Shown one piece after another: positions 1-64,000 of a stretch of 64,000 bases of DNA (the first letter of the stretch is position 1; each line of letters starts with the position of its first letter). Position numbers and translations under genes: made by a program. Source of the stretch: Saprospiraceae bacterium (GTDB lineage Bacteria > Bacteroidota > Bacteroidia > Chitinophagales > Saprospiraceae). Under the pieces are notes generated by a model. That model saw nothing but the letters and a program-made list of their open reading frames with translations. It did no database searches and was not told the origin of the DNA. The stretch is from NCBI GenBank assembly GCA_020629615.1, contig JAHDCZ010000001.1:1-64000 (forward strand). Reading direction: 5' to 3'.

Positions 1-110
1 GGCTTTCATTTTGGCTTGAACCAAAACGAAACAAAAGTTCAAGACGCCTTAAGGCTTCCCTGCAATGCCGCTCCCGCCGCCCACCGAAGGCGTCCATCAG
101 CGCTTCTTAA
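1..110. repeat. Dispersed intergenic repeat, copy A (left-truncated)
   Basis: Non-coding element closely matching the segment from about 2394 to 2500 and more distantly the one at 40079-40125. TTTTGG (9-14) pairs with CCAAAA (21-26). The hairpin loop CTTGAA (15-20) is the reverse complement of TTCAAG (38-43), which is the pattern of an H-type pseudoknot. A tail shared with copy B follows (CCTGCAATGCCGCTCC, then CACCGAAGGCGTC). The GC-rich leader seen in the other copies would lie outside the window. Positions 111-184 hold nothing recognisable before the stop codon of the neighbouring gene. Confidence 0.75.
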
Positions 111-184
111 AACTTAATGTATTCATTTGTATTCAAAAACATTTCTCGCAATCTCGACTATCAATTTCATCTAGTCCTAAAACC

Positions 185-1729
185 CTACAAAATCGATTTC
201 GGCAATATCTTCCTTGTCCAGGTCTTTAAGCGTTTTGTTCGATTTACTTCTTGGTCTGGGTTAAAATCCAATGTCGTTTCCCATGAGTTTTGTGCTTGCA
301 TTTCTATCTCCATTCCTTTAAGGACATTTTGAGTTAAGTCTTCTGAATGGATCACTGCAATACATTCTGTATTTAAATTAGCACTTCGAGGGTCTAAGTT
401 GAACGTTCCTATCACTGTGATTTTACCATCAATTACCATGGACTTTGCGTGGTGTCCGAAGATCGGCGTAAAGTCAATCTCCTGTTGCAAATCACCGGTC
501 ATGATATCCCTTCGGATTGCGGCATCAGGTTTAAATTCAAAGATTCGAACTCCTGCTTTTAATAAAGACTTTCTTGATTTTTGATAACTACTGAAAGCTT
601 CAAGGTTATCTGTCGAGGACAAACTATTCGTTTGAATCTTAATCTTCACTCCCCTTTCCGTGGCTGCTTTAAACAATTGCAAACCGAGGTCTGTAGTTAT
701 TAAATATGGAGATTGAATCACAATACTTTCTTTGGCTTCTTTGACCAATTGGATTAATGCCTCGGTACATCGTCCACTGCCTCCTAGTCCTTCCTCCCCA
801 GAGTTTTTCCCTGGATCATCAGAAATAAAATCTACCTCATCCAACCAATATAAATGATCTGATCTTTTAATTCTTGCAATCGTACGATCAAAGCTATCAA
901 TCCTAGATCGGATTTGGGGCCAGAAATTTTCTTCGTTGCAAGCATACTGATGCAATCTTTCAAATCGGACAGAATCTGGGGACCAGTTATATTTCTCATC
1001 GGACAATTCAGAAACTGGAACACTTAGTTCGCTTTGCCAAAAGTCCTCAAAAGAACGACTCACTTTTTGGCTTACTTTGCCCATCAATAAGACATCACGA
1101 TCTCTAAAATTATAATCATGATTATAATCAAAATATTCATCCGCAATATTTCTTCCTCCGGTTATGACAAATTGATCATCAACGATAAATGTTTTGTTAT
1201 GCATTCGTTGATTGAACGATCTGAAATCCGTTACGAGCTTTTTTAACTTCTGATATAAATTCTTTCCGAGATTCGAACCTGGGTTGTAAATCTTGACTTC
1301 GATATTCCGGTGAGCATCAAAATTCAGTATGTCTTCTAGTCGCGCATCCACCATAATATCATCCACAATTATTCGAACTTTCACTCCCCGATCCGCAGCA
1401 CGTACCAAATAATCACATGCGATTAATCCCACATTATCTGTCGAAAATATAAAGTACTGGATGTCAATTGTTTTTTCGGCATACTCCGACAACCATGCCC
1501 GAGTCACCATCGCACCACCACCATCTTCCAATACATAAACGCCCGTCTTACGCTCTAAAGAATCTTGTAAGTCTTTGACTTGTTCACTCAAAGAAACCGT
1601 TTCGTTTCGATGAATTTGATCACAAAAATCTTCTGTCAGTTCAGGGAGCGGATGTTCCTGAACATCCTTACATGCCATCAAGACTAAAAACAGAAATATA
1701 AAAACCGGAAAAACTTTGTGCATTTTCAT
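185..1729 (-). CDS. Phospholipase D / cardiolipin synthase-like lipoprotein
   Basis: Predicted envelope lipoprotein of 514 aa. A hydrophobic signal ends in a lipobox with Cys20 (LVLMAC). Two PLD (HKD) motifs form the active site: H177-x-K179-x4-D184, followed by GGRN, and H427-x-K429-x4-D434, followed by GTFNLDPRS. Family members act on phosphodiester bonds of phospholipids, as hydrolases or transphosphatidylases such as cardiolipin synthases. The lipoprotein form lacks the two N-terminal membrane helices of classical cardiolipin synthase A, so the substrate is open. The gene lies 8 nt after the DUF5655 gene on the same strand and is probably cotranscribed with it. A second in-frame Met three codons downstream is a possible alternative start. 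Confidence 0.85.
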   Translation of the reverse strand: MKMHKVFPVFIFLFLVLMACKDVQEHPLPELTEDFCDQIHRNETVSLSEQVKDLQDSLERKTGVYVLEDGGGAMVTRAWLSEYAEKTIDIQYFIFSTDNVGLIACDYLVRAADRGVKVRIIVDDIMVDARLEDILNFDAHRNIEVKIYNPGSNLGKNLYQKLKKLVTDFRSFNQRMHNKTFIVDDQFVITGGRNIADEYFDYNHDYNFRDRDVLLMGKVSQKVSRSFEDFWQSELSVPVSELSDEKYNWSPDSVRFERLHQYACNEENFWPQIRSRIDSFDRTIARIKRSDHLYWLDEVDFISDDPGKNSGEEGLGGSGRCTEALIQLVKEAKESIVIQSPYLITTDLGLQLFKAATERGVKIKIQTNSLSSTDNLEAFSSYQKSRKSLLKAGVRIFEFKPDAAIRRDIMTGDLQQEIDFTPIFGHHAKSMVIDGKITVIGTFNLDPRSANLNTECIAVIHSEDLTQNVLKGMEIEMQAQNSWETTLDFNPDQEVNRTKRLKTWTRKILPKSIL

Positions 1730-1737
1730 TTAATCAT

Positions 1738-2280
1738 TTAAACTGACTTATCGTACGCTTCTTTTAACCATGCGATTAATTCTTTATCGACTTCCGTCGA
1801 ATGTGTCAACTTCACTCGATGAGTACACATCGTTCCAAAAGGACCTGAATCTCCTAAACGTTCTGTTACAGGAATGTCTTTCAACTTTAAACCTAAATCA
1901 ATCCGAGTTTTAGTGGCGGGTTTGATGAGTGCAAATTGTCGTTTTCTGATGATACTCACACTTCCTTTCTTAGGAGTGATAGTAATATCCGTACCAAAGG
2001 GTTTAATTGCTTTCATCAAGGCATCATAAATGGGTAGCAAAGCTTCTTTCCCTTTGTATTGGTTTTGAACTAAATCCTCCGCTGAATTATTTTCCTCCTT
2101 TGAAAGACTCACGATAGTATTTGCAAAACCATGGGTAACTTGGTGTTCGGTTTTCAAAAACTTGACGGCTTCTGAATGCTTTTCAAAGCGCTTTGTTTTC
2201 AAAAGTGCTTTCCACTCTTCCAGTGATTTACCCGTTTTTTCGGGCATGTTGTTGATCATTGTTTGTAGTGCTTTGTCCAT
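1738..2280 (-). CDS. DUF4287 and DUF5655 domain-containing protein
   Basis: Soluble protein of 180 aa. Residues 1-60 resemble DUF4287 (MPEKTGKSLEEW and a helical segment ending HGFANTIV). Residues 75-178 resemble DUF5655, a domain sometimes labelled predicted transport protein, with the pattern ITPKKGSVSIIRKRQFALIKP and a conserved HRVKL near the end. No membrane segment or signal peptide is visible, so a cytoplasmic location is expected. The biochemical role of this pair of domains is not established and none is assigned. It is followed 8 nt later by the PLD lipoprotein gene. Confidence 0.75.
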   Translation of the reverse strand: MDKALQTMINNMPEKTGKSLEEWKALLKTKRFEKHSEAVKFLKTEHQVTHGFANTIVSLSKEENNSAEDLVQNQYKGKEALLPIYDALMKAIKPFGTDITITPKKGSVSIIRKRQFALIKPATKTRIDLGLKLKDIPVTERLGDSGPFGTMCTHRVKLTHSTEVDKELIAWLKEAYDKSV

Positions 2281-2346
2281 TTTTTACTTTTTTTGCCTTT
2301 CCCATGCGCGCACGCGGCGAATGTTAGTGTATGAGTTATTAATTGA

Positions 2347-2510
2347 GAGATTGTGCTGCCGGACGGGCGATCATTTTTAACATCCCTGCCGGGGGCTTTC
2401 ATTTTGCCTTGATGCAAAACGAAACAAAAGATCAAGACTCCTTAAGACCTCCCTGCAATGCCGCTCCCCGCACCCACCGAAGGCGTCAGGCTGTGCTTCT
2501 GCAATTTTAA
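2347..2510. repeat. Dispersed intergenic repeat, copy B (most complete)
   Basis: This fills most of the 295-base gap between the GH20 and DUF5655 genes. It begins with a GC-rich leader (GAGATTGTGCTGCCGGACGG) almost identical to that of the copy at 40057-40078. The conserved core follows: TTTTGC (2402-2407), loop CTTGAT (2408-2413), GCAAAA (2414-2419) and ATCAAG (2431-2436). Relative to copy A, the changed bases in both stems are compensated. Its tail (about 2440-2495) matches copy A. An open reading frame crossing it on the minus strand has no recognisable content and is not called. Confidence 0.8.
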
Positions 2511-2575
2511 TGTTTTCCTTTCTGTTGTATTTCATTCTGTAATGAAATCCCGATTCTCCCTTTCTCAAAGTTCTA

Positions 2576-4813
2576 TTAAAGTACAATTTCTCCAACAAAT
2601 AACCAGGCTTGATTTCCTTCTCCTTGTCCACTTTTGATTTCACCATGGGGCAAAGCGGTTATACGCAAATACTGTGTGGTAATGTTCCGGGTTGGAAGTT
2701 CGACAAGCATTGATTTATTATTTGAAGGTTTTACATTTTCAGCAATAATCGTTTTCCAGTTTTCTCCGTCAGCCGAGCCTTCAAGGATCAATTGTCTTGG
2801 CGGATAAATCCAGGAATCGGGTGAATTAAAAAACTGAATGGAACCGTAATTCAGGGTTTTCATTTCCCCAAAATTTAAGGTGGCAATCATCGATTCACCT
2901 TGAAAACCGAGCCATTCTTTGCCTCCATATGAGTCTCCATCAGCCAGGATTCCATTTACCAAAGTGGCAGAACCAAATCCTTTATATTTCTCACTAGGGG
3001 GAAAGTACAAATCTACTTTAGCTCCAAACCCGTTGTGCTGATCAAAACTGACAAATTTCTGATCGACTACTTTTCCATCTTTATTCAACATAAAAAACTC
3101 AGAGGTATTTTTAGATAGTTCAAATTGCTTTTCGCGAATGTAATTTCCAAAACTATCCTTTGCGGCTAAGGAACATCCTTGTGGAAGATTTCTAGCAGAA
3201 ACGGAAATGACTCCATTTCCTTCGGTTTTCATATCTAAGTCCAAAACGTATAAATGATTGGCGACATTAATTCCTTGATCACTTAAATAAGCAATGTGCT
3301 TTTCGACATCCACTAGAAATCTATCATAGTTCTTACTCGTTTTAGCACTCCAAACTACTTCTGCCAGTGCAATTGCTCTTGGGAATGCCATGTATTCGAC
3401 TTGTGCAGTTGTGGGCATATATTCGGTCCAAACATTTCCTTGAGCACCTTTTATATATTTTTGTTGACTTTCGTCTAATGCATCTGGAATGGGTTCGAAA
3501 GAATAAACTTTTTCCAAAGGAAGATATCCTCCTATAGCCAAGGGTTCGTTCTCATCTGTGGATTGATAGTAATCAAAATAGCAATGGCTGGTCGGAGTCA
3601 TGATGACCTCATGATTGAGTTGAGCAGCATCAATACCACCTTGAATACCACGCCATGACATGACAGTCGCATTCGGCGCAAGCCCTCCCTCTAATATCTC
3701 ATCCCAACCGATAATCTTCTTGCCTTTTTGATTAATGTATTTTTCCATTTTCTGAATAAAATAGCTTTGTAGTTCGTGTTCATCTTTTAGCCCTTCTTGC
3801 TTAATCAATCGCTGACAAAAAGCACTTTCTTTCCATGACTTTTTGGGGCATTCGTCTCCACCGATGTGAATATAGGGACCAGGAAAAAGAGCGGCAACTT
3901 CGTCAATGACGTCTTCTAGAAATGCGAATGATTTCTCTGTGGGACAATACACATCTTCAAATACTCCCCATTTGGTAGCTACTTTGTACGGTCCTCCCGA
4001 ACAACCCAATTCTGGATATGCAGCTAGAGCTGCCAAACTATGCCCTGGCATTTCTATCTCCGGAATGACTACAATTTGTTTCGATTCGGCGTAAGCCACA
4101 AGCTCCTTAATCTCCTCCTGCGTATAATATCCTCCATATTTTTTACCATCAAATTGATGCGGTTGATCCGTGTAATGTCCGATTAATGTTTCATCCCGAT
4201 ATGCTGCAATCTCCTGCAGACGAGGATACTTTTTGATTTCAATTCTCCAACCCTGATCTTCTGTTAAATGCCAATGAAAATAATTATACTTATACATCGC
4301 CATCACATCAATATATCGCTTGACAAAATCAAGATCATGAAAATGGCGGGCCACATCCAAATGCATACCGCGATAAGAAAATCTCGGTTCATCTTTGATC
4401 TTACAATTGGGAATTTGATTATTATTTAACCACACTAATTGTTTTAGACTTTGAATGGCATAAAAAACTCCTTTTCGACTCGAGGCTCGGATGAGAATTT
4501 TCTTCCTTTCCACAATCAATTCATAAGCCTCTTCTTTGAAGCTGTAATCCATTTTAATCACTACATTGGCTTTGCCTTCTTTATTTTCGTTGGTGGTATC
4601 CCAGCCCAGATCTGAAAAAACATTCATATAATAAGAACGGTCATCCTCTGGTGCAAATATTTTAAAATTATCCCTGGCAAAAAATCCATGACCGTCTTCA
4701 ACTTCTTGAGGTAGCGGCAAAATACTCAAATCGTGATCGGCATGATCCTCAATACAAGAACTAAATTGCAAGGCAAAAATGAAAAGAAAAATAAAGTAAC
4801 AAAGTTGTTTCAT
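2576..4813 (-). CDS. Beta-N-acetylhexosaminidase, GH20 family lipoprotein
   Basis: Lipoprotein of 745 aa with the acylated Cys predicted at residue 20 (LQFSSC). It removes terminal N-acetylglucosamine or N-acetylgalactosamine from glycans or chitin oligomers. Residues 30-140 form the GH20 N-terminal domain. Residues 145-490 form the catalytic barrel with FHWHLTEDQGWRIEIK and the catalytic pair Asp320-Glu321 in HIGGDE. The C-terminal region (about 610-745) looks like a discoidin-type carbohydrate-binding module. It follows the cca gene after only 18 nt, and those 18 nt form a perfect hairpin. An exported glycan-degrading role is expected. Confidence 0.93.
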   Translation of the reverse strand: MKQLCYFIFLFIFALQFSSCIEDHADHDLSILPLPQEVEDGHGFFARDNFKIFAPEDDRSYYMNVFSDLGWDTTNENKEGKANVVIKMDYSFKEEAYELIVERKKILIRASSRKGVFYAIQSLKQLVWLNNNQIPNCKIKDEPRFSYRGMHLDVARHFHDLDFVKRYIDVMAMYKYNYFHWHLTEDQGWRIEIKKYPRLQEIAAYRDETLIGHYTDQPHQFDGKKYGGYYTQEEIKELVAYAESKQIVVIPEIEMPGHSLAALAAYPELGCSGGPYKVATKWGVFEDVYCPTEKSFAFLEDVIDEVAALFPGPYIHIGGDECPKKSWKESAFCQRLIKQEGLKDEHELQSYFIQKMEKYINQKGKKIIGWDEILEGGLAPNATVMSWRGIQGGIDAAQLNHEVIMTPTSHCYFDYYQSTDENEPLAIGGYLPLEKVYSFEPIPDALDESQQKYIKGAQGNVWTEYMPTTAQVEYMAFPRAIALAEVVWSAKTSKNYDRFLVDVEKHIAYLSDQGINVANHLYVLDLDMKTEGNGVISVSARNLPQGCSLAAKDSFGNYIREKQFELSKNTSEFFMLNKDGKVVDQKFVSFDQHNGFGAKVDLYFPPSEKYKGFGSATLVNGILADGDSYGGKEWLGFQGESMIATLNFGEMKTLNYGSIQFFNSPDSWIYPPRQLILEGSADGENWKTIIAENVKPSNNKSMLVELPTRNITTQYLRITALPHGEIKSGQGEGNQAWLFVGEIVL

Positions 4814-4831
4814 AGCTTCAGATTAGAAGCT
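4814..4831 (-). promoter_or_regulatory. Perfect 6-bp hairpin filling the cca-GH20 gap
   Basis: AGCTTC (4814-4819), a 6-nt loop and GAAGCT (4826-4831) occupy every base between the cca stop codon and the GH20 start codon. This could hide the translation start, mark an mRNA processing site or be chance. There is no U-run, so it is not an intrinsic terminator. Confidence 0.45.
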
Positions 4832-6250
4832 TTAATTTACGGGTTGTAAACCTATTTCTTTAGCCTTTTCTAGTAAGAAATCAAAAGCGGCACTGTATTC
4901 GTTGTTGATATCGCCATCCAAAATCGCCTCACGAATCGCGGTTTTCAAAACTCCGACTTCCCTTCCCGGCTTCAATCCAAAGGTTTCCATAATGAGATCA
5001 CCCGTTATAGGTGGCTGCCAATTTCTAATGTGATCTTTCTCTTCTACCTCCTTTAATTTTTGTTGGACGATCTCGTAATTTTTAAGATATCGTTTGACTT
5101 TTGCATCATTTTTTGACGTGATGTCCGCTCGACAAAGTGTCATCAAATCTTCGATATCATCTCCCGCATCAAAGAGCAATCTCCGGATCGCTGAATCCGT
5201 AATATTCTCATTGGTTAAACTTATCGGACGCAGATGAAGTCGAACTAACTTTTGGACATATTTCATTTTATGATCCAAAGGCAGCTTCATCTTCTTGAAA
5301 ATTTTTGGAACCATAATTCCTCCTAGTGCTTCGTGCCCATGGAAGGTCCAGCCCACTTTATCATTGAATCTTTTGGTTGGTGGCTTTGCAATATCATGAA
5401 GCAAAGCCGCCCATCGCAACCAAATGTTTTCGGTGTGCGGACAAATATTATCTAAGACTTGAAGGGTGTGATAAAAATTGTCCTTGTGAGCTATTCCATT
5501 CCGTAGCTCGACGCCATAAAGACGATGTAATTCTGGAAAAATAATTTCGAGAATCCCAGTGTCAAAAAGTAACTTAAACCCGACCGACGGCTTTGGAGTT
5601 GCCATGATCTTCATCAATTCTCCTGTGATTCGTTCTTTGGAGATAATCCCCAATCTATTTTTAAACTTGGACAAGGCAAGATAGGTATCTGCTTCAATTT
5701 CAAAATCCAATTGAGCTGCAAAGCGAATGGCTCTTAACATTCTCAAAGGATCATCTGAAAATGTGGCCCCAGGGTCCAAGGGTGTTTTGATGGTTTTATC
5801 TTCCAAGTGAAATAAACCACCGAATGGGTCGATAATTTCACCATAATTTTCATCATTCAAACTGACCGCTAGCGCATTGATCGTAAAATCTCTTCTGTTT
5901 TGATCATCTTCTAAACTGCCCTCTTCTACAATCGGTTTTCGTGAATCGTGGCGGTAGGATTCTTTTCGAGCACCCACAAATTCGATCTCGATACTTTGAT
6001 GTTTGATCATTGCAGTCCCAAACCGGCTATAAACTGCAATCCTAGGTATGGGTCTCAACTTGGTCGCAAGATGCTTGGCCAATTCAATCCCATTTCCCAA
6101 ACAAACAATATCTAAATCTTTGGAATCTCGTCCGATAATACGATCTCGAACATAACCACCGACTACATAGACAGGATAATTCAATTCTTTACCGGCCTCT
6201 CGGATCAATTCAAAAATCTTACGCTCGTATGGTCTTATACTGAATAACAT
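4832..6250 (-). CDS. cca: CCA tRNA nucleotidyltransferase (class II) with HD domain
   Basis: Adds or repairs the 3' CCA end of tRNAs in the cytoplasm. The 472-aa protein has the class II nucleotidyltransferase head, with [10 protein letters not shown], the metal-binding pair Asp45-x-Asp47, and the RRDFTINAL segment at 119-127. An RNA-binding helical region follows (about 165-245, with [14 protein letters not shown]). An HD phosphohydrolase-type domain has His286-Asp287 (LLHDIAKP). The HD domain is common in bacterial members and may process 2',3'-cyclic phosphate. The start codon directly abuts the stop codon of dusB (TAGATG), which suggests translational coupling. A poly(A) polymerase activity of the same family cannot be excluded from sequence. 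Confidence 0.9.
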
Positions 6251-7243
6251 CTATGCGGGAACAAAGCTATTATATCTTTCTTCAATAATATCTAATAAAT
6301 TATAAATAACCTCCGGATCATCTTGAGTTACCAACTCTGCTCTATAGGGTTTTATGCCATGAAATCCTCTAAAATAATTGGTATAATGCCTTCGCATTTC
6401 AAGGATACCTAGTTTTTGTCCTTTCCACTCGATCGAATGTTGTAAATGTTTTCTAGCAGCTGCTACTCGTTCAGAGATTGTTGGAGGATCTAATAATTCT
6501 CCAGTTTTGACGTAATGTTTTATTTCTCTAAAAATCCAGGGATTCCCAATAGAGGCGCGTCCAATCATAATTCCATCTACGCCATATTTCTTTTTGTACT
6601 CTACTGCCTTTTGAGGCGAATCTATGTCTCCATTTCCAATAATCGGAATATGAATTCTTGGATTTCTTTTAATCGCTCCAATTTGAGTCCAATCTGCTTC
6701 GCCCTTGTACATTTGTTTTCTGGTGCGACCATGAATGGCAAGGGCTTTGATCCCTACATCCTGTAATCGCTCAGCGACTTCTTCGATTTTGATGCTGTTG
6801 TCATCCCATCCCAATCTCGTTTTAACCGTCACGGGTAAGGATGTAGCATCAACTATTTCTTTGGTCAATTGGACCATTTTGGGGATATCTTGCAATATTC
6901 CTGCTCCCGCCATTTTGCAAACCACCTTTTTAACGGGGCAACCATAATTAATATCCAAAACTTCGGGCTTAGCTTCTTCAACAATTTCTGCTGCTCGCCT
7001 CATAGATGATATCTCTGCTCCAAATATTTGGATACCTACCGGTCTTTCATAGTCATAAATATCCAGTTTTTGAACACTTTTGGAGGCATCCCTTATTAAG
7101 CCTTCCACTGAAATGAACTCGGTATACATCATATCACATCCCTGCTCTTTACAAAGAGCTCGAAAAGGTGGATCACTCACATCTTCCATTGGAGCTAATA
7201 ATAATGGAAAATCTCCTAAATCTATGTCTGCGATTTTAGCCAT
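6251..7243 (-). CDS. dusB: tRNA-dihydrouridine synthase, DusB-like
   Basis: FMN enzyme that reduces specific uridines of tRNA to dihydrouridine. The 330-aa protein is a TIM barrel beginning with the LLAPMEDVSDPPFRALC pattern. It has INYGCPVKKVV with the proton-donor Cys102 and an HGRTRKQMY segment near 171 that contacts tRNA or FMN, followed by the IPIIGNGDI and DGIMIGRASIGNPW phosphate-binding motifs. The length and motifs fit the NifR3/DusB branch. It forms a tRNA-maturation pair with the abutting cca gene. A TAnnTTTG element lies only 8 nt upstream of the start codon, so the transcript may be nearly leaderless. Confidence 0.92.
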   Translation of the reverse strand: MAKIADIDLGDFPLLLAPMEDVSDPPFRALCKEQGCDMMYTEFISVEGLIRDASKSVQKLDIYDYERPVGIQIFGAEISSMRRAAEIVEEAKPEVLDINYGCPVKKVVCKMAGAGILQDIPKMVQLTKEIVDATSLPVTVKTRLGWDDNSIKIEEVAERLQDVGIKALAIHGRTRKQMYKGEADWTQIGAIKRNPRIHIPIIGNGDIDSPQKAVEYKKKYGVDGIMIGRASIGNPWIFREIKHYVKTGELLDPPTISERVAAARKHLQHSIEWKGQKLGILEMRRHYTNYFRGFHGIKPYRAELVTQDDPEVIYNLLDIIEERYNSFVPA

Positions 7244-7251
7244 ACAAGGCG

Positions 7252-7259
7252 CAAAGTTA
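7252..7259 (-). promoter_or_regulatory. Candidate -7 promoter element for dusB-cca
   Basis: Reads TAACTTTG on the minus strand, matching the Bacteroidota -7 consensus TAnnTTTG, with 8 nt to the dusB start codon. No clear TTG lies at the expected upstream distance, so this rests on one box only. Confidence 0.4.
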
Positions 7260-7378
7260 AGCCAAATTTATGGAATCTATATTCTGTTTAATTGAGTTTT
7301 AATTTTTTCCAAAGTTTAAGGACATCAGCTATTATGACCTAGGAAGTATTAATTATTATGAGCAAATAAATAAAATTC

Positions 7379-7386
7379 TAACTTTG
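7379..7386 (+). promoter_or_regulatory. Candidate -7 promoter element for nhaD
   Basis: TAACTTTG matches TAnnTTTG and lies 91 nt upstream of the nhaD start codon. A convincing -33 TTG is not visible. The 5' leader would be about 85 nt. No riboswitch-like structure was recognised in it. Confidence 0.4.
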
Positions 7387-7477
7387 CGTTGATTTTGAAA
7401 TGAGCAACTACATAAATCAAACATTAACGGAGGCGATAGAAATATAAGATCGTCTAAAAAACTAACATTTTAATACC

Positions 7478-8839
7478 ATGATTGCAGCAATAATAGTCGT
7501 CTTTGTCATAGGATATTTAGCAATTGTTTTAGAACATCCATTAAAATTAGATAAAACCGTTCCAGCCCTGATTATGGGAGCCTTATGTTGGGCCTTATTG
7601 GCGATTGGTTTTCACAAAGGACTTTTAACCGTGATTGATTCTCATGATCATTTGTTTTCTTTTATAGCGGGTGCTAGTGGTCATGAAGCGGAACATGGAT
7701 TTACCAACACTTTGCTTCATCATTTGGGTAAAACAGCGGAGATTTTGGTATTCTTGATTGGAGCCATGACCATTGTTGAAATTGTAGATTTGCATCGTGG
7801 TTTTGAAATATTAAAAGGAGCGGTAAACACAAAGAGTAAAAAGAAATTATTGTGGATAATTGGTGCACTGGCTTTCATACTGAGTGCCATTATTGACAAT
7901 TTAACTGCTACTATCGTTTTGGTGACATTGCTGAGAAAAATAATTCCGAGCAAAACGGATCGAATTTGGTTTGCTTCAATGGTGATTATCGCTGCCAATG
8001 CAGGTGGTGCCTGGTCTCCTATCGGCGATGTTACGACAACTATGTTGTGGATTGGAAAGCGAGTGACGACAGCCGGTTTAATTCAATGGTTGGTTATTCC
8101 TTCCTTGGTATGTTTTTTCATACCAACCATTATCGCCTCATTCATGAAACCCTTCCAAGGTGAGATTGATGTAGACACTTCTAATGATGAGCTTGCCGAA
8201 AAGCTACTTTCAAGTAAGCTGATGCTTTATTTAGGATTAGGCATGATTGTATTTGTTCCAATATTTAAAACGATCACTCACCTACCTCCATATTTAGGAA
8301 TGATGTTAAGTTTGGGAATTGTGTGGTTGGTCTCAGAATATATTCATCCAGAAGAGGATTTTAATGACGAGAGAAAACACCTATATTCTGCTCATGTTGC
8401 GCTTTCGCGAATCGAAATGTCAAGTATATTATTCTTCCTAGGAATCTTGATGGCAGTAGCTGCTATTGAAAGTGTGGCCATTGGTTCGGATGGTGCGTTG
8501 AGGTATGTAGCAAGAGGATTGGATAATTTTATACCCAATCAAGACATTGTCATTATGTTACTCGGTGTGGGTTCGGCCATCATTGATAATGTACCATTAG
8601 TGGCAGCTTCAATGGGTATGTATGAAGCTGCGGTTGATTCTAAACTATGGCATTTTATCGCTTATTCCGCTGGAACGGGTGGAAGTATGTTGATTATCGG
8701 TTCTGCGGCTGGCGTTGCGGCTATGGGAATGGAAAAAATTGATTTCATTTGGTACCTTAAGAAAGTAACTTGGTTGGCTGCCATTGGTTTTGTGGCTGGC
8801 GCTTTGGTTTTCTTAGGGATGTATGAAATGATGGGCTAA
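7478..8839 (+). CDS. nhaD: Na+/H+ antiporter, NhaD family
   Basis: Inner-membrane secondary transporter of 453 aa that exchanges cytoplasmic Na+ or Li+ for external protons. Roughly a dozen hydrophobic segments belong to the ion transporter (ArsB/NhaD) superfamily. Typical NhaD features include the segment SAIIDNLTATIVLVTLLRK around 125-145, the stretch NAGGAWSPIGDVTTTMLW near 180, and a second repeat half with SAIIDNVPLVAASMGMY. A His- and Glu-containing loop (GHEAEHGF, residues 69-76) follows the second segment. The gene is divergent from dusB and convergent with the Rieske-glutamate synthase gene. Its presence fits a sodium-rich habitat. Confidence 0.92.
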   Translation: MIAAIIVVFVIGYLAIVLEHPLKLDKTVPALIMGALCWALLAIGFHKGLLTVIDSHDHLFSFIAGASGHEAEHGFTNTLLHHLGKTAEILVFLIGAMTIVEIVDLHRGFEILKGAVNTKSKKKLLWIIGALAFILSAIIDNLTATIVLVTLLRKIIPSKTDRIWFASMVIIAANAGGAWSPIGDVTTTMLWIGKRVTTAGLIQWLVIPSLVCFFIPTIIASFMKPFQGEIDVDTSNDELAEKLLSSKLMLYLGLGMIVFVPIFKTITHLPPYLGMMLSLGIVWLVSEYIHPEEDFNDERKHLYSAHVALSRIEMSSILFFLGILMAVAAIESVAIGSDGALRYVARGLDNFIPNQDIVIMLLGVGSAIIDNVPLVAASMGMYEAAVDSKLWHFIAYSAGTGGSMLIIGSAAGVAAMGMEKIDFIWYLKKVTWLAAIGFVAGALVFLGMYEMMG

Positions 8840-8876
8840 GAGACTTCCTTTCGATAGAAATAATGTCCTAAAACCT

Positions 8877-8910
8877 TTATAATAATAAGGAATGGTCATT
8901 ATTATTATAA
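8877..8910. terminator. AT-rich bidirectional hairpin between convergent genes
   Basis: An 11-bp perfect inverted repeat, TTATAATAATA (8877-8887) and TATTATTATAA (8900-8910), with a 12-nt loop. It lies between nhaD and the convergent Rieske-glutamate synthase gene. All pairs are A-T, so a terminator role is plausible but the stem is weak. Confidence 0.45.
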
Positions 8911-8954
8911 GTTGATAGTTATAATTCCTTAGGGTTTGATCGAAGATAATATTG

Positions 8955-10556
8955 CTACCCGCTCACTCCAGCGAAATGGATGCCGGTTAACTGATGCATT
9001 TTATAATCCAGGGTACTTAGATCACTCAACTTAAATTGTTGAATATTATCATAACCACAAGATCTAGCTATCACTTTCACTAGTTCGTTTGAGGCTCGGA
9101 AGAAATTATTGAGTTGATTTGCCGAAGACTCAATTACAAGTCTGGCACGAAGGTGATCCTTTTGGGTTGCTATTCCGACTGGACAATTATTACTTCCACA
9201 AGCTCTCATCCCCAAACAACCGATAGCTTGTAAAGCAGCATTAGATAAGGCAACGCCATCTGCTCCAAGCATTAGGGCTTTTGCAAAATCTTCAGGAACC
9301 CTTAGTCCACCTGTGATAATTAAACTGATATTTTTCGCGTCTTGATTGTCCAAGTGCTTTCGTGCTCGAGCCAATGCTGGAATCGTAGGAACATTGATAT
9401 TGTCTCTTAAAATAGTTGGAGCAGATCCAGTTCCACCTCCTCTTCCATCTAAAATAATATAATCGATACCGACATCCAAAGCAAAATCAATGTCTTTTTC
9501 AATATGGCTCGCTGCTAATTTGAATCCGATAGGAATACCCCCCGTTCTTTCTCTTACTTCAGTCGCTACTCTTCGAAAATCCTCGACAGTAATTAAATCC
9601 GGGAATGCCGCAGGAGAAATCGCAGCTTGCCCTTCATTAAGTCCTCTAACCTCTGCAATTTCTTTCGTAACCTTTGATCCAGGCAAATGCCCTCCAGTTC
9701 CCGTCTTAGCCCCTTGCCCTCCTTTAAAATGAAAAGCTTGTGCTTTTTTTACCTTTTCCCAAGAAAACCCAAATTTACCCGAGGCCAATTCGTAAAAATA
9801 TCTAGAATTGTTTTCTTGCTCTTCGGGTAGCATTCCTCCTTCCCCACTACAAATGCCTGTACCTGCCAATTCTGCTCCCATCGATAAAGCAATTTTTGCT
9901 TCTCGCGATAAAGCACCAAAACTCATATCGGATACAAAAAAAGGCATATCTAATTGTAATGGTTTGTTCGCCTTCGGACCTATGACTAATGAAGTTCTTA
10001 CTTCTTCATGATCTAATAAAGGTCGTGTTGCAAGTTGAGCTGGTAGAAATTGAATATCTGACCATTTCGGTAAGGTATTTCTATCAACACCCATTGAAGC
10101 CGAAGGTCCATGATGTCCAAAGTTCTTCAATCCATTTTGTGCTAGTTCTTTGATATACGCCGTATAGGGTTCTGTGTCCTCTGGATGAGTATCTGCATAA
10201 GCCCCTTGATAAATATTGCGCTTAAATATTTGTGGATTTACTTCGAGGTATTCATTAATTTCATTTTCATCTACATGAAGCCAGCCATCTTTAACTTCAG
10301 TTTTAAATTTATGCAACACTTCTTTATTATTGTATTCACTAACTCCGGTATCGTATCGATAATCCCATCCATGTAAACCACAAATTAAATTGTTGCCTTC
10401 GATAAATCCATCAGACATTAAAGCACCTCTATGAAGACATCTTCCATATAAAACAGAAACAGAATCATCATATTTAACGATCACTAAATCCAGCTCATTT
10501 ACTAGAGCGTGAGTTGGTATTCTATCTTCTAGTTTTGAAAGCTCAATCAATTTCAT
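8955..10556 (-). CDS. Rieske domain fused to glutamate synthase-type FMN domain
   Basis: Cytoplasmic redox protein of 533 aa. Residues 1-100 form a Rieske [2Fe-2S] domain with ligands Cys40-x-His42 and Cys59-x2-His62. Residues 130-533 correspond to the FMN-binding glutamate synthase domain (GltB central part). This part contains SFGALSREAKIAL, GEGGMLPEEQ, GGQGAKTGTGG, DGRGGGTGSAP and a [3Fe-4S] motif at Cys447-x5-Cys453-x4-Cys458 followed by PVGIATQ. There is no amidotransferase domain, so it is not a complete glutamate synthase. The substrate is unknown. The Rieske domain presumably passes electrons to or from the flavin and [3Fe-4S] cluster. It stands alone, 111 nt after the dioxygenase gene. 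Confidence 0.85.
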   Translation of the reverse strand: MKLIELSKLEDRIPTHALVNELDLVIVKYDDSVSVLYGRCLHRGALMSDGFIEGNNLICGLHGWDYRYDTGVSEYNNKEVLHKFKTEVKDGWLHVDENEINEYLEVNPQIFKRNIYQGAYADTHPEDTEPYTAYIKELAQNGLKNFGHHGPSASMGVDRNTLPKWSDIQFLPAQLATRPLLDHEEVRTSLVIGPKANKPLQLDMPFFVSDMSFGALSREAKIALSMGAELAGTGICSGEGGMLPEEQENNSRYFYELASGKFGFSWEKVKKAQAFHFKGGQGAKTGTGGHLPGSKVTKEIAEVRGLNEGQAAISPAAFPDLITVEDFRRVATEVRERTGGIPIGFKLAASHIEKDIDFALDVGIDYIILDGRGGGTGSAPTILRDNINVPTIPALARARKHLDNQDAKNISLIITGGLRVPEDFAKALMLGADGVALSNAALQAIGCLGMRACGSNNCPVGIATQKDHLRARLVIESSANQLNNFFRASNELVKVIARSCGYDNIQQFKLSDLSTLDYKMHQLTGIHFAGVSG

Positions 10557-10667
10557 AATTCTGTTTTTTTCTTAATATTACAATATTATACATTTAGAAA
10601 AAGAAAGGTTTATGGCATATTTGACAAAAAAATCAAATAAATTAAAAATTACCTCTGTAGTTTGAGC

Positions 10668-11291
10668 TTAGAGTTTCTTTTCGTTCTGTATTGCCTTTAA
10701 GTAGATATCAAAATTAAGACTGAGATTTCCATTTGTATCGGCTGGTATTAAGTCTAGAATTCTCAATTGTGCTTTAGGTTTGGAAGCCCATGGATCTGAT
10801 TCAATGTGCGGATCACCTTTGAAATAAATCTGTGATATCAGTTCTTTAGAATTTTTGGCACTTACTCTGTAATGGATATGAGCTGGTCGATATAATTCGC
10901 CATTCATATATTTTCCAGGAAGAATGGTTTTGAATTTATAGTTTCCATTTGAATCGGTTAAAATCCTGGCTCTTTGATTAAAATCAGGGGATTCATTATC
11001 GTATTCACCTTCTGTGTTACAATGCCAAATTTCAACTAAGGCATTCGAAATTGGAGTTTGACAATCGGACTTTAAAACCTTTCCTTCTAAGAAAATTCTA
11101 GCACCTTCTAGTCCTTCACTTGTCAAATCCGAACGCATTGGCGCATCAGCGCGATAAAAAGGGCCCAAAATATCATTGGTGGTTTCACAATCACCATTGA
11201 AAGATCCATCATCTCGTTGAACAATTGTTCCAAAAGTAGATACTCCGAAAACAGTTAATGATGACTTCTGAAGGAATTCTTTTCTGTTCAT
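10668..11291 (-). CDS. Intradiol ring-cleavage dioxygenase-like protein
   Basis: Member of the non-haem Fe(III) intradiol dioxygenase family (protocatechuate/catechol dioxygenase type), 207 aa. Probable iron ligands are Tyr97 (GEYDN), Tyr128 (PGKY), His138 and His140 (RPAHIHYRV). The conserved ILGPFYRADAP segment precedes the core at residues 41-51. The N-terminus (MNRKEFLQKSS plus a short hydrophobic stretch) resembles a Tat-type or lipid-anchor export signal but lacks a true twin arginine. This exported single-subunit type is common in Bacteroidota, and its natural substrate is usually unknown. No aromatic catabolism genes are adjacent, so a pathway is not assigned. Confidence 0.85.
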   Translation of the reverse strand: MNRKEFLQKSSLTVFGVSTFGTIVQRDDGSFNGDCETTNDILGPFYRADAPMRSDLTSEGLEGARIFLEGKVLKSDCQTPISNALVEIWHCNTEGEYDNESPDFNQRARILTDSNGNYKFKTILPGKYMNGELYRPAHIHYRVSAKNSKELISQIYFKGDPHIESDPWASKPKAQLRILDLIPADTNGNLSLNFDIYLKAIQNEKKL

Positions 11292-11391
11292 AAGCGGTTT
11301 TACTTAAATGTAGGAATACAGACTTTACATTTTCATTAACACGAATCTGAACTTCATTATTGTTATGAATATTTTAATAAAAACTTAAAAT

Positions 11392-12885
11392 CTAAGCACT
11401 CTCTCCTACGCCGTAGCGCCTTTCATCACCAACGGCTTCAGAACTTTCATTACTTAAAATAATAGAATGTGTTCCGCCAAAGTAAAGTGATTTTCCATTC
11501 CATTCTTTAAAGTTGATTGGACCAGAATACTCATGATCAAATCCATTTTCAGCGTTTAATTCGGAGCCATCAAAATATAATTTTGGAGAATGAACGGCTT
11601 TGTACAAAGGAAGATTAAAATGCAATGTATTAAGAATTGTTTGTGCTAGCATAAAGGGTATTCTTCCAGCACCGCCAGTACCCGTGACGAAAACGAGATC
11701 GTTTTGTTTTCGAACCATCGTTGGGGTCATCATGGATCGAAGTCTAGAGTTTTCTTGCCAACTATGGAATCCATTCGGCAATAAAGCCGCCTCACCCAAC
11801 ATATTATTCATCTGCATATCTGTTCCTTCAATAAAGTATCCACAACCTTCACCAATAGATGTAGTTAATGCGACTGCCATTCCATTTTTATCGACTATAT
11901 TAAAGTGCGAGGTACCTTGAGTGTTCAAGTTAGAATTTTCGTCCTCCGAGATAATATGAAAATTAGTTTTTAGATAATTGATCAATTCAGTGTCATTGTC
12001 TTTGAGCGAATGTATCAATTGATTAACCTCAAGTAATAAATCAAAATGCTCTTTTGAGTTGATTCTCAACTCTTTTGACAATTTAGATTCGATCGTTTTA
12101 AGTAGTGCCGCCAAAATTATCCCGCCAGAAGAAGGATAGTTTGTCGTATAAACCTCATATTCCTTCCAATGAAAACTCAAGGGTTCTCTAAAGATAGTTT
12201 TATAGTTTGCTAAGTCTTCTAAGGCAAGAGTTCCACCATTTTCCTGGCAGTCGAAAACCAATTTACGGGCAATTTCTCCTTTGTAGAATAGATCTGATCC
12301 TTCCAAAGCCATGCTTTCTAAAAAATCGGCTAAGTAAGGCATTTGGATTAATTCTCCCTCTTTCTTGGTTATTTCTTGATTAAAAAATATCTCTCGACCA
12401 CGAGGACTGATGCTAAAAATATCCTTTAACAATTCTAGATCAAGTGCTTGAAAGGTATTTAAAGCGATGCCTTCCTTTGCACTTCGAACAGCTTGAGATG
12501 CCAATTCTTTCATAGGAATACTGCCCCACTTCTCGTGCATCGCATACATACCACTAATTGCCCCAGGAGTTGCCATTGATCCCAATCCTACATGAAAGTC
12601 TTCGGTCGTGGGACCAAAATCAATCGTGACAGGATAAAAATCTAGACGTGATTCAACTTTCTTTGTCATCGGAGTTTGGCAAAAAAAATCTACCATCTCT
12701 ATTCCTTGATTTGGAACATTTACCAATGCAAAACCACCTGCGCCTGCAGATGCCATACAAGGCTCTGAAAGAAAGCTCATCCAATACGCAGCAATTGCGG
12801 CATCTACAGCATTTCCACCACTTAGCAATACTTCTTTTGCGGCTCGTAAAGTTTCTTCATGTCCCGCTGAAATAGAATATTTCAT
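11392..12885 (-). CDS. Gamma-glutamyltransferase family protein, probably cytoplasmic
   Basis: Ntn-hydrolase of the gamma-glutamyltranspeptidase family, 497 aa, which cleaves gamma-glutamyl bonds of glutathione or similar compounds after self-processing. The predicted nucleophile is Thr325 in GTSHFNIVD, at the start of the small subunit. It is followed by the MAVALTTSIGEGCG and NNMLGE segments typical of the family. The large-subunit start GGNAVDAAIAA (residues 23-33) and TPGAISGM are also conserved. Unlike periplasmic GGT it has no signal peptide and begins directly with the catalytic fold. It is shorter than the usual ~570 aa. It starts 2 nt after the DUF4403 gene, so the two are probably cotranscribed. 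Confidence 0.87.
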   Translation of the reverse strand: MKYSISAGHEETLRAAKEVLLSGGNAVDAAIAAYWMSFLSEPCMASAGAGGFALVNVPNQGIEMVDFFCQTPMTKKVESRLDFYPVTIDFGPTTEDFHVGLGSMATPGAISGMYAMHEKWGSIPMKELASQAVRSAKEGIALNTFQALDLELLKDIFSISPRGREIFFNQEITKKEGELIQMPYLADFLESMALEGSDLFYKGEIARKLVFDCQENGGTLALEDLANYKTIFREPLSFHWKEYEVYTTNYPSSGGIILAALLKTIESKLSKELRINSKEHFDLLLEVNQLIHSLKDNDTELINYLKTNFHIISEDENSNLNTQGTSHFNIVDKNGMAVALTTSIGEGCGYFIEGTDMQMNNMLGEAALLPNGFHSWQENSRLRSMMTPTMVRKQNDLVFVTGTGGAGRIPFMLAQTILNTLHFNLPLYKAVHSPKLYFDGSELNAENGFDHEYSGPINFKEWNGKSLYFGGTHSIILSNESSEAVGDERRYGVGESA

Positions 12886-12887
12886 TT

Positions 12888-14123
12888 TTAAGCTTCTTTT
12901 GAACTGGAAAGTTGATTGATTGCAATTTGAAGATCTAGTTGTTCGGTGTTTAACATGGCTTGCAATCCTTTTGGTTTAAGAAGTAAGGATTCCAATTTAA
13001 TGGGTTGTGCTTCTAGTTTTATTTTTATCGCCTCTGATCCTTTGACAGATTGATTAAGATCATTGGTATGGACTTCGAGGATTGAATTAATATCTAGAGG
13101 AAAATAATTTTCCAATCTACTTTCGATGATTTTACTTATTACTGGTGCTCCAAGTTTATGAAATATATTCTTAGCTTTTAAATTGACGTTTTCGTCTTCA
13201 ATCAGAATGCATCCATTCTCTAATGTTATATCTCCGAAGATTTCTAAATTGGCTTCGATGGGTTTGGTCAATTGAAAATCTAGTTTTAGTGATTCATCAT
13301 AATTTATATTTAAATCCGTGACTTGTATTTGTTGACCTCCCATATCCAAATTAGTAATTTGATTTAAGATAATAGGTTTCAACACATCATAGGTAAGATT
13401 CAAATCTAGTTGATTATGATCAGACGAAATAACCTCAGATTTCCACTCAAAACAAGGAATAGTATAATCATCTAATTGATGAATTTGATCTTGAACTTTT
13501 AGTTTTCCTCTAAATCCTATTTCAACAGAAATATAAGTTTCAGAATCAATAAAATAAGACATGTGAACTTCGTTCAAATTAAAACTTGCGTAAAAGTGAA
13601 GATCACCTGGAATGGGTATACCTTGGTATAAAGTTTGAAACTGTTGATTCATTAGCTGATGAAAATCTAAGTTTTTGTGAATCATTTCATCTACGTGATC
13701 TAAAAGTCTTTCTTTGGTTTTATCCAAGGCATAATCTGCTAGTGATTCAATAGGGATATTAAGAATCCCCATCTTTACTTTGGGATCAACAAGCCACTCA
13801 TGATCCATTAATTCAGAATTAGTACTCAAAGAAAAATCCTTCTCAATTTGAACTTGAATTTTAAAATCAAAATAAAGTTTCCCGTTTGCTTCCAAGGTAA
13901 ACAAACCTTCAGGTTTATACATTTTCAGAGATAAAGGAAGTCTTAATAAGAATTCTTTCTCTTGTGCTTTCAAGGCAATTTCACCATCAATTTCAGCTTG
14001 AATTTTGAAACCATTGTATTCCATTTCTTCGGACATCAATTGTCTAAATGATGTTACGATCTGTTCTATAATTAAAGTTTTCGAAAGCCGAAGAACAATA
14101 GGTTTAAATGCAGATGAATTCAT
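12888..14123 (-). CDS. DUF4403-like lipid-binding-fold protein
   Basis: Protein of 411 aa resembling DUF4403. It has repeated long beta-strand-rich halves and the characteristic central region WLVDPKVKMGILNIPIESLADYAL followed by an amphipathic helix with DEMIHKNLDFHQLMNQ. A second, similar half (from about 240 to 380) has DITLENGCILIEDENVNLK. Members are often envelope proteins, but no signal peptide or lipobox is visible at this start. The start may therefore be wrong or the protein may be cytoplasmic. It is cotranscribed with the gamma-glutamyltransferase gene (2 nt gap). No function can be given. Confidence 0.6.
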   Translation of the reverse strand: MNSSAFKPIVLRLSKTLIIEQIVTSFRQLMSEEMEYNGFKIQAEIDGEIALKAQEKEFLLRLPLSLKMYKPEGLFTLEANGKLYFDFKIQVQIEKDFSLSTNSELMDHEWLVDPKVKMGILNIPIESLADYALDKTKERLLDHVDEMIHKNLDFHQLMNQQFQTLYQGIPIPGDLHFYASFNLNEVHMSYFIDSETYISVEIGFRGKLKVQDQIHQLDDYTIPCFEWKSEVISSDHNQLDLNLTYDVLKPIILNQITNLDMGGQQIQVTDLNINYDESLKLDFQLTKPIEANLEIFGDITLENGCILIEDENVNLKAKNIFHKLGAPVISKIIESRLENYFPLDINSILEVHTNDLNQSVKGSEAIKIKLEAQPIKLESLLLKPKGLQAMLNTEQLDLQIAINQLSSSKEA

Positions 14124-14208
14124 ATTATAAAAATATATAATATGAATGAACTAAACTAGTTGAATACGTTAAAATATTACAAAAGGAGAAGAAGGATTTA
14201 GTTTAATC

Positions 14209-14237
14209 AAAAGGAGGAGCACAATTACTCCTCTTTT
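14209..14237 (-). terminator. Intrinsic terminator after giant surface protein 1
   Basis: On the minus strand AAAAGAGGAG is followed by a loop and CTCCTCCTTTT. This is an AGGAG/CTCCT stem extended by A-T pairs with one bulged C, ending in four T. It lies 16 nt beyond the stop codon. Confidence 0.65.
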
Positions 14238-14252
14238 CAATTGTTCTTGTAA

Positions 14253-17200
14253 TTATTCGATATATATCATTTTTTTTCGAATGATATCATTTTTGAATTG
14301 TAGTTCGATGAGATACACTCCACTATTCTTCAAATCTTCTTTGGTAATTTCTAGAATATGATTTCCTTCTTCTAGACTTAACAATTCTTGCATCTGAATT
14401 TGACCTTGGGCATTATAGATTTTAAAGCTTAGCGCTCCATCTTCAGGGATTGAATAATGTAAATATGTCTTATCGCTCCATGGATTCGGAACATTTTGAT
14501 CCACTCTAAATGTATTTGTTTCAAATCCCTCATCGCGTATATTTACTAACAATTTTTGAACCTTTTCATTCACATACAACTCGTGATTTAATCCATCCGA
14601 AGATAAACTAAACTTGTCTGTTATTATATCTTCTCGTTGATCCAATGCGATGTAAAAAAGAGCTTTGTCTACGTCATCCAATTTTACTGGCAGACCGCTA
14701 GGAGAATACCATAGTATATTTAATTTTCCTTCTTTTTGGAAATAATTAATTCCAGACATTTCTAAGGCTCCAGAGATAAGATTTTCAATTTTCCCATTAA
14801 AATCCAAACTCAATTGGAATCCATCAACACTTATTTCTTTTGTTCCATATACGGGTATCAATTTCTGACCTTCTATTTCTTTCACCATCCTAGGTATTTC
14901 GAATACAACTTCTACCCCACTTCTAAGTTCTATACTTTCTTCTCTTAGGTTAGTTTCCACACTTCCATTCACATCACCTGTCTTCACTCCAACAAAATTG
15001 ATCTCCATATCCTCTGATAAATTATCAATCTCATATTGCTCTGGCAATACTTCCAACCACGGATTGTCTGGATCATTAAAACTATACAAGCCGTCTATAA
15101 ATCTCCAACTCGTATTATTAGGAAACTCATCATATATACCTAAAATCACCTTTCTTAATTCTATCAAATCCAAAGCCGTTATTTCCTCACTTCTATTGAT
15201 ATCCGCTGCAATCAGATCGTATGGATTTGACAAACTCTGTAGTCCCAAAATGTGTTTTTGTATCAACACCAAATCTAAGGTACTTACTCCATTCATCACA
15301 TCATCATTTTTCTCAGGAACCACTACGTAATTTCCACCCATTGGCATCTCTCCAAAACCATACTCTCCTTCTTCCCCTGTCATATCTTGAAAATTTGCAT
15401 CACCAGTCAGGTTAACCTTCACTTCTTCCACATCCTCTTCATATTGATTTTCTATCTGACCTTCTATCGACACCAAACCACCGGTATTACATAAGCTGAC
15501 ATTATTATCATCAATCACTTCAATAAAGGTTTCACAGAAAGATTGATTCCCATTAATATCAGTTACATACAATGCGACGTTTTGAATTCCAATGTCATCA
15601 CAATCGTATATCAGCTCTGTCACAAATCCCTCAGCATCAAAACTCAAGGTGACTGGATATCCACAAACATGAGCACTTCCACCATCGAAGTATGATGGGT
15701 TCAACAGAACCATTTCTGTATCTAATTCTCCATCTCCATCAGTATCCATGCCAAGCAATTGAGTACTTAAACCATTAATACATACTGCCGTCGGTGGTTT
15801 TACATTGACTACTTCAAACATCTGGGTTCCTTCAGTAAAATTCCCACAACCATCTGTGACTCGCCAGGTAATTTCATAATTCCCTATTGGATATTCTCCA
15901 CTAAGGTCATTATTATTGCCAACATAGTCAGCTATGCCATCCCCATCGGCATCGATCTCATAGGACCACACCAAGTCTTCCTCACTAGTACAAGCATCTA
16001 TACCCATTGCCATCAAGCTCAGTTGACCATCCATACATTCGGCATCCAAGGTTTCCACTATAACTGTCGATAAATCACTTGTGATTTGTGGAACACTCGT
16101 TTCATTTATTTTAATCACTTGCTGATGTGTCCATTGTGCAAATCCTCCTGCAATTGGCTGACACCAGTCGATCACAGTCCATGTTCGAACAATTTTAAAG
16201 CAGGCATTATCTCCTTGTACAAAATTGAATACATCATCAACATAGTTAAATGCGACTAGATCACATGGACCATCATCTAGGATAGGCTCACTATTTATTG
16301 CAGGTAAGTCTGCTGGCAAAATATCTGTCACGCCACAAGCTTCGCCTTCATAGTCTGCTGGCCACGTTATATCTGAGGCTAAGATCGGAGTATTGTTGGT
16401 AAAACTGATCACCTGTGTACAAGTTTGGGTCAAGCCCGAATGGCTAATAATACTAAATTCCCTTAGCAATGTTCCTGTACCACACTGATCAAAATCTTCG
16501 GTCGTCACCTCCATCACTTCTTGGGTTGTCTGGCAATTATCACTTACTGTTGCAACCCCAAATATAGCATCCAAGTTGTTCAAATCGTAGTTGGTGGTGC
16601 AAGGAACTGTCATATTTCCGGGGCAGGTCAATACCGGTTCTATCTTATCTTGAACCGCTACATTGATCATACAATCGGTATAATTTCCTGCAGCATCATA
16701 AACTCGCAACTGCAACATTTGTTCTGTTCCGACATCTAAGCAACAGAACGTTACACTTTGTCCAAGCACTGAGTTTCCAACTACACCACAAGCATCTGTC
16801 ATCCTTCTTACTTCAAAGCGATCGATTCCACAATTATCATATGATCCATCATCAAAGGATTCGGCGGAAGCCACTACAGTTCCATTTTGTTTGATGGACA
16901 CTACTGTATTTCCTTCACAGATTGCAATCGGTTGTGTCTCATCAGCTATTGTCAAGGTCATTGTGCAACTATTGCTATTTCCACAAGCATCGTACGCCGT
17001 ATAGGTGATCAAATGATCTCCAACGGGAAGAGTCGCTGTTCCTCCATTCTCATTATCATTGAAACCACCGGGATAAGTTACATCCACTTCTATAGGATTA
17101 CTACAATTATCGCTCACTGTTGCACTTGGCAAGCTTACGGTACCTTCACAATTATTGAATCCATCGCTCGTGCTCAAGGTGATATTGGATGGACAATTAA

Positions 17201-20200
17201 TCGTTGGACCATTCAAATCTTTGATATCGATTAATTGCATCCAAATCATTGGCCCTACTATTCCTGAGCAATACCATTCGCCCACCTGCCATTCTCTTAA
17301 AATTTGAGTGTGGCAACTTGAATTCACTAATACTTCATCCGTGTAACTTGCAAATCCATTACAGAAATTATCAGGCAACATCGGAAATAATGGATTACCC
17401 AAATACATTGGCACTCCGGTTACACTTGGATCTGGATGACCATTTACATCTGTTGCATAGGAAGCATCACATGCAAAATTGATATTTGTAGACAATGGAA
17501 ATACCACTGATCCCAAGTCTATTCTTTCCAAACTAATCACTTGAGTACAGACATTGCTAACATTTCCATAAGCATCTACTGCTTGCCAAGTCTTCGTTAT
17601 CCGACCTGTATAAGATGGATCGCAAAACAAATTTTCATGCACCTCGCTCAATAAGATTAAATCTGAACCGCAATTGTCCATGATCACTGGGTCGGTCGCA
17701 TCTTCGATCGCATTGCAAGCCAAATCCTCATCCACACATACGATTGTCGGAGAAAACTTGTCTTCTATGAATATTTCACCCCAGCAGCTCAAGTGATCAC
17801 AAACAGAACTTAATGAAACCGATACAAAGAACGTTTGTCCTAAATCTATAGGTTCAAAAACATTATCCACGACATTTCCATTTACATCCGTGATAATGAT
17901 AGAATACTCACTTAATGGCAATTCAATTTCTGACAAGATTATTGCGGCCGTAATGGTGGCCTGACAATTTTCGTCTAAACTGACATTAAGGTGTCCTTTA
18001 CAAGATAATCCATCAGGACAAGCGAATAATTTTGCAGGATCATGATCGTCCTCATCAATTAAACCATTATCCGTTATTAGGTCATCAGTGTGAGTAAAAA
18101 TTTCTCCACCTATATCATTGTCTTTATTTGTATCAGGATAACTGTCCATATCCAAATTGGATAGATCTTGTCCGACCATATTACTCATGCCGTAGATTTC
18201 CGCATATCCCAGTAGGTTATGGTTATCAATCGAAGATTTAGCGGCGGTAAATAATTCTACCTCTAAAGAATCTTCTGGAAATAATGCTCCATTATAAATA
18301 TAAGATGCATTAGATCCTATCATAGTCCACTTTGGATTAAGGGACAAATCGATACTAAGATCTTCTGGTGTATAAAACATTAGTTTTACATCTTGAACAG
18401 GTTCCATACCTTGATTATAAACTGTGATTTCCCATCTAGAAGTATCCTCGGCAAAAACAAATTCTTCTGTTGCGGTCATCTTCAAAGCCAAATCGTATAA
18501 TTGAAGATCCTGACATGTATTATCTTCCAAATCCATAACTCCATCATTATTAGCATCTAGAAGTGCCTGATTATAAGTTCCTGTTCCTGGACCATCACAC
18601 TGAGAATAATAACCATCACCAACATTAGTATTTGACAATTGCAATGACATGATTACCGTTACCGTAAAGGTGTAAGTTTCTCCAGAAGGAATATTTCGAT
18701 CATTGGTCAATTCCCAAAGTGAACTATTCGGATCTAATGAACCACCAGAACCAAAACTAGAAGAAAAACTAGCCATTTCAATCAATAAATCATCATCATA
18801 ATCCGGAGCATCAAACAAATCGAAAAGCCCTGCTCTTCCTCCTTGATTTTCAACTATGATTTCATAAGTAAGAGTAAATGTACCGTCTTCATTTGGAATA
18901 TTTTCGATGACTTGTTTATGTAAAACGAGATAATCCAAATCGGCACAAGCATTATCATAATCATCTCCAATTCCATCATTATTGGTATCAATGATCGCAA
19001 CATTATTCACCCCTTTATTCGGATCATTAGAATCACAATTAATATAAACGTTGTCCCCATCGGACTCTTCAGAAAGATCAAGAATTGCTGTAACAATTAC
19101 GGTATAAACATGTGTCGAATTGGAATCGATGGATTGATCATCTGCCAAATTCCATATCAAATCTGAAGGCAGCAGCGTTCCGTTTAAACCAATATTTGTA
19201 GAGAACGAAGACGAAATTATTTCCAAATCATCATCATACAATGGCGTATCCCATAAATCATAGCTTCCGATAGCACCACCAGTATTACTGACTAATATTT
19301 CATAAATCGTGGTATAAGACAGATCAGGATTTTCTGTCATTGAAATCATCTCCTTTCTAATACTTATCGCAGGAAGGTCTCCACATGAATTATCCGAATC
19401 ATCATATATACCATCTCCATTAGTATCAATAAAAGCTTGATTAAAAAGTCCTTGGCCTCCAAGAGGGTTAGTATCACATGCGTCATATACGTTATCCCCG
19501 ACCTCATCATTCAAATTAAGACTCACATTGATCATTAAAGTATAAATATCAGTATCACCGGGATCTAAGCTCTGATTGCTATTTAGTGTCCAACCTTCAT
19601 TAGGCACTACAGAAGAAAGCGTCTCACCAGTCAACAAGGTACTAGTATAACTCGCATAATTAATTGCGATATCGTCATCGTATTGAGGCAAATCTCTTAG
19701 TTCGTACTCTCCTATCAAACCTCCATAATTGGACACCATTATAGTGTAAACAAGATCATACGATCCATCATTTTTTTGCTCACTGAGATTGATAAAATTC
19801 TTTTGAACATTCAATATTGGAACCTCTCCGCAGGCCGAATCAAAAATATCTAAAACACCATCATCATTCGCGTCAAGCGCAGAAGTATTAAAGATCCCAT
19901 TCCCAGATGAGCCATTACACGCACTGTAGATATTATCACCGATCAAATCGTTATCTAAATCAATTGATACATTTAAATTCAAATAATAAGTGTGGCTTTG
20001 TGATGGATCAATATCTTCATCACTGGCAAGGATCCAACCATGCGGACTGGGTAGGATTACATCCAAGGATCCGCTGTTATTCGTGTTACTCGTAAAACTA
20101 GCAGAATTCATGACAATATCATCATCGTATTGAGGAAGGTCATATAGCGTATACGAATCAGAAAGACCCCCTTCATTTTCAACAATGATTTGATAGATTA

Positions 20201-23200
20201 ACTCATAAGAGCCGTCTGCCTGAATCTCAACGCTTGATAAGGTTTTGGACATTACGAGATACGGTAGATCAATACAGGCATCATCGGTATCATTTGGAAT
20301 ACCATCACCATTGGTATCAATAGTGGCTTCATTCTTTAAAGCTCTATATTCTTCGGAGGAGTCACAATTTGAGTAAACATTATCACCCTCGGAGGAATCT
20401 GTAAGATCAATACTTGAACTTACGATTATGTAAAATGTATGCGTGTCACCAGCATCAATCAATTGATCTGTTGCCAATTTCCAAATAGAATCATCCAACG
20501 GAAGAAGTCCATTTAAACCGATATCCGATGTAAATGAACTTGAAATCATCGTGATATCATCATCATAACGAGGTGTATCGTCTAGAGAATAAGATCCTTG
20601 AGATCCTCCAGTGTTGGATACAGTAATTGCATAGTCAATTGTAAATGATAGATCTGTATTTTGAACTACACTTGCCACACTTTTACTCACTTGGATAAGA
20701 GGGAGGTCACCACAGACCTCGTCGGAAACATCAAAGACACCATCATTGTTTACATCAATAGATGCAGAATTAAACAATCCTTGACCGGGGGTAGGATCAC
20801 CATCACAAGTACTTAAAAAATTATCGCCTTGATCATCATGAACATTTAAGGTTACATTAATATTTACAATAAATAAGTCCATTGAGCCAGCACTAAGAAT
20901 TTGATTTGATTTCAAGGACCAGCCATTTATCGGAATGACTTGCGGTAAAGATTCAGAATCTCCGAGCGTGCTTGTAAAGGAAGCTGTGTTTATTAGAATG
21001 TCATCATCAAACTGAGGATAATCAAATAAATCATAGACTCCAGAAACTCCTCCATTATTACTTACCGCAATCATATAACTGATATCATAAGAATCATCCG
21101 AATTTTGAGGACTGATGTTTTGAATACTCTTTTCAAGCATTAATGCAGGCACATCTCCACAGGCAGTATCTGTTATATCTGGTACGCCATCGCTATTTAC
21201 ATCCAATGAACTTGAATTAAAAATGCCATTTCCAACCATTCCGTCACAAGGATCATACATATTATCACCTTCGGAGTCATTTAAATTCAAACTTAGATTT
21301 AGGACTAAAGTATAATCGTGTGTTTCATTTGGATTAATAGTTTGATCACTGGCAAGTTGCCATCCATTTGGATCTGCTATAACTGTTGGTAGAAAGCCCG
21401 AATTTAAAGTATTACTAGAAAAGGATGCAATGTTCAAGTTAATGTCATCATCATATTGAGGGTAATCAAAAAGATCATAATTATCAGCTGCACCACCAAT
21501 ATTCCTTACTTGTATCGCATAGACTAAGTTATAACTTCCGTCCTCCTGAATAGTCGAACTTGAAAGTGTTTTTGTAATAGTAAGATATGGAGCATCAAAG
21601 CACGCATTATCGGTTTGATCAATGATCCCATCTAGATTTTGATCTAGACTTGCCTGATTAGCCAATCCTCCACCTGTATTTTCGTCACAGGAATTGTTAT
21701 AAACATTATCGCCTAATGAATCTGGACTTAGATCTAGACACACTTCATAACTTATCGTGTAGGTATGTTTTGTCATGGCATCAATTGCTTGGTTTGATGC
21801 CAAATTATATTCCAAAGAAGGGCTAAAAGATGTACCCAAATTTGATGGTACATTACTCACAAAGCTCACGTTAGAGATCGCAAAATCATCGTCAAACATT
21901 GGAGCATCGAATAGATTATAATGAGTTGGTGCTCCTCCAAAATTTTCTACTGTAATGACATATTGAACTGAGTAGCAATTCAAGCTTATATCGGAAATAG
22001 ATTTGATCGTTTTCGTTAATTCAAGAGACGGAACTTCAGCACAAGTTGTATCAGACAACGTTTCTCCCATTCCATTTTCAATCAGGGCAACGTTAAATAA
22101 CCCATTACCTGCCATGCCTTGACATGAAGAATATTGGTCATCTCCAATATTGTCATTAAAGTCTAGCTCAACATTTAAATTTAACGTAAAAATATGTTCT
22201 TCTCCATTCACAATGATTTGGTCTGATGTTAATTTCCATGGAAGATTACTTTCATTTAGAGTTGCAAATGGAGAAATTGAACTTATAAAACTGGCGCTAT
22301 TAATTATAACATCGTCATCATATTGCGGACTTTCGTCCAATGAATATGTATCCGGAGCGTCCCCAGTATTTTCTACAATAATTTGATATGTTAAATCAAA
22401 ACTACCATCAGATTTTTCAACACTTGATAATAAAGATTTTTCAAGAGATATCGCAGGGCTACAAGGAGAAGGTAGTTCTATTGATGAGGAAGCTTCGCAG
22501 GATTGATTTAAAAATCCAATGAACACATTTTCGATATTCCCAGTGGCGGGAACAGTAACACTCAAAGTCAAAGGACTAGTATAACTTATTAGCTGCACAG
22601 TATCTCTAAAGGATCCAATTTCGACAAAAACATCTTCCTCTTTATAAGGCCCAGACCATTCTAAATTAATATCGACTTTAGTCATACTTTGATTACAAGC
22701 ATTCGCCGTAAGGCTAGAAATCAAAATATTACAACCGATATTATTACAGACATAATTGGTAATATCATCGATTCCATCGTCTACAATAGCAATGTTGCAA
22801 GCATGTGTTTGATTATCTCCAAAATTGACAAACTCAGCCTCAAAACAGGCGATATAGTTTAAAGAACGATTCAGCGTTGAAGGAAAAATCCATCCGTCCT
22901 CATCAAATGGATTTGGTGAAGATGGAAGAACATTATCTGTAATTTTGTGATTTTCTCCATCGAAAAAATAATAAGATGATTCAGGGATATAAGAATAGAA
23001 ATCTGGAAAATCATCAATAAGGATTACGGAATTTTGATCAAAATCCAATTTTCCGATATTTTCAACACACATGCAAAACTGAAGTGTGTCTCCTAAATTA
23101 AGTAATCCATCATTATTTCCGTCGTAAATAAAATCTGAATATTTCTTTAATTGCAAGGTCGACAAGTGACTAATAGACGTACCCACATCGATTGCTGGCG

Positions 23201-24746
23201 AACCTCCAGAGGCGGTGTTCGGATCTTGTCCCCATACTGTGGAAAGAATGGCGTCTGAACCATCACAAACCCAAATAGACATACCTGTCTGATCTCCATC
23301 CGGGTCGTATATTTTTAGGGTTTCTAATTCTTCCAAAGATGCTGTGATGTCATATGAATTGCCTTTAGTATCCGTTAAAGGGCCACCATCTCCATTATAA
23401 TCAATACAAATTGCGATTTCTCCGGTTGAAGCCGAAGCGATAGGAAAAGCAGGCGTCAACCAAACTGGAGCAGAGTTTTCGGTAGAAGTTCCAGTGTAAG
23501 AAGGATCTTGTCCAGGTGCAAAAGGTACTCCTAAAACTTGTTGTTTTAGTATTGATTCAGGCAAAACGGAATAACCCCAATCATTTGTTTTATTGGGATT
23601 GTTCTCACAGGCACTACCGGATTGTTCTTCCGAATCAATGGTAGAGACCAAATAAAAATTTTCGTCCGAACTAAATCGAGCGGCATCATTATTCGGAACA
23701 ACGATGTATGTTGAGTTTCCCGAGGGAATGTTAATAGGCAATTGAATTCCTGATGAGCTTAATTCCCAATCAATAGAAATTGCAATAGGGTTCGGATTGT
23801 AAACATGTACATATGTCGGCGCATTTGATGGAGTGCTTACTGGTGTAATATATGCATTACCAAGTTTCTCTTGTGGAATTAAGGAAAACCATCTAGATTC
23901 AAAATTAGCGCATATATCACCTGTAACAGCAGTGACATTAATGTCTTTATTTGATTTGATCGTCGCACCCAAATTGATTCCTCCAGGCACTAAATATGAA
24001 GCCCCCATATCAAGGTTTATTGTTTTCTCAACGACCCCATTATTATCGGCATCGATTGAAACAATTGTTCCGTCGTGATATGCGGTAATAAACCCACCAG
24101 TATATTCAAACATTTCATTTACGTCTGCGTTTTCTCCCATGGGAAATTCGAAACATTTACCCAGAACGAAACCAGGATTCAAAGTTGTCGCACCAGCAAG
24201 TAGTGTGGATGAACCGTTAGCCCAAGTTGAAACTGTTGCACTTAAATTAGAGGTAGCTGCAAACTTGTCCATCGCATCAAATTCAATAGTTGCCGCTGTA
24301 TTAGGTAATTCGATCGCGGAAAGAAGAGTTACAATACTTCCATCGAAAAAAACATCAGTAGCATACCCCGAAGCAATTCCGTTAGAGGGGTCATTATCTC
24401 CCCATACAAGAGTAGAAGACTGAGTTGGATTAGAAATATCCGTCTCATAGCCATCTTCCCAGTGATCCCAATAAATGATAGTACCTGATTTTACCACCGT
24501 CATGGAAATAAACTTGTTGATTGGTGATTTTACATCAAATGCAGTACTAGTTGAATTACAACATTCTATGTTGCCAGGAAATATTGTTGAAAAGGCATCG
24601 AAAGTTTGCTGTTCATTGAAAGGAACAAAGAACTCGACAGCGATAGCATCATCAGAACACGATATAACTGTTTGAGCATGTGCGCAAGCAGTACTAAAAA
24701 CAACAATAGTACTGACCAGCACAACGCGAACATTGTGGAATAACAT
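14253..24746 (-). CDS. Giant T9SS surface protein 1 with nine 147-aa tandem repeats
   Basis: Predicted cell-surface or secreted adhesin-like protein of 3497 aa. An N-terminal signal ends near AHAQ. Residues 30-500 contain a domain with TIIYWDHWEDGYE and TGGFITAYHDG that resembles the IgGFc-binding N-terminal fold. Residues about 760-2080 hold nine tandem units of about 147 aa. Each has VxNxGG, a DxPQYDDD motif, WxLASDQ and a Ca-binding-like loop DxNxDGxxDxxDxxC. Next comes a Cys-rich region with HYR-type domains (about 2250-2980), a carboxypeptidase-regulatory-like domain and a dockerin-like segment (about 3150-3215, GVSTLDLVLIQKHIL and AADINRSEEITALDLIELRK). A cohesin-like beta domain and a T9SS type A sorting domain with NVPNPWSDKT follow. 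The last ~1300 residues are paralogous to giant protein 2, encoded upstream. Partners are unknown. Confidence 0.88.
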   Translation of the reverse strand: MLFHNVRVVLVSTIVVFSTACAHAQTVISCSDDAIAVEFFVPFNEQQTFDAFSTIFPGNIECCNSTSTAFDVKSPINKFISMTVVKSGTIIYWDHWEDGYETDISNPTQSSTLVWGDNDPSNGIASGYATDVFFDGSIVTLLSAIELPNTAATIEFDAMDKFAATSNLSATVSTWANGSSTLLAGATTLNPGFVLGKCFEFPMGENADVNEMFEYTGGFITAYHDGTIVSIDADNNGVVEKTINLDMGASYLVPGGINLGATIKSNKDINVTAVTGDICANFESRWFSLIPQEKLGNAYITPVSTPSNAPTYVHVYNPNPIAISIDWELSSSGIQLPINIPSGNSTYIVVPNNDAARFSSDENFYLVSTIDSEEQSGSACENNPNKTNDWGYSVLPESILKQQVLGVPFAPGQDPSYTGTSTENSAPVWLTPAFPIASASTGEIAICIDYNGDGGPLTDTKGNSYDITASLEELETLKIYDPDGDQTGMSIWVCDGSDAILSTVWGQDPNTASGGSPAIDVGTSISHLSTLQLKKYSDFIYDGNNDGLLNLGDTLQFCMCVENIGKLDFDQNSVILIDDFPDFYSYIPESSYYFFDGENHKITDNVLPSSPNPFDEDGWIFPSTLNRSLNYIACFEAEFVNFGDNQTHACNIAIVDDGIDDITNYVCNNIGCNILISSLTANACNQSMTKVDINLEWSGPYKEEDVFVEIGSFRDTVQLISYTSPLTLSVTVPATGNIENVFIGFLNQSCEASSSIELPSPCSPAISLEKSLLSSVEKSDGSFDLTYQIIVENTGDAPDTYSLDESPQYDDDVIINSASFISSISPFATLNESNLPWKLTSDQIIVNGEEHIFTLNLNVELDFNDNIGDDQYSSCQGMAGNGLFNVALIENGMGETLSDTTCAEVPSLELTKTIKSISDISLNCYSVQYVITVENFGGAPTHYNLFDAPMFDDDFAISNVSFVSNVPSNLGTSFSPSLEYNLASNQAIDAMTKHTYTISYEVCLDLSPDSLGDNVYNNSCDENTGGGLANQASLDQNLDGIIDQTDNACFDAPYLTITKTLSSSTIQEDGSYNLVYAIQVRNIGGAADNYDLFDYPQYDDDINLNIASFSSNTLNSGFLPTVIADPNGWQLASDQTINPNETHDYTLVLNLSLNLNDSEGDNMYDPCDGMVGNGIFNSSSLDVNSDGVPDITDTACGDVPALMLEKSIQNISPQNSDDSYDISYMIAVSNNGGVSGVYDLFDYPQFDDDILINTASFTSTLGDSESLPQVIPINGWSLKSNQILSAGSMDLFIVNINVTLNVHDDQGDNFLSTCDGDPTPGQGLFNSASIDVNNDGVFDVSDEVCGDLPLIQVSKSVASVVQNTDLSFTIDYAITVSNTGGSQGSYSLDDTPRYDDDITMISSSFTSDIGLNGLLPLDDSIWKLATDQLIDAGDTHTFYIIVSSSIDLTDSSEGDNVYSNCDSSEEYRALKNEATIDTNGDGIPNDTDDACIDLPYLVMSKTLSSVEIQADGSYELIYQIIVENEGGLSDSYTLYDLPQYDDDIVMNSASFTSNTNNSGSLDVILPSPHGWILASDEDIDPSQSHTYYLNLNVSIDLDNDLIGDNIYSACNGSSGNGIFNTSALDANDDGVLDIFDSACGEVPILNVQKNFINLSEQKNDGSYDLVYTIMVSNYGGLIGEYELRDLPQYDDDIAINYASYTSTLLTGETLSSVVPNEGWTLNSNQSLDPGDTDIYTLMINVSLNLNDEVGDNVYDACDTNPLGGQGLFNQAFIDTNGDGIYDDSDNSCGDLPAISIRKEMISMTENPDLSYTTIYEILVSNTGGAIGSYDLWDTPLYDDDLEIISSSFSTNIGLNGTLLPSDLIWNLADDQSIDSNSTHVYTVIVTAILDLSEESDGDNVYINCDSNDPNKGVNNVAIIDTNNDGIGDDYDNACADLDYLVLHKQVIENIPNEDGTFTLTYEIIVENQGGRAGLFDLFDAPDYDDDLLIEMASFSSSFGSGGSLDPNSSLWELTNDRNIPSGETYTFTVTVIMSLQLSNTNVGDGYYSQCDGPGTGTYNQALLDANNDGVMDLEDNTCQDLQLYDLALKMTATEEFVFAEDTSRWEITVYNQGMEPVQDVKLMFYTPEDLSIDLSLNPKWTMIGSNASYIYNGALFPEDSLEVELFTAAKSSIDNHNLLGYAEIYGMSNMVGQDLSNLDMDSYPDTNKDNDIGGEIFTHTDDLITDNGLIDEDDHDPAKLFACPDGLSCKGHLNVSLDENCQATITAAIILSEIELPLSEYSIIITDVNGNVVDNVFEPIDLGQTFFVSVSLSSVCDHLSCWGEIFIEDKFSPTIVCVDEDLACNAIEDATDPVIMDNCGSDLILLSEVHENLFCDPSYTGRITKTWQAVDAYGNVSNVCTQVISLERIDLGSVVFPLSTNINFACDASYATDVNGHPDPSVTGVPMYLGNPLFPMLPDNFCNGFASYTDEVLVNSSCHTQILREWQVGEWYCSGIVGPMIWMQLIDIKDLNGPTINCPSNITLSTSDGFNNCEGTVSLPSATVSDNCSNPIEVDVTYPGGFNDNENGGTATLPVGDHLITYTAYDACGNSNSCTMTLTIADETQPIAICEGNTVVSIKQNGTVVASAESFDDGSYDNCGIDRFEVRRMTDACGVVGNSVLGQSVTFCCLDVGTEQMLQLRVYDAAGNYTDCMINVAVQDKIEPVLTCPGNMTVPCTTNYDLNNLDAIFGVATVSDNCQTTQEVMEVTTEDFDQCGTGTLLREFSIISHSGLTQTCTQVISFTNNTPILASDITWPADYEGEACGVTDILPADLPAINSEPILDDGPCDLVAFNYVDDVFNFVQGDNACFKIVRTWTVIDWCQPIAGGFAQWTHQQVIKINETSVPQITSDLSTVIVETLDAECMDGQLSLMAMGIDACTSEEDLVWSYEIDADGDGIADYVGNNNDLSGEYPIGNYEITWRVTDGCGNFTEGTQMFEVVNVKPPTAVCINGLSTQLLGMDTDGDGELDTEMVLLNPSYFDGGSAHVCGYPVTLSFDAEGFVTELIYDCDDIGIQNVALYVTDINGNQSFCETFIEVIDDNNVSLCNTGGLVSIEGQIENQYEEDVEEVKVNLTGDANFQDMTGEEGEYGFGEMPMGGNYVVVPEKNDDVMNGVSTLDLVLIQKHILGLQSLSNPYDLIAADINRSEEITALDLIELRKVILGIYDEFPNNTSWRFIDGLYSFNDPDNPWLEVLPEQYEIDNLSEDMEINFVGVKTGDVNGSVETNLREESIELRSGVEVVFEIPRMVKEIEGQKLIPVYGTKEISVDGFQLSLDFNGKIENLISGALEMSGINYFQKEGKLNILWYSPSGLPVKLDDVDKALFYIALDQREDIITDKFSLSSDGLNHELYVNEKVQKLLVNIRDEGFETNTFRVDQNVPNPWSDKTYLHYSIPEDGALSFKIYNAQGQIQMQELLSLEEGNHILEITKEDLKNSGVYLIELQFKNDIIRKKMIYIE
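18505..22470 (-). repeat. Nine tandem ~441-bp coding repeats
   Basis: The DDD codons of the units recur near 22315, 21890, 21447, 21003, 20563, 20122, 19674, 19232 and 18795, which is a spacing of 425-448 bp. The units diverge at DNA level but keep the protein pattern. Units 3-4-5 match units 6-7-8 in order better than they match each other, which indicates a higher-order triplet. Confidence 0.9.
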
Positions 24747-24822
24747 TTAACACCCTTTTACCCTAAAAAATTACCCTATAATTACTGCGGAATGGAACAA
24801 CTTGATTTTACCCTATCAAGTT
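24747..24822 (-). promoter_or_regulatory. 5' leader with hairpin and three TAGGGTAA words
   Basis: On the minus strand the predicted transcript begins with AACTTGAT-AGGGTAAA-ATCAAGTT (24799-24822), a perfect 8-bp hairpin. TAGGGTAA occurs three times in the roughly 75-nt leader: in the hairpin loop, in the middle, and just before the start codon, where it continues as AAAAGGG. These could stabilise the mRNA or be protein-binding sites. Function is inferred only. Confidence 0.5.
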
Positions 24823-24827
24823 CTTAA

Positions 24828-24857
24828 CAAATATAACAAATTATTATATATTACAAT
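24828..24857 (-). promoter_or_regulatory. Promoter of giant surface protein 1
   Basis: On the minus strand the -33 box ATTG (24854-24857) and the -7 box TATATTTG (24828-24835) are separated by 18 nt. This matches the Bacteroidota primary sigma factor consensus. The predicted start lies near 24820, just before the leader hairpin. Confidence 0.7.
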
Positions 24858-25230
24858 AATATATCATATTAAAAAAAGGTAAAAACGAGGCAGACTATCT
24901 GTTAGGTAACACTTTCACTATTTCAATTTATGAATTGAAATGATGAAAATTTGGTCGAGTTTAAGATCATAATACCAAGCATTTTTGGTATTTTAAAAAT
25001 CCCTAAGTGTGCCGTACGCAACTTACTATTCGTCGAGGCTCTACATATCTCTAAGTAATGTTGAGCATTAAAAAAAGTGGATTTTCGGTTTAAGTTTAAA
25101 GGAAATCATGATTGATTGCAGTAAGCCGAATTGAACTATTTTTAAAACAACACATAGAAAGCACATAAAAAAATGTCCTCTATGAAAATTATTGATAAGA
25201 TATTCAGTAGCCTAGATTCATATCAATAAG
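24858..25230. other. Gene-free stretch with two perfect hairpins
   Basis: This is the rest of the 539-base gap between the giant genes. No convincing gene was seen. Two perfect 8-bp hairpins are present: TTTCAATT-TATG-AATTGAAA (24921-24940) and AATACCAA-GCATTT-TTGGTATT (24971-24992). The second is followed on the plus strand by a short T run. They could belong to a small RNA, but no promoter for one was identified. Confidence 0.35.
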
Positions 25231-25264
25231 AAATAAAAGAGGCCATCCTTTTCAAGACAGCCTC
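25231..25264 (-). terminator. Intrinsic terminator after giant surface protein 2
   Basis: On the minus strand GAGGCTGTC-TTGAAAAG-GATGGCCTC forms a 9-bp stem with two G-U pairs and is followed by TTTTATTT. It lies 21 nt beyond the stop codon. Confidence 0.85.
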
Positions 25265-25285
25265 CTCGTGTTATTGTGTTATTGT

Positions 25286-28200
25286 CTAATTGATTAAGAT
25301 CATTTTATTTCGAACTGTAGTTTCACTATTGGACAATTCAATGTAATAAATTCCTCTTGCAGGGAATTGATTTGAAGTCAACTCCACGGTATGAATACCT
25401 GGGAGGTATGTTTTAGTTGTATTTAAGATCAACTTACCTGCTACATCAAATATTTTCATTGTTAACTCATCAGAATCAACTACTGAAAATTTAATTTGCG
25501 TGTTGTTTCTCCAAGGATTCGGAACATTTTGGAACAATGTAAGTTGACGAGCTTGTTCAAATTCAGTTCTTAACTCTAATCCTCTAATTTGATTCGCACT
25601 ATACAACTCGGCATTTGTGATCTTCGAATTGACATCCAATTGCTCATTCGAATCAAATGCTTTTCCATTAAAAGTAAATTCTAATAATGGTTCATTTTGA
25701 TTTAGTGAAACTTCATCAAGGCTATTCCAACTTATTGTGATTAAGCCATTTTCAAGTCTATTCAACGAAATATTAGAATCCTCTAAGTCTATGACATCAG
25801 AATCAATATCAATAAAAGCTCTATTCGAATTATCAAATTCAAAAGTCAATTGGAATCCATTAACTTGTTTTAAATTTTCTGGATATAAACCAAGAACAAA
25901 ATTATCATTTGACATTTGAGAGATTTTAGCCTCTAGAATGACGGTCTCATCAAATCTATTATCAAAACCACCAATCAAGTTTGAGCCATCATAAGAAGCA
26001 TTTACGTCACCAATTTTAACACCAATAAAATCTACATTCATATTAGAATTCAATTGATCGATGTAATATTCCTCTGGGAACAATTCGGCAAAAGGATCAG
26101 CAGGTATTGGGAATTCATAACTTGCGTCAATCATTCTCCAACTTGTATTATTGGGCAACTCGTTGTATACTCCTAAAATTAATTTTCTTAACTCTATTAA
26201 ATCAGAAGCTGTTATCGTATTAGATCTATTAATATCAGCGGCAATAATCTTGTATGGACTGTCTAAGGTCTGTAATTGTAGAATATGCTTTTGAATTAGA
26301 ATTAAATCTAAAGTACTAACACCTTCCATATCATTGATATCCTTTTCGGGCATTACAGTATAAGTACCCCCCGTAGGCATATTAGGGAAACCATACTCTC
26401 CATCATCATTAGTCATGATGACTGGAAGATCCGCTCCTTGGAGATCAATCTCTACAGTTTCTACAAATATGTCATTTTCAGTCCTAACAACACCTTCTAC
26501 ATTTGCCACCAAATTCATAGTACAAACATTTAGTGGATCAAGTAAAGTGACTAACGATTGACAGAAACTAAAATTTCCAACTTCATCAACTGCAACAATA
26601 TATACCGGTTGCATAATGTCGACGTCATCGCAATCTACAGTTAACAATTGTGTTGGATTGGTAAATGTAGGATCATCTTCTGAAATGGGATCCACAAAAA
26701 ACAAATCAATATCAATAGAATCCGAACAATTGTCTGATAGTAAACAGACAAAATCTTCAGGCATCAAGGTAATTGACAATGGTCCTGAATCATCCAATTC
26801 TGGCATCAATTTTTTACAATCCATTACTGGTGGTGTAATATCATCACCGGTAGAACTGACAAAGACACTATCAATACTACTATTCCCACAAGCATCTAAG
26901 GCTTCAAACCGAACATAGAATTCACTCATCGGATAATCACCACTAATATCTCCACCTACAGAACTATTGGCGAAAGGTGAGTCATTGGTAAAAGAGACCA
27001 AATTACAATCGACAGCTTGCGCTACAAAGTTCAATTCAGTCTGACACACAATGAAAATTGTATCAGGTAGTGGTTCAGTGGCCGATACATTAATAATCGG
27101 TGCATCAGTATCTTGAATTATAATCGTTTGGTCAAATGTGAAGATTCCATCGCCTGAGACATTATCTAATTGACATGAATCAATAACCGTCCAAGTCCTT
27201 AAAATGGTATCTGGACAAACATTGGTAGGATTAGTATCCACATCCACAAAATCAATGCTAATATTAGCACAATCTGTATTAGGAATTGAAAGCACTGGAC
27301 TTCCTGTATCTGTATCATCCAAACAGCTGGTCAAGTTAACTGGAGTTGCGGGCCATGCTATGTCCGTATCACCATCAAATATATCTGAGGGTAAACCTAC
27401 CGTAATAAATTGCGCACATTGTTGCACATTATTTGATGCATCTGTCGCAGTAAATGTTCTTATAATTAAACCTGCACCACAATTATTTGTATTTCGAGTA
27501 ACAATTTCAGAAACTAAAACACCAGGACAATTGTCAGAAACAGAAGGTATTCCAAATGCAGTTAAATCATCCGTATCTGCATCACATGCCACTGTAATAT
27601 TGGCTGGACATGATAAAGAAGGTAAGGTATCGTCAGTAATGGTAATCGTGGCACTACATTGTGAACTCATCCCATTATCTGATGTTACCGTTAAGATGAC
27701 TATATTGTCACCCACGTCATCGCAATCAAACATTGTTTGATCCAGACTCAAATCTAAACTTGATGAACAACCACCAGTACTTCCGTTATCTACTTGATCT
27801 GCGGTAATAACTACGGCACCATTCGCGTCAAGCGATAAGCTCAGATCTTGTGCTATACAAAGAGGACTTGTTATATCTTCAACGGTTACTGTGGCTGTGC
27901 ATTGACTTGTGTTTCCTGCAAAATCAGTTACCGTAAGAGTTACAACATTTTCACCCAAGTCATCACAACCAAACTCTGTAACATCCAAACTTAATCCTAA
28001 AGCTAAACTGTGAGTACAATCGTCGGAACTTCCATTATTGACATCATTGGCTGTAATCGTTGCCACTCCATTGGCATCAATCGCTACCGTAATATTTTGT
28101 GATTGACAATCCGGAGGAGTACCATCCAATACGGTCACCGTAGTAATACAAGTATTCGAATTACCGCATTCATCAGTGACAGTATAAGTTACATCAGTGA

Positions 28201-31200
28201 TACCAACTGGATAAACTCCACTTGCGTTACCAACATTACTATCCGCAAAAGCTGAATTGTTTGTTATAGTAATTCCGGTGTTACAAGGAGCCGTAATGAT
28301 TGGGTCCCCTATTGCTACAAAGGTCTCGCAATTTCCAGCAGTATTAGAAACCGTTACATTTGCAGGACAATTTATTTGTGGGGGCGCTTGATTTACAACA
28401 AACAATGTTTGATTAAAAGTCACTTGTTGATTTTCAGCATTGCAACCTATATCAATGGTCCAAATTCTTGTAATATAACTACAAGTTGAATTTGGGTATG
28501 GAAAAACAATACCATCGTTAAAACTAATTGTAAAATCATCACAATCGCAATCTCCAATAATGGTCACCATGCTATTCAGTGCTTCTGGACTTAAATCTGC
28601 ATCACATCCAGGAGAAACTGTAATTTCAGCTTCAGGATAAATGATACATTCTTCAGGGTCAGGACAACCATCAACATCGTTATTATCTTGAACTTCTATC
28701 GTAGTATTACAAATCGATGTATTTCCATTTTCATCTGTCACCCATAGTGTCACTTCATTATCACCAATATCAAAACAATCGAATACCAGTTTGTCATCAT
28801 CTACATCAGCCGAAAAACTCACATCGACGTCATATCCGCATGAATGAAAACTTCCGGCATCTATTTGATCTGAAAACAAACATGCCATTTCAGTATCGAT
28901 CTCGCCATCCTCATCCAAATCCATTGGAATCAAAGCTATACTCAAGCCATCGATACAGTAAGCCGTTGGTGGTTTACAATTAACTACGGTAAATTCTTTC
29001 AAACACGAAGTACTATTTCCGCATTGATCTTCAAACGTATAAAGGATGGTGTGCGTTCCTAATGGATAAACTGTACTCACATCAATCGTGGAACCTACCC
29101 CAGAATCCGTCATCAAATTGGTACCATCCATATTCACATCAATCACATAGGTCCATTGTAACATATTATTAGGGGTACAATCATCTGTTGCTGACACTGT
29201 CAATTCAACAAAGCCGTCCATACATTCAGGATCAAAAGTACAAACTGAGATAGGTTCACAATCTCCAATAATTACTGGAGCCGTGAAATTGCTAATTTTA
29301 ATTACTTGACTATGCTCACAAGGTACATATCCCGGTGTATCCATTTCACACCAATCGATGATCGTCCAAGTTCTAACAATTTTGAAACAAGAATTGTTAT
29401 CATCTTCAAATGGGAATAAAGCATCAACATAACTCATACCCACTAAATCACAGGCATCTTCAGTCACCTGAGGATATGCATTAGCCGAAGGTAAATTGTC
29501 TGGTGACAAGTCATCCGCTAAACAACTCAATTGACTATCATAATCTTGCGGCCAAATCACATCCAAGCAAGTAAATGGTGTAGGATTTGTCACATAAATT
29601 CTTTGAGTACATTGGGCAGACCCGTTGGCATCCGATGCCACAAAAGTACGTTCAACATAACCTTCTCCACATTGATCTAAGAAATATGCTTCAGAAGAAG
29701 TAATGGTCACCTCACAAGCATCTACTGCAGTTGCTTCACCAAATTCAGAAAAATCACTTTGTGAAAAGTCATAACCGCAATCCACAAATCCATCGGCTGG
29801 ACAAGTAATCGTAGGTGCAAACTTATCTTGAACCTCAACATTAACCATGCAATCGTTATAATTTCCATTGATATCATAAACTCTAAATACAACTACTCGA
29901 GATTCTCCTACATCCGTACAACAGAAAACTATACTTTCTCCAAATTCATCATCTCCTACTCTACAGATCGCATCAGAATCCATCCTACGGACTTCAAAAC
30001 CCAATAGTCCGCATTCATCATAAGAACCATCATCAAAGACCGAAGCAAAAACTTCCGCTTCGCCACCCTCGTTCAAACTAACAACCGTAAATTGATCGCA
30101 AACTGCAACTGGCGCAGTGAAATCCTCTACAATCACATCAATGGTACATTGAGAAGCATTTAGGCATACGTCTAAAGCTGTGTAAGTAATTTGATGTGAT
30201 CCAACAGGTAATGTAATTACCCCGCCATTTACTCCAGTCATTGTTCCAACTGGTGTATCCATATTTACTGAAAGTCCTACTTGATTACAATTATCAATTG
30301 GAGAAATTGATGGCAATACGAAAGTAGCGCTACATTCAGAACCATTGGTTTGTACAGTCATATTATCAGGACAGGTGAATGTCGGTGCCTGATCATCGAC
30401 AATTTCAATCACTTGCTCACAGGATAAGAAAGGACTATCATCACACCACCATTCAGAAACCACCCAAGTTCTTATAATCTTAATAATACATCCATCATTT
30501 GATATTACATTATCGGAGTATCCAGTGGTAACGTTACACAAACCTGCAAAGGTTGGATATACCGGATCACCATTTAGCATAGGCACACCCGTAACATCAG
30601 GATGTGGATGACCACTATCATCAGTTGCAAATGATCCACAAGCCAAAGGATTCTCAGTAACCATCATGAAGTTTTGAGGGAAATCAATTTCAGAAAACAT
30701 TAAACCTGAAACAATGGTAGTTGCAGCTCCCAAGCCACCATCTGTTGATTCAGCAGAAAAACAAAACTCATCCCCTTCATTGAGAAAGACAGAAGAATGT
30801 CCAGATTGAGACAAGTTTGAAGTACCATCTGTCAATGAATAAAACAAACCATTATGATAATATCCAAATGGATCGAAGCTAGAATTTGAATTGGAAGAAA
30901 CATAAGTCCAATTGAAAACCATTGATCCTCTTTCTGTCACGGTAATGCAAAAATCAGTTCCATTTGTCGCAGAAATCACACCATTATTTGACCCAGTAAG
31001 TGTAATTGTATTTGGAGCACCTGACACGTCAACAACACCATCTCCTTCAACAGTAGTTACCCAATTGGCAACGTCTAGATCATCCGTAAAATTAACTGTT
31101 TTATCCAAATTTATTCTTTCCAACATTATTGTTTGAGAGCATACTGACGATACATTACCCCAAGCATCAGTTGCTTGATAAGTACGATCAATTTGACGAA

Positions 31201-34200
31201 TAAAATCGTCATCACATTCTAAAAGAACATCTGTTTCAGAAAGTAAAGTTACCGTCGGAGCGCTATCACAATTATCAACAGCGAGAGGTCCTTGGTAAGT
31301 CAACATCTCTGCACAGCTTAAGGTAATATCTTCACAAAGTACTTCAGGAGCTAACTTATCTTCCGCTGTTATATAACCCCAACATAAATTTCCAGAACAA
31401 CCATCGATCAACTTGAACACTACTTGCATCCCGATATGTTCAGTGGTCAAGGTATTATTTGGGATTACTTCACCATTCGCGTCAAGCAACATAACAGCAT
31501 ATCCCGCAGAAGAAGTTGGTACTCCAGCAAGAACCATTAGTGGAGTTACTTCTAATTCACAATCAGCTCCAAGAGACATGTTCAATTCTCCAACACATGC
31601 GATAGCACCAACAGCAGTCCCTACAGCAACGTTTAAAGTAGACGGTGCTATACAAGCTCCAGCCATAGTCTTCACTAATTCAACCGTATAATCGCCGGCT
31701 GCAGCTCCAGACCAATCAATCTCAACAAAATAATCCGTTGATGATCCTACAATCACAGGTCCTGCAGGAGAAACCGTCCATTGATAAGTTGCGCCTAGCA
31801 TTTCTTCAGTAGTATATTCTGTAGTCCCTAAATTACAAGCGGCAACAGGACCTTCAACCACTGGCGTATCATAAGAACATCCACCGCTTATCGTTTCAAA
31901 AAATCCATTTCCATTTGTCAAAATAATAGAATATCCAGCACCTGAATCATGAATCCCCTGCATAGTGTATGTTCCTGCTGGTCCTTCCGTCATAGTAAAT
32001 CCGGCAGGTCCAGTAACAAATGGAGTTCCAGGCATTGTTGCAGGTAAATCAAAGAGATTAACCACTGAATGGATATACCATGTTTGACCAGGATCAGAAA
32101 CAATGGTTATCTCATCTCTAAATTGCCCAGGATCAGTTGCTGTTGCATTATCTAAGCAAAAGCAAGATTCTGTCAAACTAGAATTAACAGGAATCAATCG
32201 AGCAGGATCATGATCATCCTCATCAAGAGATCCATCACCATCCAAGAAATCATCTGATTGAGGGGCGTTTGGTACTCCTCCATTATCATTATTCATATCT
32301 TCATCAGGAGTGGAATCGACATCATTCAATGGAGTTCCATCGGATGTAGAAGCAGAACTGATTTCCGCAAAATTCAACAACTCCGGTAAATTTCCGTTTT
32401 CAACAATCAGTTTAATTTCAAATGATGTATTTTCTCCTGGAAGCAGAGCATCATTGATTTTGATTTTGGCTATTCCTGAATCATAATTCCAGTCAGGATT
32501 TAAATCTTCTGGGAACGAAAATTCTGGATTGATATAATCAACTACGGTAAAACGATCTGCTTGTCGAGACCCTTGATTGTAAACATAAATTTTAAAAGTA
32601 GTTGTATCTCCTTGGCGTACATACAAAGAAGAGCTTACCACTTTTTTCAAAGCCAAATCAAATCGTTCAAGATTTACAACCGCTGGATCGTGATCATCTT
32701 CATCTAAAATTCCATTATCGTCAATTTCATTATCTGTTAGCGTATTAACTTCACCTCCTATATCATTAGACATATCCAAATCCGGTGTTGAATCAAAATC
32801 CATAGCATCTGGATTATCAGCAGTAAAGTCACTAATTTCAGCATAATTTATAATCGATGATCCTTGAGCATTTGCAGAAATATTCAAGTGAAGAACAACT
32901 TCATCCATCTCTCCAACACTCAATTCATCTGTAATAGTATAGGAAACCATATTGTTTCCTATTGCTGTCCAGCCAGGATTTGATGCTGGATTAAAAATTA
33001 AATCGGCAGGTAAATTATCCGAAATGGTTACCGTTTTTGCTCTGACGTTTCCTTGATTAAAAACACTCATTACAAAACTTACTTGATCACCTGGACTATA
33101 GATTTGATCCGGATTTAATAATTTTTTATTTAGAGCCAAATCAAATACTTCAACCATTGCTCCATCGTGATCGTCTTCATCAAAGGTATTATCATCCGTA
33201 ATAACATCATCACTTGGAGAATTTGGGACTCCTCCATTATCATTATCATCAACTTGATCTGGAGTAGAATCAATATCCGAAGAATCATCATCAAACTGAT
33301 CAACCGCCTTGCTGATTTCGGCAAAATTCAACCACTTTCCATTGACACTTTTCACCAACTCAAGGGTAATTGGAATGGTAATGGTTTCTCCAGGATTTAG
33401 AGGCGTATTCACATTGTAGGATGCCATATCACCATTAAGGGTCCAACCAGGATTGTTGGCTCCAACAAATCTAAATCCAGGTTGCAAGTAATCTGTGATC
33501 GTAAATTTATTTGCTCTAACACTTCCTTGATTATATACCGTAATATCAAAACTGACCAATTCACCAATACGAACTGGAACGTTACTAGATCTCTTTTTTA
33601 ACAATGCCAAATCAAATCCTTGAGGAGCCATCAAACCAATATCAAAACTATGATTGATAGCCGATGAGTTTGCTAGATCTACTTCTACAAATATACCCTC
33701 ACCTAGAGACTCACAATTTTCAATCACACCGAGGGCAGCATCAGAATCATTTTCATTACTCTGAGTTCCAAAACCTACATCATTGGTACTAAGGATATAA
33801 TTATTTCCATCGTGAATTACAGCCATAGACTCGGTGTCAAAATCCGTATTTGAAATCTTGACATAATATTTTTCTCCATTATTCAAACCATCCATCTCTC
33901 CGTCTAGATCTAAATCAACATTGGAGTTATTAAAAATATAGTTTCCTTTCGCATCCGTAGTGGTTGTTCCTACTACGTTGCATTGGGCATCATATAATTC
34001 AATTGTAATATTTGCAATCGCTTGTTCTCCCCCATCTTGAATTCCATTCGCATTTGAATCTAACCACACATAGTTACCTATTTCTGGTGATGGCTGTGGA
34101 CAAATTAAACTCAATGCACCAAAACCAGTCGCTTTACCAAAAAGTGGATCTATCGTTTGAGTATATAATTGAATGGCATCCAACTTAGAACCATCTCTAG

Positions 34201-35767
34201 TACTATATCGGTGCAACCCACCTGAATAAGAATCGAAGATAGGATCATAAACTGTAGCGATTACTTCATCCGTTCCCGGGACAACTAAAATACTTCCCAG
34301 CGCTGTTTCATTATGGTAATCAGGACCAGAAGGCCAAAATTCATTGCCAAAAAATTCACCTCCACCAGGACCGTCTCCATTTCCAACTCCAGAACCCGTA
34401 TACGCACCAGCTTTACCGTTATTTTCAAGTCTCCATGTACCGTTATCGTTCCAAGCCATTAATAAATCAGGATACTGCTGATCGAGTCGTCCAGAGCTAT
34501 TATTACAATAACGATGACCTAATCTATCTGTCAAAGAGAGCAACATATTACCATCTCTAGTAAAACCGATATCAGTCAACCAATGCATTGTATGAAGATC
34601 ATTAGCCGGAAAATCCTTCCAATATCCTAAAATATAGTTATCAGATAATATTAAATCGAATTGACCCGTCAACGGATCAAACTCGTAAACATTCAAAGAA
34701 GATTCACTGGCAGACTGTGCAGTTTCTGCAGTACAAGTAACTCCCACATACACTTTCTCATTGTGGACATTCAATGCAAATGCTTGAAATTCTCCATCAG
34801 AGCATCCAGGATCAGGAATAGAATATTCTACCGTACTGGCCTCAGTTGGATTTGAAGTTGACAGTTTAACGATAGAATTTTTGAACAAATTCACCGTATA
34901 CAAAGAAGACTCGTCCGAAGACAAGACCAAAGCACCTAAGCCATAACGCCCGACCTGTGATCCATAATCACAATCATCAACATCGGTAATTGGCAATACA
35001 CCTACATCAACTCCCAAATCAGACATCTTTGCAAACAAGCTCGTCTCTGATTTGGTTGTTCTAAAAATCGCTCCATGACCATGGTTGGTCAATCCCGCGA
35101 ATTGCTTTACAAAAGATGCCGAAAATATCTCTGAGGTAGTTTTCTTTGAAGCCAAACCCCAAACCGAACCCGTTTCTTTTTTGGTCGCTAATTTTCTTAC
35201 AGCGCTCCCCGAATTAAAACCACTTTCTAAAGCGACTATCGTTTCAACCAGATCATTCACACCTTCACCACCCTGCACAAAACAAGTCAAGGCCACATCA
35301 GGGTTATTATCGCATAGATTATCAAATGAGCTTACTCCAAAATTTAATCCACAGGTCGGAGAAGAAGCAAATTGCATCGCAGTATTTGTCTGCGAAGAAA
35401 AATAAGTAGATGTCATGGAACCAATAGATGAAAACTCGATGCGATATCCCGCTCCATCATCCAATCCAGAAATCTGATACGACCCGGCGACATCAGATAC
35501 ACTTTGTCCGACTAAATTATTATTACCATCATAGACTTTGACCATGACGTTACCACTACCTAATTCCGTATCCTCCCATTGACCATTTTGATTGGCATCA
35601 ACAAAAACAGCTCCTTCTATTACGCCAGACGAAGTTGCACATTGAGCAATTAATGAATTTGAATAAAGAAAAGTAGAAAGTAGTAGAACAAAGAATACGC
35701 CTATTCTCTGTATAGCACATACAGAAATAGACGACGCTTTACGCGAAGTAAATGTAAGTTTTCTCAT
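25286..35767 (-). CDS. Giant T9SS surface protein 2 (SdrD-B, DUF11, HYR, dockerin)
   Basis: Predicted cell-surface or secreted protein of 3493 aa with an N-terminal signal ending near SLIAQC. Order of regions: an SdrD B-like domain (about 46-130); a propeller-like region (about 150-555); a second SdrD B-like domain (about 560-712, [15 protein letters not shown]); three DUF11-like domains (about 717-1192, each FDLALxKK ... VYNQGSxRA and an acidic DEDDHD end); a PKD-like domain (about 1300-1376); and a long series of Cys-rich HYR-type domains. A domain of about 143 aa is inserted in that series (about 1555-1697). A carboxypeptidase-regulatory-like domain, a dockerin-like segment (about 3146-3212), a cohesin-like domain and a T9SS type A sorting domain with [10 protein letters not shown] close the protein. 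The C-terminal part is paralogous to giant protein 1. It has its own promoter and terminator. Confidence 0.88.
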
Positions 35768-35820
35768 TTGACCCTAGCTTCGGTTATTAATATAAAATGT
35801 GTAGTTTCTTATTCAATCCT

Positions 35821-35838
35821 TTTTCCACTTTTGGAAAA
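35821..35838 (-). promoter_or_regulatory. Leader hairpin of giant surface protein 2
   Basis: TTTTCCA-CTTT-TGGAAAA is a 7-bp perfect hairpin within the predicted leader of roughly 117 nt. The leader ends in TAGGGTCAA directly before the ATG, similar to the TAGGGTAA words in front of giant protein 1. Confidence 0.45.
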
Positions 35839-35890
35839 AATCATGTGTGTAATCGATTTAGGTATGTAGTAAGTCTTATTAAACTTATTG

Positions 35891-35923
35891 CAAATATATA
35901 AAATAACTATATATGATTGCAAT
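35891..35923 (-). promoter_or_regulatory. Promoter of giant surface protein 2
   Basis: On the minus strand ATTG (35920-35923) and TATATTTG (35891-35898) are separated by 21 nt, fitting the Bacteroidota consensus. The remaining bases of this 363-base gap up to 36130 hold a short hairpin (36111-36128, see the dispersed TTCGGCGNAAGCC word) and otherwise nothing recognisable. Confidence 0.65.
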
Positions 35924-36130
35924 ACATATTAAACTTTTTTACAATTTAACATTTTTCTTAATATAAGTTTGATTGAGATATTTTATATTCTTAATTCCAA
36001 TCTTGGGCAAGAATAAACTAACGGTATTCATGTTAGCAGTATTTATAACAACTTATCTAGAAATGAAATATTGAAAGCGTGGGCATTGGATTTACTATTT
36101 CTTAATTTTTATTTGGCTTTCGCCGAATGT

Positions 36131-37072
36131 TCAGATAGTAGAATTATCTAAAAAGGGTAATTGTGAAGCCAACCATTCTGATAAAACTTGAGCTCCTTGA
36201 TCATTTAAATGGTTTTTATCTTTCCAGTGATTCGGATTTTTATAAATCTCTTTTGGTGGTATGAGCAAAGAACCTAACTGCTCGTATTTAGTTCTCCACT
36301 TGGGAATGTAATAATCCGAATTGCTGAATGAAGGTAAGTAGAGGAAAATCAGATTCACATTTTTCGAAGCACATAGTTCATCTATGTACTCAAGATATTT
36401 TAGCGGGTATTCTCCGTAGAACTTATCTAAGTAATCAATATCTGTATCATCTACCAACACATCTTTCCATTTAGTATTGAATTGATTAAATTGACTGGTT
36501 TGCAAGGAATTCTTAAATCCGAATTTTCTTTCATCAATAGAATAGAACTCATTCTCACCAAATAAATACTCTTGGATCAATTCCATTTTGATTTTTATGT
36601 AATCATAATAATCACTGAAATAGTCTCTATTAAAAAATGGATAGGATGAAATCAAATCTTGTGGCGTAGAGATAACAGGAAATACGGGATGTGAATATCG
36701 ATCTTCATCTTCCCTAACTTCAATCACCAATGATTTGATGTTTCGTTCATGTAGTAAATCTTTAGAAAGAAGATAATAAAGATTTCGTCCAAATCGACAG
36801 AAACCCAAATTTGTAATACGTAGAGAATCAATGTTGTTTATATGATTTTCTATCAATGAATCGTTAATTGCATTTGTAGTATGCGAGCTACCAATAAACG
36901 CAATATCTATTGATTTTTTATTTAAATATATTCTATCGTGGATATAGATCGAACGTCCCTCGCACACTTCTGATGCAGCCAGATATTTTTTTCTTTTCTC
37001 TTCTGGAAAAATCATAATGAATAATATTGGCGGAAATAACAGAATAGTGATATATAGAAAGAGGCGTTTCAT
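36131..37072 (-). CDS. SGNH-hydrolase-like protein paired with an MBOAT acyltransferase
   Basis: Protein of 313 aa with an N-terminal membrane anchor or signal (residues 4-22) and an extracytoplasmic domain. A serine motif GSSH at 61-64 and a C-terminal Asp285-x2-His288 (DKNH) have the spacing of SGNH esterases or O-acetyltransferases such as AlgJ/AlgX and DltD-like partners of MBOAT proteins. Its start codon overlaps the stop codon of the MBOAT gene by one base (TAATG), which points to coupled translation. The likely role is transfer of acyl groups to an exported polysaccharide or surface glycan. The substrate is not known. Confidence 0.7.
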   Translation of the reverse strand: MKRLFLYITILLFPPILFIMIFPEEKRKKYLAASEVCEGRSIYIHDRIYLNKKSIDIAFIGSSHTTNAINDSLIENHINNIDSLRITNLGFCRFGRNLYYLLSKDLLHERNIKSLVIEVREDEDRYSHPVFPVISTPQDLISSYPFFNRDYFSDYYDYIKIKMELIQEYLFGENEFYSIDERKFGFKNSLQTSQFNQFNTKWKDVLVDDTDIDYLDKFYGEYPLKYLEYIDELCASKNVNLIFLYLPSFSNSDYYIPKWRTKYEQLGSLLIPPKEIYKNPNHWKDKNHLNDQGAQVLSEWLASQLPFLDNSTI

Positions 37073-38490
37073 TAAAACTGGAAATAAATAAAATTAGGTT
37101 TGGAATCCATTGGTGAAAACAAAACAATAGAAAAGATTAATACATAGTAAATGCTCCATCTGAGACTAAGCGATTTAGTCTGAACCCACTCATTGAAATC
37201 TTTCCGTTTCATTTTTAATTCGAGTAAAATGAAAACACCCAACATACACGCTAAAAGCATCAATTGATTGATGGAAATTAATTTCCCCAATTCGGCGAAA
37301 GCCAAAAAATCAATAAATTTTATCTCAAAAACATTGTAAATCATCTTTGTTAAATGAGTAATTGATTCAGCTCGAAACGGCAACCATAAAAAACACACCA
37401 ATAGAAATACCAAATACGAATTATTCGAAAAATTGAATTTGAACTTCAAATACTTTTCGGCAATCAATAAAGCGCTGTGAACAGCCCCCCAAATGACAAA
37501 AGTAAAACTGGCGCCATGCCAAAGTCCTGATAAGATAAATGTTGTGAATATATTCTTATATGTTGAACAAAGTGACTGCTTATTCCCTCCTAGCGGTATA
37601 TACACATAATCCCGAAACCAATTTGAAAGAGAAATATGCCAGCGACTCCAAAACTCTTGAAATGTCTTTGATTGATAAGGAGTGATAAAATTCTTACTTA
37701 GATTAATCGCTAACATTCGAGCTGTACCAATAGCGATATCAGAATAAGCTGAAAAATCCGCATATATTTGAACACCAAACAAAAAAGTGCCAAAAATCAC
37801 TAATGTGCCATTGGATGAAAAGTCGCTATAAATAAGGTCTACCCAAATTCCAAGCTGATCGGCTATGACAATTTTCTTAAAGAACCCCCACAAAATAAGT
37901 CTACCACCATTGATCATCTTTTGAACATTAAAACTTCTTTCGGCCTTAAACTGAGGCAACATATTTGATGCACGCTCTATTGGGCCGGCAATTAGCTGAG
38001 GAAAAAAAGTGATATAAGTACAAAACAGAATCCAACTATCGATAGCTACTGTTTTCCTTCGATAGACATCGATGGTATAGCTAAGAGACTGAAAAGTATA
38101 AAAAGAAATCCCGATAGGTAAAATTATATTTAAAGTGGAAAAGGAATTTTTGCTCCCAGCAATACCAATACAAACGTTTAATGATTCAATGAAGAAGTTG
38201 TAATATTTGAATACAAGCAAAACACCAATATTCAAGACTATACTGTTCCATAAAAATAGTTTTCTTTTAAAACTACTTGAAGAGCGCTCGAGCCATTGAG
38301 CCAACAAAAAATCGCTCGTTGTACTAAAGAGGATCAAAACTAAAAAGCGATAGTCCCAAACTGAATAAAAGATCAGACTAGCAAAACAAATAAAACAATT
38401 TTGTAATTGAGTATTCTTCGGAATTATTCTCCAATAAAATGTGAAAAATATTGCAAAGAAAAACAAAAAGTTCATCGAGTTAAATGCCAT
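37072..38490 (-). CDS. MBOAT family membrane-bound O-acyltransferase (AlgI-like)
   Basis: Polytopic inner-membrane acyltransferase of 472 aa that moves acyl groups across the membrane to an extracytoplasmic acceptor. It has the MBOAT signatures FWSRWHISLSNWFRDYVYIPLGGN with His285 and LSGLWHGASFTFVIWGAVH with the catalytic His325. About ten or more hydrophobic segments are present. The AlgI-like length and the overlapping SGNH-like gene suggest a two-component O-acylation system. No polysaccharide synthesis genes lie in the window, so the acceptor could be a distant capsule locus or glycans on surface proteins. Confidence 0.9.
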   Translation of the reverse strand: MAFNSMNFLFFFAIFFTFYWRIIPKNTQLQNCFICFASLIFYSVWDYRFLVLILFSTTSDFLLAQWLERSSSSFKRKLFLWNSIVLNIGVLLVFKYYNFFIESLNVCIGIAGSKNSFSTLNIILPIGISFYTFQSLSYTIDVYRRKTVAIDSWILFCTYITFFPQLIAGPIERASNMLPQFKAERSFNVQKMINGGRLILWGFFKKIVIADQLGIWVDLIYSDFSSNGTLVIFGTFLFGVQIYADFSAYSDIAIGTARMLAINLSKNFITPYQSKTFQEFWSRWHISLSNWFRDYVYIPLGGNKQSLCSTYKNIFTTFILSGLWHGASFTFVIWGAVHSALLIAEKYLKFKFNFSNNSYLVFLLVCFLWLPFRAESITHLTKMIYNVFEIKFIDFLAFAELGKLISINQLMLLACMLGVFILLELKMKRKDFNEWVQTKSLSLRWSIYYVLIFSIVLFSPMDSKPNFIYFQF

Positions 38491-38634
38491 GCTATTGAAG
38501 GTAAACCAAAAGCATACTCCATGCGAGTATCAAGATGGATAAGCAATGAGAATGTCGCGTAAAAGATTAATAATTTCATAAATAACTAGAGGCCACAAAT
38601 AAAGAAGTTTCAGTATATTCGAAAAAAGCGAAAA

Positions 38635-40005
38635 ATGATTCGATACCTTATTTTATTCTTATGTAATGTCATATTTGGCTTAACTGCCAGCACAAGCTTT
38701 TCTCAAACGCCGCCTAGTGAAGATTTAAGAATGTATGAAATTATCAATCAAATTTCTTCTGAACGTATCGAACAAGATATCCGAAAACTGGTATCCTTTG
38801 GAACAAGACATACCTTGTCTGATACGACATCAACCACTAGAGGTATCGGTGCAGCACGACGGTGGATTAAATCCGAATTTGAATCCATCTCCAAAGATTG
38901 CAATGATTGCCTTGAAGTAAAATACCACAAAGGACTAATCAAAGCAGAAGATTCTAGAAGGATACCTAAGGACACTTGGATAGTCAATGTCCTTGCCATT
39001 AAACGGGGAACCCAATTTCCAGAACATTATGTAATCATGAGTGGAGATATTGACTCAAGAATAAGTGATCCATTAGATGCAGTCAATGATTCTCCGGGAG
39101 CAAATGATAATGCCTCTGGCATGGCTGGTGTGATTGAAGCCTCTAGAGTTCTGTCTAAATATGATTTCCCATGCAGTATTATTTTTGTAGGACTTTCCGG
39201 AGAAGAACAAGGATTGTTTGGTGGTAAGCTTTTAGCCAAAGATGCAAAGGAACTGGGATGGAATATATTGGGTGTTTTAAACAATGACATGATCGGCAAC
39301 ATCAAGGGAATTGATGGTGTGATAGATAATCGATCGTTCAGAATTTTTTCTGAGCCCGGCCCTGCGAGCATGGATGAACAACAACAGATATGGAATCGAT
39401 TCTATGGTGGAGAAGTGGATGGACCTTCAAGACAATTAGCTCGGTATGTGGAAAGGATGACCAGAATGTATATGCCAGAAATGAATCCTAAAATGATTTA
39501 TCGATTGGATCGTTTTGGTCGAGGTGGACATCACCGTCCCTTCAATGATGAAGGATTTGCTGGAGTACGAATCATGGAAACCCATGAAAATTATAATATG
39601 CAACATCAGGACATTCGAGTAGAAGATGGCATTGAGTACGGTGATGTCATTGAAGGTGTCAATTTTGAATATGCCAAAAAACTAACTGCGGTGAATGCTA
39701 TTTGTTTGGCTGGAATGGCATGGGCCCCACAAGCTCCCAGTCTAGTGATGATCGGCGGTGCCGTGCAAGCTTCGACACGATTAAAATGGGATCCTGTTGA
39801 GGATCCAAATCTTTTGGGATATAAAATCTATTGGAGAGAAACCACTTCTTCGCAATGGGAATTTTCCCGATGGGTCGGAATGAAAACGGAATTTACATTA
39901 GAGAATGTAATTATTGACAATTTTCTTTTTGGAGTGAGCGCTTTGGCGAAAGATGGAAATGAAAGTATCGTAGTTTATCCAAGGACCTTGATTCCTAGAC
40001 GTTAA
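38635..40005 (+). CDS. Exported M28-family metallopeptidase with C-terminal Fn3-like domain
   Basis: Secreted zinc aminopeptidase-like protein of 456 aa with a signal peptide (cleavage near SFSQ, residue 24). Metal-ligand candidates of M28 are visible: Asp158 (GANDNASG), Glu190-Glu191 (SGEEQG), Asp218 (NNDMIG) and His299 (GHHRPF). The first ligand, normally His in an SGHxDS motif, is Asp138 here (SGDIDSR). Residues about 365-450 look like a fibronectin type III domain (TRLKWDPVEDPNLLGYKIYW). Substrate preference cannot be told. Whether the His-to-Asp change alters metal binding is uncertain. It is monocistronic on the plus strand. Confidence 0.83.
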   Translation: MIRYLILFLCNVIFGLTASTSFSQTPPSEDLRMYEIINQISSERIEQDIRKLVSFGTRHTLSDTTSTTRGIGAARRWIKSEFESISKDCNDCLEVKYHKGLIKAEDSRRIPKDTWIVNVLAIKRGTQFPEHYVIMSGDIDSRISDPLDAVNDSPGANDNASGMAGVIEASRVLSKYDFPCSIIFVGLSGEEQGLFGGKLLAKDAKELGWNILGVLNNDMIGNIKGIDGVIDNRSFRIFSEPGPASMDEQQQIWNRFYGGEVDGPSRQLARYVERMTRMYMPEMNPKMIYRLDRFGRGGHHRPFNDEGFAGVRIMETHENYNMQHQDIRVEDGIEYGDVIEGVNFEYAKKLTAVNAICLAGMAWAPQAPSLVMIGGAVQASTRLKWDPVEDPNLLGYKIYWRETTSSQWEFSRWVGMKTEFTLENVIIDNFLFGVSALAKDGNESIVVYPRTLIPRR

Positions 40006-40330
40006 TTAAGGCTAAAATTGATTTTCAATTGATGATTTAGTTGTTTATTTTTAAATGAGATTGTCCTGCCGGACGGGCCTTCATTTTTTTCTTGACGAAA
40101 AAACGGAAGCTAAAAAGTCAAACCAAATTAATCTTCTCCGTCAAGCATCAAATTTGGCTGACTGAACGCCGTGACGTATTCAATACGACCTAAAGAAATA
40201 AAATTCTGATCAAAAAAACGATTACATCTTATTTAGAAATCAAGTATATAAAAACTAAAGCTCATTACGACAATTGAATAATAAGGAGATATTTCTACTT
40301 AATAAAGGGGCAGTAATAATGATATTTTGA
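40006..40330. repeat. Gap carrying dispersed intergenic repeat, copy C
   Basis: The repeat copy spans about 40057-40125. Leader GAGATTGTCCTGCCGGACGG begins at 40057. TTTTTTC (40085-40091) pairs with GAAAAAA (40097-40103), and the loop TTGAC (40092-40096) is complementary to GTCAA (40117-40121). It lacks the tail shared by copies A and B. The rest of the gap is AT-rich with nothing recognised. Confidence 0.7.
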
Positions 40331-40338
40331 TAATTTTG
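40331..40338 (+). promoter_or_regulatory. Candidate -7 promoter element for the cyclophilin gene
   Basis: TAATTTTG matches TAnnTTTG and lies 37 nt before the start codon. No clear -33 TTG is present. Confidence 0.35.
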
Positions 40339-40375
40339 CGGTCTCAATTTTTACAATCAATTAAAAAAATATAAA

Positions 40376-40876
40376 ATGTCTGCGACAGATAAAATAGATA
40401 TTGCCCTCGTACAGATGGCTATGGAAAGTGCTTCATTCGATCAAGATATCGAGGTGTGTTTGCATACCAATAAAGGAGATATCAACTTAACTTTATATGC
40501 AACCAAAACTCCTAAAACAGTTTGCAATTTTATTGAACTGGCAAAAGCCGGATATTATGATGGATTGAAATTTCATCGAGTAATTCCTGATTTTATGATC
40601 CAAGGAGGTTGTCCATTGGGCATTGGTTCTGGTGGACCGGGATATAAGTTCGGTGACGAATTTCATCCAGACCTAAAACATGATTCTTCAGGAATCCTTT
40701 CTATGGCCAATGCAGGTCCTGGAACCAATGGAAGTCAATTTTTTATCACTCATGTTGAAACTCCTTGGTTGGATGGAAATCATTCTGTTTTTGGGAAAGT
40801 AGTTTCAGATGTTGATCAGGCTATTGTCAATGATATTAGAATGGGAGATGTGATTGAGAGTGTGCAGATCAAGTAA
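40376..40876 (+). CDS. Peptidyl-prolyl cis-trans isomerase, cyclophilin type
   Basis: Cytoplasmic cyclophilin of 166 aa that speeds proline isomerisation during protein folding. The catalytic core begins near residue 26 with [15 protein letters not shown]. It contains [16 protein letters not shown], the [13 protein letters not shown] loop, [20 protein letters not shown] and [11 protein letters not shown], all typical of the family. There is no signal peptide. The first 25 residues are an extra N-terminal segment. A perfect hairpin and an intrinsic terminator follow the gene. Confidence 0.93.
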
Positions 40877-40886
40877 AGAACCATTA

Positions 40887-40906
40887 AGTACTTAGAAATA
40901 AGTACT
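40887..40906 (+). other. 8-bp hairpin after the cyclophilin gene
   Basis: AGTACTTA-GAAA-TAAGTACT forms a perfect stem with a GAAA tetraloop, 10 nt after the stop codon and 20 nt before the intrinsic terminator. It may protect the 3' end of the mRNA. Confidence 0.45.
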
Positions 40907-40926
40907 CTATAATTAAGACCTAAAAA

Positions 40927-40952
40927 GCTCATTCTTTTGAATGGGCTTTTTT
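40927..40952 (+). terminator. Intrinsic terminator of the cyclophilin gene
   Basis: GCTCATTC-TTTT-GAATGGGC is an 8-bp stem with one G-U pair, followed by six T. Confidence 0.88.
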
Positions 40953-41032
40953 CATAAAACACTTATTGGTAATTCTTGTTTATATAATATTATTCTGCTT
41001 TCACATTCGACGAAAGTCGGCATACCTAAAAA

Positions 41033-41410
41033 ATGAACAATAAAATAAGTATCCGCCCTACCCTAGACAAATCCATTACCCAAGGCAACTTGAGCATTCT
41101 AGAGCGATTTCAAAATGAAATCTTGAGGCCCATTTTAAAAATGCAACATACACTTTTGATCTCAGCTGTAAAATCTAATTTTCGAAAAAAGAAAAATACA
41201 TTTTACGACATCTCTTCGGAAAAACGTGAAGACTACATCCGGAACCAAATTGTGGGAGATAAAAATATTTTTATTGAACTTCGAGGAATGATATTAGGGC
41301 AATTCACTGTTTTAGAGTTTGAAACTTATACTATGAATCATACGGAACTAAGTAAAAGAATTAAAGAAATGCTCACTCAGAGACTAATATCGGCTATGCA
41401 TGAATATTAA
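41033..41410 (+). CDS. Conserved hypothetical protein of Bacteroidota
   Basis: Soluble protein of 125 aa, mostly helical, with the pattern SIRPTLDKSITQGNLSILERFQNEILRPILKMQ at its start and NQIVGDKNIFIELRGMILGQFT in the middle. I recall similar short proteins from other Bacteroidota, sometimes mislabelled as glyoxalase, but know no established function. It has no signal peptide or membrane segment. It stands alone between the cyclophilin terminator and a convergent tRNA gene. Confidence 0.65.
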   Translation: MNNKISIRPTLDKSITQGNLSILERFQNEILRPILKMQHTLLISAVKSNFRKKKNTFYDISSEKREDYIRNQIVGDKNIFIELRGMILGQFTVLEFETYTMNHTELSKRIKEMLTQRLISAMHEY

Positions 41411-41412
41411 TC

Positions 41413-41449
41413 AAAAAGCCCCTGCAAATCTTTAGACTTACAAGGGCTT
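41413..41449 (-). terminator. Intrinsic terminator of tRNA-Arg
   Basis: On the minus strand AAGCCCTTGTAA pairs with TTTGCAGGGGCTT, a stem of about 12 bp with G-U pairs, followed by five T. It begins 2 nt beyond the tRNA 3' end. The convergent hypothetical gene ends at its other side. Confidence 0.85.
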
Positions 41450-41451
41450 AG

Positions 41452-41525
41452 TGATCCCGCCAGGATTCGAACCTGGGGCCTGCTCATTAGAAGTGAGCTG
41501 CTCTATCCAGCTGAGCTACGAGACC
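41452..41525 (-). tRNA. tRNA-Arg (anticodon UCU)
   Basis: A 74-nt cloverleaf can be folded by hand. The acceptor GGTCTCG pairs with CGGGATC (with G-U pairs) and the discriminator base is A. The D arm contains AGCTGGATA. The anticodon stem is GCTCA/TGAGC with loop CTTCTAA, giving anticodon TCT at 41489-41491. The T arm is CCAGG-TTCGAAT-CCTGG. The CCA end is not encoded, so it depends on a CCA-adding enzyme such as the one encoded at 4832-6250. Confidence 0.97.
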
Positions 41526-41537
41526 AATTTAGGAGCG

Positions 41538-41569
41538 CAAATTTAGTCCTATTTTTATAAAATCACAAT
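41538..41569 (-). promoter_or_regulatory. Promoter of tRNA-Arg
   Basis: On the minus strand ATTG (41566-41569), a 20-nt spacer and TAAATTTG (41538-41545) fit the Bacteroidota consensus. The mature tRNA begins 12 nt downstream. Confidence 0.75.
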
Positions 41570-41587
41570 CAAAATAAGATTTTTATA

Positions 41588-41595
41588 TAGCTTTG
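41588..41595 (+). promoter_or_regulatory. Candidate -7 promoter element for ung
   Basis: TAGCTTTG matches TAnnTTTG and ends 7 nt before the ung start codon, so the transcript could be leaderless. The -33 box is not clear. Confidence 0.4.
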
Positions 41596-41602
41596 ATTTA
41601 TC

Positions 41603-42283
41603 ATGAGTACGAAAGCCATTAAAATAGAAGAAAGTTGGAAAAAAATGCTTTCTGAGGAGTTTGAAAAAGACTATTTTAAACAACTAGTTGCTCGACTTAA
41701 ATCCGATAAGAGTAAAGGGAAAATCATTTATCCTAAGGGAAATCACATTTTTAAAGCTTTTGAACTCACACCGTTCAACAAGGTAAAGGTCGTAATTATC
41801 GGTCAGGATCCTTATCATAATCCGGGTGAAGCAATGGGCCTTTGCTTTTCGGTACCTCAAGGTATTCGGGTACCTCCTTCGTTGAAGAACATTTACAAAG
41901 AGATGCATCAGGACATCGGATTTCACATCCCCAATCATGGCGATTTATCCTCATGGGCCCAAAATGGAGTACTCTTATTAAACAGTATTTTAACTGTCCA
42001 ACACAGGAGTCCCGGTTCTCATCGAAAATATGGCTGGCAGAAGTTCACCGATGCGGTTATTCAAACTTTGTCCAAGCATAAAAAGGGATTGGTTTTTCTC
42101 TTGTGGGGCAATTATGCAAAGAGTAAAAAAGCGTTGATTGACACGGAATCACATTATATTTTGGACAGCCCTCATCCATCTCCTCTTGCGAGAGGTGGTT
42201 TTTTTAATAATCGGCATTTCTCTCAAACAAATCGTATCTTGGAGGAGCAAAATAAAATGCCGATTGACTGGCAAATAAATTAG
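41603..42283 (+). CDS. ung: Uracil-DNA glycosylase (family 1)
   Basis: Removes uracil from DNA to begin base-excision repair. The 226-aa protein has the water-activating motif GQDPYH at 67-72 with Asp69. It also has the FSVP segment, LLLNSILTV, and the HPSPLA motif with His191 that supports catalysis and minor-groove insertion. Length and motifs are standard for Ung. DUF423 and carboxypeptidase genes follow closely (2 and 38 nt) on the same strand. Confidence 0.96.
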   Translation: MSTKAIKIEESWKKMLSEEFEKDYFKQLVARLKSDKSKGKIIYPKGNHIFKAFELTPFNKVKVVIIGQDPYHNPGEAMGLCFSVPQGIRVPPSLKNIYKEMHQDIGFHIPNHGDLSSWAQNGVLLLNSILTVQHRSPGSHRKYGWQKFTDAVIQTLSKHKKGLVFLLWGNYAKSKKALIDTESHYILDSPHPSPLARGGFFNNRHFSQTNRILEEQNKMPIDWQIN

Positions 42284-42285
42284 AC

Positions 42286-42699
42286 ATGAGAGATAACATA
42301 CCTATATTTTGTGGATTAAGTGGCTTTACCGCCGTAGCGCTTGGTGCCTTCGGAGCCCATCTATTGGCAGACCATCTGGATGCCAGCCAATTATCTACTT
42401 ATAAAACTGGGGTCCAATATCAATTCATCCATACCTTAGCCTGTATGGCCTTGTATTTATTCTATCGACGATCTGCAAAACCTGCCTATCGTCATACTTG
42501 TTACCTCTTTTTAATCGGAATTGTTCTGTTTTCTGGATCGTTGTATCTCCTAAGTTGTAAATCTTTATTAGGCATCGAAGGATTCAAAGCCTTGGGCGTA
42601 TTAACCCCAATAGGAGGCTTATTTTTTCTAATGGGTTGGGCTTTATTTTGTTTTGGTAGTATCAATATGCAAAAACCAAAATTCAAAAAAAACAGTTGA
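42286..42699 (+). CDS. DUF423 family small membrane protein
   Basis: Inner-membrane protein of 137 aa with about four hydrophobic helices. It has the DUF423 hallmark GAFGAHLL near residue 20, then YKTGVQYQFIHTLA and, in the C-terminal half, LFSGSLYLL and LTPIGGLFFLMGW. The family is widespread and its function is not known. It begins 2 nt after ung, so coupled expression is likely. Confidence 0.9.
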   Translation: MRDNIPIFCGLSGFTAVALGAFGAHLLADHLDASQLSTYKTGVQYQFIHTLACMALYLFYRRSAKPAYRHTCYLFLIGIVLFSGSLYLLSCKSLLGIEGFKALGVLTPIGGLFFLMGWALFCFGSINMQKPKFKKNS

Positions 42700-42737
42700 T
42701 CACATCATTGTAAATTATACAATATTAAAAAAATATC

Positions 42738-44237
42738 ATGGCTAGAATATATGATCAGTATGTTTCTAAAATGCAAAAAATTGCCGATATCGGTCACTCG
42801 ATTGCAGTACTGAGTTGGGATAAAGAAGTTAATTTGCCCAAAGGGTCAGCAGTAAGGAGATCGCAACAGATGGCCACCTTAAGCGGGATCGCACATGAAG
42901 AATTTACTGACCCCAAATTTGGGAAGCTATTGAAACGGCTATTACCAATGAGGACCATCAACGATAAAGAAAGGAAGAATATCGAACTTACTTTAAAAGA
43001 GTATAAGAAGGCAACGCGATTCAAAAAAGAATTTGTTATCCGTAGATCACAGGCTATTTCTAAAGCCTATCATTCCTGGACAGCAGCGCGACAAGCCAAT
43101 GATTACAATCTCTATGTTGATGATCTTCAAAATTTAATTGAATTAAAAAGGGAGGAAGCTAAGATAATCGGCTTTGAACAACATCCATATGATGCGCTTT
43201 TAGATATTTACGAACCTGGGGCGACTGTTGTCGAATTGGATCAAATTTTCAATGATGCAAAGAAAGGACTAAAGACCTTGATCCGCGAAATTACTTCTCA
43301 AAAACAAGTAAAATCCTCTTTCTTAAAAAAATACTACCCTAAGAATAAGCAATGGGATTTTGGATTAGAGGTCTTGAAAAATATGGGTTATGATTTTAAT
43401 CTCGGACGGCAAGATATATCCCAACATCCTTTTACAACAAGTTTTAGTTCGGAGGACGTCAGAGTCACTACCCGAGTTGATGAAAACGATCTAGGGAATA
43501 TGACTTGGAGTTGTATTCATGAAGGTGGGCATGCCCTTTACGAACAAGGATTACCGTCATCCGAATACGGATTGCCTTCTGGCGCTGCGATCAGTTTGGG
43601 TATTCATGAATCGCAATCCCGTCTTTGGGAAAATCAAGTAGGAAGAAGTAAAGAGTATTGGAGTTTCATGTATCCGAGACTGAAGAAATACTTTCCTGAA
43701 AATCTAAAAAACATAAAGCTCAATAAATTCTACAAAGGCATCAATAAAATTGCCCCGAATTACATTCGAACAGAAGCTGACGAACTCCATTATCATTATC
43801 ATGTATTGATACGATATGAATTGGAAAAGAAAATCATGGATGGATCCTTAAATGCCAAAACTTTAAAAACAGCATGGAATCGTCTATATAAAAAATATTT
43901 AGGAGTTGTGATTCCTGATGATAATCAAGGCATCTTACAAGATATCCATTGGTCTCATGGCAGTTTTGGATATTTCCCTACTTATTCCATTGGGAGCTTT
44001 TATGCTGCACAATTTTTCCGTCAAGCGGAAAAAGATATTCCGAAGTTAAAGCAACAATTGGCAAGGGGTAAAACGGATAAACTGCTAAAATGGCTAAGAA
44101 AAAACATACATGATCATGGACAAACTTACTCAGCGAAAGAAATCTGTGAACGCGTTACTGGCGAACCATTGCGTTTTAAATACTTCATGGAATATGCCAA
44201 CCAAAAATTTAGACCCATTTATAAGCTAAAGGTTTAA
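42738..44237 (+). CDS. M32 family metallocarboxypeptidase
   Basis: Cytoplasmic zinc carboxypeptidase of the Taq/Pfu type, 499 aa, which removes C-terminal residues from peptides. The HEXXH zinc motif is His261-Glu262-Gly-Gly-His265. The third ligand is probably Glu291 in the HESQSRLWEN segment. Other family signatures are GVVIPDD-type sequence near 392, LQDIHWSHGSFGYFPTYSIG and the long helical N-terminal part. The length matches the family. It closes the ung-DUF423 cluster. No terminator was seen after it. Confidence 0.94.
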   Translation: MARIYDQYVSKMQKIADIGHSIAVLSWDKEVNLPKGSAVRRSQQMATLSGIAHEEFTDPKFGKLLKRLLPMRTINDKERKNIELTLKEYKKATRFKKEFVIRRSQAISKAYHSWTAARQANDYNLYVDDLQNLIELKREEAKIIGFEQHPYDALLDIYEPGATVVELDQIFNDAKKGLKTLIREITSQKQVKSSFLKKYYPKNKQWDFGLEVLKNMGYDFNLGRQDISQHPFTTSFSSEDVRVTTRVDENDLGNMTWSCIHEGGHALYEQGLPSSEYGLPSGAAISLGIHESQSRLWENQVGRSKEYWSFMYPRLKKYFPENLKNIKLNKFYKGINKIAPNYIRTEADELHYHYHVLIRYELEKKIMDGSLNAKTLKTAWNRLYKKYLGVVIPDDNQGILQDIHWSHGSFGYFPTYSIGSFYAAQFFRQAEKDIPKLKQQLARGKTDKLLKWLRKNIHDHGQTYSAKEICERVTGEPLRFKYFMEYANQKFRPIYKLKV

Positions 44238-44367
44238 TTTGGATTTGGACTTTATAATTAAAATAGGATTTTGACCAAATATTAAAGCTTCTTTAAAATA
44301 TATGTAAGAATTATTAAGAAATACATCCTTCATCTTTCAGGTATTAAATCACTTAAAATCTAGAATC

Positions 44368-45051
44368 ATGAAAAAGCAAAAGATGTATATGACAGGAGTA
44401 TTAATGATTTTTATTCTTAATCTACATGCTCAATTTAGCGTAGGTGCGAAAGCTGGTCTTGCGAGTAGCAACATGAATATTAATGGAATCATAGGTGATT
44501 TTTTACCAGGAACATCAAATTTTCATGGTTTTACCGGGGGAGTATTTGTTGAGATACCTTTGGGCAATGGTTTCTATTTTAGTCCAGAATTTGCTTATAC
44601 TCAAAAGGGATCTGTCTTTAATCCTCAAACTAACATTGGAATTGGAAATACTGATATTCCTATCGGTTTAAGGATAACTAATCAAGTCAACTATTTTGAA
44701 ACGCCACTTCTCGGTAAATATAAGTTAAATGCGGGTAATGTAAATTTTTATGGAGAAGGAGGAATCAATTTGGCTTACGCCAAATCAGCTACTTTGAAAG
44801 AACAGGCTATTATTCTATTTGATTTCGACGTTGCCAAACAAAATATTGACTTGAATAATCAATTTATTAATCGTTTTGACATCGGTGGAACTCTGGGAGT
44901 TGGAGGTGAATATATTTTCTCGACAGGTACAAGATTAGGTGTAGGACTAAGATACAATCAATCTTTTAGAGATTATATTGATTTGGATGCTGCCGCTGAT
45001 GTCAAAAACAAGGGGTGGACAAGTCAAATCCATGTTGCTCAAGCATTTTAA
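44368..45051 (+). CDS. Outer-membrane beta-barrel protein (PorT-like family)
   Basis: Probable outer-membrane protein of 227 aa with a signal peptide cleaved near HAQF (residue 22). An eight-stranded barrel pattern is suggested by alternating hydrophobic strands such as FSVGAKAGLASSNMNI, YFSPEFAYTQKGS, NYFETPLLGKYKL, VNFYGEGGINLAYA and TRLGVGLRYNQSF. This is the common Bacteroidota outer membrane protein beta-barrel family. Specific function is unknown. Confidence 0.8.
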   Translation: MKKQKMYMTGVLMIFILNLHAQFSVGAKAGLASSNMNINGIIGDFLPGTSNFHGFTGGVFVEIPLGNGFYFSPEFAYTQKGSVFNPQTNIGIGNTDIPIGLRITNQVNYFETPLLGKYKLNAGNVNFYGEGGINLAYAKSATLKEQAIILFDFDVAKQNIDLNNQFINRFDIGGTLGVGGEYIFSTGTRLGVGLRYNQSFRDYIDLDAAADVKNKGWTSQIHVAQAF

Positions 45052-45060
45052 ACAACCATG

Positions 45061-45103
45061 AAGTAGTTAGTATGAAGTACAGAGTACTGAGCACTAACTA
45101 CTT
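45061..45103. terminator. Bidirectional terminator between convergent genes
   Basis: AAGTAGTTAGT (45061-45071) and ACTAACTACTT (45093-45103) form an 11-bp perfect stem. A nested hairpin, AGTAC-AGA-GTACT, sits in the loop. A short T run follows on the plus strand. It separates the beta-barrel gene from the end of the respiratory operon. Confidence 0.7.
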
Positions 45104-45105
45104 TT

Positions 45106-45348
45106 CTATAACTCCGAGGTGTCTTTTCGATTCTTATACCACAGGAATGCAAAAGTAGCGATCAATAAATAGGGCATCACAAACAGATATAAAATTCCTT
45201 TATTTAATCCAGCCCCTTCATCTCCCCCATTTTCGAGATTAGATTCGGCAGACATTTTACACATTGGGCATTGTGCAATTAATTCTGAAGTTTCCGCAAA
45301 GAGGCAAAAAATAATTAATAAAAGAGATATGCGAAAAAAAGCTTTCAT
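45106..45348 (-). CDS. Small exported membrane protein with CPMC motif
   Basis: Protein of 80 aa with a signal peptide (residues 1-25), then Cys27-Pro-Met-Cys30-Lys-Met just after the cleavage site, and one membrane helix (51-71). The CxxC with adjacent Met residues and the position at the end of a cytochrome oxidase operon suggest copper handling or thiol chemistry during oxidase assembly. That is inference. It follows the DUF420 gene after 19 nt. Confidence 0.7.
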   Translation of the reverse strand: MKAFFRISLLLIIFCLFAETSELIAQCPMCKMSAESNLENGGDEGAGLNKGILYLFVMPYLLIATFAFLWYKNRKDTSEL

Positions 45349-45367
45349 ACAACAAAAGTATAATATT

Positions 45368-45901
45368 CTAAAGACCGTAACAAGGCTTGAGCATTAGATA
45401 ACAAATTGGTCCTGTAACCGCCACGTAGAGCCAAATTGGGAAAACCCACTTCGCTAATTTTCGATGTCTCTGATCGTGTCGGGTGTAGCCACGATTAAAG
45501 GTAATCAATATAAAAGGAAGAGAAACTGCTGCCAAGATGATATGAGTTATAAGAATGATAAAATAAATCATTCTACTGGTACCTTCAAAACAATATCGCG
45601 TTTCTTCTGTCGTAAAATGATAGACTACGTAGGACAGTAAAAATAGTGCAGAAGATACCATTGCAAACATAATAGCTTTTCGGTGAGCCTCAACATTCTT
45701 ATTTTTAATTTGAATCAGAGCATAGATCAGGATAACTGCTGTCAAAGCGTTTAGACTAGCATGAACTGGAGGAAGGAAGCTGAAGTCGATGTCAGTTTCT
45801 ATTTTCACTCTTCTCATGGCACCAACCAATAAAAGAACAACCGCTGCTAAAACATAAGCAACACGATCCATTGTTTTGAGTAAAGGAGTATTTGGATTCA
45901 T
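45368..45901 (-). CDS. DUF420 membrane protein (CtaM-like oxidase maturation factor)
   Basis: Inner-membrane protein of 177 aa with about five helices. It has the DUF420 pattern PPVHASLNALTAVILIYALIQIKNKNVEAHRKAIM and conserved His residues (HASLN, HRKA, VYHFT, THIILA, HRKLAKW) that could bind haem or metal. DUF420 proteins such as CtaM/YozB are needed for maturation of haem-copper oxidases in Firmicutes, and the operon position here fits that role. The start codon lies 2 nt from the preceding Sco-like gene. Confidence 0.82.
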   Translation of the reverse strand: MNPNTPLLKTMDRVAYVLAAVVLLLVGAMRRVKIETDIDFSFLPPVHASLNALTAVILIYALIQIKNKNVEAHRKAIMFAMVSSALFLLSYVVYHFTTEETRYCFEGTSRMIYFIILITHIILAAVSLPFILITFNRGYTRHDQRHRKLAKWVFPIWLYVAVTGPICYLMLKPCYGL

Positions 45902-45903
45902 AA

Positions 45904-46455
45904 TTATTTCAATTCTCTTTTCAACTTAATGTCTTTTTCAGGAATTCTTGGCAAAACTATAGCCACATGTTCAACTAACTTGGTTAAATCCTTTCTTTCA
46001 GATAAATATCGTTGTCGAACTCTCATTCCTGTATCTATCAAGCAAAAGGTATGATTTTGCAATTCATTGATCAAAGATTGAGCATCATTTTCTTGTAATA
46101 AAATAAGATCTTCCTTCTTTGTAATTCTTGAAGTTTCTGCTTTCGGTACAATATGAACAAATTGAAAGGTATAAGCGTTTTCATATTGTTTTAAAATCGC
46201 TTCAAGATCTTCTGATTTGACATTTTCCTGACGGTCGTAATAAACGACTGAAGTTTTATTCTTGAATACTTGACTAGTCAACAAGGTATCATTGTTGCTT
46301 GTTACGATTTGAGCTTCTTTGATGTTGTTTTTGGGTTTCAATGTTTCTAAGGCTGCCTTTCGATAATCAAAACCATTTTGCAGATAATACCATGAACCTG
46401 CAGGGAGGATAAATAAAATGGCAACAACAGCTGTAGCAACTAAATATCTTTTCAC
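45904..46455 (-). CDS. Sco1-like protein without the copper-binding CxxxC
   Basis: Membrane-anchored periplasmic protein of 183 aa with a helix at residues 4-23. Position in the operon and the C-terminal segment FCLIDTGMRVRQRYLS, followed by LVEHVAIVLPR, resemble Sco/thioredoxin-fold proteins that deliver copper to the CuA site of COX II. The CxxxC metal motif is absent. The only Cys is in the FCLIDTG strand. It is either a degenerate Sco or a different thioredoxin-fold factor. The start codon is GTG, chosen because the membrane helix begins right after it. A strong terminator lies just upstream. Confidence 0.6.
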   Translation of the reverse strand: MKRYLVATAVVAILFILPAGSWYYLQNGFDYRKAALETLKPKNNIKEAQIVTSNNDTLLTSQVFKNKTSVVYYDRQENVKSEDLEAILKQYENAYTFQFVHIVPKAETSRITKKEDLILLQENDAQSLINELQNHTFCLIDTGMRVRQRYLSERKDLTKLVEHVAIVLPRIPEKDIKLKRELK

Positions 46456-46474
46456 CTATTTGTTTTTAATCAAC

Positions 46475-46501
46475 AAAAAAGGCGGGAATATTCCCGCCTT
46501 T
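46475..46501 (-). terminator. Intrinsic terminator inside the respiratory operon
   Basis: GGCGGGAATATTCCCGCC (46481-46498) is a perfect palindrome flanked by A/T runs. On the minus strand it is followed by six T. It lies between the COX IV and Sco-like genes, so the three genes beyond it depend on read-through or their own promoter. Confidence 0.88.
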
Positions 46502-46505
46502 ATAA

Positions 46506-46916
46506 TTATATCTTTTTAGTTTGATTATCTAGTATAAGAAAACCTTGCGGGACTTGCTGTTCGTATCTCCCTGTATTCTTATCATCGATTAGAGATCTTC
46601 TTTTCTTCCAATCGCTACCTTCCCAAAAAAATGCAATAATTGCCCAAACCAAAAGAAGTGTGGGTAAGACAACCGACTTGACCATTCCAGGCACTTCGTA
46701 TTTCATATGCATAAATTCATACACAATGTAATATGCTTTCACCAAACTTAAAGCAATCATCACACCCCCTACAACCCATAGTGGAAAATGAACTGAATCG
46801 GAAATATACCCTTTTCCTAACAGTGCGAAGAACACTTCAAACAAGGTAATAGCACCTAACAATAAGATAGTTTTTGTAACTAATTTTACTGAATCTTCGT
46901 AAGATTGATGTCCCAT
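46506..46916 (-). CDS. Cytochrome c oxidase subunit IV family protein
   Basis: Small inner-membrane subunit of 136 aa with three helices (about 15-35, 42-65 and 75-98), matching the prokaryotic COX IV family of caa3 oxidases. It has ITLFEVFFALLG and a central VKAYYIVYEFMHMKYE segment. It is the last subunit gene before the internal terminator, 21 nt after COX III. The role is structural or in assembly. Confidence 0.85.
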   Translation of the reverse strand: MGHQSYEDSVKLVTKTILLLGAITLFEVFFALLGKGYISDSVHFPLWVVGGVMIALSLVKAYYIVYEFMHMKYEVPGMVKSVVLPTLLLVWAIIAFFWEGSDWKKRRSLIDDKNTGRYEQQVPQGFLILDNQTKKI

Positions 46917-46937
46917 TTTATAATATTTAAAAACCTT

Positions 46938-47927
46938 TTACAATAAATAGAATACAAGAAAAACAAATATCCAAACCAAATCGACAAAGTGCCAATACAG
47001 TCCAATTTTCTCCACCATTTCATAACCATTCTTCCTTTCGACGTAAAGTCCTGTCCAAACATTCAATAAAATGATCAATAAAAATACGACTCCAGAGAAA
47101 ACGTGAAATCCATGGAATCCAGTAATAAAGAAAAACAAAGCTCCAAATGCTTTCGGACCAAATTCTTCATGAGCTATAATTCCTGCCTCTCGAGTATCAC
47201 TATTTAATATTTTGTATTTTCTATGAATATATCCTCTTTCGTCCACAAAAGCGTCTGGATAATCGCCAGGTCCCGCATAGCTTGCATGACCATGACCATC
47301 ATCGTGTGCATCGTGTCCATGATCATCAGCATGCGAATCTCCATGAGCATCGTGCGCACCATGCGCATCATTAGAAATCTTATGAATCAAGTATGAATCA
47401 TCGGGATTAAATACTTCGTCAGAAGGATTTCCCTTGGCATCTAAATAAACCCCTGATTCCGTATGAGTTCCAAAAGGATTTGTAGTAACAGAAGCATGCT
47501 CCTTTGCAATCAAGGTTGTCCATTCCCAAGCTTGACAGCTTAAAAATCCAAGACCACCGATTACTGTCAATAGCATCCATTTGATTACGCCTGATTTATT
47601 TTCTCTATGACCTTCTTGAACAGCTCTCACCATGGTAAATGAGCTAAATAACAGAACGAATGTCATGAAGGTCACAAAATACAATGGCTTTCCATGTATT
47701 CCTCCTGGAATAGAGCTAAATACTTTATCAGGAATAGGCCAAGAAGGCATACTAAATCTCAATGCACCGTAAGCGATTAAGAAACCTGAAAATGTAAAAG
47801 CATCCGAAAGTAGGAAATACCACATCATTAACTTCCCATAACTTGCCTTGAATGGTTCGTTACCACCTGACCAGTCCGATCCTTGATCGTGAGAAACATC
47901 CGTATGTTCTAATGTATCCGTTGCCAT
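46938..47927 (-). CDS. Cytochrome c oxidase subunit III with His-rich insertion
   Basis: Membrane subunit of 329 aa, longer than usual because of an insertion of about 100 aa between helices (about 140-245). It contains a His/Asp-rich stretch at 188-214. The core has the COX III pattern SDAFTFSGFLIAYG, FHGFHVFSG and YWHFVDLVWIFVF. The insertion, with 11 His among 27 residues, could bind Cu or Zn. It is one of two adjacent subunit III genes in the operon. Confidence 0.9.
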   Translation of the reverse strand: MATDTLEHTDVSHDQGSDWSGGNEPFKASYGKLMMWYFLLSDAFTFSGFLIAYGALRFSMPSWPIPDKVFSSIPGGIHGKPLYFVTFMTFVLLFSSFTMVRAVQEGHRENKSGVIKWMLLTVIGGLGFLSCQAWEWTTLIAKEHASVTTNPFGTHTESGVYLDAKGNPSDEVFNPDDSYLIHKISNDAHGAHDAHGDSHADDHGHDAHDDGHGHASYAGPGDYPDAFVDERGYIHRKYKILNSDTREAGIIAHEEFGPKAFGALFFFITGFHGFHVFSGVVFLLIILLNVWTGLYVERKNGYEMVEKIGLYWHFVDLVWIFVFLVFYLL

Positions 47928-47949
47928 TTATATTCTTTTTCGTTAAATC

Positions 47950-48528
47950 CTATTTAGTAAATAAAAGAAGAATGAAAAGATAAATCCATAAAATATCAAC
48001 AAAGTGCCAATATTGTAAAGTCATTTCAAATCGATTTTTTCTTTTATCCGTTACTTTATAATCCCAAGTAAATGCTCTAATCAGTGCCACAAAAATTGCG
48101 GCTAAGCCTCCAAAAATATGCAGTGCATGGACCCCTGTAATTAAATACAAGAAAGCTCCTGAAGCATTTCCTTTTAAATCTATTCCCATTTCAAACAGTT
48201 GTGACCACGCCAAGTACTGACCCGCCAAGAAAGCGATACCTAATACAAAGGAAATTACCAACAACCATTTATACTTTCCTTCTTGTCCACCTACAAATGA
48301 CTTGTACGAAATATGCAAAGTCAAACTACTTAATAAAATGATTGCACTATTCAAATAAAACATATTCGGCAATCTATACTCCACCCAACTCCCCGTTGCT
48401 TGTTTCACAAAGTATGCACTTGTAAATGCCATAAACATCATCAGAATACTTCCCATGGCCAACCATAAGGCAAATTTCTGCGGATGAATCCTACTTCTAT
48501 TGTTGCTATTTAATGTCATTGTACTCAT
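47950..48528 (-). CDS. Cytochrome c oxidase subunit III (short form)
   Basis: Membrane protein of 192 aa with five helices, GVHALHIFGG near residue 125 and LQYWHFVDILWIYLF at the C-terminus, as in COX III/CyoC. It lacks the long His-rich insertion of its neighbour. Two consecutive COX III genes also occur in other Bacteroidota oxidase operons. It begins 2 nt after the haem-O synthase gene. Confidence 0.9.
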   Translation of the reverse strand: MSTMTLNSNNRSRIHPQKFALWLAMGSILMMFMAFTSAYFVKQATGSWVEYRLPNMFYLNSAIILLSSLTLHISYKSFVGGQEGKYKWLLVISFVLGIAFLAGQYLAWSQLFEMGIDLKGNASGAFLYLITGVHALHIFGGLAAIFVALIRAFTWDYKVTDKRKNRFEMTLQYWHFVDILWIYLFILLLFTK

Positions 48529-48530
48529 CC

Positions 48531-49421
48531 TTAAAAAACTAAAAGCACAATTAAAACGACAGGTAAATACACAAACGACGAAAACATGAGTTTTCTCGCA
48601 GATGATCGATCGTGTTTAATATAAAAATTAAGGCTGTAAGCAGCATAAACGACAGTCATTAAAGCACTGAAAACAATGGCTATTGCACTAATAGTACTAA
48701 CCACTGAAAGACTAAAAATTACAGCAATTAATAAAACAGCATATATAAATGAATGCAACCCAACTCGTCGATCTATCATCCCATTATGCTCCGGTAAAAG
48801 CTTAAATCCTGCTTTCTTGTAATCTTCAAACGCCAAGAATCCGATCGCCCAAAAATGTGGGAATTGCCACAAAAACTGAATGCAAAAAAGCAAGATACCC
48901 AATATTGTTAAGGCGCCACTATGTGCTGTACAACCTATTAAAACTGGCAATGCACCGGGTATCGCTCCTATTCCCACCGATAAAGTAGACACTCTCTTCA
49001 AAGGAGTATAAATAAAAGCATAGATAATCATGGATAACATTCCCAGTAATCCACTTAAAGGATTTAACAGCGCTAATAAAGACACACCAATAAGGCTCAT
49101 GAATCCAGCAAACATTACTCCGGTGGAAACAGTCATTCTTTTAGCAGCCAAGGGACGATCCTTGGTTCTTTCCATATTGATGTCAAATTCTCTCTCTAAA
49201 ACCTGATTTAGAGTATTGGCCGCTCCTGTTATTAGAAAACCACCAAGCGATAAGAAAGAAAAAACCATCCAATCAAATGCCGCACCTGCAGATATAGCAT
49301 AAGCTAGTTGTGAAGAAATCACAACCATCATGGTTAACTTGAATTTTACAAGAATGCCAAGATCAGAAAGCAAAGAATTACTTTTTGATTTATTTAATTG
49401 ATATGTTTTTACTTTACTCAA
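48531..49421 (-). CDS. ctaB: Protohaem IX farnesyltransferase (haem O synthase)
   Basis: Integral membrane prenyltransferase of 296 aa (CtaB/CyoE, UbiA superfamily) that adds a farnesyl group to haem B to make haem O for the oxidase. The conserved aspartate-rich motif is N72QVLEREFD80 followed by INMERTKDRPL. The second loop has FLAFEDYKKAGFKLLP. About seven to nine hydrophobic helices are present. No haem A synthase gene (ctaA) was seen in the window. Its place inside the oxidase operon supports the assignment. Confidence 0.93.
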   Translation of the reverse strand: MSKVKTYQLNKSKSNSLLSDLGILVKFKLTMMVVISSQLAYAISAGAAFDWMVFSFLSLGGFLITGAANTLNQVLEREFDINMERTKDRPLAAKRMTVSTGVMFAGFMSLIGVSLLALLNPLSGLLGMLSMIIYAFIYTPLKRVSTLSVGIGAIPGALPVLIGCTAHSGALTILGILLFCIQFLWQFPHFWAIGFLAFEDYKKAGFKLLPEHNGMIDRRVGLHSFIYAVLLIAVIFSLSVVSTISAIAIVFSALMTVVYAAYSLNFYIKHDRSSARKLMFSSFVYLPVVLIVLLVF

Positions 49422-49432
49422 GTTTATTTTTC

Positions 49433-51280
49433 TTAATGGTCTCCTGGAGTTTCTCCTTCAGCCAAAGGTGTTATTTGAGTCACAAAATCCCTCTCATCCT
49501 TGTTGTAGTCATAAGCCCATCGATGAACAATAGGCAACTTACCTGGCCAGTTACCGTGTCCGGTGTCAATCGGTGTAGTCCATTCCAAGGTCGTTGCACC
49601 CCATGGGTTTCTTGTAGTCATCTTCTTTCCTTTCCAAATACTTACAAAGAAGTTAATCACAAAAACAACCTGAATAGCAAAAACTATGATTGCTGCAATG
49701 GTTATAAACTTATTTAAGTCTCCAAAATGAGCAAATGAATCAAATGTATCAAAACTATAATATCTTCTTGGAACACCTGCCATGCCGATATAATGCATTG
49801 GCCAAAAGATAGCATAAGCTCCTATCATCGTTCCCCAGAAATGTAATTTCCCCAAAGTTTCATTCATGAATCTTCCAAACATCTTTGGGTACCAATGATA
49901 CACTCCAGCAAACATTCCAAAGAAAGCAGCGACTCCCATTACGATATGGAAGTGAGCAACTACAAAATAAGTATCGTGCATTTGGATGTCAATGGCAGAA
50001 TTTCCTAAGAAAATACCGGTCAACCCCCCAGATATGAACATCGATACAAAACCAATAGCAAATAGCATTGGCGTATTTAATTTTATATTTCCACCATAAA
50101 GCGTTGTAATCCAGTTAAACACCTTCACCGCAGAAGGAACGGCAATGATTAATGTAAATACAACAAAGAAATTAGAAATGAATGGATTTACACCAGACAT
50201 AAACATATGGTGAGCCCAAACGATAAATGATAAAAATCCAATCGCCATGATAGAATAAACCATTGCTCGATATCCAAAAATAGGCTTTCTTGCATGTACT
50301 GATAAAACTTCGGACGTAAGTCCCATGGCAGGCAAGATTATAATATATACCTCGGGGTGTCCTAAGAACCAGAACAAGTGCTGATACAAAATAGGACTTC
50401 CTCCAATATAATCTAGGGCTTGTCCTTCAATAAATATCTCACTTAAGAAGAAAGATGTTCCTAAGCCTCTATCGCACATCAGCATGAAGAATCCTGATAC
50501 CAATACAGGGAAAGAAAGAATTCCAAGAATAGCCGTCACAAAAAACGCCCAAATCGTCAAAGGCATTCTCCACAAACTCATTCCTTTCGTACGCAAATTC
50601 AACACAGTTGTAACATAATTGATACCACCCAGCAATACAGAAACAACAAAAAAGGTTAAACTAACCAACCACAATGTCATACCTGCTCCGGATCCAGAGG
50701 ATGCCTGAGGAAGCGCACTCAGAGGAGGATAAGCAGTCCACCCCCCAGCAAAGGGTCCTGTATTCAGGAAAAGTGAATAGAACATTACTACACTTGACAG
50801 AAAGAAGAACCAATAAGACAACATATTCAAGAATGGCGATGCCATATCCCGTGCTCCCAATTGCAAAGGAATCAAAAGATTACTAAAGGTTCCACTTAAT
50901 CCGGCTGTTAATACAAAGAAGACGATGATGGTACCATGCATGGTTACTAATGCATAGTAAAACTCAGGAGCTAATTTCCCAATCCCTGCCTCACTTACCA
51001 CAATCCATTTACCTAAGAGTGGTTGTAGCCAAGCTAAACTTTCTTCAGGGAATCCAAGTTGCAATCTAAAAACAATAGACATTGCAGCGCCAATCAAAGC
51101 CCAAAATATTCCAGTAATCAAAAACTGGCGAGCAATGATTTTATGATCCATACTGAAGATGTAATGGTGTATGAAATTGGACTGATATTTATCACCATGA
51201 TGGTGATCATGAAAATGGTCATCATAACCATTCTCTTCTATCATTACATCTAACTCATGTGTTGCTTCAAAATGACCCAT
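49433..51280 (-). CDS. ctaD: Cytochrome c oxidase subunit I
   Basis: Catalytic haem-copper subunit of 615 aa that reduces O2 to water and pumps protons. About twelve helices are present. Diagnostic motifs are WALIGAAMSIVFR, TMHGTIIVFFVL (haem a ligand), FWFLGHPEVYIIILPAMG (CuB His and the cross-linked Tyr), VWAHHMFMSG, and HDTYFVVAHFHIVMG with the haem a3 and a ligands. The N-terminus, expected in the cytoplasm, is extended and His-rich (DDHFHDHHHGD, residues 20-30). It follows COX II by 19 nt. Confidence 0.97.
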   Translation of the reverse strand: MGHFEATHELDVMIEENGYDDHFHDHHHGDKYQSNFIHHYIFSMDHKIIARQFLITGIFWALIGAAMSIVFRLQLGFPEESLAWLQPLLGKWIVVSEAGIGKLAPEFYYALVTMHGTIIVFFVLTAGLSGTFSNLLIPLQLGARDMASPFLNMLSYWFFFLSSVVMFYSLFLNTGPFAGGWTAYPPLSALPQASSGSGAGMTLWLVSLTFFVVSVLLGGINYVTTVLNLRTKGMSLWRMPLTIWAFFVTAILGILSFPVLVSGFFMLMCDRGLGTSFFLSEIFIEGQALDYIGGSPILYQHLFWFLGHPEVYIIILPAMGLTSEVLSVHARKPIFGYRAMVYSIMAIGFLSFIVWAHHMFMSGVNPFISNFFVVFTLIIAVPSAVKVFNWITTLYGGNIKLNTPMLFAIGFVSMFISGGLTGIFLGNSAIDIQMHDTYFVVAHFHIVMGVAAFFGMFAGVYHWYPKMFGRFMNETLGKLHFWGTMIGAYAIFWPMHYIGMAGVPRRYYSFDTFDSFAHFGDLNKFITIAAIIVFAIQVVFVINFFVSIWKGKKMTTRNPWGATTLEWTTPIDTGHGNWPGKLPIVHRWAYDYNKDERDFVTQITPLAEGETPGDH

Positions 51281-51299
51281 AACTGGTTCTTTATATTAA

Positions 51300-52802
51300 T
51301 TACTTTGATATAATTTTTAATTCAGTTCTTCTATTGGCAGCTCTCCCCTCTTCAGTATCATTTGATTCTACTGGTTTCGTTTCACCATAACCAACAGCTT
51401 TCATTTCACTACTTACTCCTTTATCTAATAAATATTGCAATACCGTTGAAGCTCTTGCTTCTGATAACTTCATATTCGCATCATCATCTCCTGAGCTATC
51501 CGTATGCCCAGAAAGTTCTACAGAGATATTATTTGTCTTAATTAATCCTGCTAGGTTATCCAATTCATATTTTGACATTTCCTTCAATGTTGACGAACCG
51601 GAGTCAAAGAAAACATGATCCAATCGGATTATTTGATCACCCTCTGCATCTCCTTTTAAAGCATTAGTGAATGCCGCATTCAATTCTCTTTTTCTGTTTT
51701 TAATCTCTGATCCAAGTAATTGCCCTTTGAAAGGATCTATATCTGTTCCTCTAATTGAAGAAAAATATGTTGCTTTCTGTCCAGCCAACCATTCGTTATA
51801 TTCTTCTCTCGAAACAATTCTTAAAATTCGTTTCATAGAATAATGACCTTTTCCGCACAATTCGGCGCAAGCCAATTCATATTCAAAAGTTTCCCATCGC
51901 TGTGGACCTTCAGGATCTTCCGGGTCAGCAGGAACTTGATAATCTGGATATTCTCTTAGACGTTCTCTATAATCTTCGGTTGTCGTTGTAGGACGGAAGA
52001 TAAAATAAGTTGGAAGTCCCGGTACAGCATCCATTTTTACTCTAAAGTGTGGTAAATAAAAATTGTGAAGTACGTCTTTAGAAGTAATTCTTACCCGTAC
52101 CAAAGTATCTACCGGTAAAACAATCATATCTGCACCTGTCAATAAGATGTCATCCTGACTCTTTTCATCTTCCCAATCCATTCCCCAATCATTTAAACCG
52201 GGTTGAATCTTTGAAAATTCTCTTGTCCCTAATTTGCCATCATTTCCTGGATATCTGATATCCCATGCAAATTGGTAACCAAGTGCTTCGATTTCAAGTA
52301 CCTCATCTTGCGGAGTAACATCAGGCATCACCTCATTCCAAACCATTAATCCCTTGACAACTAAGAAGGTCATAACAATCGAGGGAATAATTGTCCATAT
52401 CAATTCCAAGTTGGTACTGTGCGCAAAGAACTTTGCCTTTCTGTCCTTTTTATATCTGTACTTGTACGAATACCAAAAAAGTAATATATGTGTTAATATG
52501 AAAACAATACCTGTAAAAAACAGTGTCACATTAAAGAGGCTATCCAACTTTCCACCATGTTCTGAAGCTGCTAGATTGGGACCATATCCCAACATCATAT
52601 CTTTATAATAGATTGCCGAAACGACACAAAATATCAAAAACACAACCATAAACACCACCAACCAAAACGCCGTACGGTCATTTTGTTGACTTGCGACTTT
52701 CTCCTCTCCTCTAATTTTAGAAGCAAGATCAGCTACCCTTCCCAACTGCACAAGAATCACAGCGATAAGGATGACAATGATAAATATTATAAGTCCACTC
52801 AT
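51300..52802 (-). CDS. ctaC: Cytochrome c oxidase subunit II fused to an OmpA-like domain
   Basis: COX II of 500 aa, much longer than usual. Four hydrophobic segments lie before residue 155. The cupredoxin domain holds the CuA site: His252, then Cys312-x3-Cys316-x3-His320-x2-Met323. After a linker, residues about 391-500 form an OmpA-like peptidoglycan-binding domain (VFFDSGSSTL, ELSGHTD, LSEARA, VGYGETKP, NRRTELKI). Asp435 and Arg450 have the 15-residue spacing of the diaminopimelate-binding pair in OmpA. Both domains lie in the periplasm, so the topology is consistent. It would receive electrons from ACIII or cytochrome c and may tether the oxidase to the cell wall. Confidence 0.93.
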   Translation of the reverse strand: MSGLIIFIIVILIAVILVQLGRVADLASKIRGEEKVASQQNDRTAFWLVVFMVVFLIFCVVSAIYYKDMMLGYGPNLAASEHGGKLDSLFNVTLFFTGIVFILTHILLFWYSYKYRYKKDRKAKFFAHSTNLELIWTIIPSIVMTFLVVKGLMVWNEVMPDVTPQDEVLEIEALGYQFAWDIRYPGNDGKLGTREFSKIQPGLNDWGMDWEDEKSQDDILLTGADMIVLPVDTLVRVRITSKDVLHNFYLPHFRVKMDAVPGLPTYFIFRPTTTTEDYRERLREYPDYQVPADPEDPEGPQRWETFEYELACAELCGKGHYSMKRILRIVSREEYNEWLAGQKATYFSSIRGTDIDPFKGQLLGSEIKNRKRELNAAFTNALKGDAEGDQIIRLDHVFFDSGSSTLKEMSKYELDNLAGLIKTNNISVELSGHTDSSGDDDANMKLSEARASTVLQYLLDKGVSSEMKAVGYGETKPVESNDTEEGRAANRRTELKIISK

Positions 52803-52830
52803 TATTTTTTATTATTTAATTCAACAAAGC

Positions 52831-54081
52831 TTACACGTGATGATGTAAACTTTCCTGTAAATAAGGATCATTCTTTGGTAATAATGCCGCTTTACTTAAA
52901 GCAGTAAAAAATACAAATAAGAACAATCCTAAAAATCCTATCATTGTACCAAGTTCTAAAAATCCTGGCATGGTGAATCCCATTTTAAAACCAACATGAT
53001 GTGAAGCATGCTCAGCTCCATGGCTCATATGTTCCATTGCCGTATGTAATATTCCTGGCTTTAACATCAAGAAATAATCCAACCAGTGTCCAAAAAATAC
53101 AACGGCTGCAACGAAACCAAGTGATCCAAATTTTCTTTTGGTATCATTTCGCATCAAGACGAAAAATGGTAAAACAAAATTGATAACCAAATTGGTATAA
53201 AATAAAGGCTTGTAATAATCAAATCTTGTACGATAGTACATCGTTTCTTCACCCACATTTCCGTACCAAATCAACATGTATTGAGAAAACCATAAGTAAG
53301 TCCAAAAGATGCTAAATGCAAATAAAAACTTACCCAAGTCATGCATGTGTTCGACAGATACTTCTTGAAAATACCCTTTTGATCGTAGATATAGGAGACA
53401 TAATATTGTCAATGCAATCATTGAAACAAACCAACTAGCTCCTGAGTACCATGCAAAGAGAGTACTATACCAATGAGCGTCAACAGACATAATCCACAAC
53501 CATATCATAGCAGCACTAGTAAATCCAGCCACAGGTAAAAAGATAGCGGCATAAACACGCATTCTTCTATGGGTTTTGAAATTATTATCTTCAGTTTCAG
53601 AATCTTCTCTTACTGATAAATTTCTTATCGCTTTCGCGAAAAAATACCAAAGACCAACAATGATGATCGTTCCAAACAGATACCAATTTGAATTCAAAAA
53701 TCCTGCTTTCCCTTGAAGCAAAACATCCGTTTTTACCGCTTCAGGATCAGACCAATGGTAAAGGTGATGCAAGTGCATATATGCCCCAACACCTACTACT
53801 GCCATTAAGACAAGCCCAACAATAAGGAACATAGAAAATCCTTCCCAAACTCTTTTGAAAACAGCATACCAACCTGCCCAAGCAGTGATGCAAATACAGA
53901 TAAAGAATCCAGCCATCAGCGCTATTCCGGTAAAGAAACTCGCATTATGTAAATAATTGGACCAGAATCTAGTATGTAAATCATCATCCATGTACCATGT
54001 CAATCCCATCGATACCAAACCGATTACCATCATGGCGATCAATCCTATTCTTAATTGACTTGTAAACTTAAATTGGTTCAT
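52831..54081 (-). CDS. actF: Alternative complex III subunit ActF
   Basis: Integral membrane subunit of 416 aa with about ten helices, related to the NrfD-like ActC but shorter. It is annotated in related genomes as quinol:cytochrome c oxidoreductase membrane subunit. Features include LHHLYHWSDPEAV, NSNWYLFGTIIIVGLWYFFAKAIR and SVDAHWYSTLFAWYSGASWFVS. A Met/His-rich loop near 350-370 (MEHMSHGAEHASHHVGF) may bind metal. It follows ActE by 25 nt and precedes COX II by 28 nt, so the two complexes are transcribed together. Confidence 0.88.
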   Translation of the reverse strand: MNQFKFTSQLRIGLIAMMVIGLVSMGLTWYMDDDLHTRFWSNYLHNASFFTGIALMAGFFICICITAWAGWYAVFKRVWEGFSMFLIVGLVLMAVVGVGAYMHLHHLYHWSDPEAVKTDVLLQGKAGFLNSNWYLFGTIIIVGLWYFFAKAIRNLSVREDSETEDNNFKTHRRMRVYAAIFLPVAGFTSAAMIWLWIMSVDAHWYSTLFAWYSGASWFVSMIALTILCLLYLRSKGYFQEVSVEHMHDLGKFLFAFSIFWTYLWFSQYMLIWYGNVGEETMYYRTRFDYYKPLFYTNLVINFVLPFFVLMRNDTKRKFGSLGFVAAVVFFGHWLDYFLMLKPGILHTAMEHMSHGAEHASHHVGFKMGFTMPGFLELGTMIGFLGLFLFVFFTALSKAALLPKNDPYLQESLHHHV

Positions 54082-54106
54082 TTATATAAGTCTTAAAATT
54101 CTTTAA

Positions 54107-55009
54107 TTATTTATGGTCGTGTCCTTCATGATCGTGCTGATCTCCATCGCTTTCATGATGATCCCCTACTTCATTATCGTGGTGATTTCCATGATCATCT
54201 CCGTGATTATGATGCATATCATGGGATTCCATCGAATCCTCATTTTGCACCTCTGATACCGTTATATCACCCGCAGGTTTTCCGACACTATTCAATGTAT
54301 TTTCATATTGGTCGTAGACCAATTTTTTATCTTTTGCTTGAAGCGAGCGAATGTAGTGTATTACATTCCATCGCTCTTCATAGGATAATTTGTCCACGTA
54401 AGACCCCATCATGTTCTTACCATAAATAATCGAGTGATAAAATCTTCCACTAGAAGCACCAACAAACTCATCCAACAAGAAATTAGCCGGTTGAACAGGA
54501 TATTTTCCTCCATCATCTCGGACCAAATATCCACCGCCATCACCTTTGGCACCGTGACAAATACCACAATAAATATTATATAGATCTTTACCTTCCGCCA
54601 ATCCAGCATCTGTTATTGGATAAGGGTTTTCAAGAATTTCAGCAGAAGCTCTTTCTCTTTCCGCATCAGAATCACCATAATAATAAGGTGCACTGCCGTT
54701 TGGAGTCATATGAAATCCATTGTCCGAAGAAGCCGCTCCGACACCTCCTGCATATCCTCTTGCGACAGTTCCTTTAACTGGTTTTCTTGGCTGAGCCATC
54801 TTGTAATAGTCGCCCTCCGAGCCCCATGTATTATTATAGTAATAGCTGTAGGAATTTGCTTCATAAGCGATAGAGTGTGCCATATCAGGCATATATTCAC
54901 TACCTGCATTATTTACACCGGCTTGTTTACAGCTACCAAAAAACATAATCGCAGCAATCGCGAAAACGATCAGTAATTGATTGGTTTTATTTTTCATCGT
55001 ATACTTCAT
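54107..55009 (-). CDS. actE: Alternative complex III monohaem cytochrome c ActE, His-rich tail
   Basis: Periplasmic lipoprotein of 300 aa with the acylated Cys predicted at residue 27 (FFGSC). It carries one c-type haem at Cys148-x2-Cys151-His152, with a Met axial ligand candidate in GKNMMGSY near 200. It passes electrons from ACIII to the oxidase. The last 38 residues (263-300) are extremely rich in His, Asp, Gly and Glu. They look like a metal-binding or flexible contact tail not needed for haem binding. Its stop codon lies 25 nt before actF, and it begins 2 nt after actD. Confidence 0.92.
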   Translation of the reverse strand: MKYTMKNKTNQLLIVFAIAAIMFFGSCKQAGVNNAGSEYMPDMAHSIAYEANSYSYYYNNTWGSEGDYYKMAQPRKPVKGTVARGYAGGVGAASSDNGFHMTPNGSAPYYYGDSDAERERASAEILENPYPITDAGLAEGKDLYNIYCGICHGAKGDGGGYLVRDDGGKYPVQPANFLLDEFVGASSGRFYHSIIYGKNMMGSYVDKLSYEERWNVIHYIRSLQAKDKKLVYDQYENTLNSVGKPAGDITVSEVQNEDSMESHDMHHNHGDDHGNHHDNEVGDHHESDGDQHDHEGHDHK

Positions 55010-55011
55010 GC

Positions 55012-55533
55012 TTAAATTATCTTCTTGTTTATTTCTGAAGCTCCTGTCGAGGATAAAAATGATTCGACTTCCGAACTATTGACTTCTGATTCATCGAATG
55101 CTATACAAAATTTATCGTCAGTGATTCTATCGTCTAACATTTCATTGGTTACACCAGGACCTAAGCCACAAACGATGTAAAATGTAAAAGTCATTCCTAT
55201 AGCTGCAAATAGAACAGTCAACTCGAAAGTGATCGGAATAAATGCTGGAACAGACCAATAAGGTTTTCCACCAAATATTACTGGCCAATCTTTGGTAAAG
55301 ATCCAAGTCATTCCTAAGAAAGCTGTTAAGGTTCCCAACATTCCATAGATGAATCCCGCAATATGTAATCGGGATTCGGACAAACCTAACAATGGGTCTA
55401 ATCCATGCACTGGGAAAGGCGTATAAACATCCATGATATTAAGATGTAAATCGTTGGCCTTTCTGATGGCTTTTAACATTATCTCTTCATCATCATAGAG
55501 ACCGTATATTACCTGTGTATTTGTATTTGCCAT
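55012..55533 (-). CDS. actD: Alternative complex III subunit ActD (DUF3341)
   Basis: Membrane subunit of 173 aa with two helices (about 75-95 and 110-130), belonging to DUF3341. It has the starting pattern YGLYDDEEIMLKAIRKANDLHLNIMDVYTPFPVHGLD, GGKPYWSVPAFIPITFELTVL and the DDRFxI-like segment TDDKFCIAFD near the end. It is a structural part of ACIII without cofactors. The gene lies between actC and actE in the canonical order. Confidence 0.93.
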   Translation of the reverse strand: MANTNTQVIYGLYDDEEIMLKAIRKANDLHLNIMDVYTPFPVHGLDPLLGLSESRLHIAGFIYGMLGTLTAFLGMTWIFTKDWPVIFGGKPYWSVPAFIPITFELTVLFAAIGMTFTFYIVCGLGPGVTNEMLDDRITDDKFCIAFDESEVNSSEVESFLSSTGASEINKKII

Positions 55534-55553
55534 TTTATTAATTTGTCGTTCGA

Positions 55554-57287
55554 TTAATATTTACCGCCTTGCAATTCATCTTGTAATTTTTCCAATTCAT
55601 CCCACTTTCCTTCAGACGCTAGTTTAGCTTGATGCGGCCAAGATTCGGGGCTATTGCCCATAAAATTACCTTCGCCTTCATCCAATATTTTTTGTAATGT
55701 ATCAGTATCTGTTTCGGCTAAAGCCGCAAAAGTTTTTACACCAGCTGTTTTTAAAGCAGCTTCTACTTTTGGACCAATACCTTCTAATTTTTTGAGATTA
55801 TCCTCTAAGCTTTCTACAACTGTAGCTACTTTTTCTTCAATAGCGGTTTTAGCTTCTTCAACCTCAGAAGAGTGATCTTCGTGATTATGCCCGTGGTCAT
55901 CGTGGTGGTGATGTACTGCATCTGGGCCACAATATTGATCACCAGAAGATTTAAGAATACTTTTTACCTCTGCGATGGCAACTACAGGAGCCACTCTGAC
56001 GAAAATCAAAAATAGAGTAAAGAACAATCCTAATGTTCCGATGAAGATTCCCATTTCGACCCAAGTCGGAGAATAATAACTCCAACTTGATGGCAAATAA
56101 TCTCTAGCTAATGTTGTCGCAATGATTACAAAACGCTCAAACCACATCCCTATATTTATCACGATAGATAAAAAGAAAGTCCAAGCGACTGAACGTCTAA
56201 TTTTTCGACTCCAGAAAAACTGAGGAGACAATACATTACAAAACATCATTCCGAAATATGACCACCAATATGGTCCAAGTGCTCTATTGAAAAAAGCGAA
56301 TTGCTCGTAAACATAACCAGAATACCAAGCTACAAATAACTCGGTCAAATACGCCACACCAACAATACTACCGGTTGCAAGAATTACTTTGTTCATTGAT
56401 TCTACATGTTCCAAAGTAATGTATTCCTCAAGAGATAATAATTTTCTAACTATCAACATTAAGGTCAATACCATTGCAAAACCAGAAAAGATTGCCCCCG
56501 CAACAAAGTACGGTGGAAAAATGGTCGTATGCCATCCAGGAATTACTGAGGTGGCGAAATCAAAACTTACAATGGTGTGTACAGAAAGTACCAAAGGAGT
56601 TGCAATACCGGCTAATACCAATGATAAAGCTTCCCAACGTTGCCAATGTTTTGCAGATCCAACCCAACCAAAAGAGAGGAAATTATAAATCTTTTTTCTG
56701 AATCCCTTTGCTCTGTCTCTTACGGTGGCAAAATCAGGAACTAATCCAGTATACCAAAACAAAAGTGAAACCGTAAAATACGTGCTGATCGCAAAAAGGT
56801 CCCATAGCAAAGGCGAGTTAAAGTTAGGCCAGATAGGGCCTCTTGTATTAGGGTATGGGAAGAAATAAAATACAACCCATGCTCGTCCAACGTGTATACC
56901 TGGGAAAAGTGCGGCACAAATTACGGCAAAGATCGTCATTGCTTCCGCGGCTCTGTTTACCCCTGTTCTCCATTTTTGTCTAAATAATAATAAGATCGCA
57001 GAAATCAATGTACCCGCGTGACCAATACCGATCCACCAAACGAAATTGGTAATATCCCAACCCCATCCTACGGTTCTATTTAAGTCCCACGTTCCGATTC
57101 CATGCCAAATGGTCCAGGTAATACAAAACAATCCAAAACCTAATAAGGAAATAGATATAATAAATCCAATTACCCAACCAACCCCAGGAGCTCTTTCCGT
57201 TGGAGATACTAAATCCTCAGTAATGTCATGATAACTTTTATGACCTCTTACTAATGGTTCTCTAATTTGACTTACAACAGCACTCAT
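55554..57287 (-). CDS. actC: Alternative complex III NrfD-like subunit ActC with His-rich linker and HhH domain
   Basis: Quinol-interacting membrane subunit of 577 aa. Residues 1-450 are the NrfD/PsrC fold with about ten helices, including WGWDITNFVWWIGIGHAGTLISAILLL and RNxPIWPNFxSPLLWDxFAI-type segments. After it come a His/Asp-rich linker (459-472), a helical stretch, and a helix-hairpin-helix domain (about 497-577) with GIGPK at 503-507 and the ending SWPHQAKLASEGKWDELEKL. That domain is otherwise seen in DNA- or ribosome-related proteins of the group. ActC normally ends after the membrane part. The extension starts in frame with no sign of a sequencing error. Confidence 0.92.
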   Translation of the reverse strand: MSAVVSQIREPLVRGHKSYHDITEDLVSPTERAPGVGWVIGFIISISLLGFGLFCITWTIWHGIGTWDLNRTVGWGWDITNFVWWIGIGHAGTLISAILLLFRQKWRTGVNRAAEAMTIFAVICAALFPGIHVGRAWVVFYFFPYPNTRGPIWPNFNSPLLWDLFAISTYFTVSLLFWYTGLVPDFATVRDRAKGFRKKIYNFLSFGWVGSAKHWQRWEALSLVLAGIATPLVLSVHTIVSFDFATSVIPGWHTTIFPPYFVAGAIFSGFAMVLTLMLIVRKLLSLEEYITLEHVESMNKVILATGSIVGVAYLTELFVAWYSGYVYEQFAFFNRALGPYWWSYFGMMFCNVLSPQFFWSRKIRRSVAWTFFLSIVINIGMWFERFVIIATTLARDYLPSSWSYYSPTWVEMGIFIGTLGLFFTLFLIFVRVAPVVAIAEVKSILKSSGDQYCGPDAVHHHHDDHGHNHEDHSSEVEEAKTAIEEKVATVVESLEDNLKKLEGIGPKVEAALKTAGVKTFAALAETDTDTLQKILDEGEGNFMGNSPESWPHQAKLASEGKWDELEKLQDELQGGKY

Positions 57288-57326
57288 ATTTATATATTGG
57301 CGTTTTTCAATTTAATTATAAGAATC

Positions 57327-60300
57327 CTACGCATCGTAAGATTCGTCTCTGTTGTTAACTTTCATTGTATATGTTACAGAAGATCGTACATTGACTTCTT
57401 CTAAAGCAACAAAATTCAATGGTGATTTTAATTTCTTACTTAATTCTCCTTTTGGATTATTAGTATCTCCAAAAGTGATCGCACCCGTAGGACAAGAAGA
57501 CTGACACGCTGTTTTAACGTCACCATCTCTTAATCTTCTACCTTCGGTTTTTGCCGTAAGCTTTCCTTCTTGAATTCTTTGTACGCAGAAACTACATTTC
57601 TCAATAACCCCTCTCGCTCTCACAGTAACATCAGGATTCAATACCATTCTAGTTAAGTTATCCGCTCCAAACGGAATTTCTTCTCCATTGATGGTAGGCT
57701 GGTTTGCGGGGAAAATATCAGCAGTTGTATAATCCAACCAGTTAAATCTTCTTACTTTGTAAGGACAGTTATTGGCACAATATCTAGTTCCAACGCATCT
57801 GTTATATGCCATTTGATTCAAACCTTCCGAAGAATGATTTGTAGCATTAACTGGACATACGTTTTCACACGGCGCGTTATCACAATGTTGACACATCATC
57901 GGTTGATAAACAACATTAGGATTTTCATGATTACCGTAATAATACCGATCAATTCTTAACCAAGTCATTTCATGGTGTCTGGAAACCTCACGCTTCCCTA
58001 CCACAGGTACGTTATTTTCAGACATACAAGCCACAGTACAAGCACCACAACCTGTACATGCATTTAAATCAATATGCATTCCCCAGTGATGTCCTTGATC
58101 GTACAAATTTTCTTTATGCTCTTCGTAAGGATAAAGCGTTTGATCATTTAAATGTTGATATTCTTCACGTTTGTGATGTAAATGTTCAACGCTCTCTTTT
58201 AATTCTGCTAAGGTCGAATTGAACATTACTGAACGCTCCGTCAAACTTCCTTGATATCCTTGTTTAACCATTCCATAATTAAAGAAAACCAAAGCTGCTT
58301 CATCCGCATTTATCTCTTCTTTTGTGGCTTCATCTGTTCCAGTTACTCCCATTGTATGGTGGTATTGAACGCAAGAAAAATCTTTTTCTTTACCCACTTT
58401 ACCACTAACGGAAACACCAGCATTATAATAGTGAACTTCACTTCCTTTTTTAGTGAAAAATTGGTTCACCTTTACACCTATCCCTTCGGCCGTCGAGCCG
58501 CTATCTGCACGCCCATATCCCATTGCTAGTGCAACAGTACCAGGCATTTGTCCAAATTGCTGGATCACTGGGACCCTTACTGTCTCACTTCCAATCGTCA
58601 ATTCAACCAGATCTCCATCTTCGAGATTATTCATCCCATCAAATTTTCTAACGCCATCAAATGCGACTGGAACTGCAAGATAATTTCCCCATACAGTTCG
58701 GGTCACCGGGTCCGGCATTTCTTGCAACCATGGATTTGTCGCTCCTTCACCTGCCCCAACATTAACAGTTTCAAAGAAACTAATTTCCAATTCACCTTTT
58801 CCTGCTGGCGTCACTTGACTTCCTGCCTCCGCTGCGGATCCGCTAAACGAAAGGCCTAAATCAGAAGAATTTGTTTCAACTACTCCATCGTGAAGAGCTG
58901 CATCCCAAAAAGCGTCAAAAGTGGCAAACTTACTTTGAGAAGCAAAGACTGATGACTTCCAGTTATTTTTTACAAAGTCTAAATAAGGCTGCTCCGAACT
59001 ACTATTCATTTCTGCCCACGTCAATAGACTTTGAGATGATTGTCTTGTATCAAATAAAGGTTCAATTACCGGCTGAATCAAACTAATTTGACCTCTTTTG
59101 GCCTCTACATCGCCCCAACTTTCTAAGTAATGATTTGTTGGTGCCACATGACTACATACTGCACTAGTTTCATTCGGAGCGGACATCAAAGCAATAGAAG
59201 TTCCTACTTTTGACAGAGAATCTGCAAATCCTGCTCCCATATCATATACGGGATTACATTCATTGAAGATGACTAAGTCAACTCTTCCACTTTTTAAATC
59301 ATTCATAAATTCTTGACAAGCCATGTCTGAACCTTGCCTTTGATAAGAAACAGCTCCAAATTTTACAGTTGTTCCTATATTACCTAGAGCGGCATTCATG
59401 GCGTAGACCAAAGTTTGTTCTGCAACACTATTACTTGCAGAAACGATCAATGATTTACCTTGTGCTCTTTTTAATTCATTCGACAGTTTATCCAGTGCAG
59501 CTGTTGCTTTGGCCGATAATTTTCCAGGAACCGAAACACCTCCGACTACTCTATTACATAGATAAGCTATAGCTGTTCCTTGCTCAGAGGGTTTCACTAA
59601 TATTCTATTGTCCGCATTAGAGCCCGTCAAAGACATGTGGTTTTCCACTTGGATGTGTCTTGACATCTTTGCGTTTGCCACAGTGTTCACTCTTCTGTTC
59701 TTAATGTACTGTTGCGTATATTCTACTGGAGAAATCCATGTTCCGAGGAAATCTGCGTTAAAACTCACAATAACCTCCGCCTCATCAAATCGATAATCGG
59801 GGATACAACGCGTCCCAAAGTTTTTTTCGGTTGCTTCTAATAAAGCGGAAGAAGAAACAGCATCGTAAGTAACCACTTTGGCATTAGGATATTTAGTAGT
59901 GAATCCTTCCATTGCGGCTTTCGCCGAAGGGCTAAGTACAGTATTGGTTACGATTCGCACCTGTCTACCCGCATTTAATTTGGATTTGACGGCATTATCA
60001 AGATCTTCCCAAGATATCGCTTTCAACGATTCACCATCTCTTTGCATTGGTGATTTAAAACGATTGGTATCGTATAAACTTAATACACTTGCCTGAGCTC
60101 TAGCACTGGTTCCACCATTCGTCAAAGGAGACATATTGTTTCCTTCAATTTTAATTGGTCGACCTTCTCTTGTTTTTACTAATACTGGACATGAATCACC
60201 CCCTTGTACGTAAGTCGAGGCATAATAATTTGCCACACCTGGTACAATAGTATCTGGTTTTACCACATAAGGGATAGCTCTTTTGATCGGGGTATCACAA

Positions 60301-60509
60301 CCTGCCGCCACTGTCGCTGCTCCAAGGCCAAATCCTAAAAACTTCAAAAAATCTCTACGGTTTCCACCTAAATTTTCGACAATTTCGTCATTTCCCAAAC
60401 CATCAACGATCGGTAATTCTACGAATTCTGATTGTTGTGATTTCAAAAACTCTTTGTCGCCGTTTAGGTCTTTTTCACCGATCCAAACTTGTGTTTGCTT
60501 TTTACTCAT
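57327..60509 (-). CDS. actB: Alternative complex III iron-sulfur subunit ActB, Tat substrate
   Basis: Periplasm-facing subunit of 1060 aa. A Tat motif at residues 51-56 (RRDFLK) lies about 50 residues in, followed by GFGLGAATVAAGC. The Cys71 could be lipidated. Residues about 80-720 resemble a molybdopterin oxidoreductase that in ACIII has lost its cofactor. The C-terminal third is a ferredoxin-type part with [Fe-S] motifs CTGCGACTVAC, CQHCDNAPCENVCP, CVGTRYCANNCP and CSFCVQRIQEG...CQSSCP. It takes electrons from quinol oxidised at ActC and passes them to the haems of ActA and ActE. It lies 35 nt after actA. Confidence 0.95.
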   Translation of the reverse strand: MSKKQTQVWIGEKDLNGDKEFLKSQQSEFVELPIVDGLGNDEIVENLGGNRRDFLKFLGFGLGAATVAAGCDTPIKRAIPYVVKPDTIVPGVANYYASTYVQGGDSCPVLVKTREGRPIKIEGNNMSPLTNGGTSARAQASVLSLYDTNRFKSPMQRDGESLKAISWEDLDNAVKSKLNAGRQVRIVTNTVLSPSAKAAMEGFTTKYPNAKVVTYDAVSSSALLEATEKNFGTRCIPDYRFDEAEVIVSFNADFLGTWISPVEYTQQYIKNRRVNTVANAKMSRHIQVENHMSLTGSNADNRILVKPSEQGTAIAYLCNRVVGGVSVPGKLSAKATAALDKLSNELKRAQGKSLIVSASNSVAEQTLVYAMNAALGNIGTTVKFGAVSYQRQGSDMACQEFMNDLKSGRVDLVIFNECNPVYDMGAGFADSLSKVGTSIALMSAPNETSAVCSHVAPTNHYLESWGDVEAKRGQISLIQPVIEPLFDTRQSSQSLLTWAEMNSSSEQPYLDFVKNNWKSSVFASQSKFATFDAFWDAALHDGVVETNSSDLGLSFSGSAAEAGSQVTPAGKGELEISFFETVNVGAGEGATNPWLQEMPDPVTRTVWGNYLAVPVAFDGVRKFDGMNNLEDGDLVELTIGSETVRVPVIQQFGQMPGTVALAMGYGRADSGSTAEGIGVKVNQFFTKKGSEVHYYNAGVSVSGKVGKEKDFSCVQYHHTMGVTGTDEATKEEINADEAALVFFNYGMVKQGYQGSLTERSVMFNSTLAELKESVEHLHHKREEYQHLNDQTLYPYEEHKENLYDQGHHWGMHIDLNACTGCGACTVACMSENNVPVVGKREVSRHHEMTWLRIDRYYYGNHENPNVVYQPMMCQHCDNAPCENVCPVNATNHSSEGLNQMAYNRCVGTRYCANNCPYKVRRFNWLDYTTADIFPANQPTINGEEIPFGADNLTRMVLNPDVTVRARGVIEKCSFCVQRIQEGKLTAKTEGRRLRDGDVKTACQSSCPTGAITFGDTNNPKGELSKKLKSPLNFVALEEVNVRSSVTYTMKVNNRDESYDA

Positions 60510-60544
60510 AGCGTTAATCGCATTTTATAATGATAGCTACTAAA

Positions 60545-61948
60545 TTAATAGTGACATTTTTGACATTCTAATCCTCCTATATCTTCCACAGTTACCTTAT
60601 CTCTTTCACCTTTTTCAATCTCATCGTGATATTTTGCATAAGATTGGTAATATTCATTATCACCAAATTTAACCTCTGTTTGTCTATGACAATTGACACA
60701 CCATCCCATTGAAAGTGGCGCATGTTGTTCTAAAACATCCATGGATTCCACTTTTCCGTGGCATTGTTGACATTCTACTTTTCCTACATTAACATGCTGA
60801 GAGTGGTTAAAATAAACATGATCAGGAAGGTTATGTATTCTGGTCCATTCGATTGGACCAGCGATGGTTTTCTTTTGATCATTGGTCAAAGATGAAACCA
60901 AATCAGACCATTGTTCCTTCACCAAACGCTCCCCTTCTCTATCCAATTTATCAATTCCCTTTTCAGCTAGATATCGATCAGCCATCCAAGCGGTATAAAT
61001 CGCTTTGATTTCGTCTTCAGATTTTTCTTCATAAGACTCTATGTATTTATTCGTCATTGGGTTATAACCCACCGAAGCGTAAATTTTGGTAATCTCACCA
61101 GTTCCGTATTCAGAACCTTCTTTAATTGCTTTATGACAATTCATACATGTGTTGGCTGCCGGAATAACGGCGTGTTTAGATCTTCTTGCTCCATCATGAC
61201 AATATTGACAATCTATCTGATTAATTCCCGCATGTGTTTCGTGAGAGAATTTAATCGGTTGATCTGGCGCATAACCTTGTTGTCTCCCTAGTCCAACGGC
61301 ATTGTTTACCGTGGTATAACCTCCTAAGACCACTAGAGTAAAGATTACAAATCCAACGACCCCTTTACTTGTGAGCGTTTCCAGTAAGGATTTCTTTTGA
61401 TAAGTTTTTCCTTCCTTCTCGGCTGCAATTTGATTCAAGCTTCCAATTACTCTTGTTAAGATCAAGGCCAAAAACGCTAAGACACCCAGCAATAGGACAT
61501 ACATCCAAGAATTTGAAGATTTCTCAACAGCGACAACTGCCGTAGATTCTCCAACTGGTCCTTTATTCACGCCAGCAGCAGTTTCATTTACATATAAAAT
61601 GATAGACTCTATTTCATCCACTGTCAAATTAGGGTAAGCCGTCATTTGTGTTGGCTTGTATTCATTCCATAATTCAACAGCCCTAGGATGGCCGTTGGCA
61701 ATCATTAACTGGGAGTTACGGATCCATGCATACAAGTCTTCTCTCGGATAATCAGCCCAACGATCTTCCAAGCCAGCCAAAGCAGGACCTGTAAGGACCG
61801 ATTTCATATCCTTAGCATGACATTGAGCACAATAATTTTTGAAGAGTGTTTTTCCAGCATCGCTCGTAGGCTGAGCTGATATGCTAAGGGAAAAAGTGAA
61901 GAAAAGTATGGACAAAAAAGCCTTAAGTGTCAATCGATTATATATCAT
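60545..61948 (-). CDS. actA: Alternative complex III multihaem subunit ActA, six CxxCH motifs
   Basis: Membrane-anchored cytochrome of 467 aa. After a signal peptide there is a class I cytochrome c domain with Cys40-x2-Cys43-His44 and Met102 (QMTAYP) as axial ligand candidate. Two membrane helices follow (about 147-169 and 197-213). The pentahaem domain comes next, with CxxCH at 247, 268, 393, 417 and 462. The last haem motif ends one residue before the stop codon. The classical ActA has five haems, so this is a fusion with an extra N-terminal cytochrome. It is the first gene of the operon, with a clear promoter. Confidence 0.95.
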   Translation of the reverse strand: MIYNRLTLKAFLSILFFTFSLSISAQPTSDAGKTLFKNYCAQCHAKDMKSVLTGPALAGLEDRWADYPREDLYAWIRNSQLMIANGHPRAVELWNEYKPTQMTAYPNLTVDEIESIILYVNETAAGVNKGPVGESTAVVAVEKSSNSWMYVLLLGVLAFLALILTRVIGSLNQIAAEKEGKTYQKKSLLETLTSKGVVGFVIFTLVVLGGYTTVNNAVGLGRQQGYAPDQPIKFSHETHAGINQIDCQYCHDGARRSKHAVIPAANTCMNCHKAIKEGSEYGTGEITKIYASVGYNPMTNKYIESYEEKSEDEIKAIYTAWMADRYLAEKGIDKLDREGERLVKEQWSDLVSSLTNDQKKTIAGPIEWTRIHNLPDHVYFNHSQHVNVGKVECQQCHGKVESMDVLEQHAPLSMGWCVNCHRQTEVKFGDNEYYQSYAKYHDEIEKGERDKVTVEDIGGLECQKCHY

Positions 61949-62020
61949 TACTTTTTCTCTTTAAAGAATTCTTCTGTTAGTTTTTGGCCACATCGAATCA
62001 ATTCGCTGTGATATTTGCAG

Positions 62021-62052
62021 CAAATTTAAAATTCGATAGCATTATTAACAAT
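62021..62052 (-). promoter_or_regulatory. Promoter of the act-cox operon
   Basis: On the minus strand ATTG (62049-62052), a 20-nt spacer and TAAATTTG (62021-62028) match the Bacteroidota consensus. The predicted start is near 62014, which leaves a 66-nt leader before actA. Confidence 0.75.
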
Positions 62053-62071
62053 TAATATATATAAGGATTAT

Positions 62072-62094
62072 TTATTTAGATGCAGTCTAAATAA
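62072..62094 (-). terminator. AT-rich hairpin after the DUF2490 gene
   Basis: TTATTTAGA (62072-62080) and TCTAAATAA (62086-62094) form a 9-bp perfect stem 2 nt after the DUF2490 stop codon. There is no long T run, so the terminator role is tentative. It insulates the act promoter just downstream. Confidence 0.5.
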
Positions 62095-62096
62095 GC

Positions 62097-62750
62097 TTAG
62101 AATTTTAGCTGGTATGCAACAGACCAAACTTCGTCCTGCATAGGCTTTCTTTCATTTAAATCTTTTTGAAGAATAAAGGCGACCGAAAGACTGTGGTTCT
62201 TGAGTATTTCTCCCGCTATTCCTGCTTTGTAACGATATCTACTCCACGCATCAAACTCTTCATTTTTCGTATAAAAAATCTCTGCACTGACAAATGGGGA
62301 ACAATACAATTGATCCCATTTTGATTTTAACATGATCCGATTACGTATTCTATTGGTAGTGGGGTTAAAGTCTTCCCACGTTCTTTCACCCTTTAGTCGG
62401 TAACTCAGGTTGAAATTATAAAGCTTGATTTTATATTTAGCAATTAGTGATAATCTATCTCTTTGCTCCTTTTCTTCACCTCGGTCAACACGTCTAAATG
62501 AAATACCAAAGTCTACATTTTGAAGCACTTCATATTCAGCTCCAAATTCTACGAAAGTATTTTTAACATATGTACGATGATCCTCAAACCTTCTTGCCCA
62601 CTCGGCAAAAACCACTCCTTTTTTCAGAATACTTTTTTCTAGTCCAAAACTCATCCAAAATTCTTGATCAATTCGCAAAGGCTTTTCTTCTTGAGCCTTT
62701 AAACCAGAGAATAGAATCAAGCATAAAACTACTGTTATAAAATTTTTCAT
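62097..62750 (-). CDS. DUF2490 domain-containing outer-membrane barrel-like protein
   Basis: Exported protein of 217 aa with a signal peptide ending at LKAQ (residue 20). The rest is made of alternating beta strands typical of DUF2490 (FWMSFGLEKSILKKGVVFAEWARRFEDH, FVEFGAEYEVLQNVDFGISFRRV, LSYRLKGERTW, WSVAYQLKF). It probably forms an outer-membrane barrel. Function unknown. It lies between the CotH-like gene and the act operon, with separate signals on each side. Confidence 0.85.
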   Translation of the reverse strand: MKNFITVVLCLILFSGLKAQEEKPLRIDQEFWMSFGLEKSILKKGVVFAEWARRFEDHRTYVKNTFVEFGAEYEVLQNVDFGISFRRVDRGEEKEQRDRLSLIAKYKIKLYNFNLSYRLKGERTWEDFNPTTNRIRNRIMLKSKWDQLYCSPFVSAEIFYTKNEEFDAWSRYRYKAGIAGEILKNHSLSVAFILQKDLNERKPMQDEVWSVAYQLKF

Positions 62751-62914
62751 CTGTTATTTACTTGGCATAAATGATGCTCAATATATTATTTAAATACCAC
62801 ACAAAGTCTTCCCATCTATCTAGAAATTATCTAGTCTAAATATGTGTAATAGAAATTTCGTTGGCGCTTTTGAAAAAATCAAATAATGCACATCTAAAAT
62901 AGTTAAAGTCAAAT

Positions 62915-64000
62915 CTATTTTTGAACAATCATCTTTTTTGTAACCTTATTTCCATCACGATCAGTGATATTGATATTGTAGACGCCAGAATTCCAAGAAG
63001 TTACATCAATTTGAACTTGTCCATCAGGATCCGATGTAGCAAAAACTTCTTGGCCTAACATATTATAGACGAAAACACCCAGTTTCTCTCCTTTCGAAGT
63101 CCACGAAACATTAATCAAATCATTTGCTGGATTAGGGTAAATTATTAAATTTTCCAAATTTAGATCATTGGTTTTAACTCCTTCGTTATTATAACCAAAA
63201 GTTGTCTCAGTGATCGTAAAATTACCAGTTCCATTTGGTATCCGAGAAGATGATTTCAATACTTCTTGTTCACCATATACATGAGAATCCATCACTTCGG
63301 TTTTATAGTAGAGGTATATTTCTTCTCCGTTTTTGGACAGTTTAAAATCGGTGTGTAATCCATTTTGTTCTGTATCATTATCTGCCCAGAGAATTAAATA
63401 CGTATTGGGCTCCATTACGATTCCCGGTGGAAATTTCCATTTTGTGTTATAATCAGAGGTATCACTAATGTAGAATTCGGTAAGATCAATATTTTTGTTC
63501 GAAGTATTGTATAGTTCAATCCAGTCATCAAATTCTCCATTACCATCTGCTTCACCTCCTTCGGCGTTTGAAGCAACAAATTCATTGATTACAATATCTT
63601 GAAATTCATAATCACTTTCCACTAGACTACAATCATACAATTCTTCTAATTCGCTTTCTAGTTCTGGGTTTCTTTCTGAAATAAACTTCTTTAATCCGGG
63701 AACATAATTCGATCCTTGATCCAAATCATTTTCAAAATCAACAGTACTCCAGATATAGTTATCATCCTCATAAACTGCATCTCTTATAAGATCACCATTT
63801 TGATCAATCATTGGAAAAATTCTTTCTGGAGTAAAATTATCTTGTAAAATTCCACAATACAATTTATAATAATCGCTACGATACTCTGGGACATTCAAGA
63901 TTCTCTGAATTAAGACTTTTTCAGAATCTTGCATATCGATTGGAAAAGAAAATCCACCGCCATCATTATTGGATAAGACATCAAAAAGATCCTGACAATC
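62915..64000 (-). CDS. CotH-like protein with LTD and T9SS sorting domain (5' part missing)
   Basis: The open frame continues without a stop to the right edge of the window, so the N-terminal part is missing. A Met codon at 63934 is internal and not the start. The visible 361 residues begin in a CotH kinase-like C-terminal region (RILNVPEYRSDYYKLY and PGLKKFISERNPELESEL). A lamin-tail domain follows (IVINEFVASNAEGGEADGNG, WIELYN, WKFPPGIVMEP). The C-terminus is a T9SS type A sorting domain (LENLIIYPNPANDLINVSW ... VTKKMIVQK). It is probably a secreted or surface protein. CotH kinases phosphorylate surface proteins in spore formers. Here the role is unknown. Confidence 0.8.
   Translation of the reverse strand, partial: DCQDLFDVLSNNDGGGFSFPIDMQDSEKVLIQRILNVPEYRSDYYKLYCGILQDNFTPERIFPMIDQNGDLIRDAVYEDDNYIWSTVDFENDLDQGSNYVPGLKKFISERNPELESELEELYDCSLVESDYEFQDIVINEFVASNAEGGEADGNGEFDDWIELYNTSNKNIDLTEFYISDTSDYNTKWKFPPGIVMEPNTYLILWADNDTEQNGLHTDFKLSKNGEEIYLYYKTEVMDSHVYGEQEVLKSSSRIPNGTGNFTITETTFGYNNEGVKTNDLNLENLIIYPNPANDLINVSWTSKGEKLGVFVYNMLGQEVFATSDPDGQVQIDVTSWNSGVYNINITDRDGNKVTKKMIVQK

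Follow-up and report, generated by a model that had tools for sequence, protein, structure and literature searches.

Triple-helix pseudoknots are rare and well-studied RNA folds, described from telomerase and a few riboswitches. In the pseudoknot of telomerase RNA, a U-rich first loop lies along an A-U stem, with the option of a C+.G-C triple. Triple helices of the ENE/MALAT1 kind include those in plant and fungal transposon RNAs. Among bacteria, the SAM-V (PMC6061858) and guanidine-III (PMC5696562) riboswitches have the topology and triple-helix principle proposed for the repeat described here, and BrickBuilt of Porphyromonas gingivalis is a Bacteroidota MITE (PMC4596501).

The repeat lies in the window, that is, the whole 64,000-nucleotide stretch of DNA analyzed, which comprises positions 1 to 64,000 of contig C200 of a fragmented Bacteroidota genome. 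The explanation that best covers all observations is a transposition-spread Bacteroidota element with a triple-helix pseudoknot domain acting as RNA, to which, as a whole, we give an even chance.

Copies of the repeat in the window and its genome

An earlier note on this DNA had reported three copies in gene-free DNA, each made up of an arm, a loop, a second arm, and a downstream complement of the loop. All three were located by direct reading and their intergenic positions confirmed (Table 1). Copies 1 and 2 were 86% identical (BLAST), and S3 had decayed in copy 3. The note had one copy cut by the window edge; this is copy 1, and the edge is the start of the contig. Further contigs of the same genome likewise start inside copies. 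The leader that the note had placed before the second copy belongs to a truncated extra copy adjoining it (leader GAGATTGTGCTGCCGGACGGGCGATCATTTTT), and copy 2 proper has a reduced leader. The two stems stand as described, except that S1 is longer (TTTCA.../...CGAAA) and includes a conserved A.C mismatch on the plus strand that reads as G.U on the minus strand (A8.C27 in copy 1, A2401.C2420 in copy 2). When the minus strand of copy 2 was folded, S1 was an 11-pair hairpin. The note had missed the minus strand as the better-supported one, the putative triples between linker and S1, the closing stem S3, and the spread across the phylum.

Table 1. Positions of the repeat copies and their parts in the window
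Feature	Position	Strand	Description and basis
Copy 1	1-108	-	Cut at contig start; R1 covariance model match, 101.9 bits, E 1.8e-18
Copy 1, stem S1	Arms 4-14 and 21-31, around loop 15-20	-	Direct reading
Copy 1, S1 core TTTTGG/CCAAAA	9-14/21-26		Direct reading
Copy 1, loop CTTGAA	15-20	-	S2 strand, partner TTCAAG at 38-43; direct reading, S2 covariation
Copy 1, linker CAAAAG (minus: CUUUUG)	32-37	-	Proposed third strand; register match to arm CAAAAC
Copy 1, closing stem S3	Arms 44-50 and 87-93 (span 44-93)	-	Conserved GC-rich domain between arms
Truncated extra copy adjoining copy 2	2347-2379	-	91% match to 40057-40088
Truncated extra copy, leader CTGCCGGACGGGC	2356-2368		
Copy 2, near-complete element	2380-2501	-	R1 match, 116.2 bits, E 1.5e-21
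Copy 2, core	2396-2438	-	R2 core model match, E 1.1e-8
Copy 2, reduced leader CCTGCCGGGGGC	2385-2396		
Copy 2, stem S1	Arms 2397-2407 and 2414-2424	-	Direct reading
Copy 2, S1 core TTTTGC/GCAAAA	2402-2407/2414-2419		
Copy 2, loop CTTGAT	2408-2413	-	Pairs with ATCAAG at 2431-2436 (stem S2); direct reading, covariation
Copy 2, linker CAAAAG	2425-2430	-	Proposed third strand
Copy 2, closing stem S3	Arms 2437-2443 and 2480-2486 (span 2437-2486)	-	One mismatch; direct reading
Copy 3	40057-40172	-	5' part complete, decayed past S2; R1 match, 76.4 bits, E 5.2e-13
Copy 3, leader hairpin H0 GTCC-TGCC-GGAC	40063-40074	-	
Copy 3, S1 (T-run/A-run), loop TTGAC, linker, partner GTCAA	40084-40121	-	Direct reading
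Copy 3, S1 TTTTTC/GAAAAA	Around 40086-40102		Partner GTCAA at 40117-40121

A covariance-model search of the genome and its relatives, which the note had suggested, recovered the element genome-wide and in relatives. In the window's genome, BLAST and covariance models applied to the whole assembly found about 20 copies or remnants of a repeat of ~130 nt. Across ten of these copies, 96.9% of cells were paired, and the covariation score was 0.266 compared with 0.100 in shuffled alignments, none of 500 shuffles scoring as high. The leader hairpin H0 (GTCC-TGCC-GGAC) covaried, with GCCT/AGGC and GTCT/AGAC variants, and in the own-genome alignment it was 100% paired with two-sided changes among copies. 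Directly after S2 came S3 (ACGCCTT/AAGGCGT), which was 98.6% paired among the own-genome copies and had the covarying variants TCGCC/GGCGA and CCGCC/GGCGG. In a variant of this genome (L070, L071, L063, and L066, on C123, C205, C80, and C126), the 3' arm of stem 1 was swapped for a GAGCGACTGATGCGCAGCAAGATTGATGGAATCAATTTAAGGAGTGAACCGAAAGCAAACCTTTCGGG module; L066 kept the CTTGAT/ATCAAG pairing. The window also holds two adjoining giant ORFs of 3497 and 3493 aa (14253-24746 and 25286-35767, minus strand) that have internal repeats in common, encoded by ATCATC-rich DNA.

Covariation of the stems and the probable folding strand

Covariation was assessed over 122 distinct matches, chosen by S1 and loop only, with S2 ignored. 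In this set, loops ending in C (..GAC) were followed by the partner GTCAAG in 57 cases and by ATCAAG in one, loops ending in T (..GAT) by ATCAAG in 40 and by GTCAAG in none, and seven control hexamers had no occurrences. The first three outer S1 positions, left free in the pattern, were Watson-Crick paired in 77, 81, and 84 of 97, as against 35, 30, and 41 after shuffling. In a core alignment of 69 sequences, 97.1% of cells were paired and changes on both sides occurred at 12 pairs; covariation scored 0.354, as against 0.103. For S3 across the phylum, S2 was followed by a complementary stretch of 9 bp or more in 43% of named loci and in 1.5% of swapped controls. Minimum-energy folding against shuffles was uninformative because the structure is a pseudoknot.

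Covariation in the sequences establishes the pairing of S1, S2, and S3, and the fold is almost certainly an H-type pseudoknot. This is what the earlier note had proposed from compensated changes in both stems; examined for absent covariation or one-sided conservation, S1 and S2 covaried strongly in the window's own genome and in the wider sets.

At the first four outer S1 positions of the plus strand, A.C occurred 36 times and G.T seven times, where shuffles predicted 55 and 43. Since plus-strand A.C is read on the minus strand as a tolerated G.U, and A.C mismatches on the minus strand are avoided, the minus strand is very likely the one that folds. Such a pattern is most readily explained by folding of RNA. 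In genome G075, one-sided changes in a long stem beside the pseudoknot were mostly G.U on the minus strand, and the minus strand of the copies folds as a rod plus pseudoknot. In minus-strand order, the parts are S3, S2a (CUUGAY), a U-rich linker (U5-8 plus G), a T-rich S1a, S2b (RUCAAG), and an A-rich S1b.

Register between linker and stem

The linker, taken in the direction leading away from S2, was matched against the stem arm, taken in the direction leading away from the loop. The register was exact in 93 of 109 elements; 2000 shuffles averaged 35 and never exceeded 49. The A-runs of linker and stem were of equal length in 94 of the 109. Most elements in every class obeyed the register, and the 15 linkers off register were mostly so by one base; the right-end linker of G075 is one U longer than the stem run. 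An interior G-C pair of the stem was mirrored in the linker (on the minus strand, C opposite G) in L003, Bacteroides L171, L179, and L196, and the viral-contig copies L252 (two) and L254, and, by inspection, in L014. Such interior-G stems occur in several separate lineages. Pattern searches for stems with an interior C returned few true elements and were the source of several interior-G test cases.

At the sequence level, therefore, linker and stem are in register and covary three ways. Copying of one arm is ruled out as the source, as it would yield a direct or inverted repeat, not a mirrored match. The mirrored register is the one predicted by U.A-U and C+.G-C triples, and from it we consider a triple-helix pseudoknot very probable, in which the linker would occupy the major groove of S1, in parallel orientation to the purine strand.

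The same register bears on whether the repeats are neutral palindromic debris, their structure incidental and their covariation a product of repeat conversion. Copies within a genome are indeed similar and many are decayed; however, a mirrored linker-arm register that is present in every class cannot come from copying, and register, S2 covariation, and occurrence in every class together contradict an origin as debris, the probability of which we put close to nil.

Occurrence across Bacteroidota

A pattern of S1 and loop, blind to the S2 partner, was searched over 84,980 genomes and returned at least 118 stretches, nearly all of them from Bacteroidota among the matches listed. An S2 partner was present in 104 of the 132 matches listed. 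In a breakdown by class, 82 of 87 S2-positive elements were from Bacteroidota, including the classes Flavobacteriia, Bacteroidia, Cytophagia, Chitinophagia, Saprospiria, and Sphingobacteriia, and the five others came from one assembly labelled Williamsia (three), an unassigned source, and a candidate phylum. Among the matches listed, then, the element is essentially confined to Bacteroidota. With a 46-nt core model, 53 of the 99 genomes sampled from the class were found to contain it, and core counts were highest in G075 (at least 57), G456 (44), and G531 (41). L206 and L239 are typical Bacteroidota elements in the assembly labelled Williamsia sp. E01 (Actinomycetota), where they probably reflect mislabelling or contamination.

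Several variants were observed. Pseudoknot cores occurred in tandem at a spacing of 57-69 nt in L169 (519-595), L239 (7275-7355), and L231 (958-1060). In a G034 subfamily (L026, L038, L046, and L053), a CATTCGA loop and the S3 3' strand, also CATTCGA, compete for one TCGAATG, so that the two pairings are mutually exclusive folds. A G001 subfamily (L028, L039, L047, and L054) has an S1 loop of 3-5 nt and no S2, retains S3 and an A-rich linker, and is similar to the hairpin at the left end of the MITE in G483.

Mobility and element ends

The element is short (~130-490 bp), non-coding, and multi-copy (up to at least 57 copies). The note's suggestion of a mobile miniature element held in four other genomes (G075, G483, G007, and G020), in which the element has terminal inverted repeats (TIRs) and target-site duplications. 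In G075, 40 aligned copies gave an element of ~480 bp with TIRs AACTGAnTATCCGC.... Copies with both ends had clear 6-bp target duplications (e.g., TCTTAT, AATATT, TATAAT, ATACTT, TTCTTA, ATTAGA, and AATTGT). These elements carry a second, inverted pseudoknot near the left end, whose loop is unrelated (GGCA with TGCC) but whose linker register is identical. TIRs in G483 were similar to those of G075, with 6-7 bp duplications; G007 had the TIR GAGTCCACTCCGAAAA and a duplicated 6-bp ACAATT, and G020 a distinct TIR, GGGTGCGGCTCC, and 8-bp duplications. The pseudoknot module is thus carried in at least two MITE end types.

No TIR or duplication was found at the own-genome copies (the window subfamily) or in G531. 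TIR and duplication searches on single copies were at about background, clear ends coming solely from multi-copy genomes, and a TIR pattern search of G075 for an autonomous partner gave no obvious 1-3 kb pair. In an empty-site comparison of the congeners G001 and G002, gene order was not conserved; the G001 region before the copy-3 orthologue was without the element. We regard mobility of the element as highly likely, inferring it for the window's genome from the ~20 dispersed copies. It may be that the short forms are derived, or that they spread by another route.

Mobilization of a REP-like element by a RAYT (REP-associated tyrosine transposase) would accord with one copy in G036 that lies 260 bp from that genome's only PF01797 gene. 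Some 20 other RAYT-type loci were without a copy, however, G006 and G007 have copies and no PF01797 match, and the elements are longer than REPs and in some cases have TIRs. With a single adjacent case, and copies in genomes without a RAYT, this route was rejected as very improbable.

Within the G075 elements (L426-L447, minus-sense CTGTCTGAGCGCAGCGAGTCTGG), a conserved inner module, GAGCGNAGCGAG, varying to GAACGNAGTGAG, consists of a 2-bp stem with a GNA loop, both enclosed by tandem G.A pairs. The reverse complement of this module, AAACTCGC..GCTCAAACAG, is found again close to many copies throughout the phylum.

Genomic context and proposed role

Copies were somewhat more frequent 3' of co-oriented genes (40 vs. 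23), a weak preference that had no counterpart on the other side (36 vs. 29). All-against-all BLAST of flanking ORFs revealed no recurrent neighbor gene, ABC ATPases alone recurring, at scattered positions. A cis-regulatory riboswitch was rejected for want of an orientation rule or a recurrent neighbor gene. No Rfam family matched at gathering score. Literature searches by sequence and topic, with subscription journals and ISfinder outside their coverage, found no paper that gave the sequence or described such an element, and the phylum-wide combination of a probable triple-helix pseudoknot with MITE mobility is new to the sources searched.

We think it likely that the domain acts as RNA rather than as single-stranded DNA. 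Once the minus strand is single, the domain would fold into a stem plus triple-helix pseudoknot, and as RNA it would form a compact obstacle to nucleases and helicases where transcripts passing through the element have their outward-facing ends. Such an obstacle might stabilize these transcripts, in the way that REP hairpins and the triple helices of ENE/MALAT1 stabilize the RNAs that carry them, and by this analogy protection of the 3' ends of transcripts leaving the element is a tentative proposal, possible rather than probable. The elements may also, at somewhat less than an even chance, make up a class of mobile non-coding RNAs across the phylum, each transcript ending in a built-in triple-helix pseudoknot, with unrelated TIR types and selection on the RNA module.

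Alternatively, the fold could work as single-stranded DNA during replication or strand transfer, recognized in trans by a recombinase or transposase as are attC sites and IS200/IS605 ends. In its favor, the element reaches a high copy number without a coding partner, and in G075 the left end has the second, inverted pseudoknot close by. Triples of the C+.G-C and T.A-T kinds are classical in DNA, where G.T wobble also forms, and the inner module offers a GCGNAGC-type mini-hairpin; GCGAAGC, which the tandem-GA module can contain, is an exceptionally stable DNA mini-hairpin. Against such a role, the definable ends have TIRs and duplications typical of double-strand cut-and-paste, replication-strand bias judged by GC skew was not significant (p = 0.17), and Y1 transposases do not track the element. 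A function as single-stranded DNA is, in our judgment, rather unlikely.

The pseudoknot and hairpins might also serve as a bidirectional terminator or insulator that renders insertions harmless to neighbors, and the intergenic positions, the hairpin beside a T-run, and the inverted pseudoknots at both G075 ends are compatible with this. On the minus strand, however, the U-run precedes the S1 hairpin, 6 nt from S3 and with S2a between the two, which is not canonical and led us to reject an intrinsic terminator. The sole terminator-like match near copy 2 was at chance level, and neither the loop pairing nor the triple register is needed for termination, so we consider this role decidedly improbable.

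Comparison with known systems

If the triple-helix reading is true, the element, with its tens of copies and its spread through much of a phylum dominant in the gut and the environment, would supply a large natural set of triple-helix sequences, with three-way covariation, for testing folding rules. As a class of mobile RNAs, it would be a bacterial counterpart to the triple-helix elements of eukaryotic transposon RNAs. It would also raise the testable question of why mobile elements retain such a structure, and it accounts for abundant unannotated intergenic repeats that break Bacteroidota assemblies.

With the telomerase RNA pseudoknot, the element shares the H-type fold, the U-rich first loop along an A-U stem, and the C+.G-C option; unlike it, the element is bacterial, dispersed, and multi-copy, and no template region or reverse transcriptase partner was found. 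SAM-V and guanidine-III riboswitches sit before specific genes, whereas the element has no fixed gene, orientation, or Rfam match. ENE/MALAT1 elements include triple helices in mobile-element transcripts, as is proposed here, and are a possible analogue of function, but the ENE clamps a poly(A) tail via an internal loop and the triple proposed here would be built within one pseudoknot. REP/RAYT systems (PMC2817692, PMC6006769) are similarly dispersed, intergenic, structured repeats; the element differs in having no REP-type short palindrome and no consistent RAYT association. BrickBuilt-like MITEs resemble it in being short, non-coding, and multi-copy, with TIRs and target duplications, and what sets the element apart from them is a conserved pseudoknot common to the phylum and to differing TIR types.
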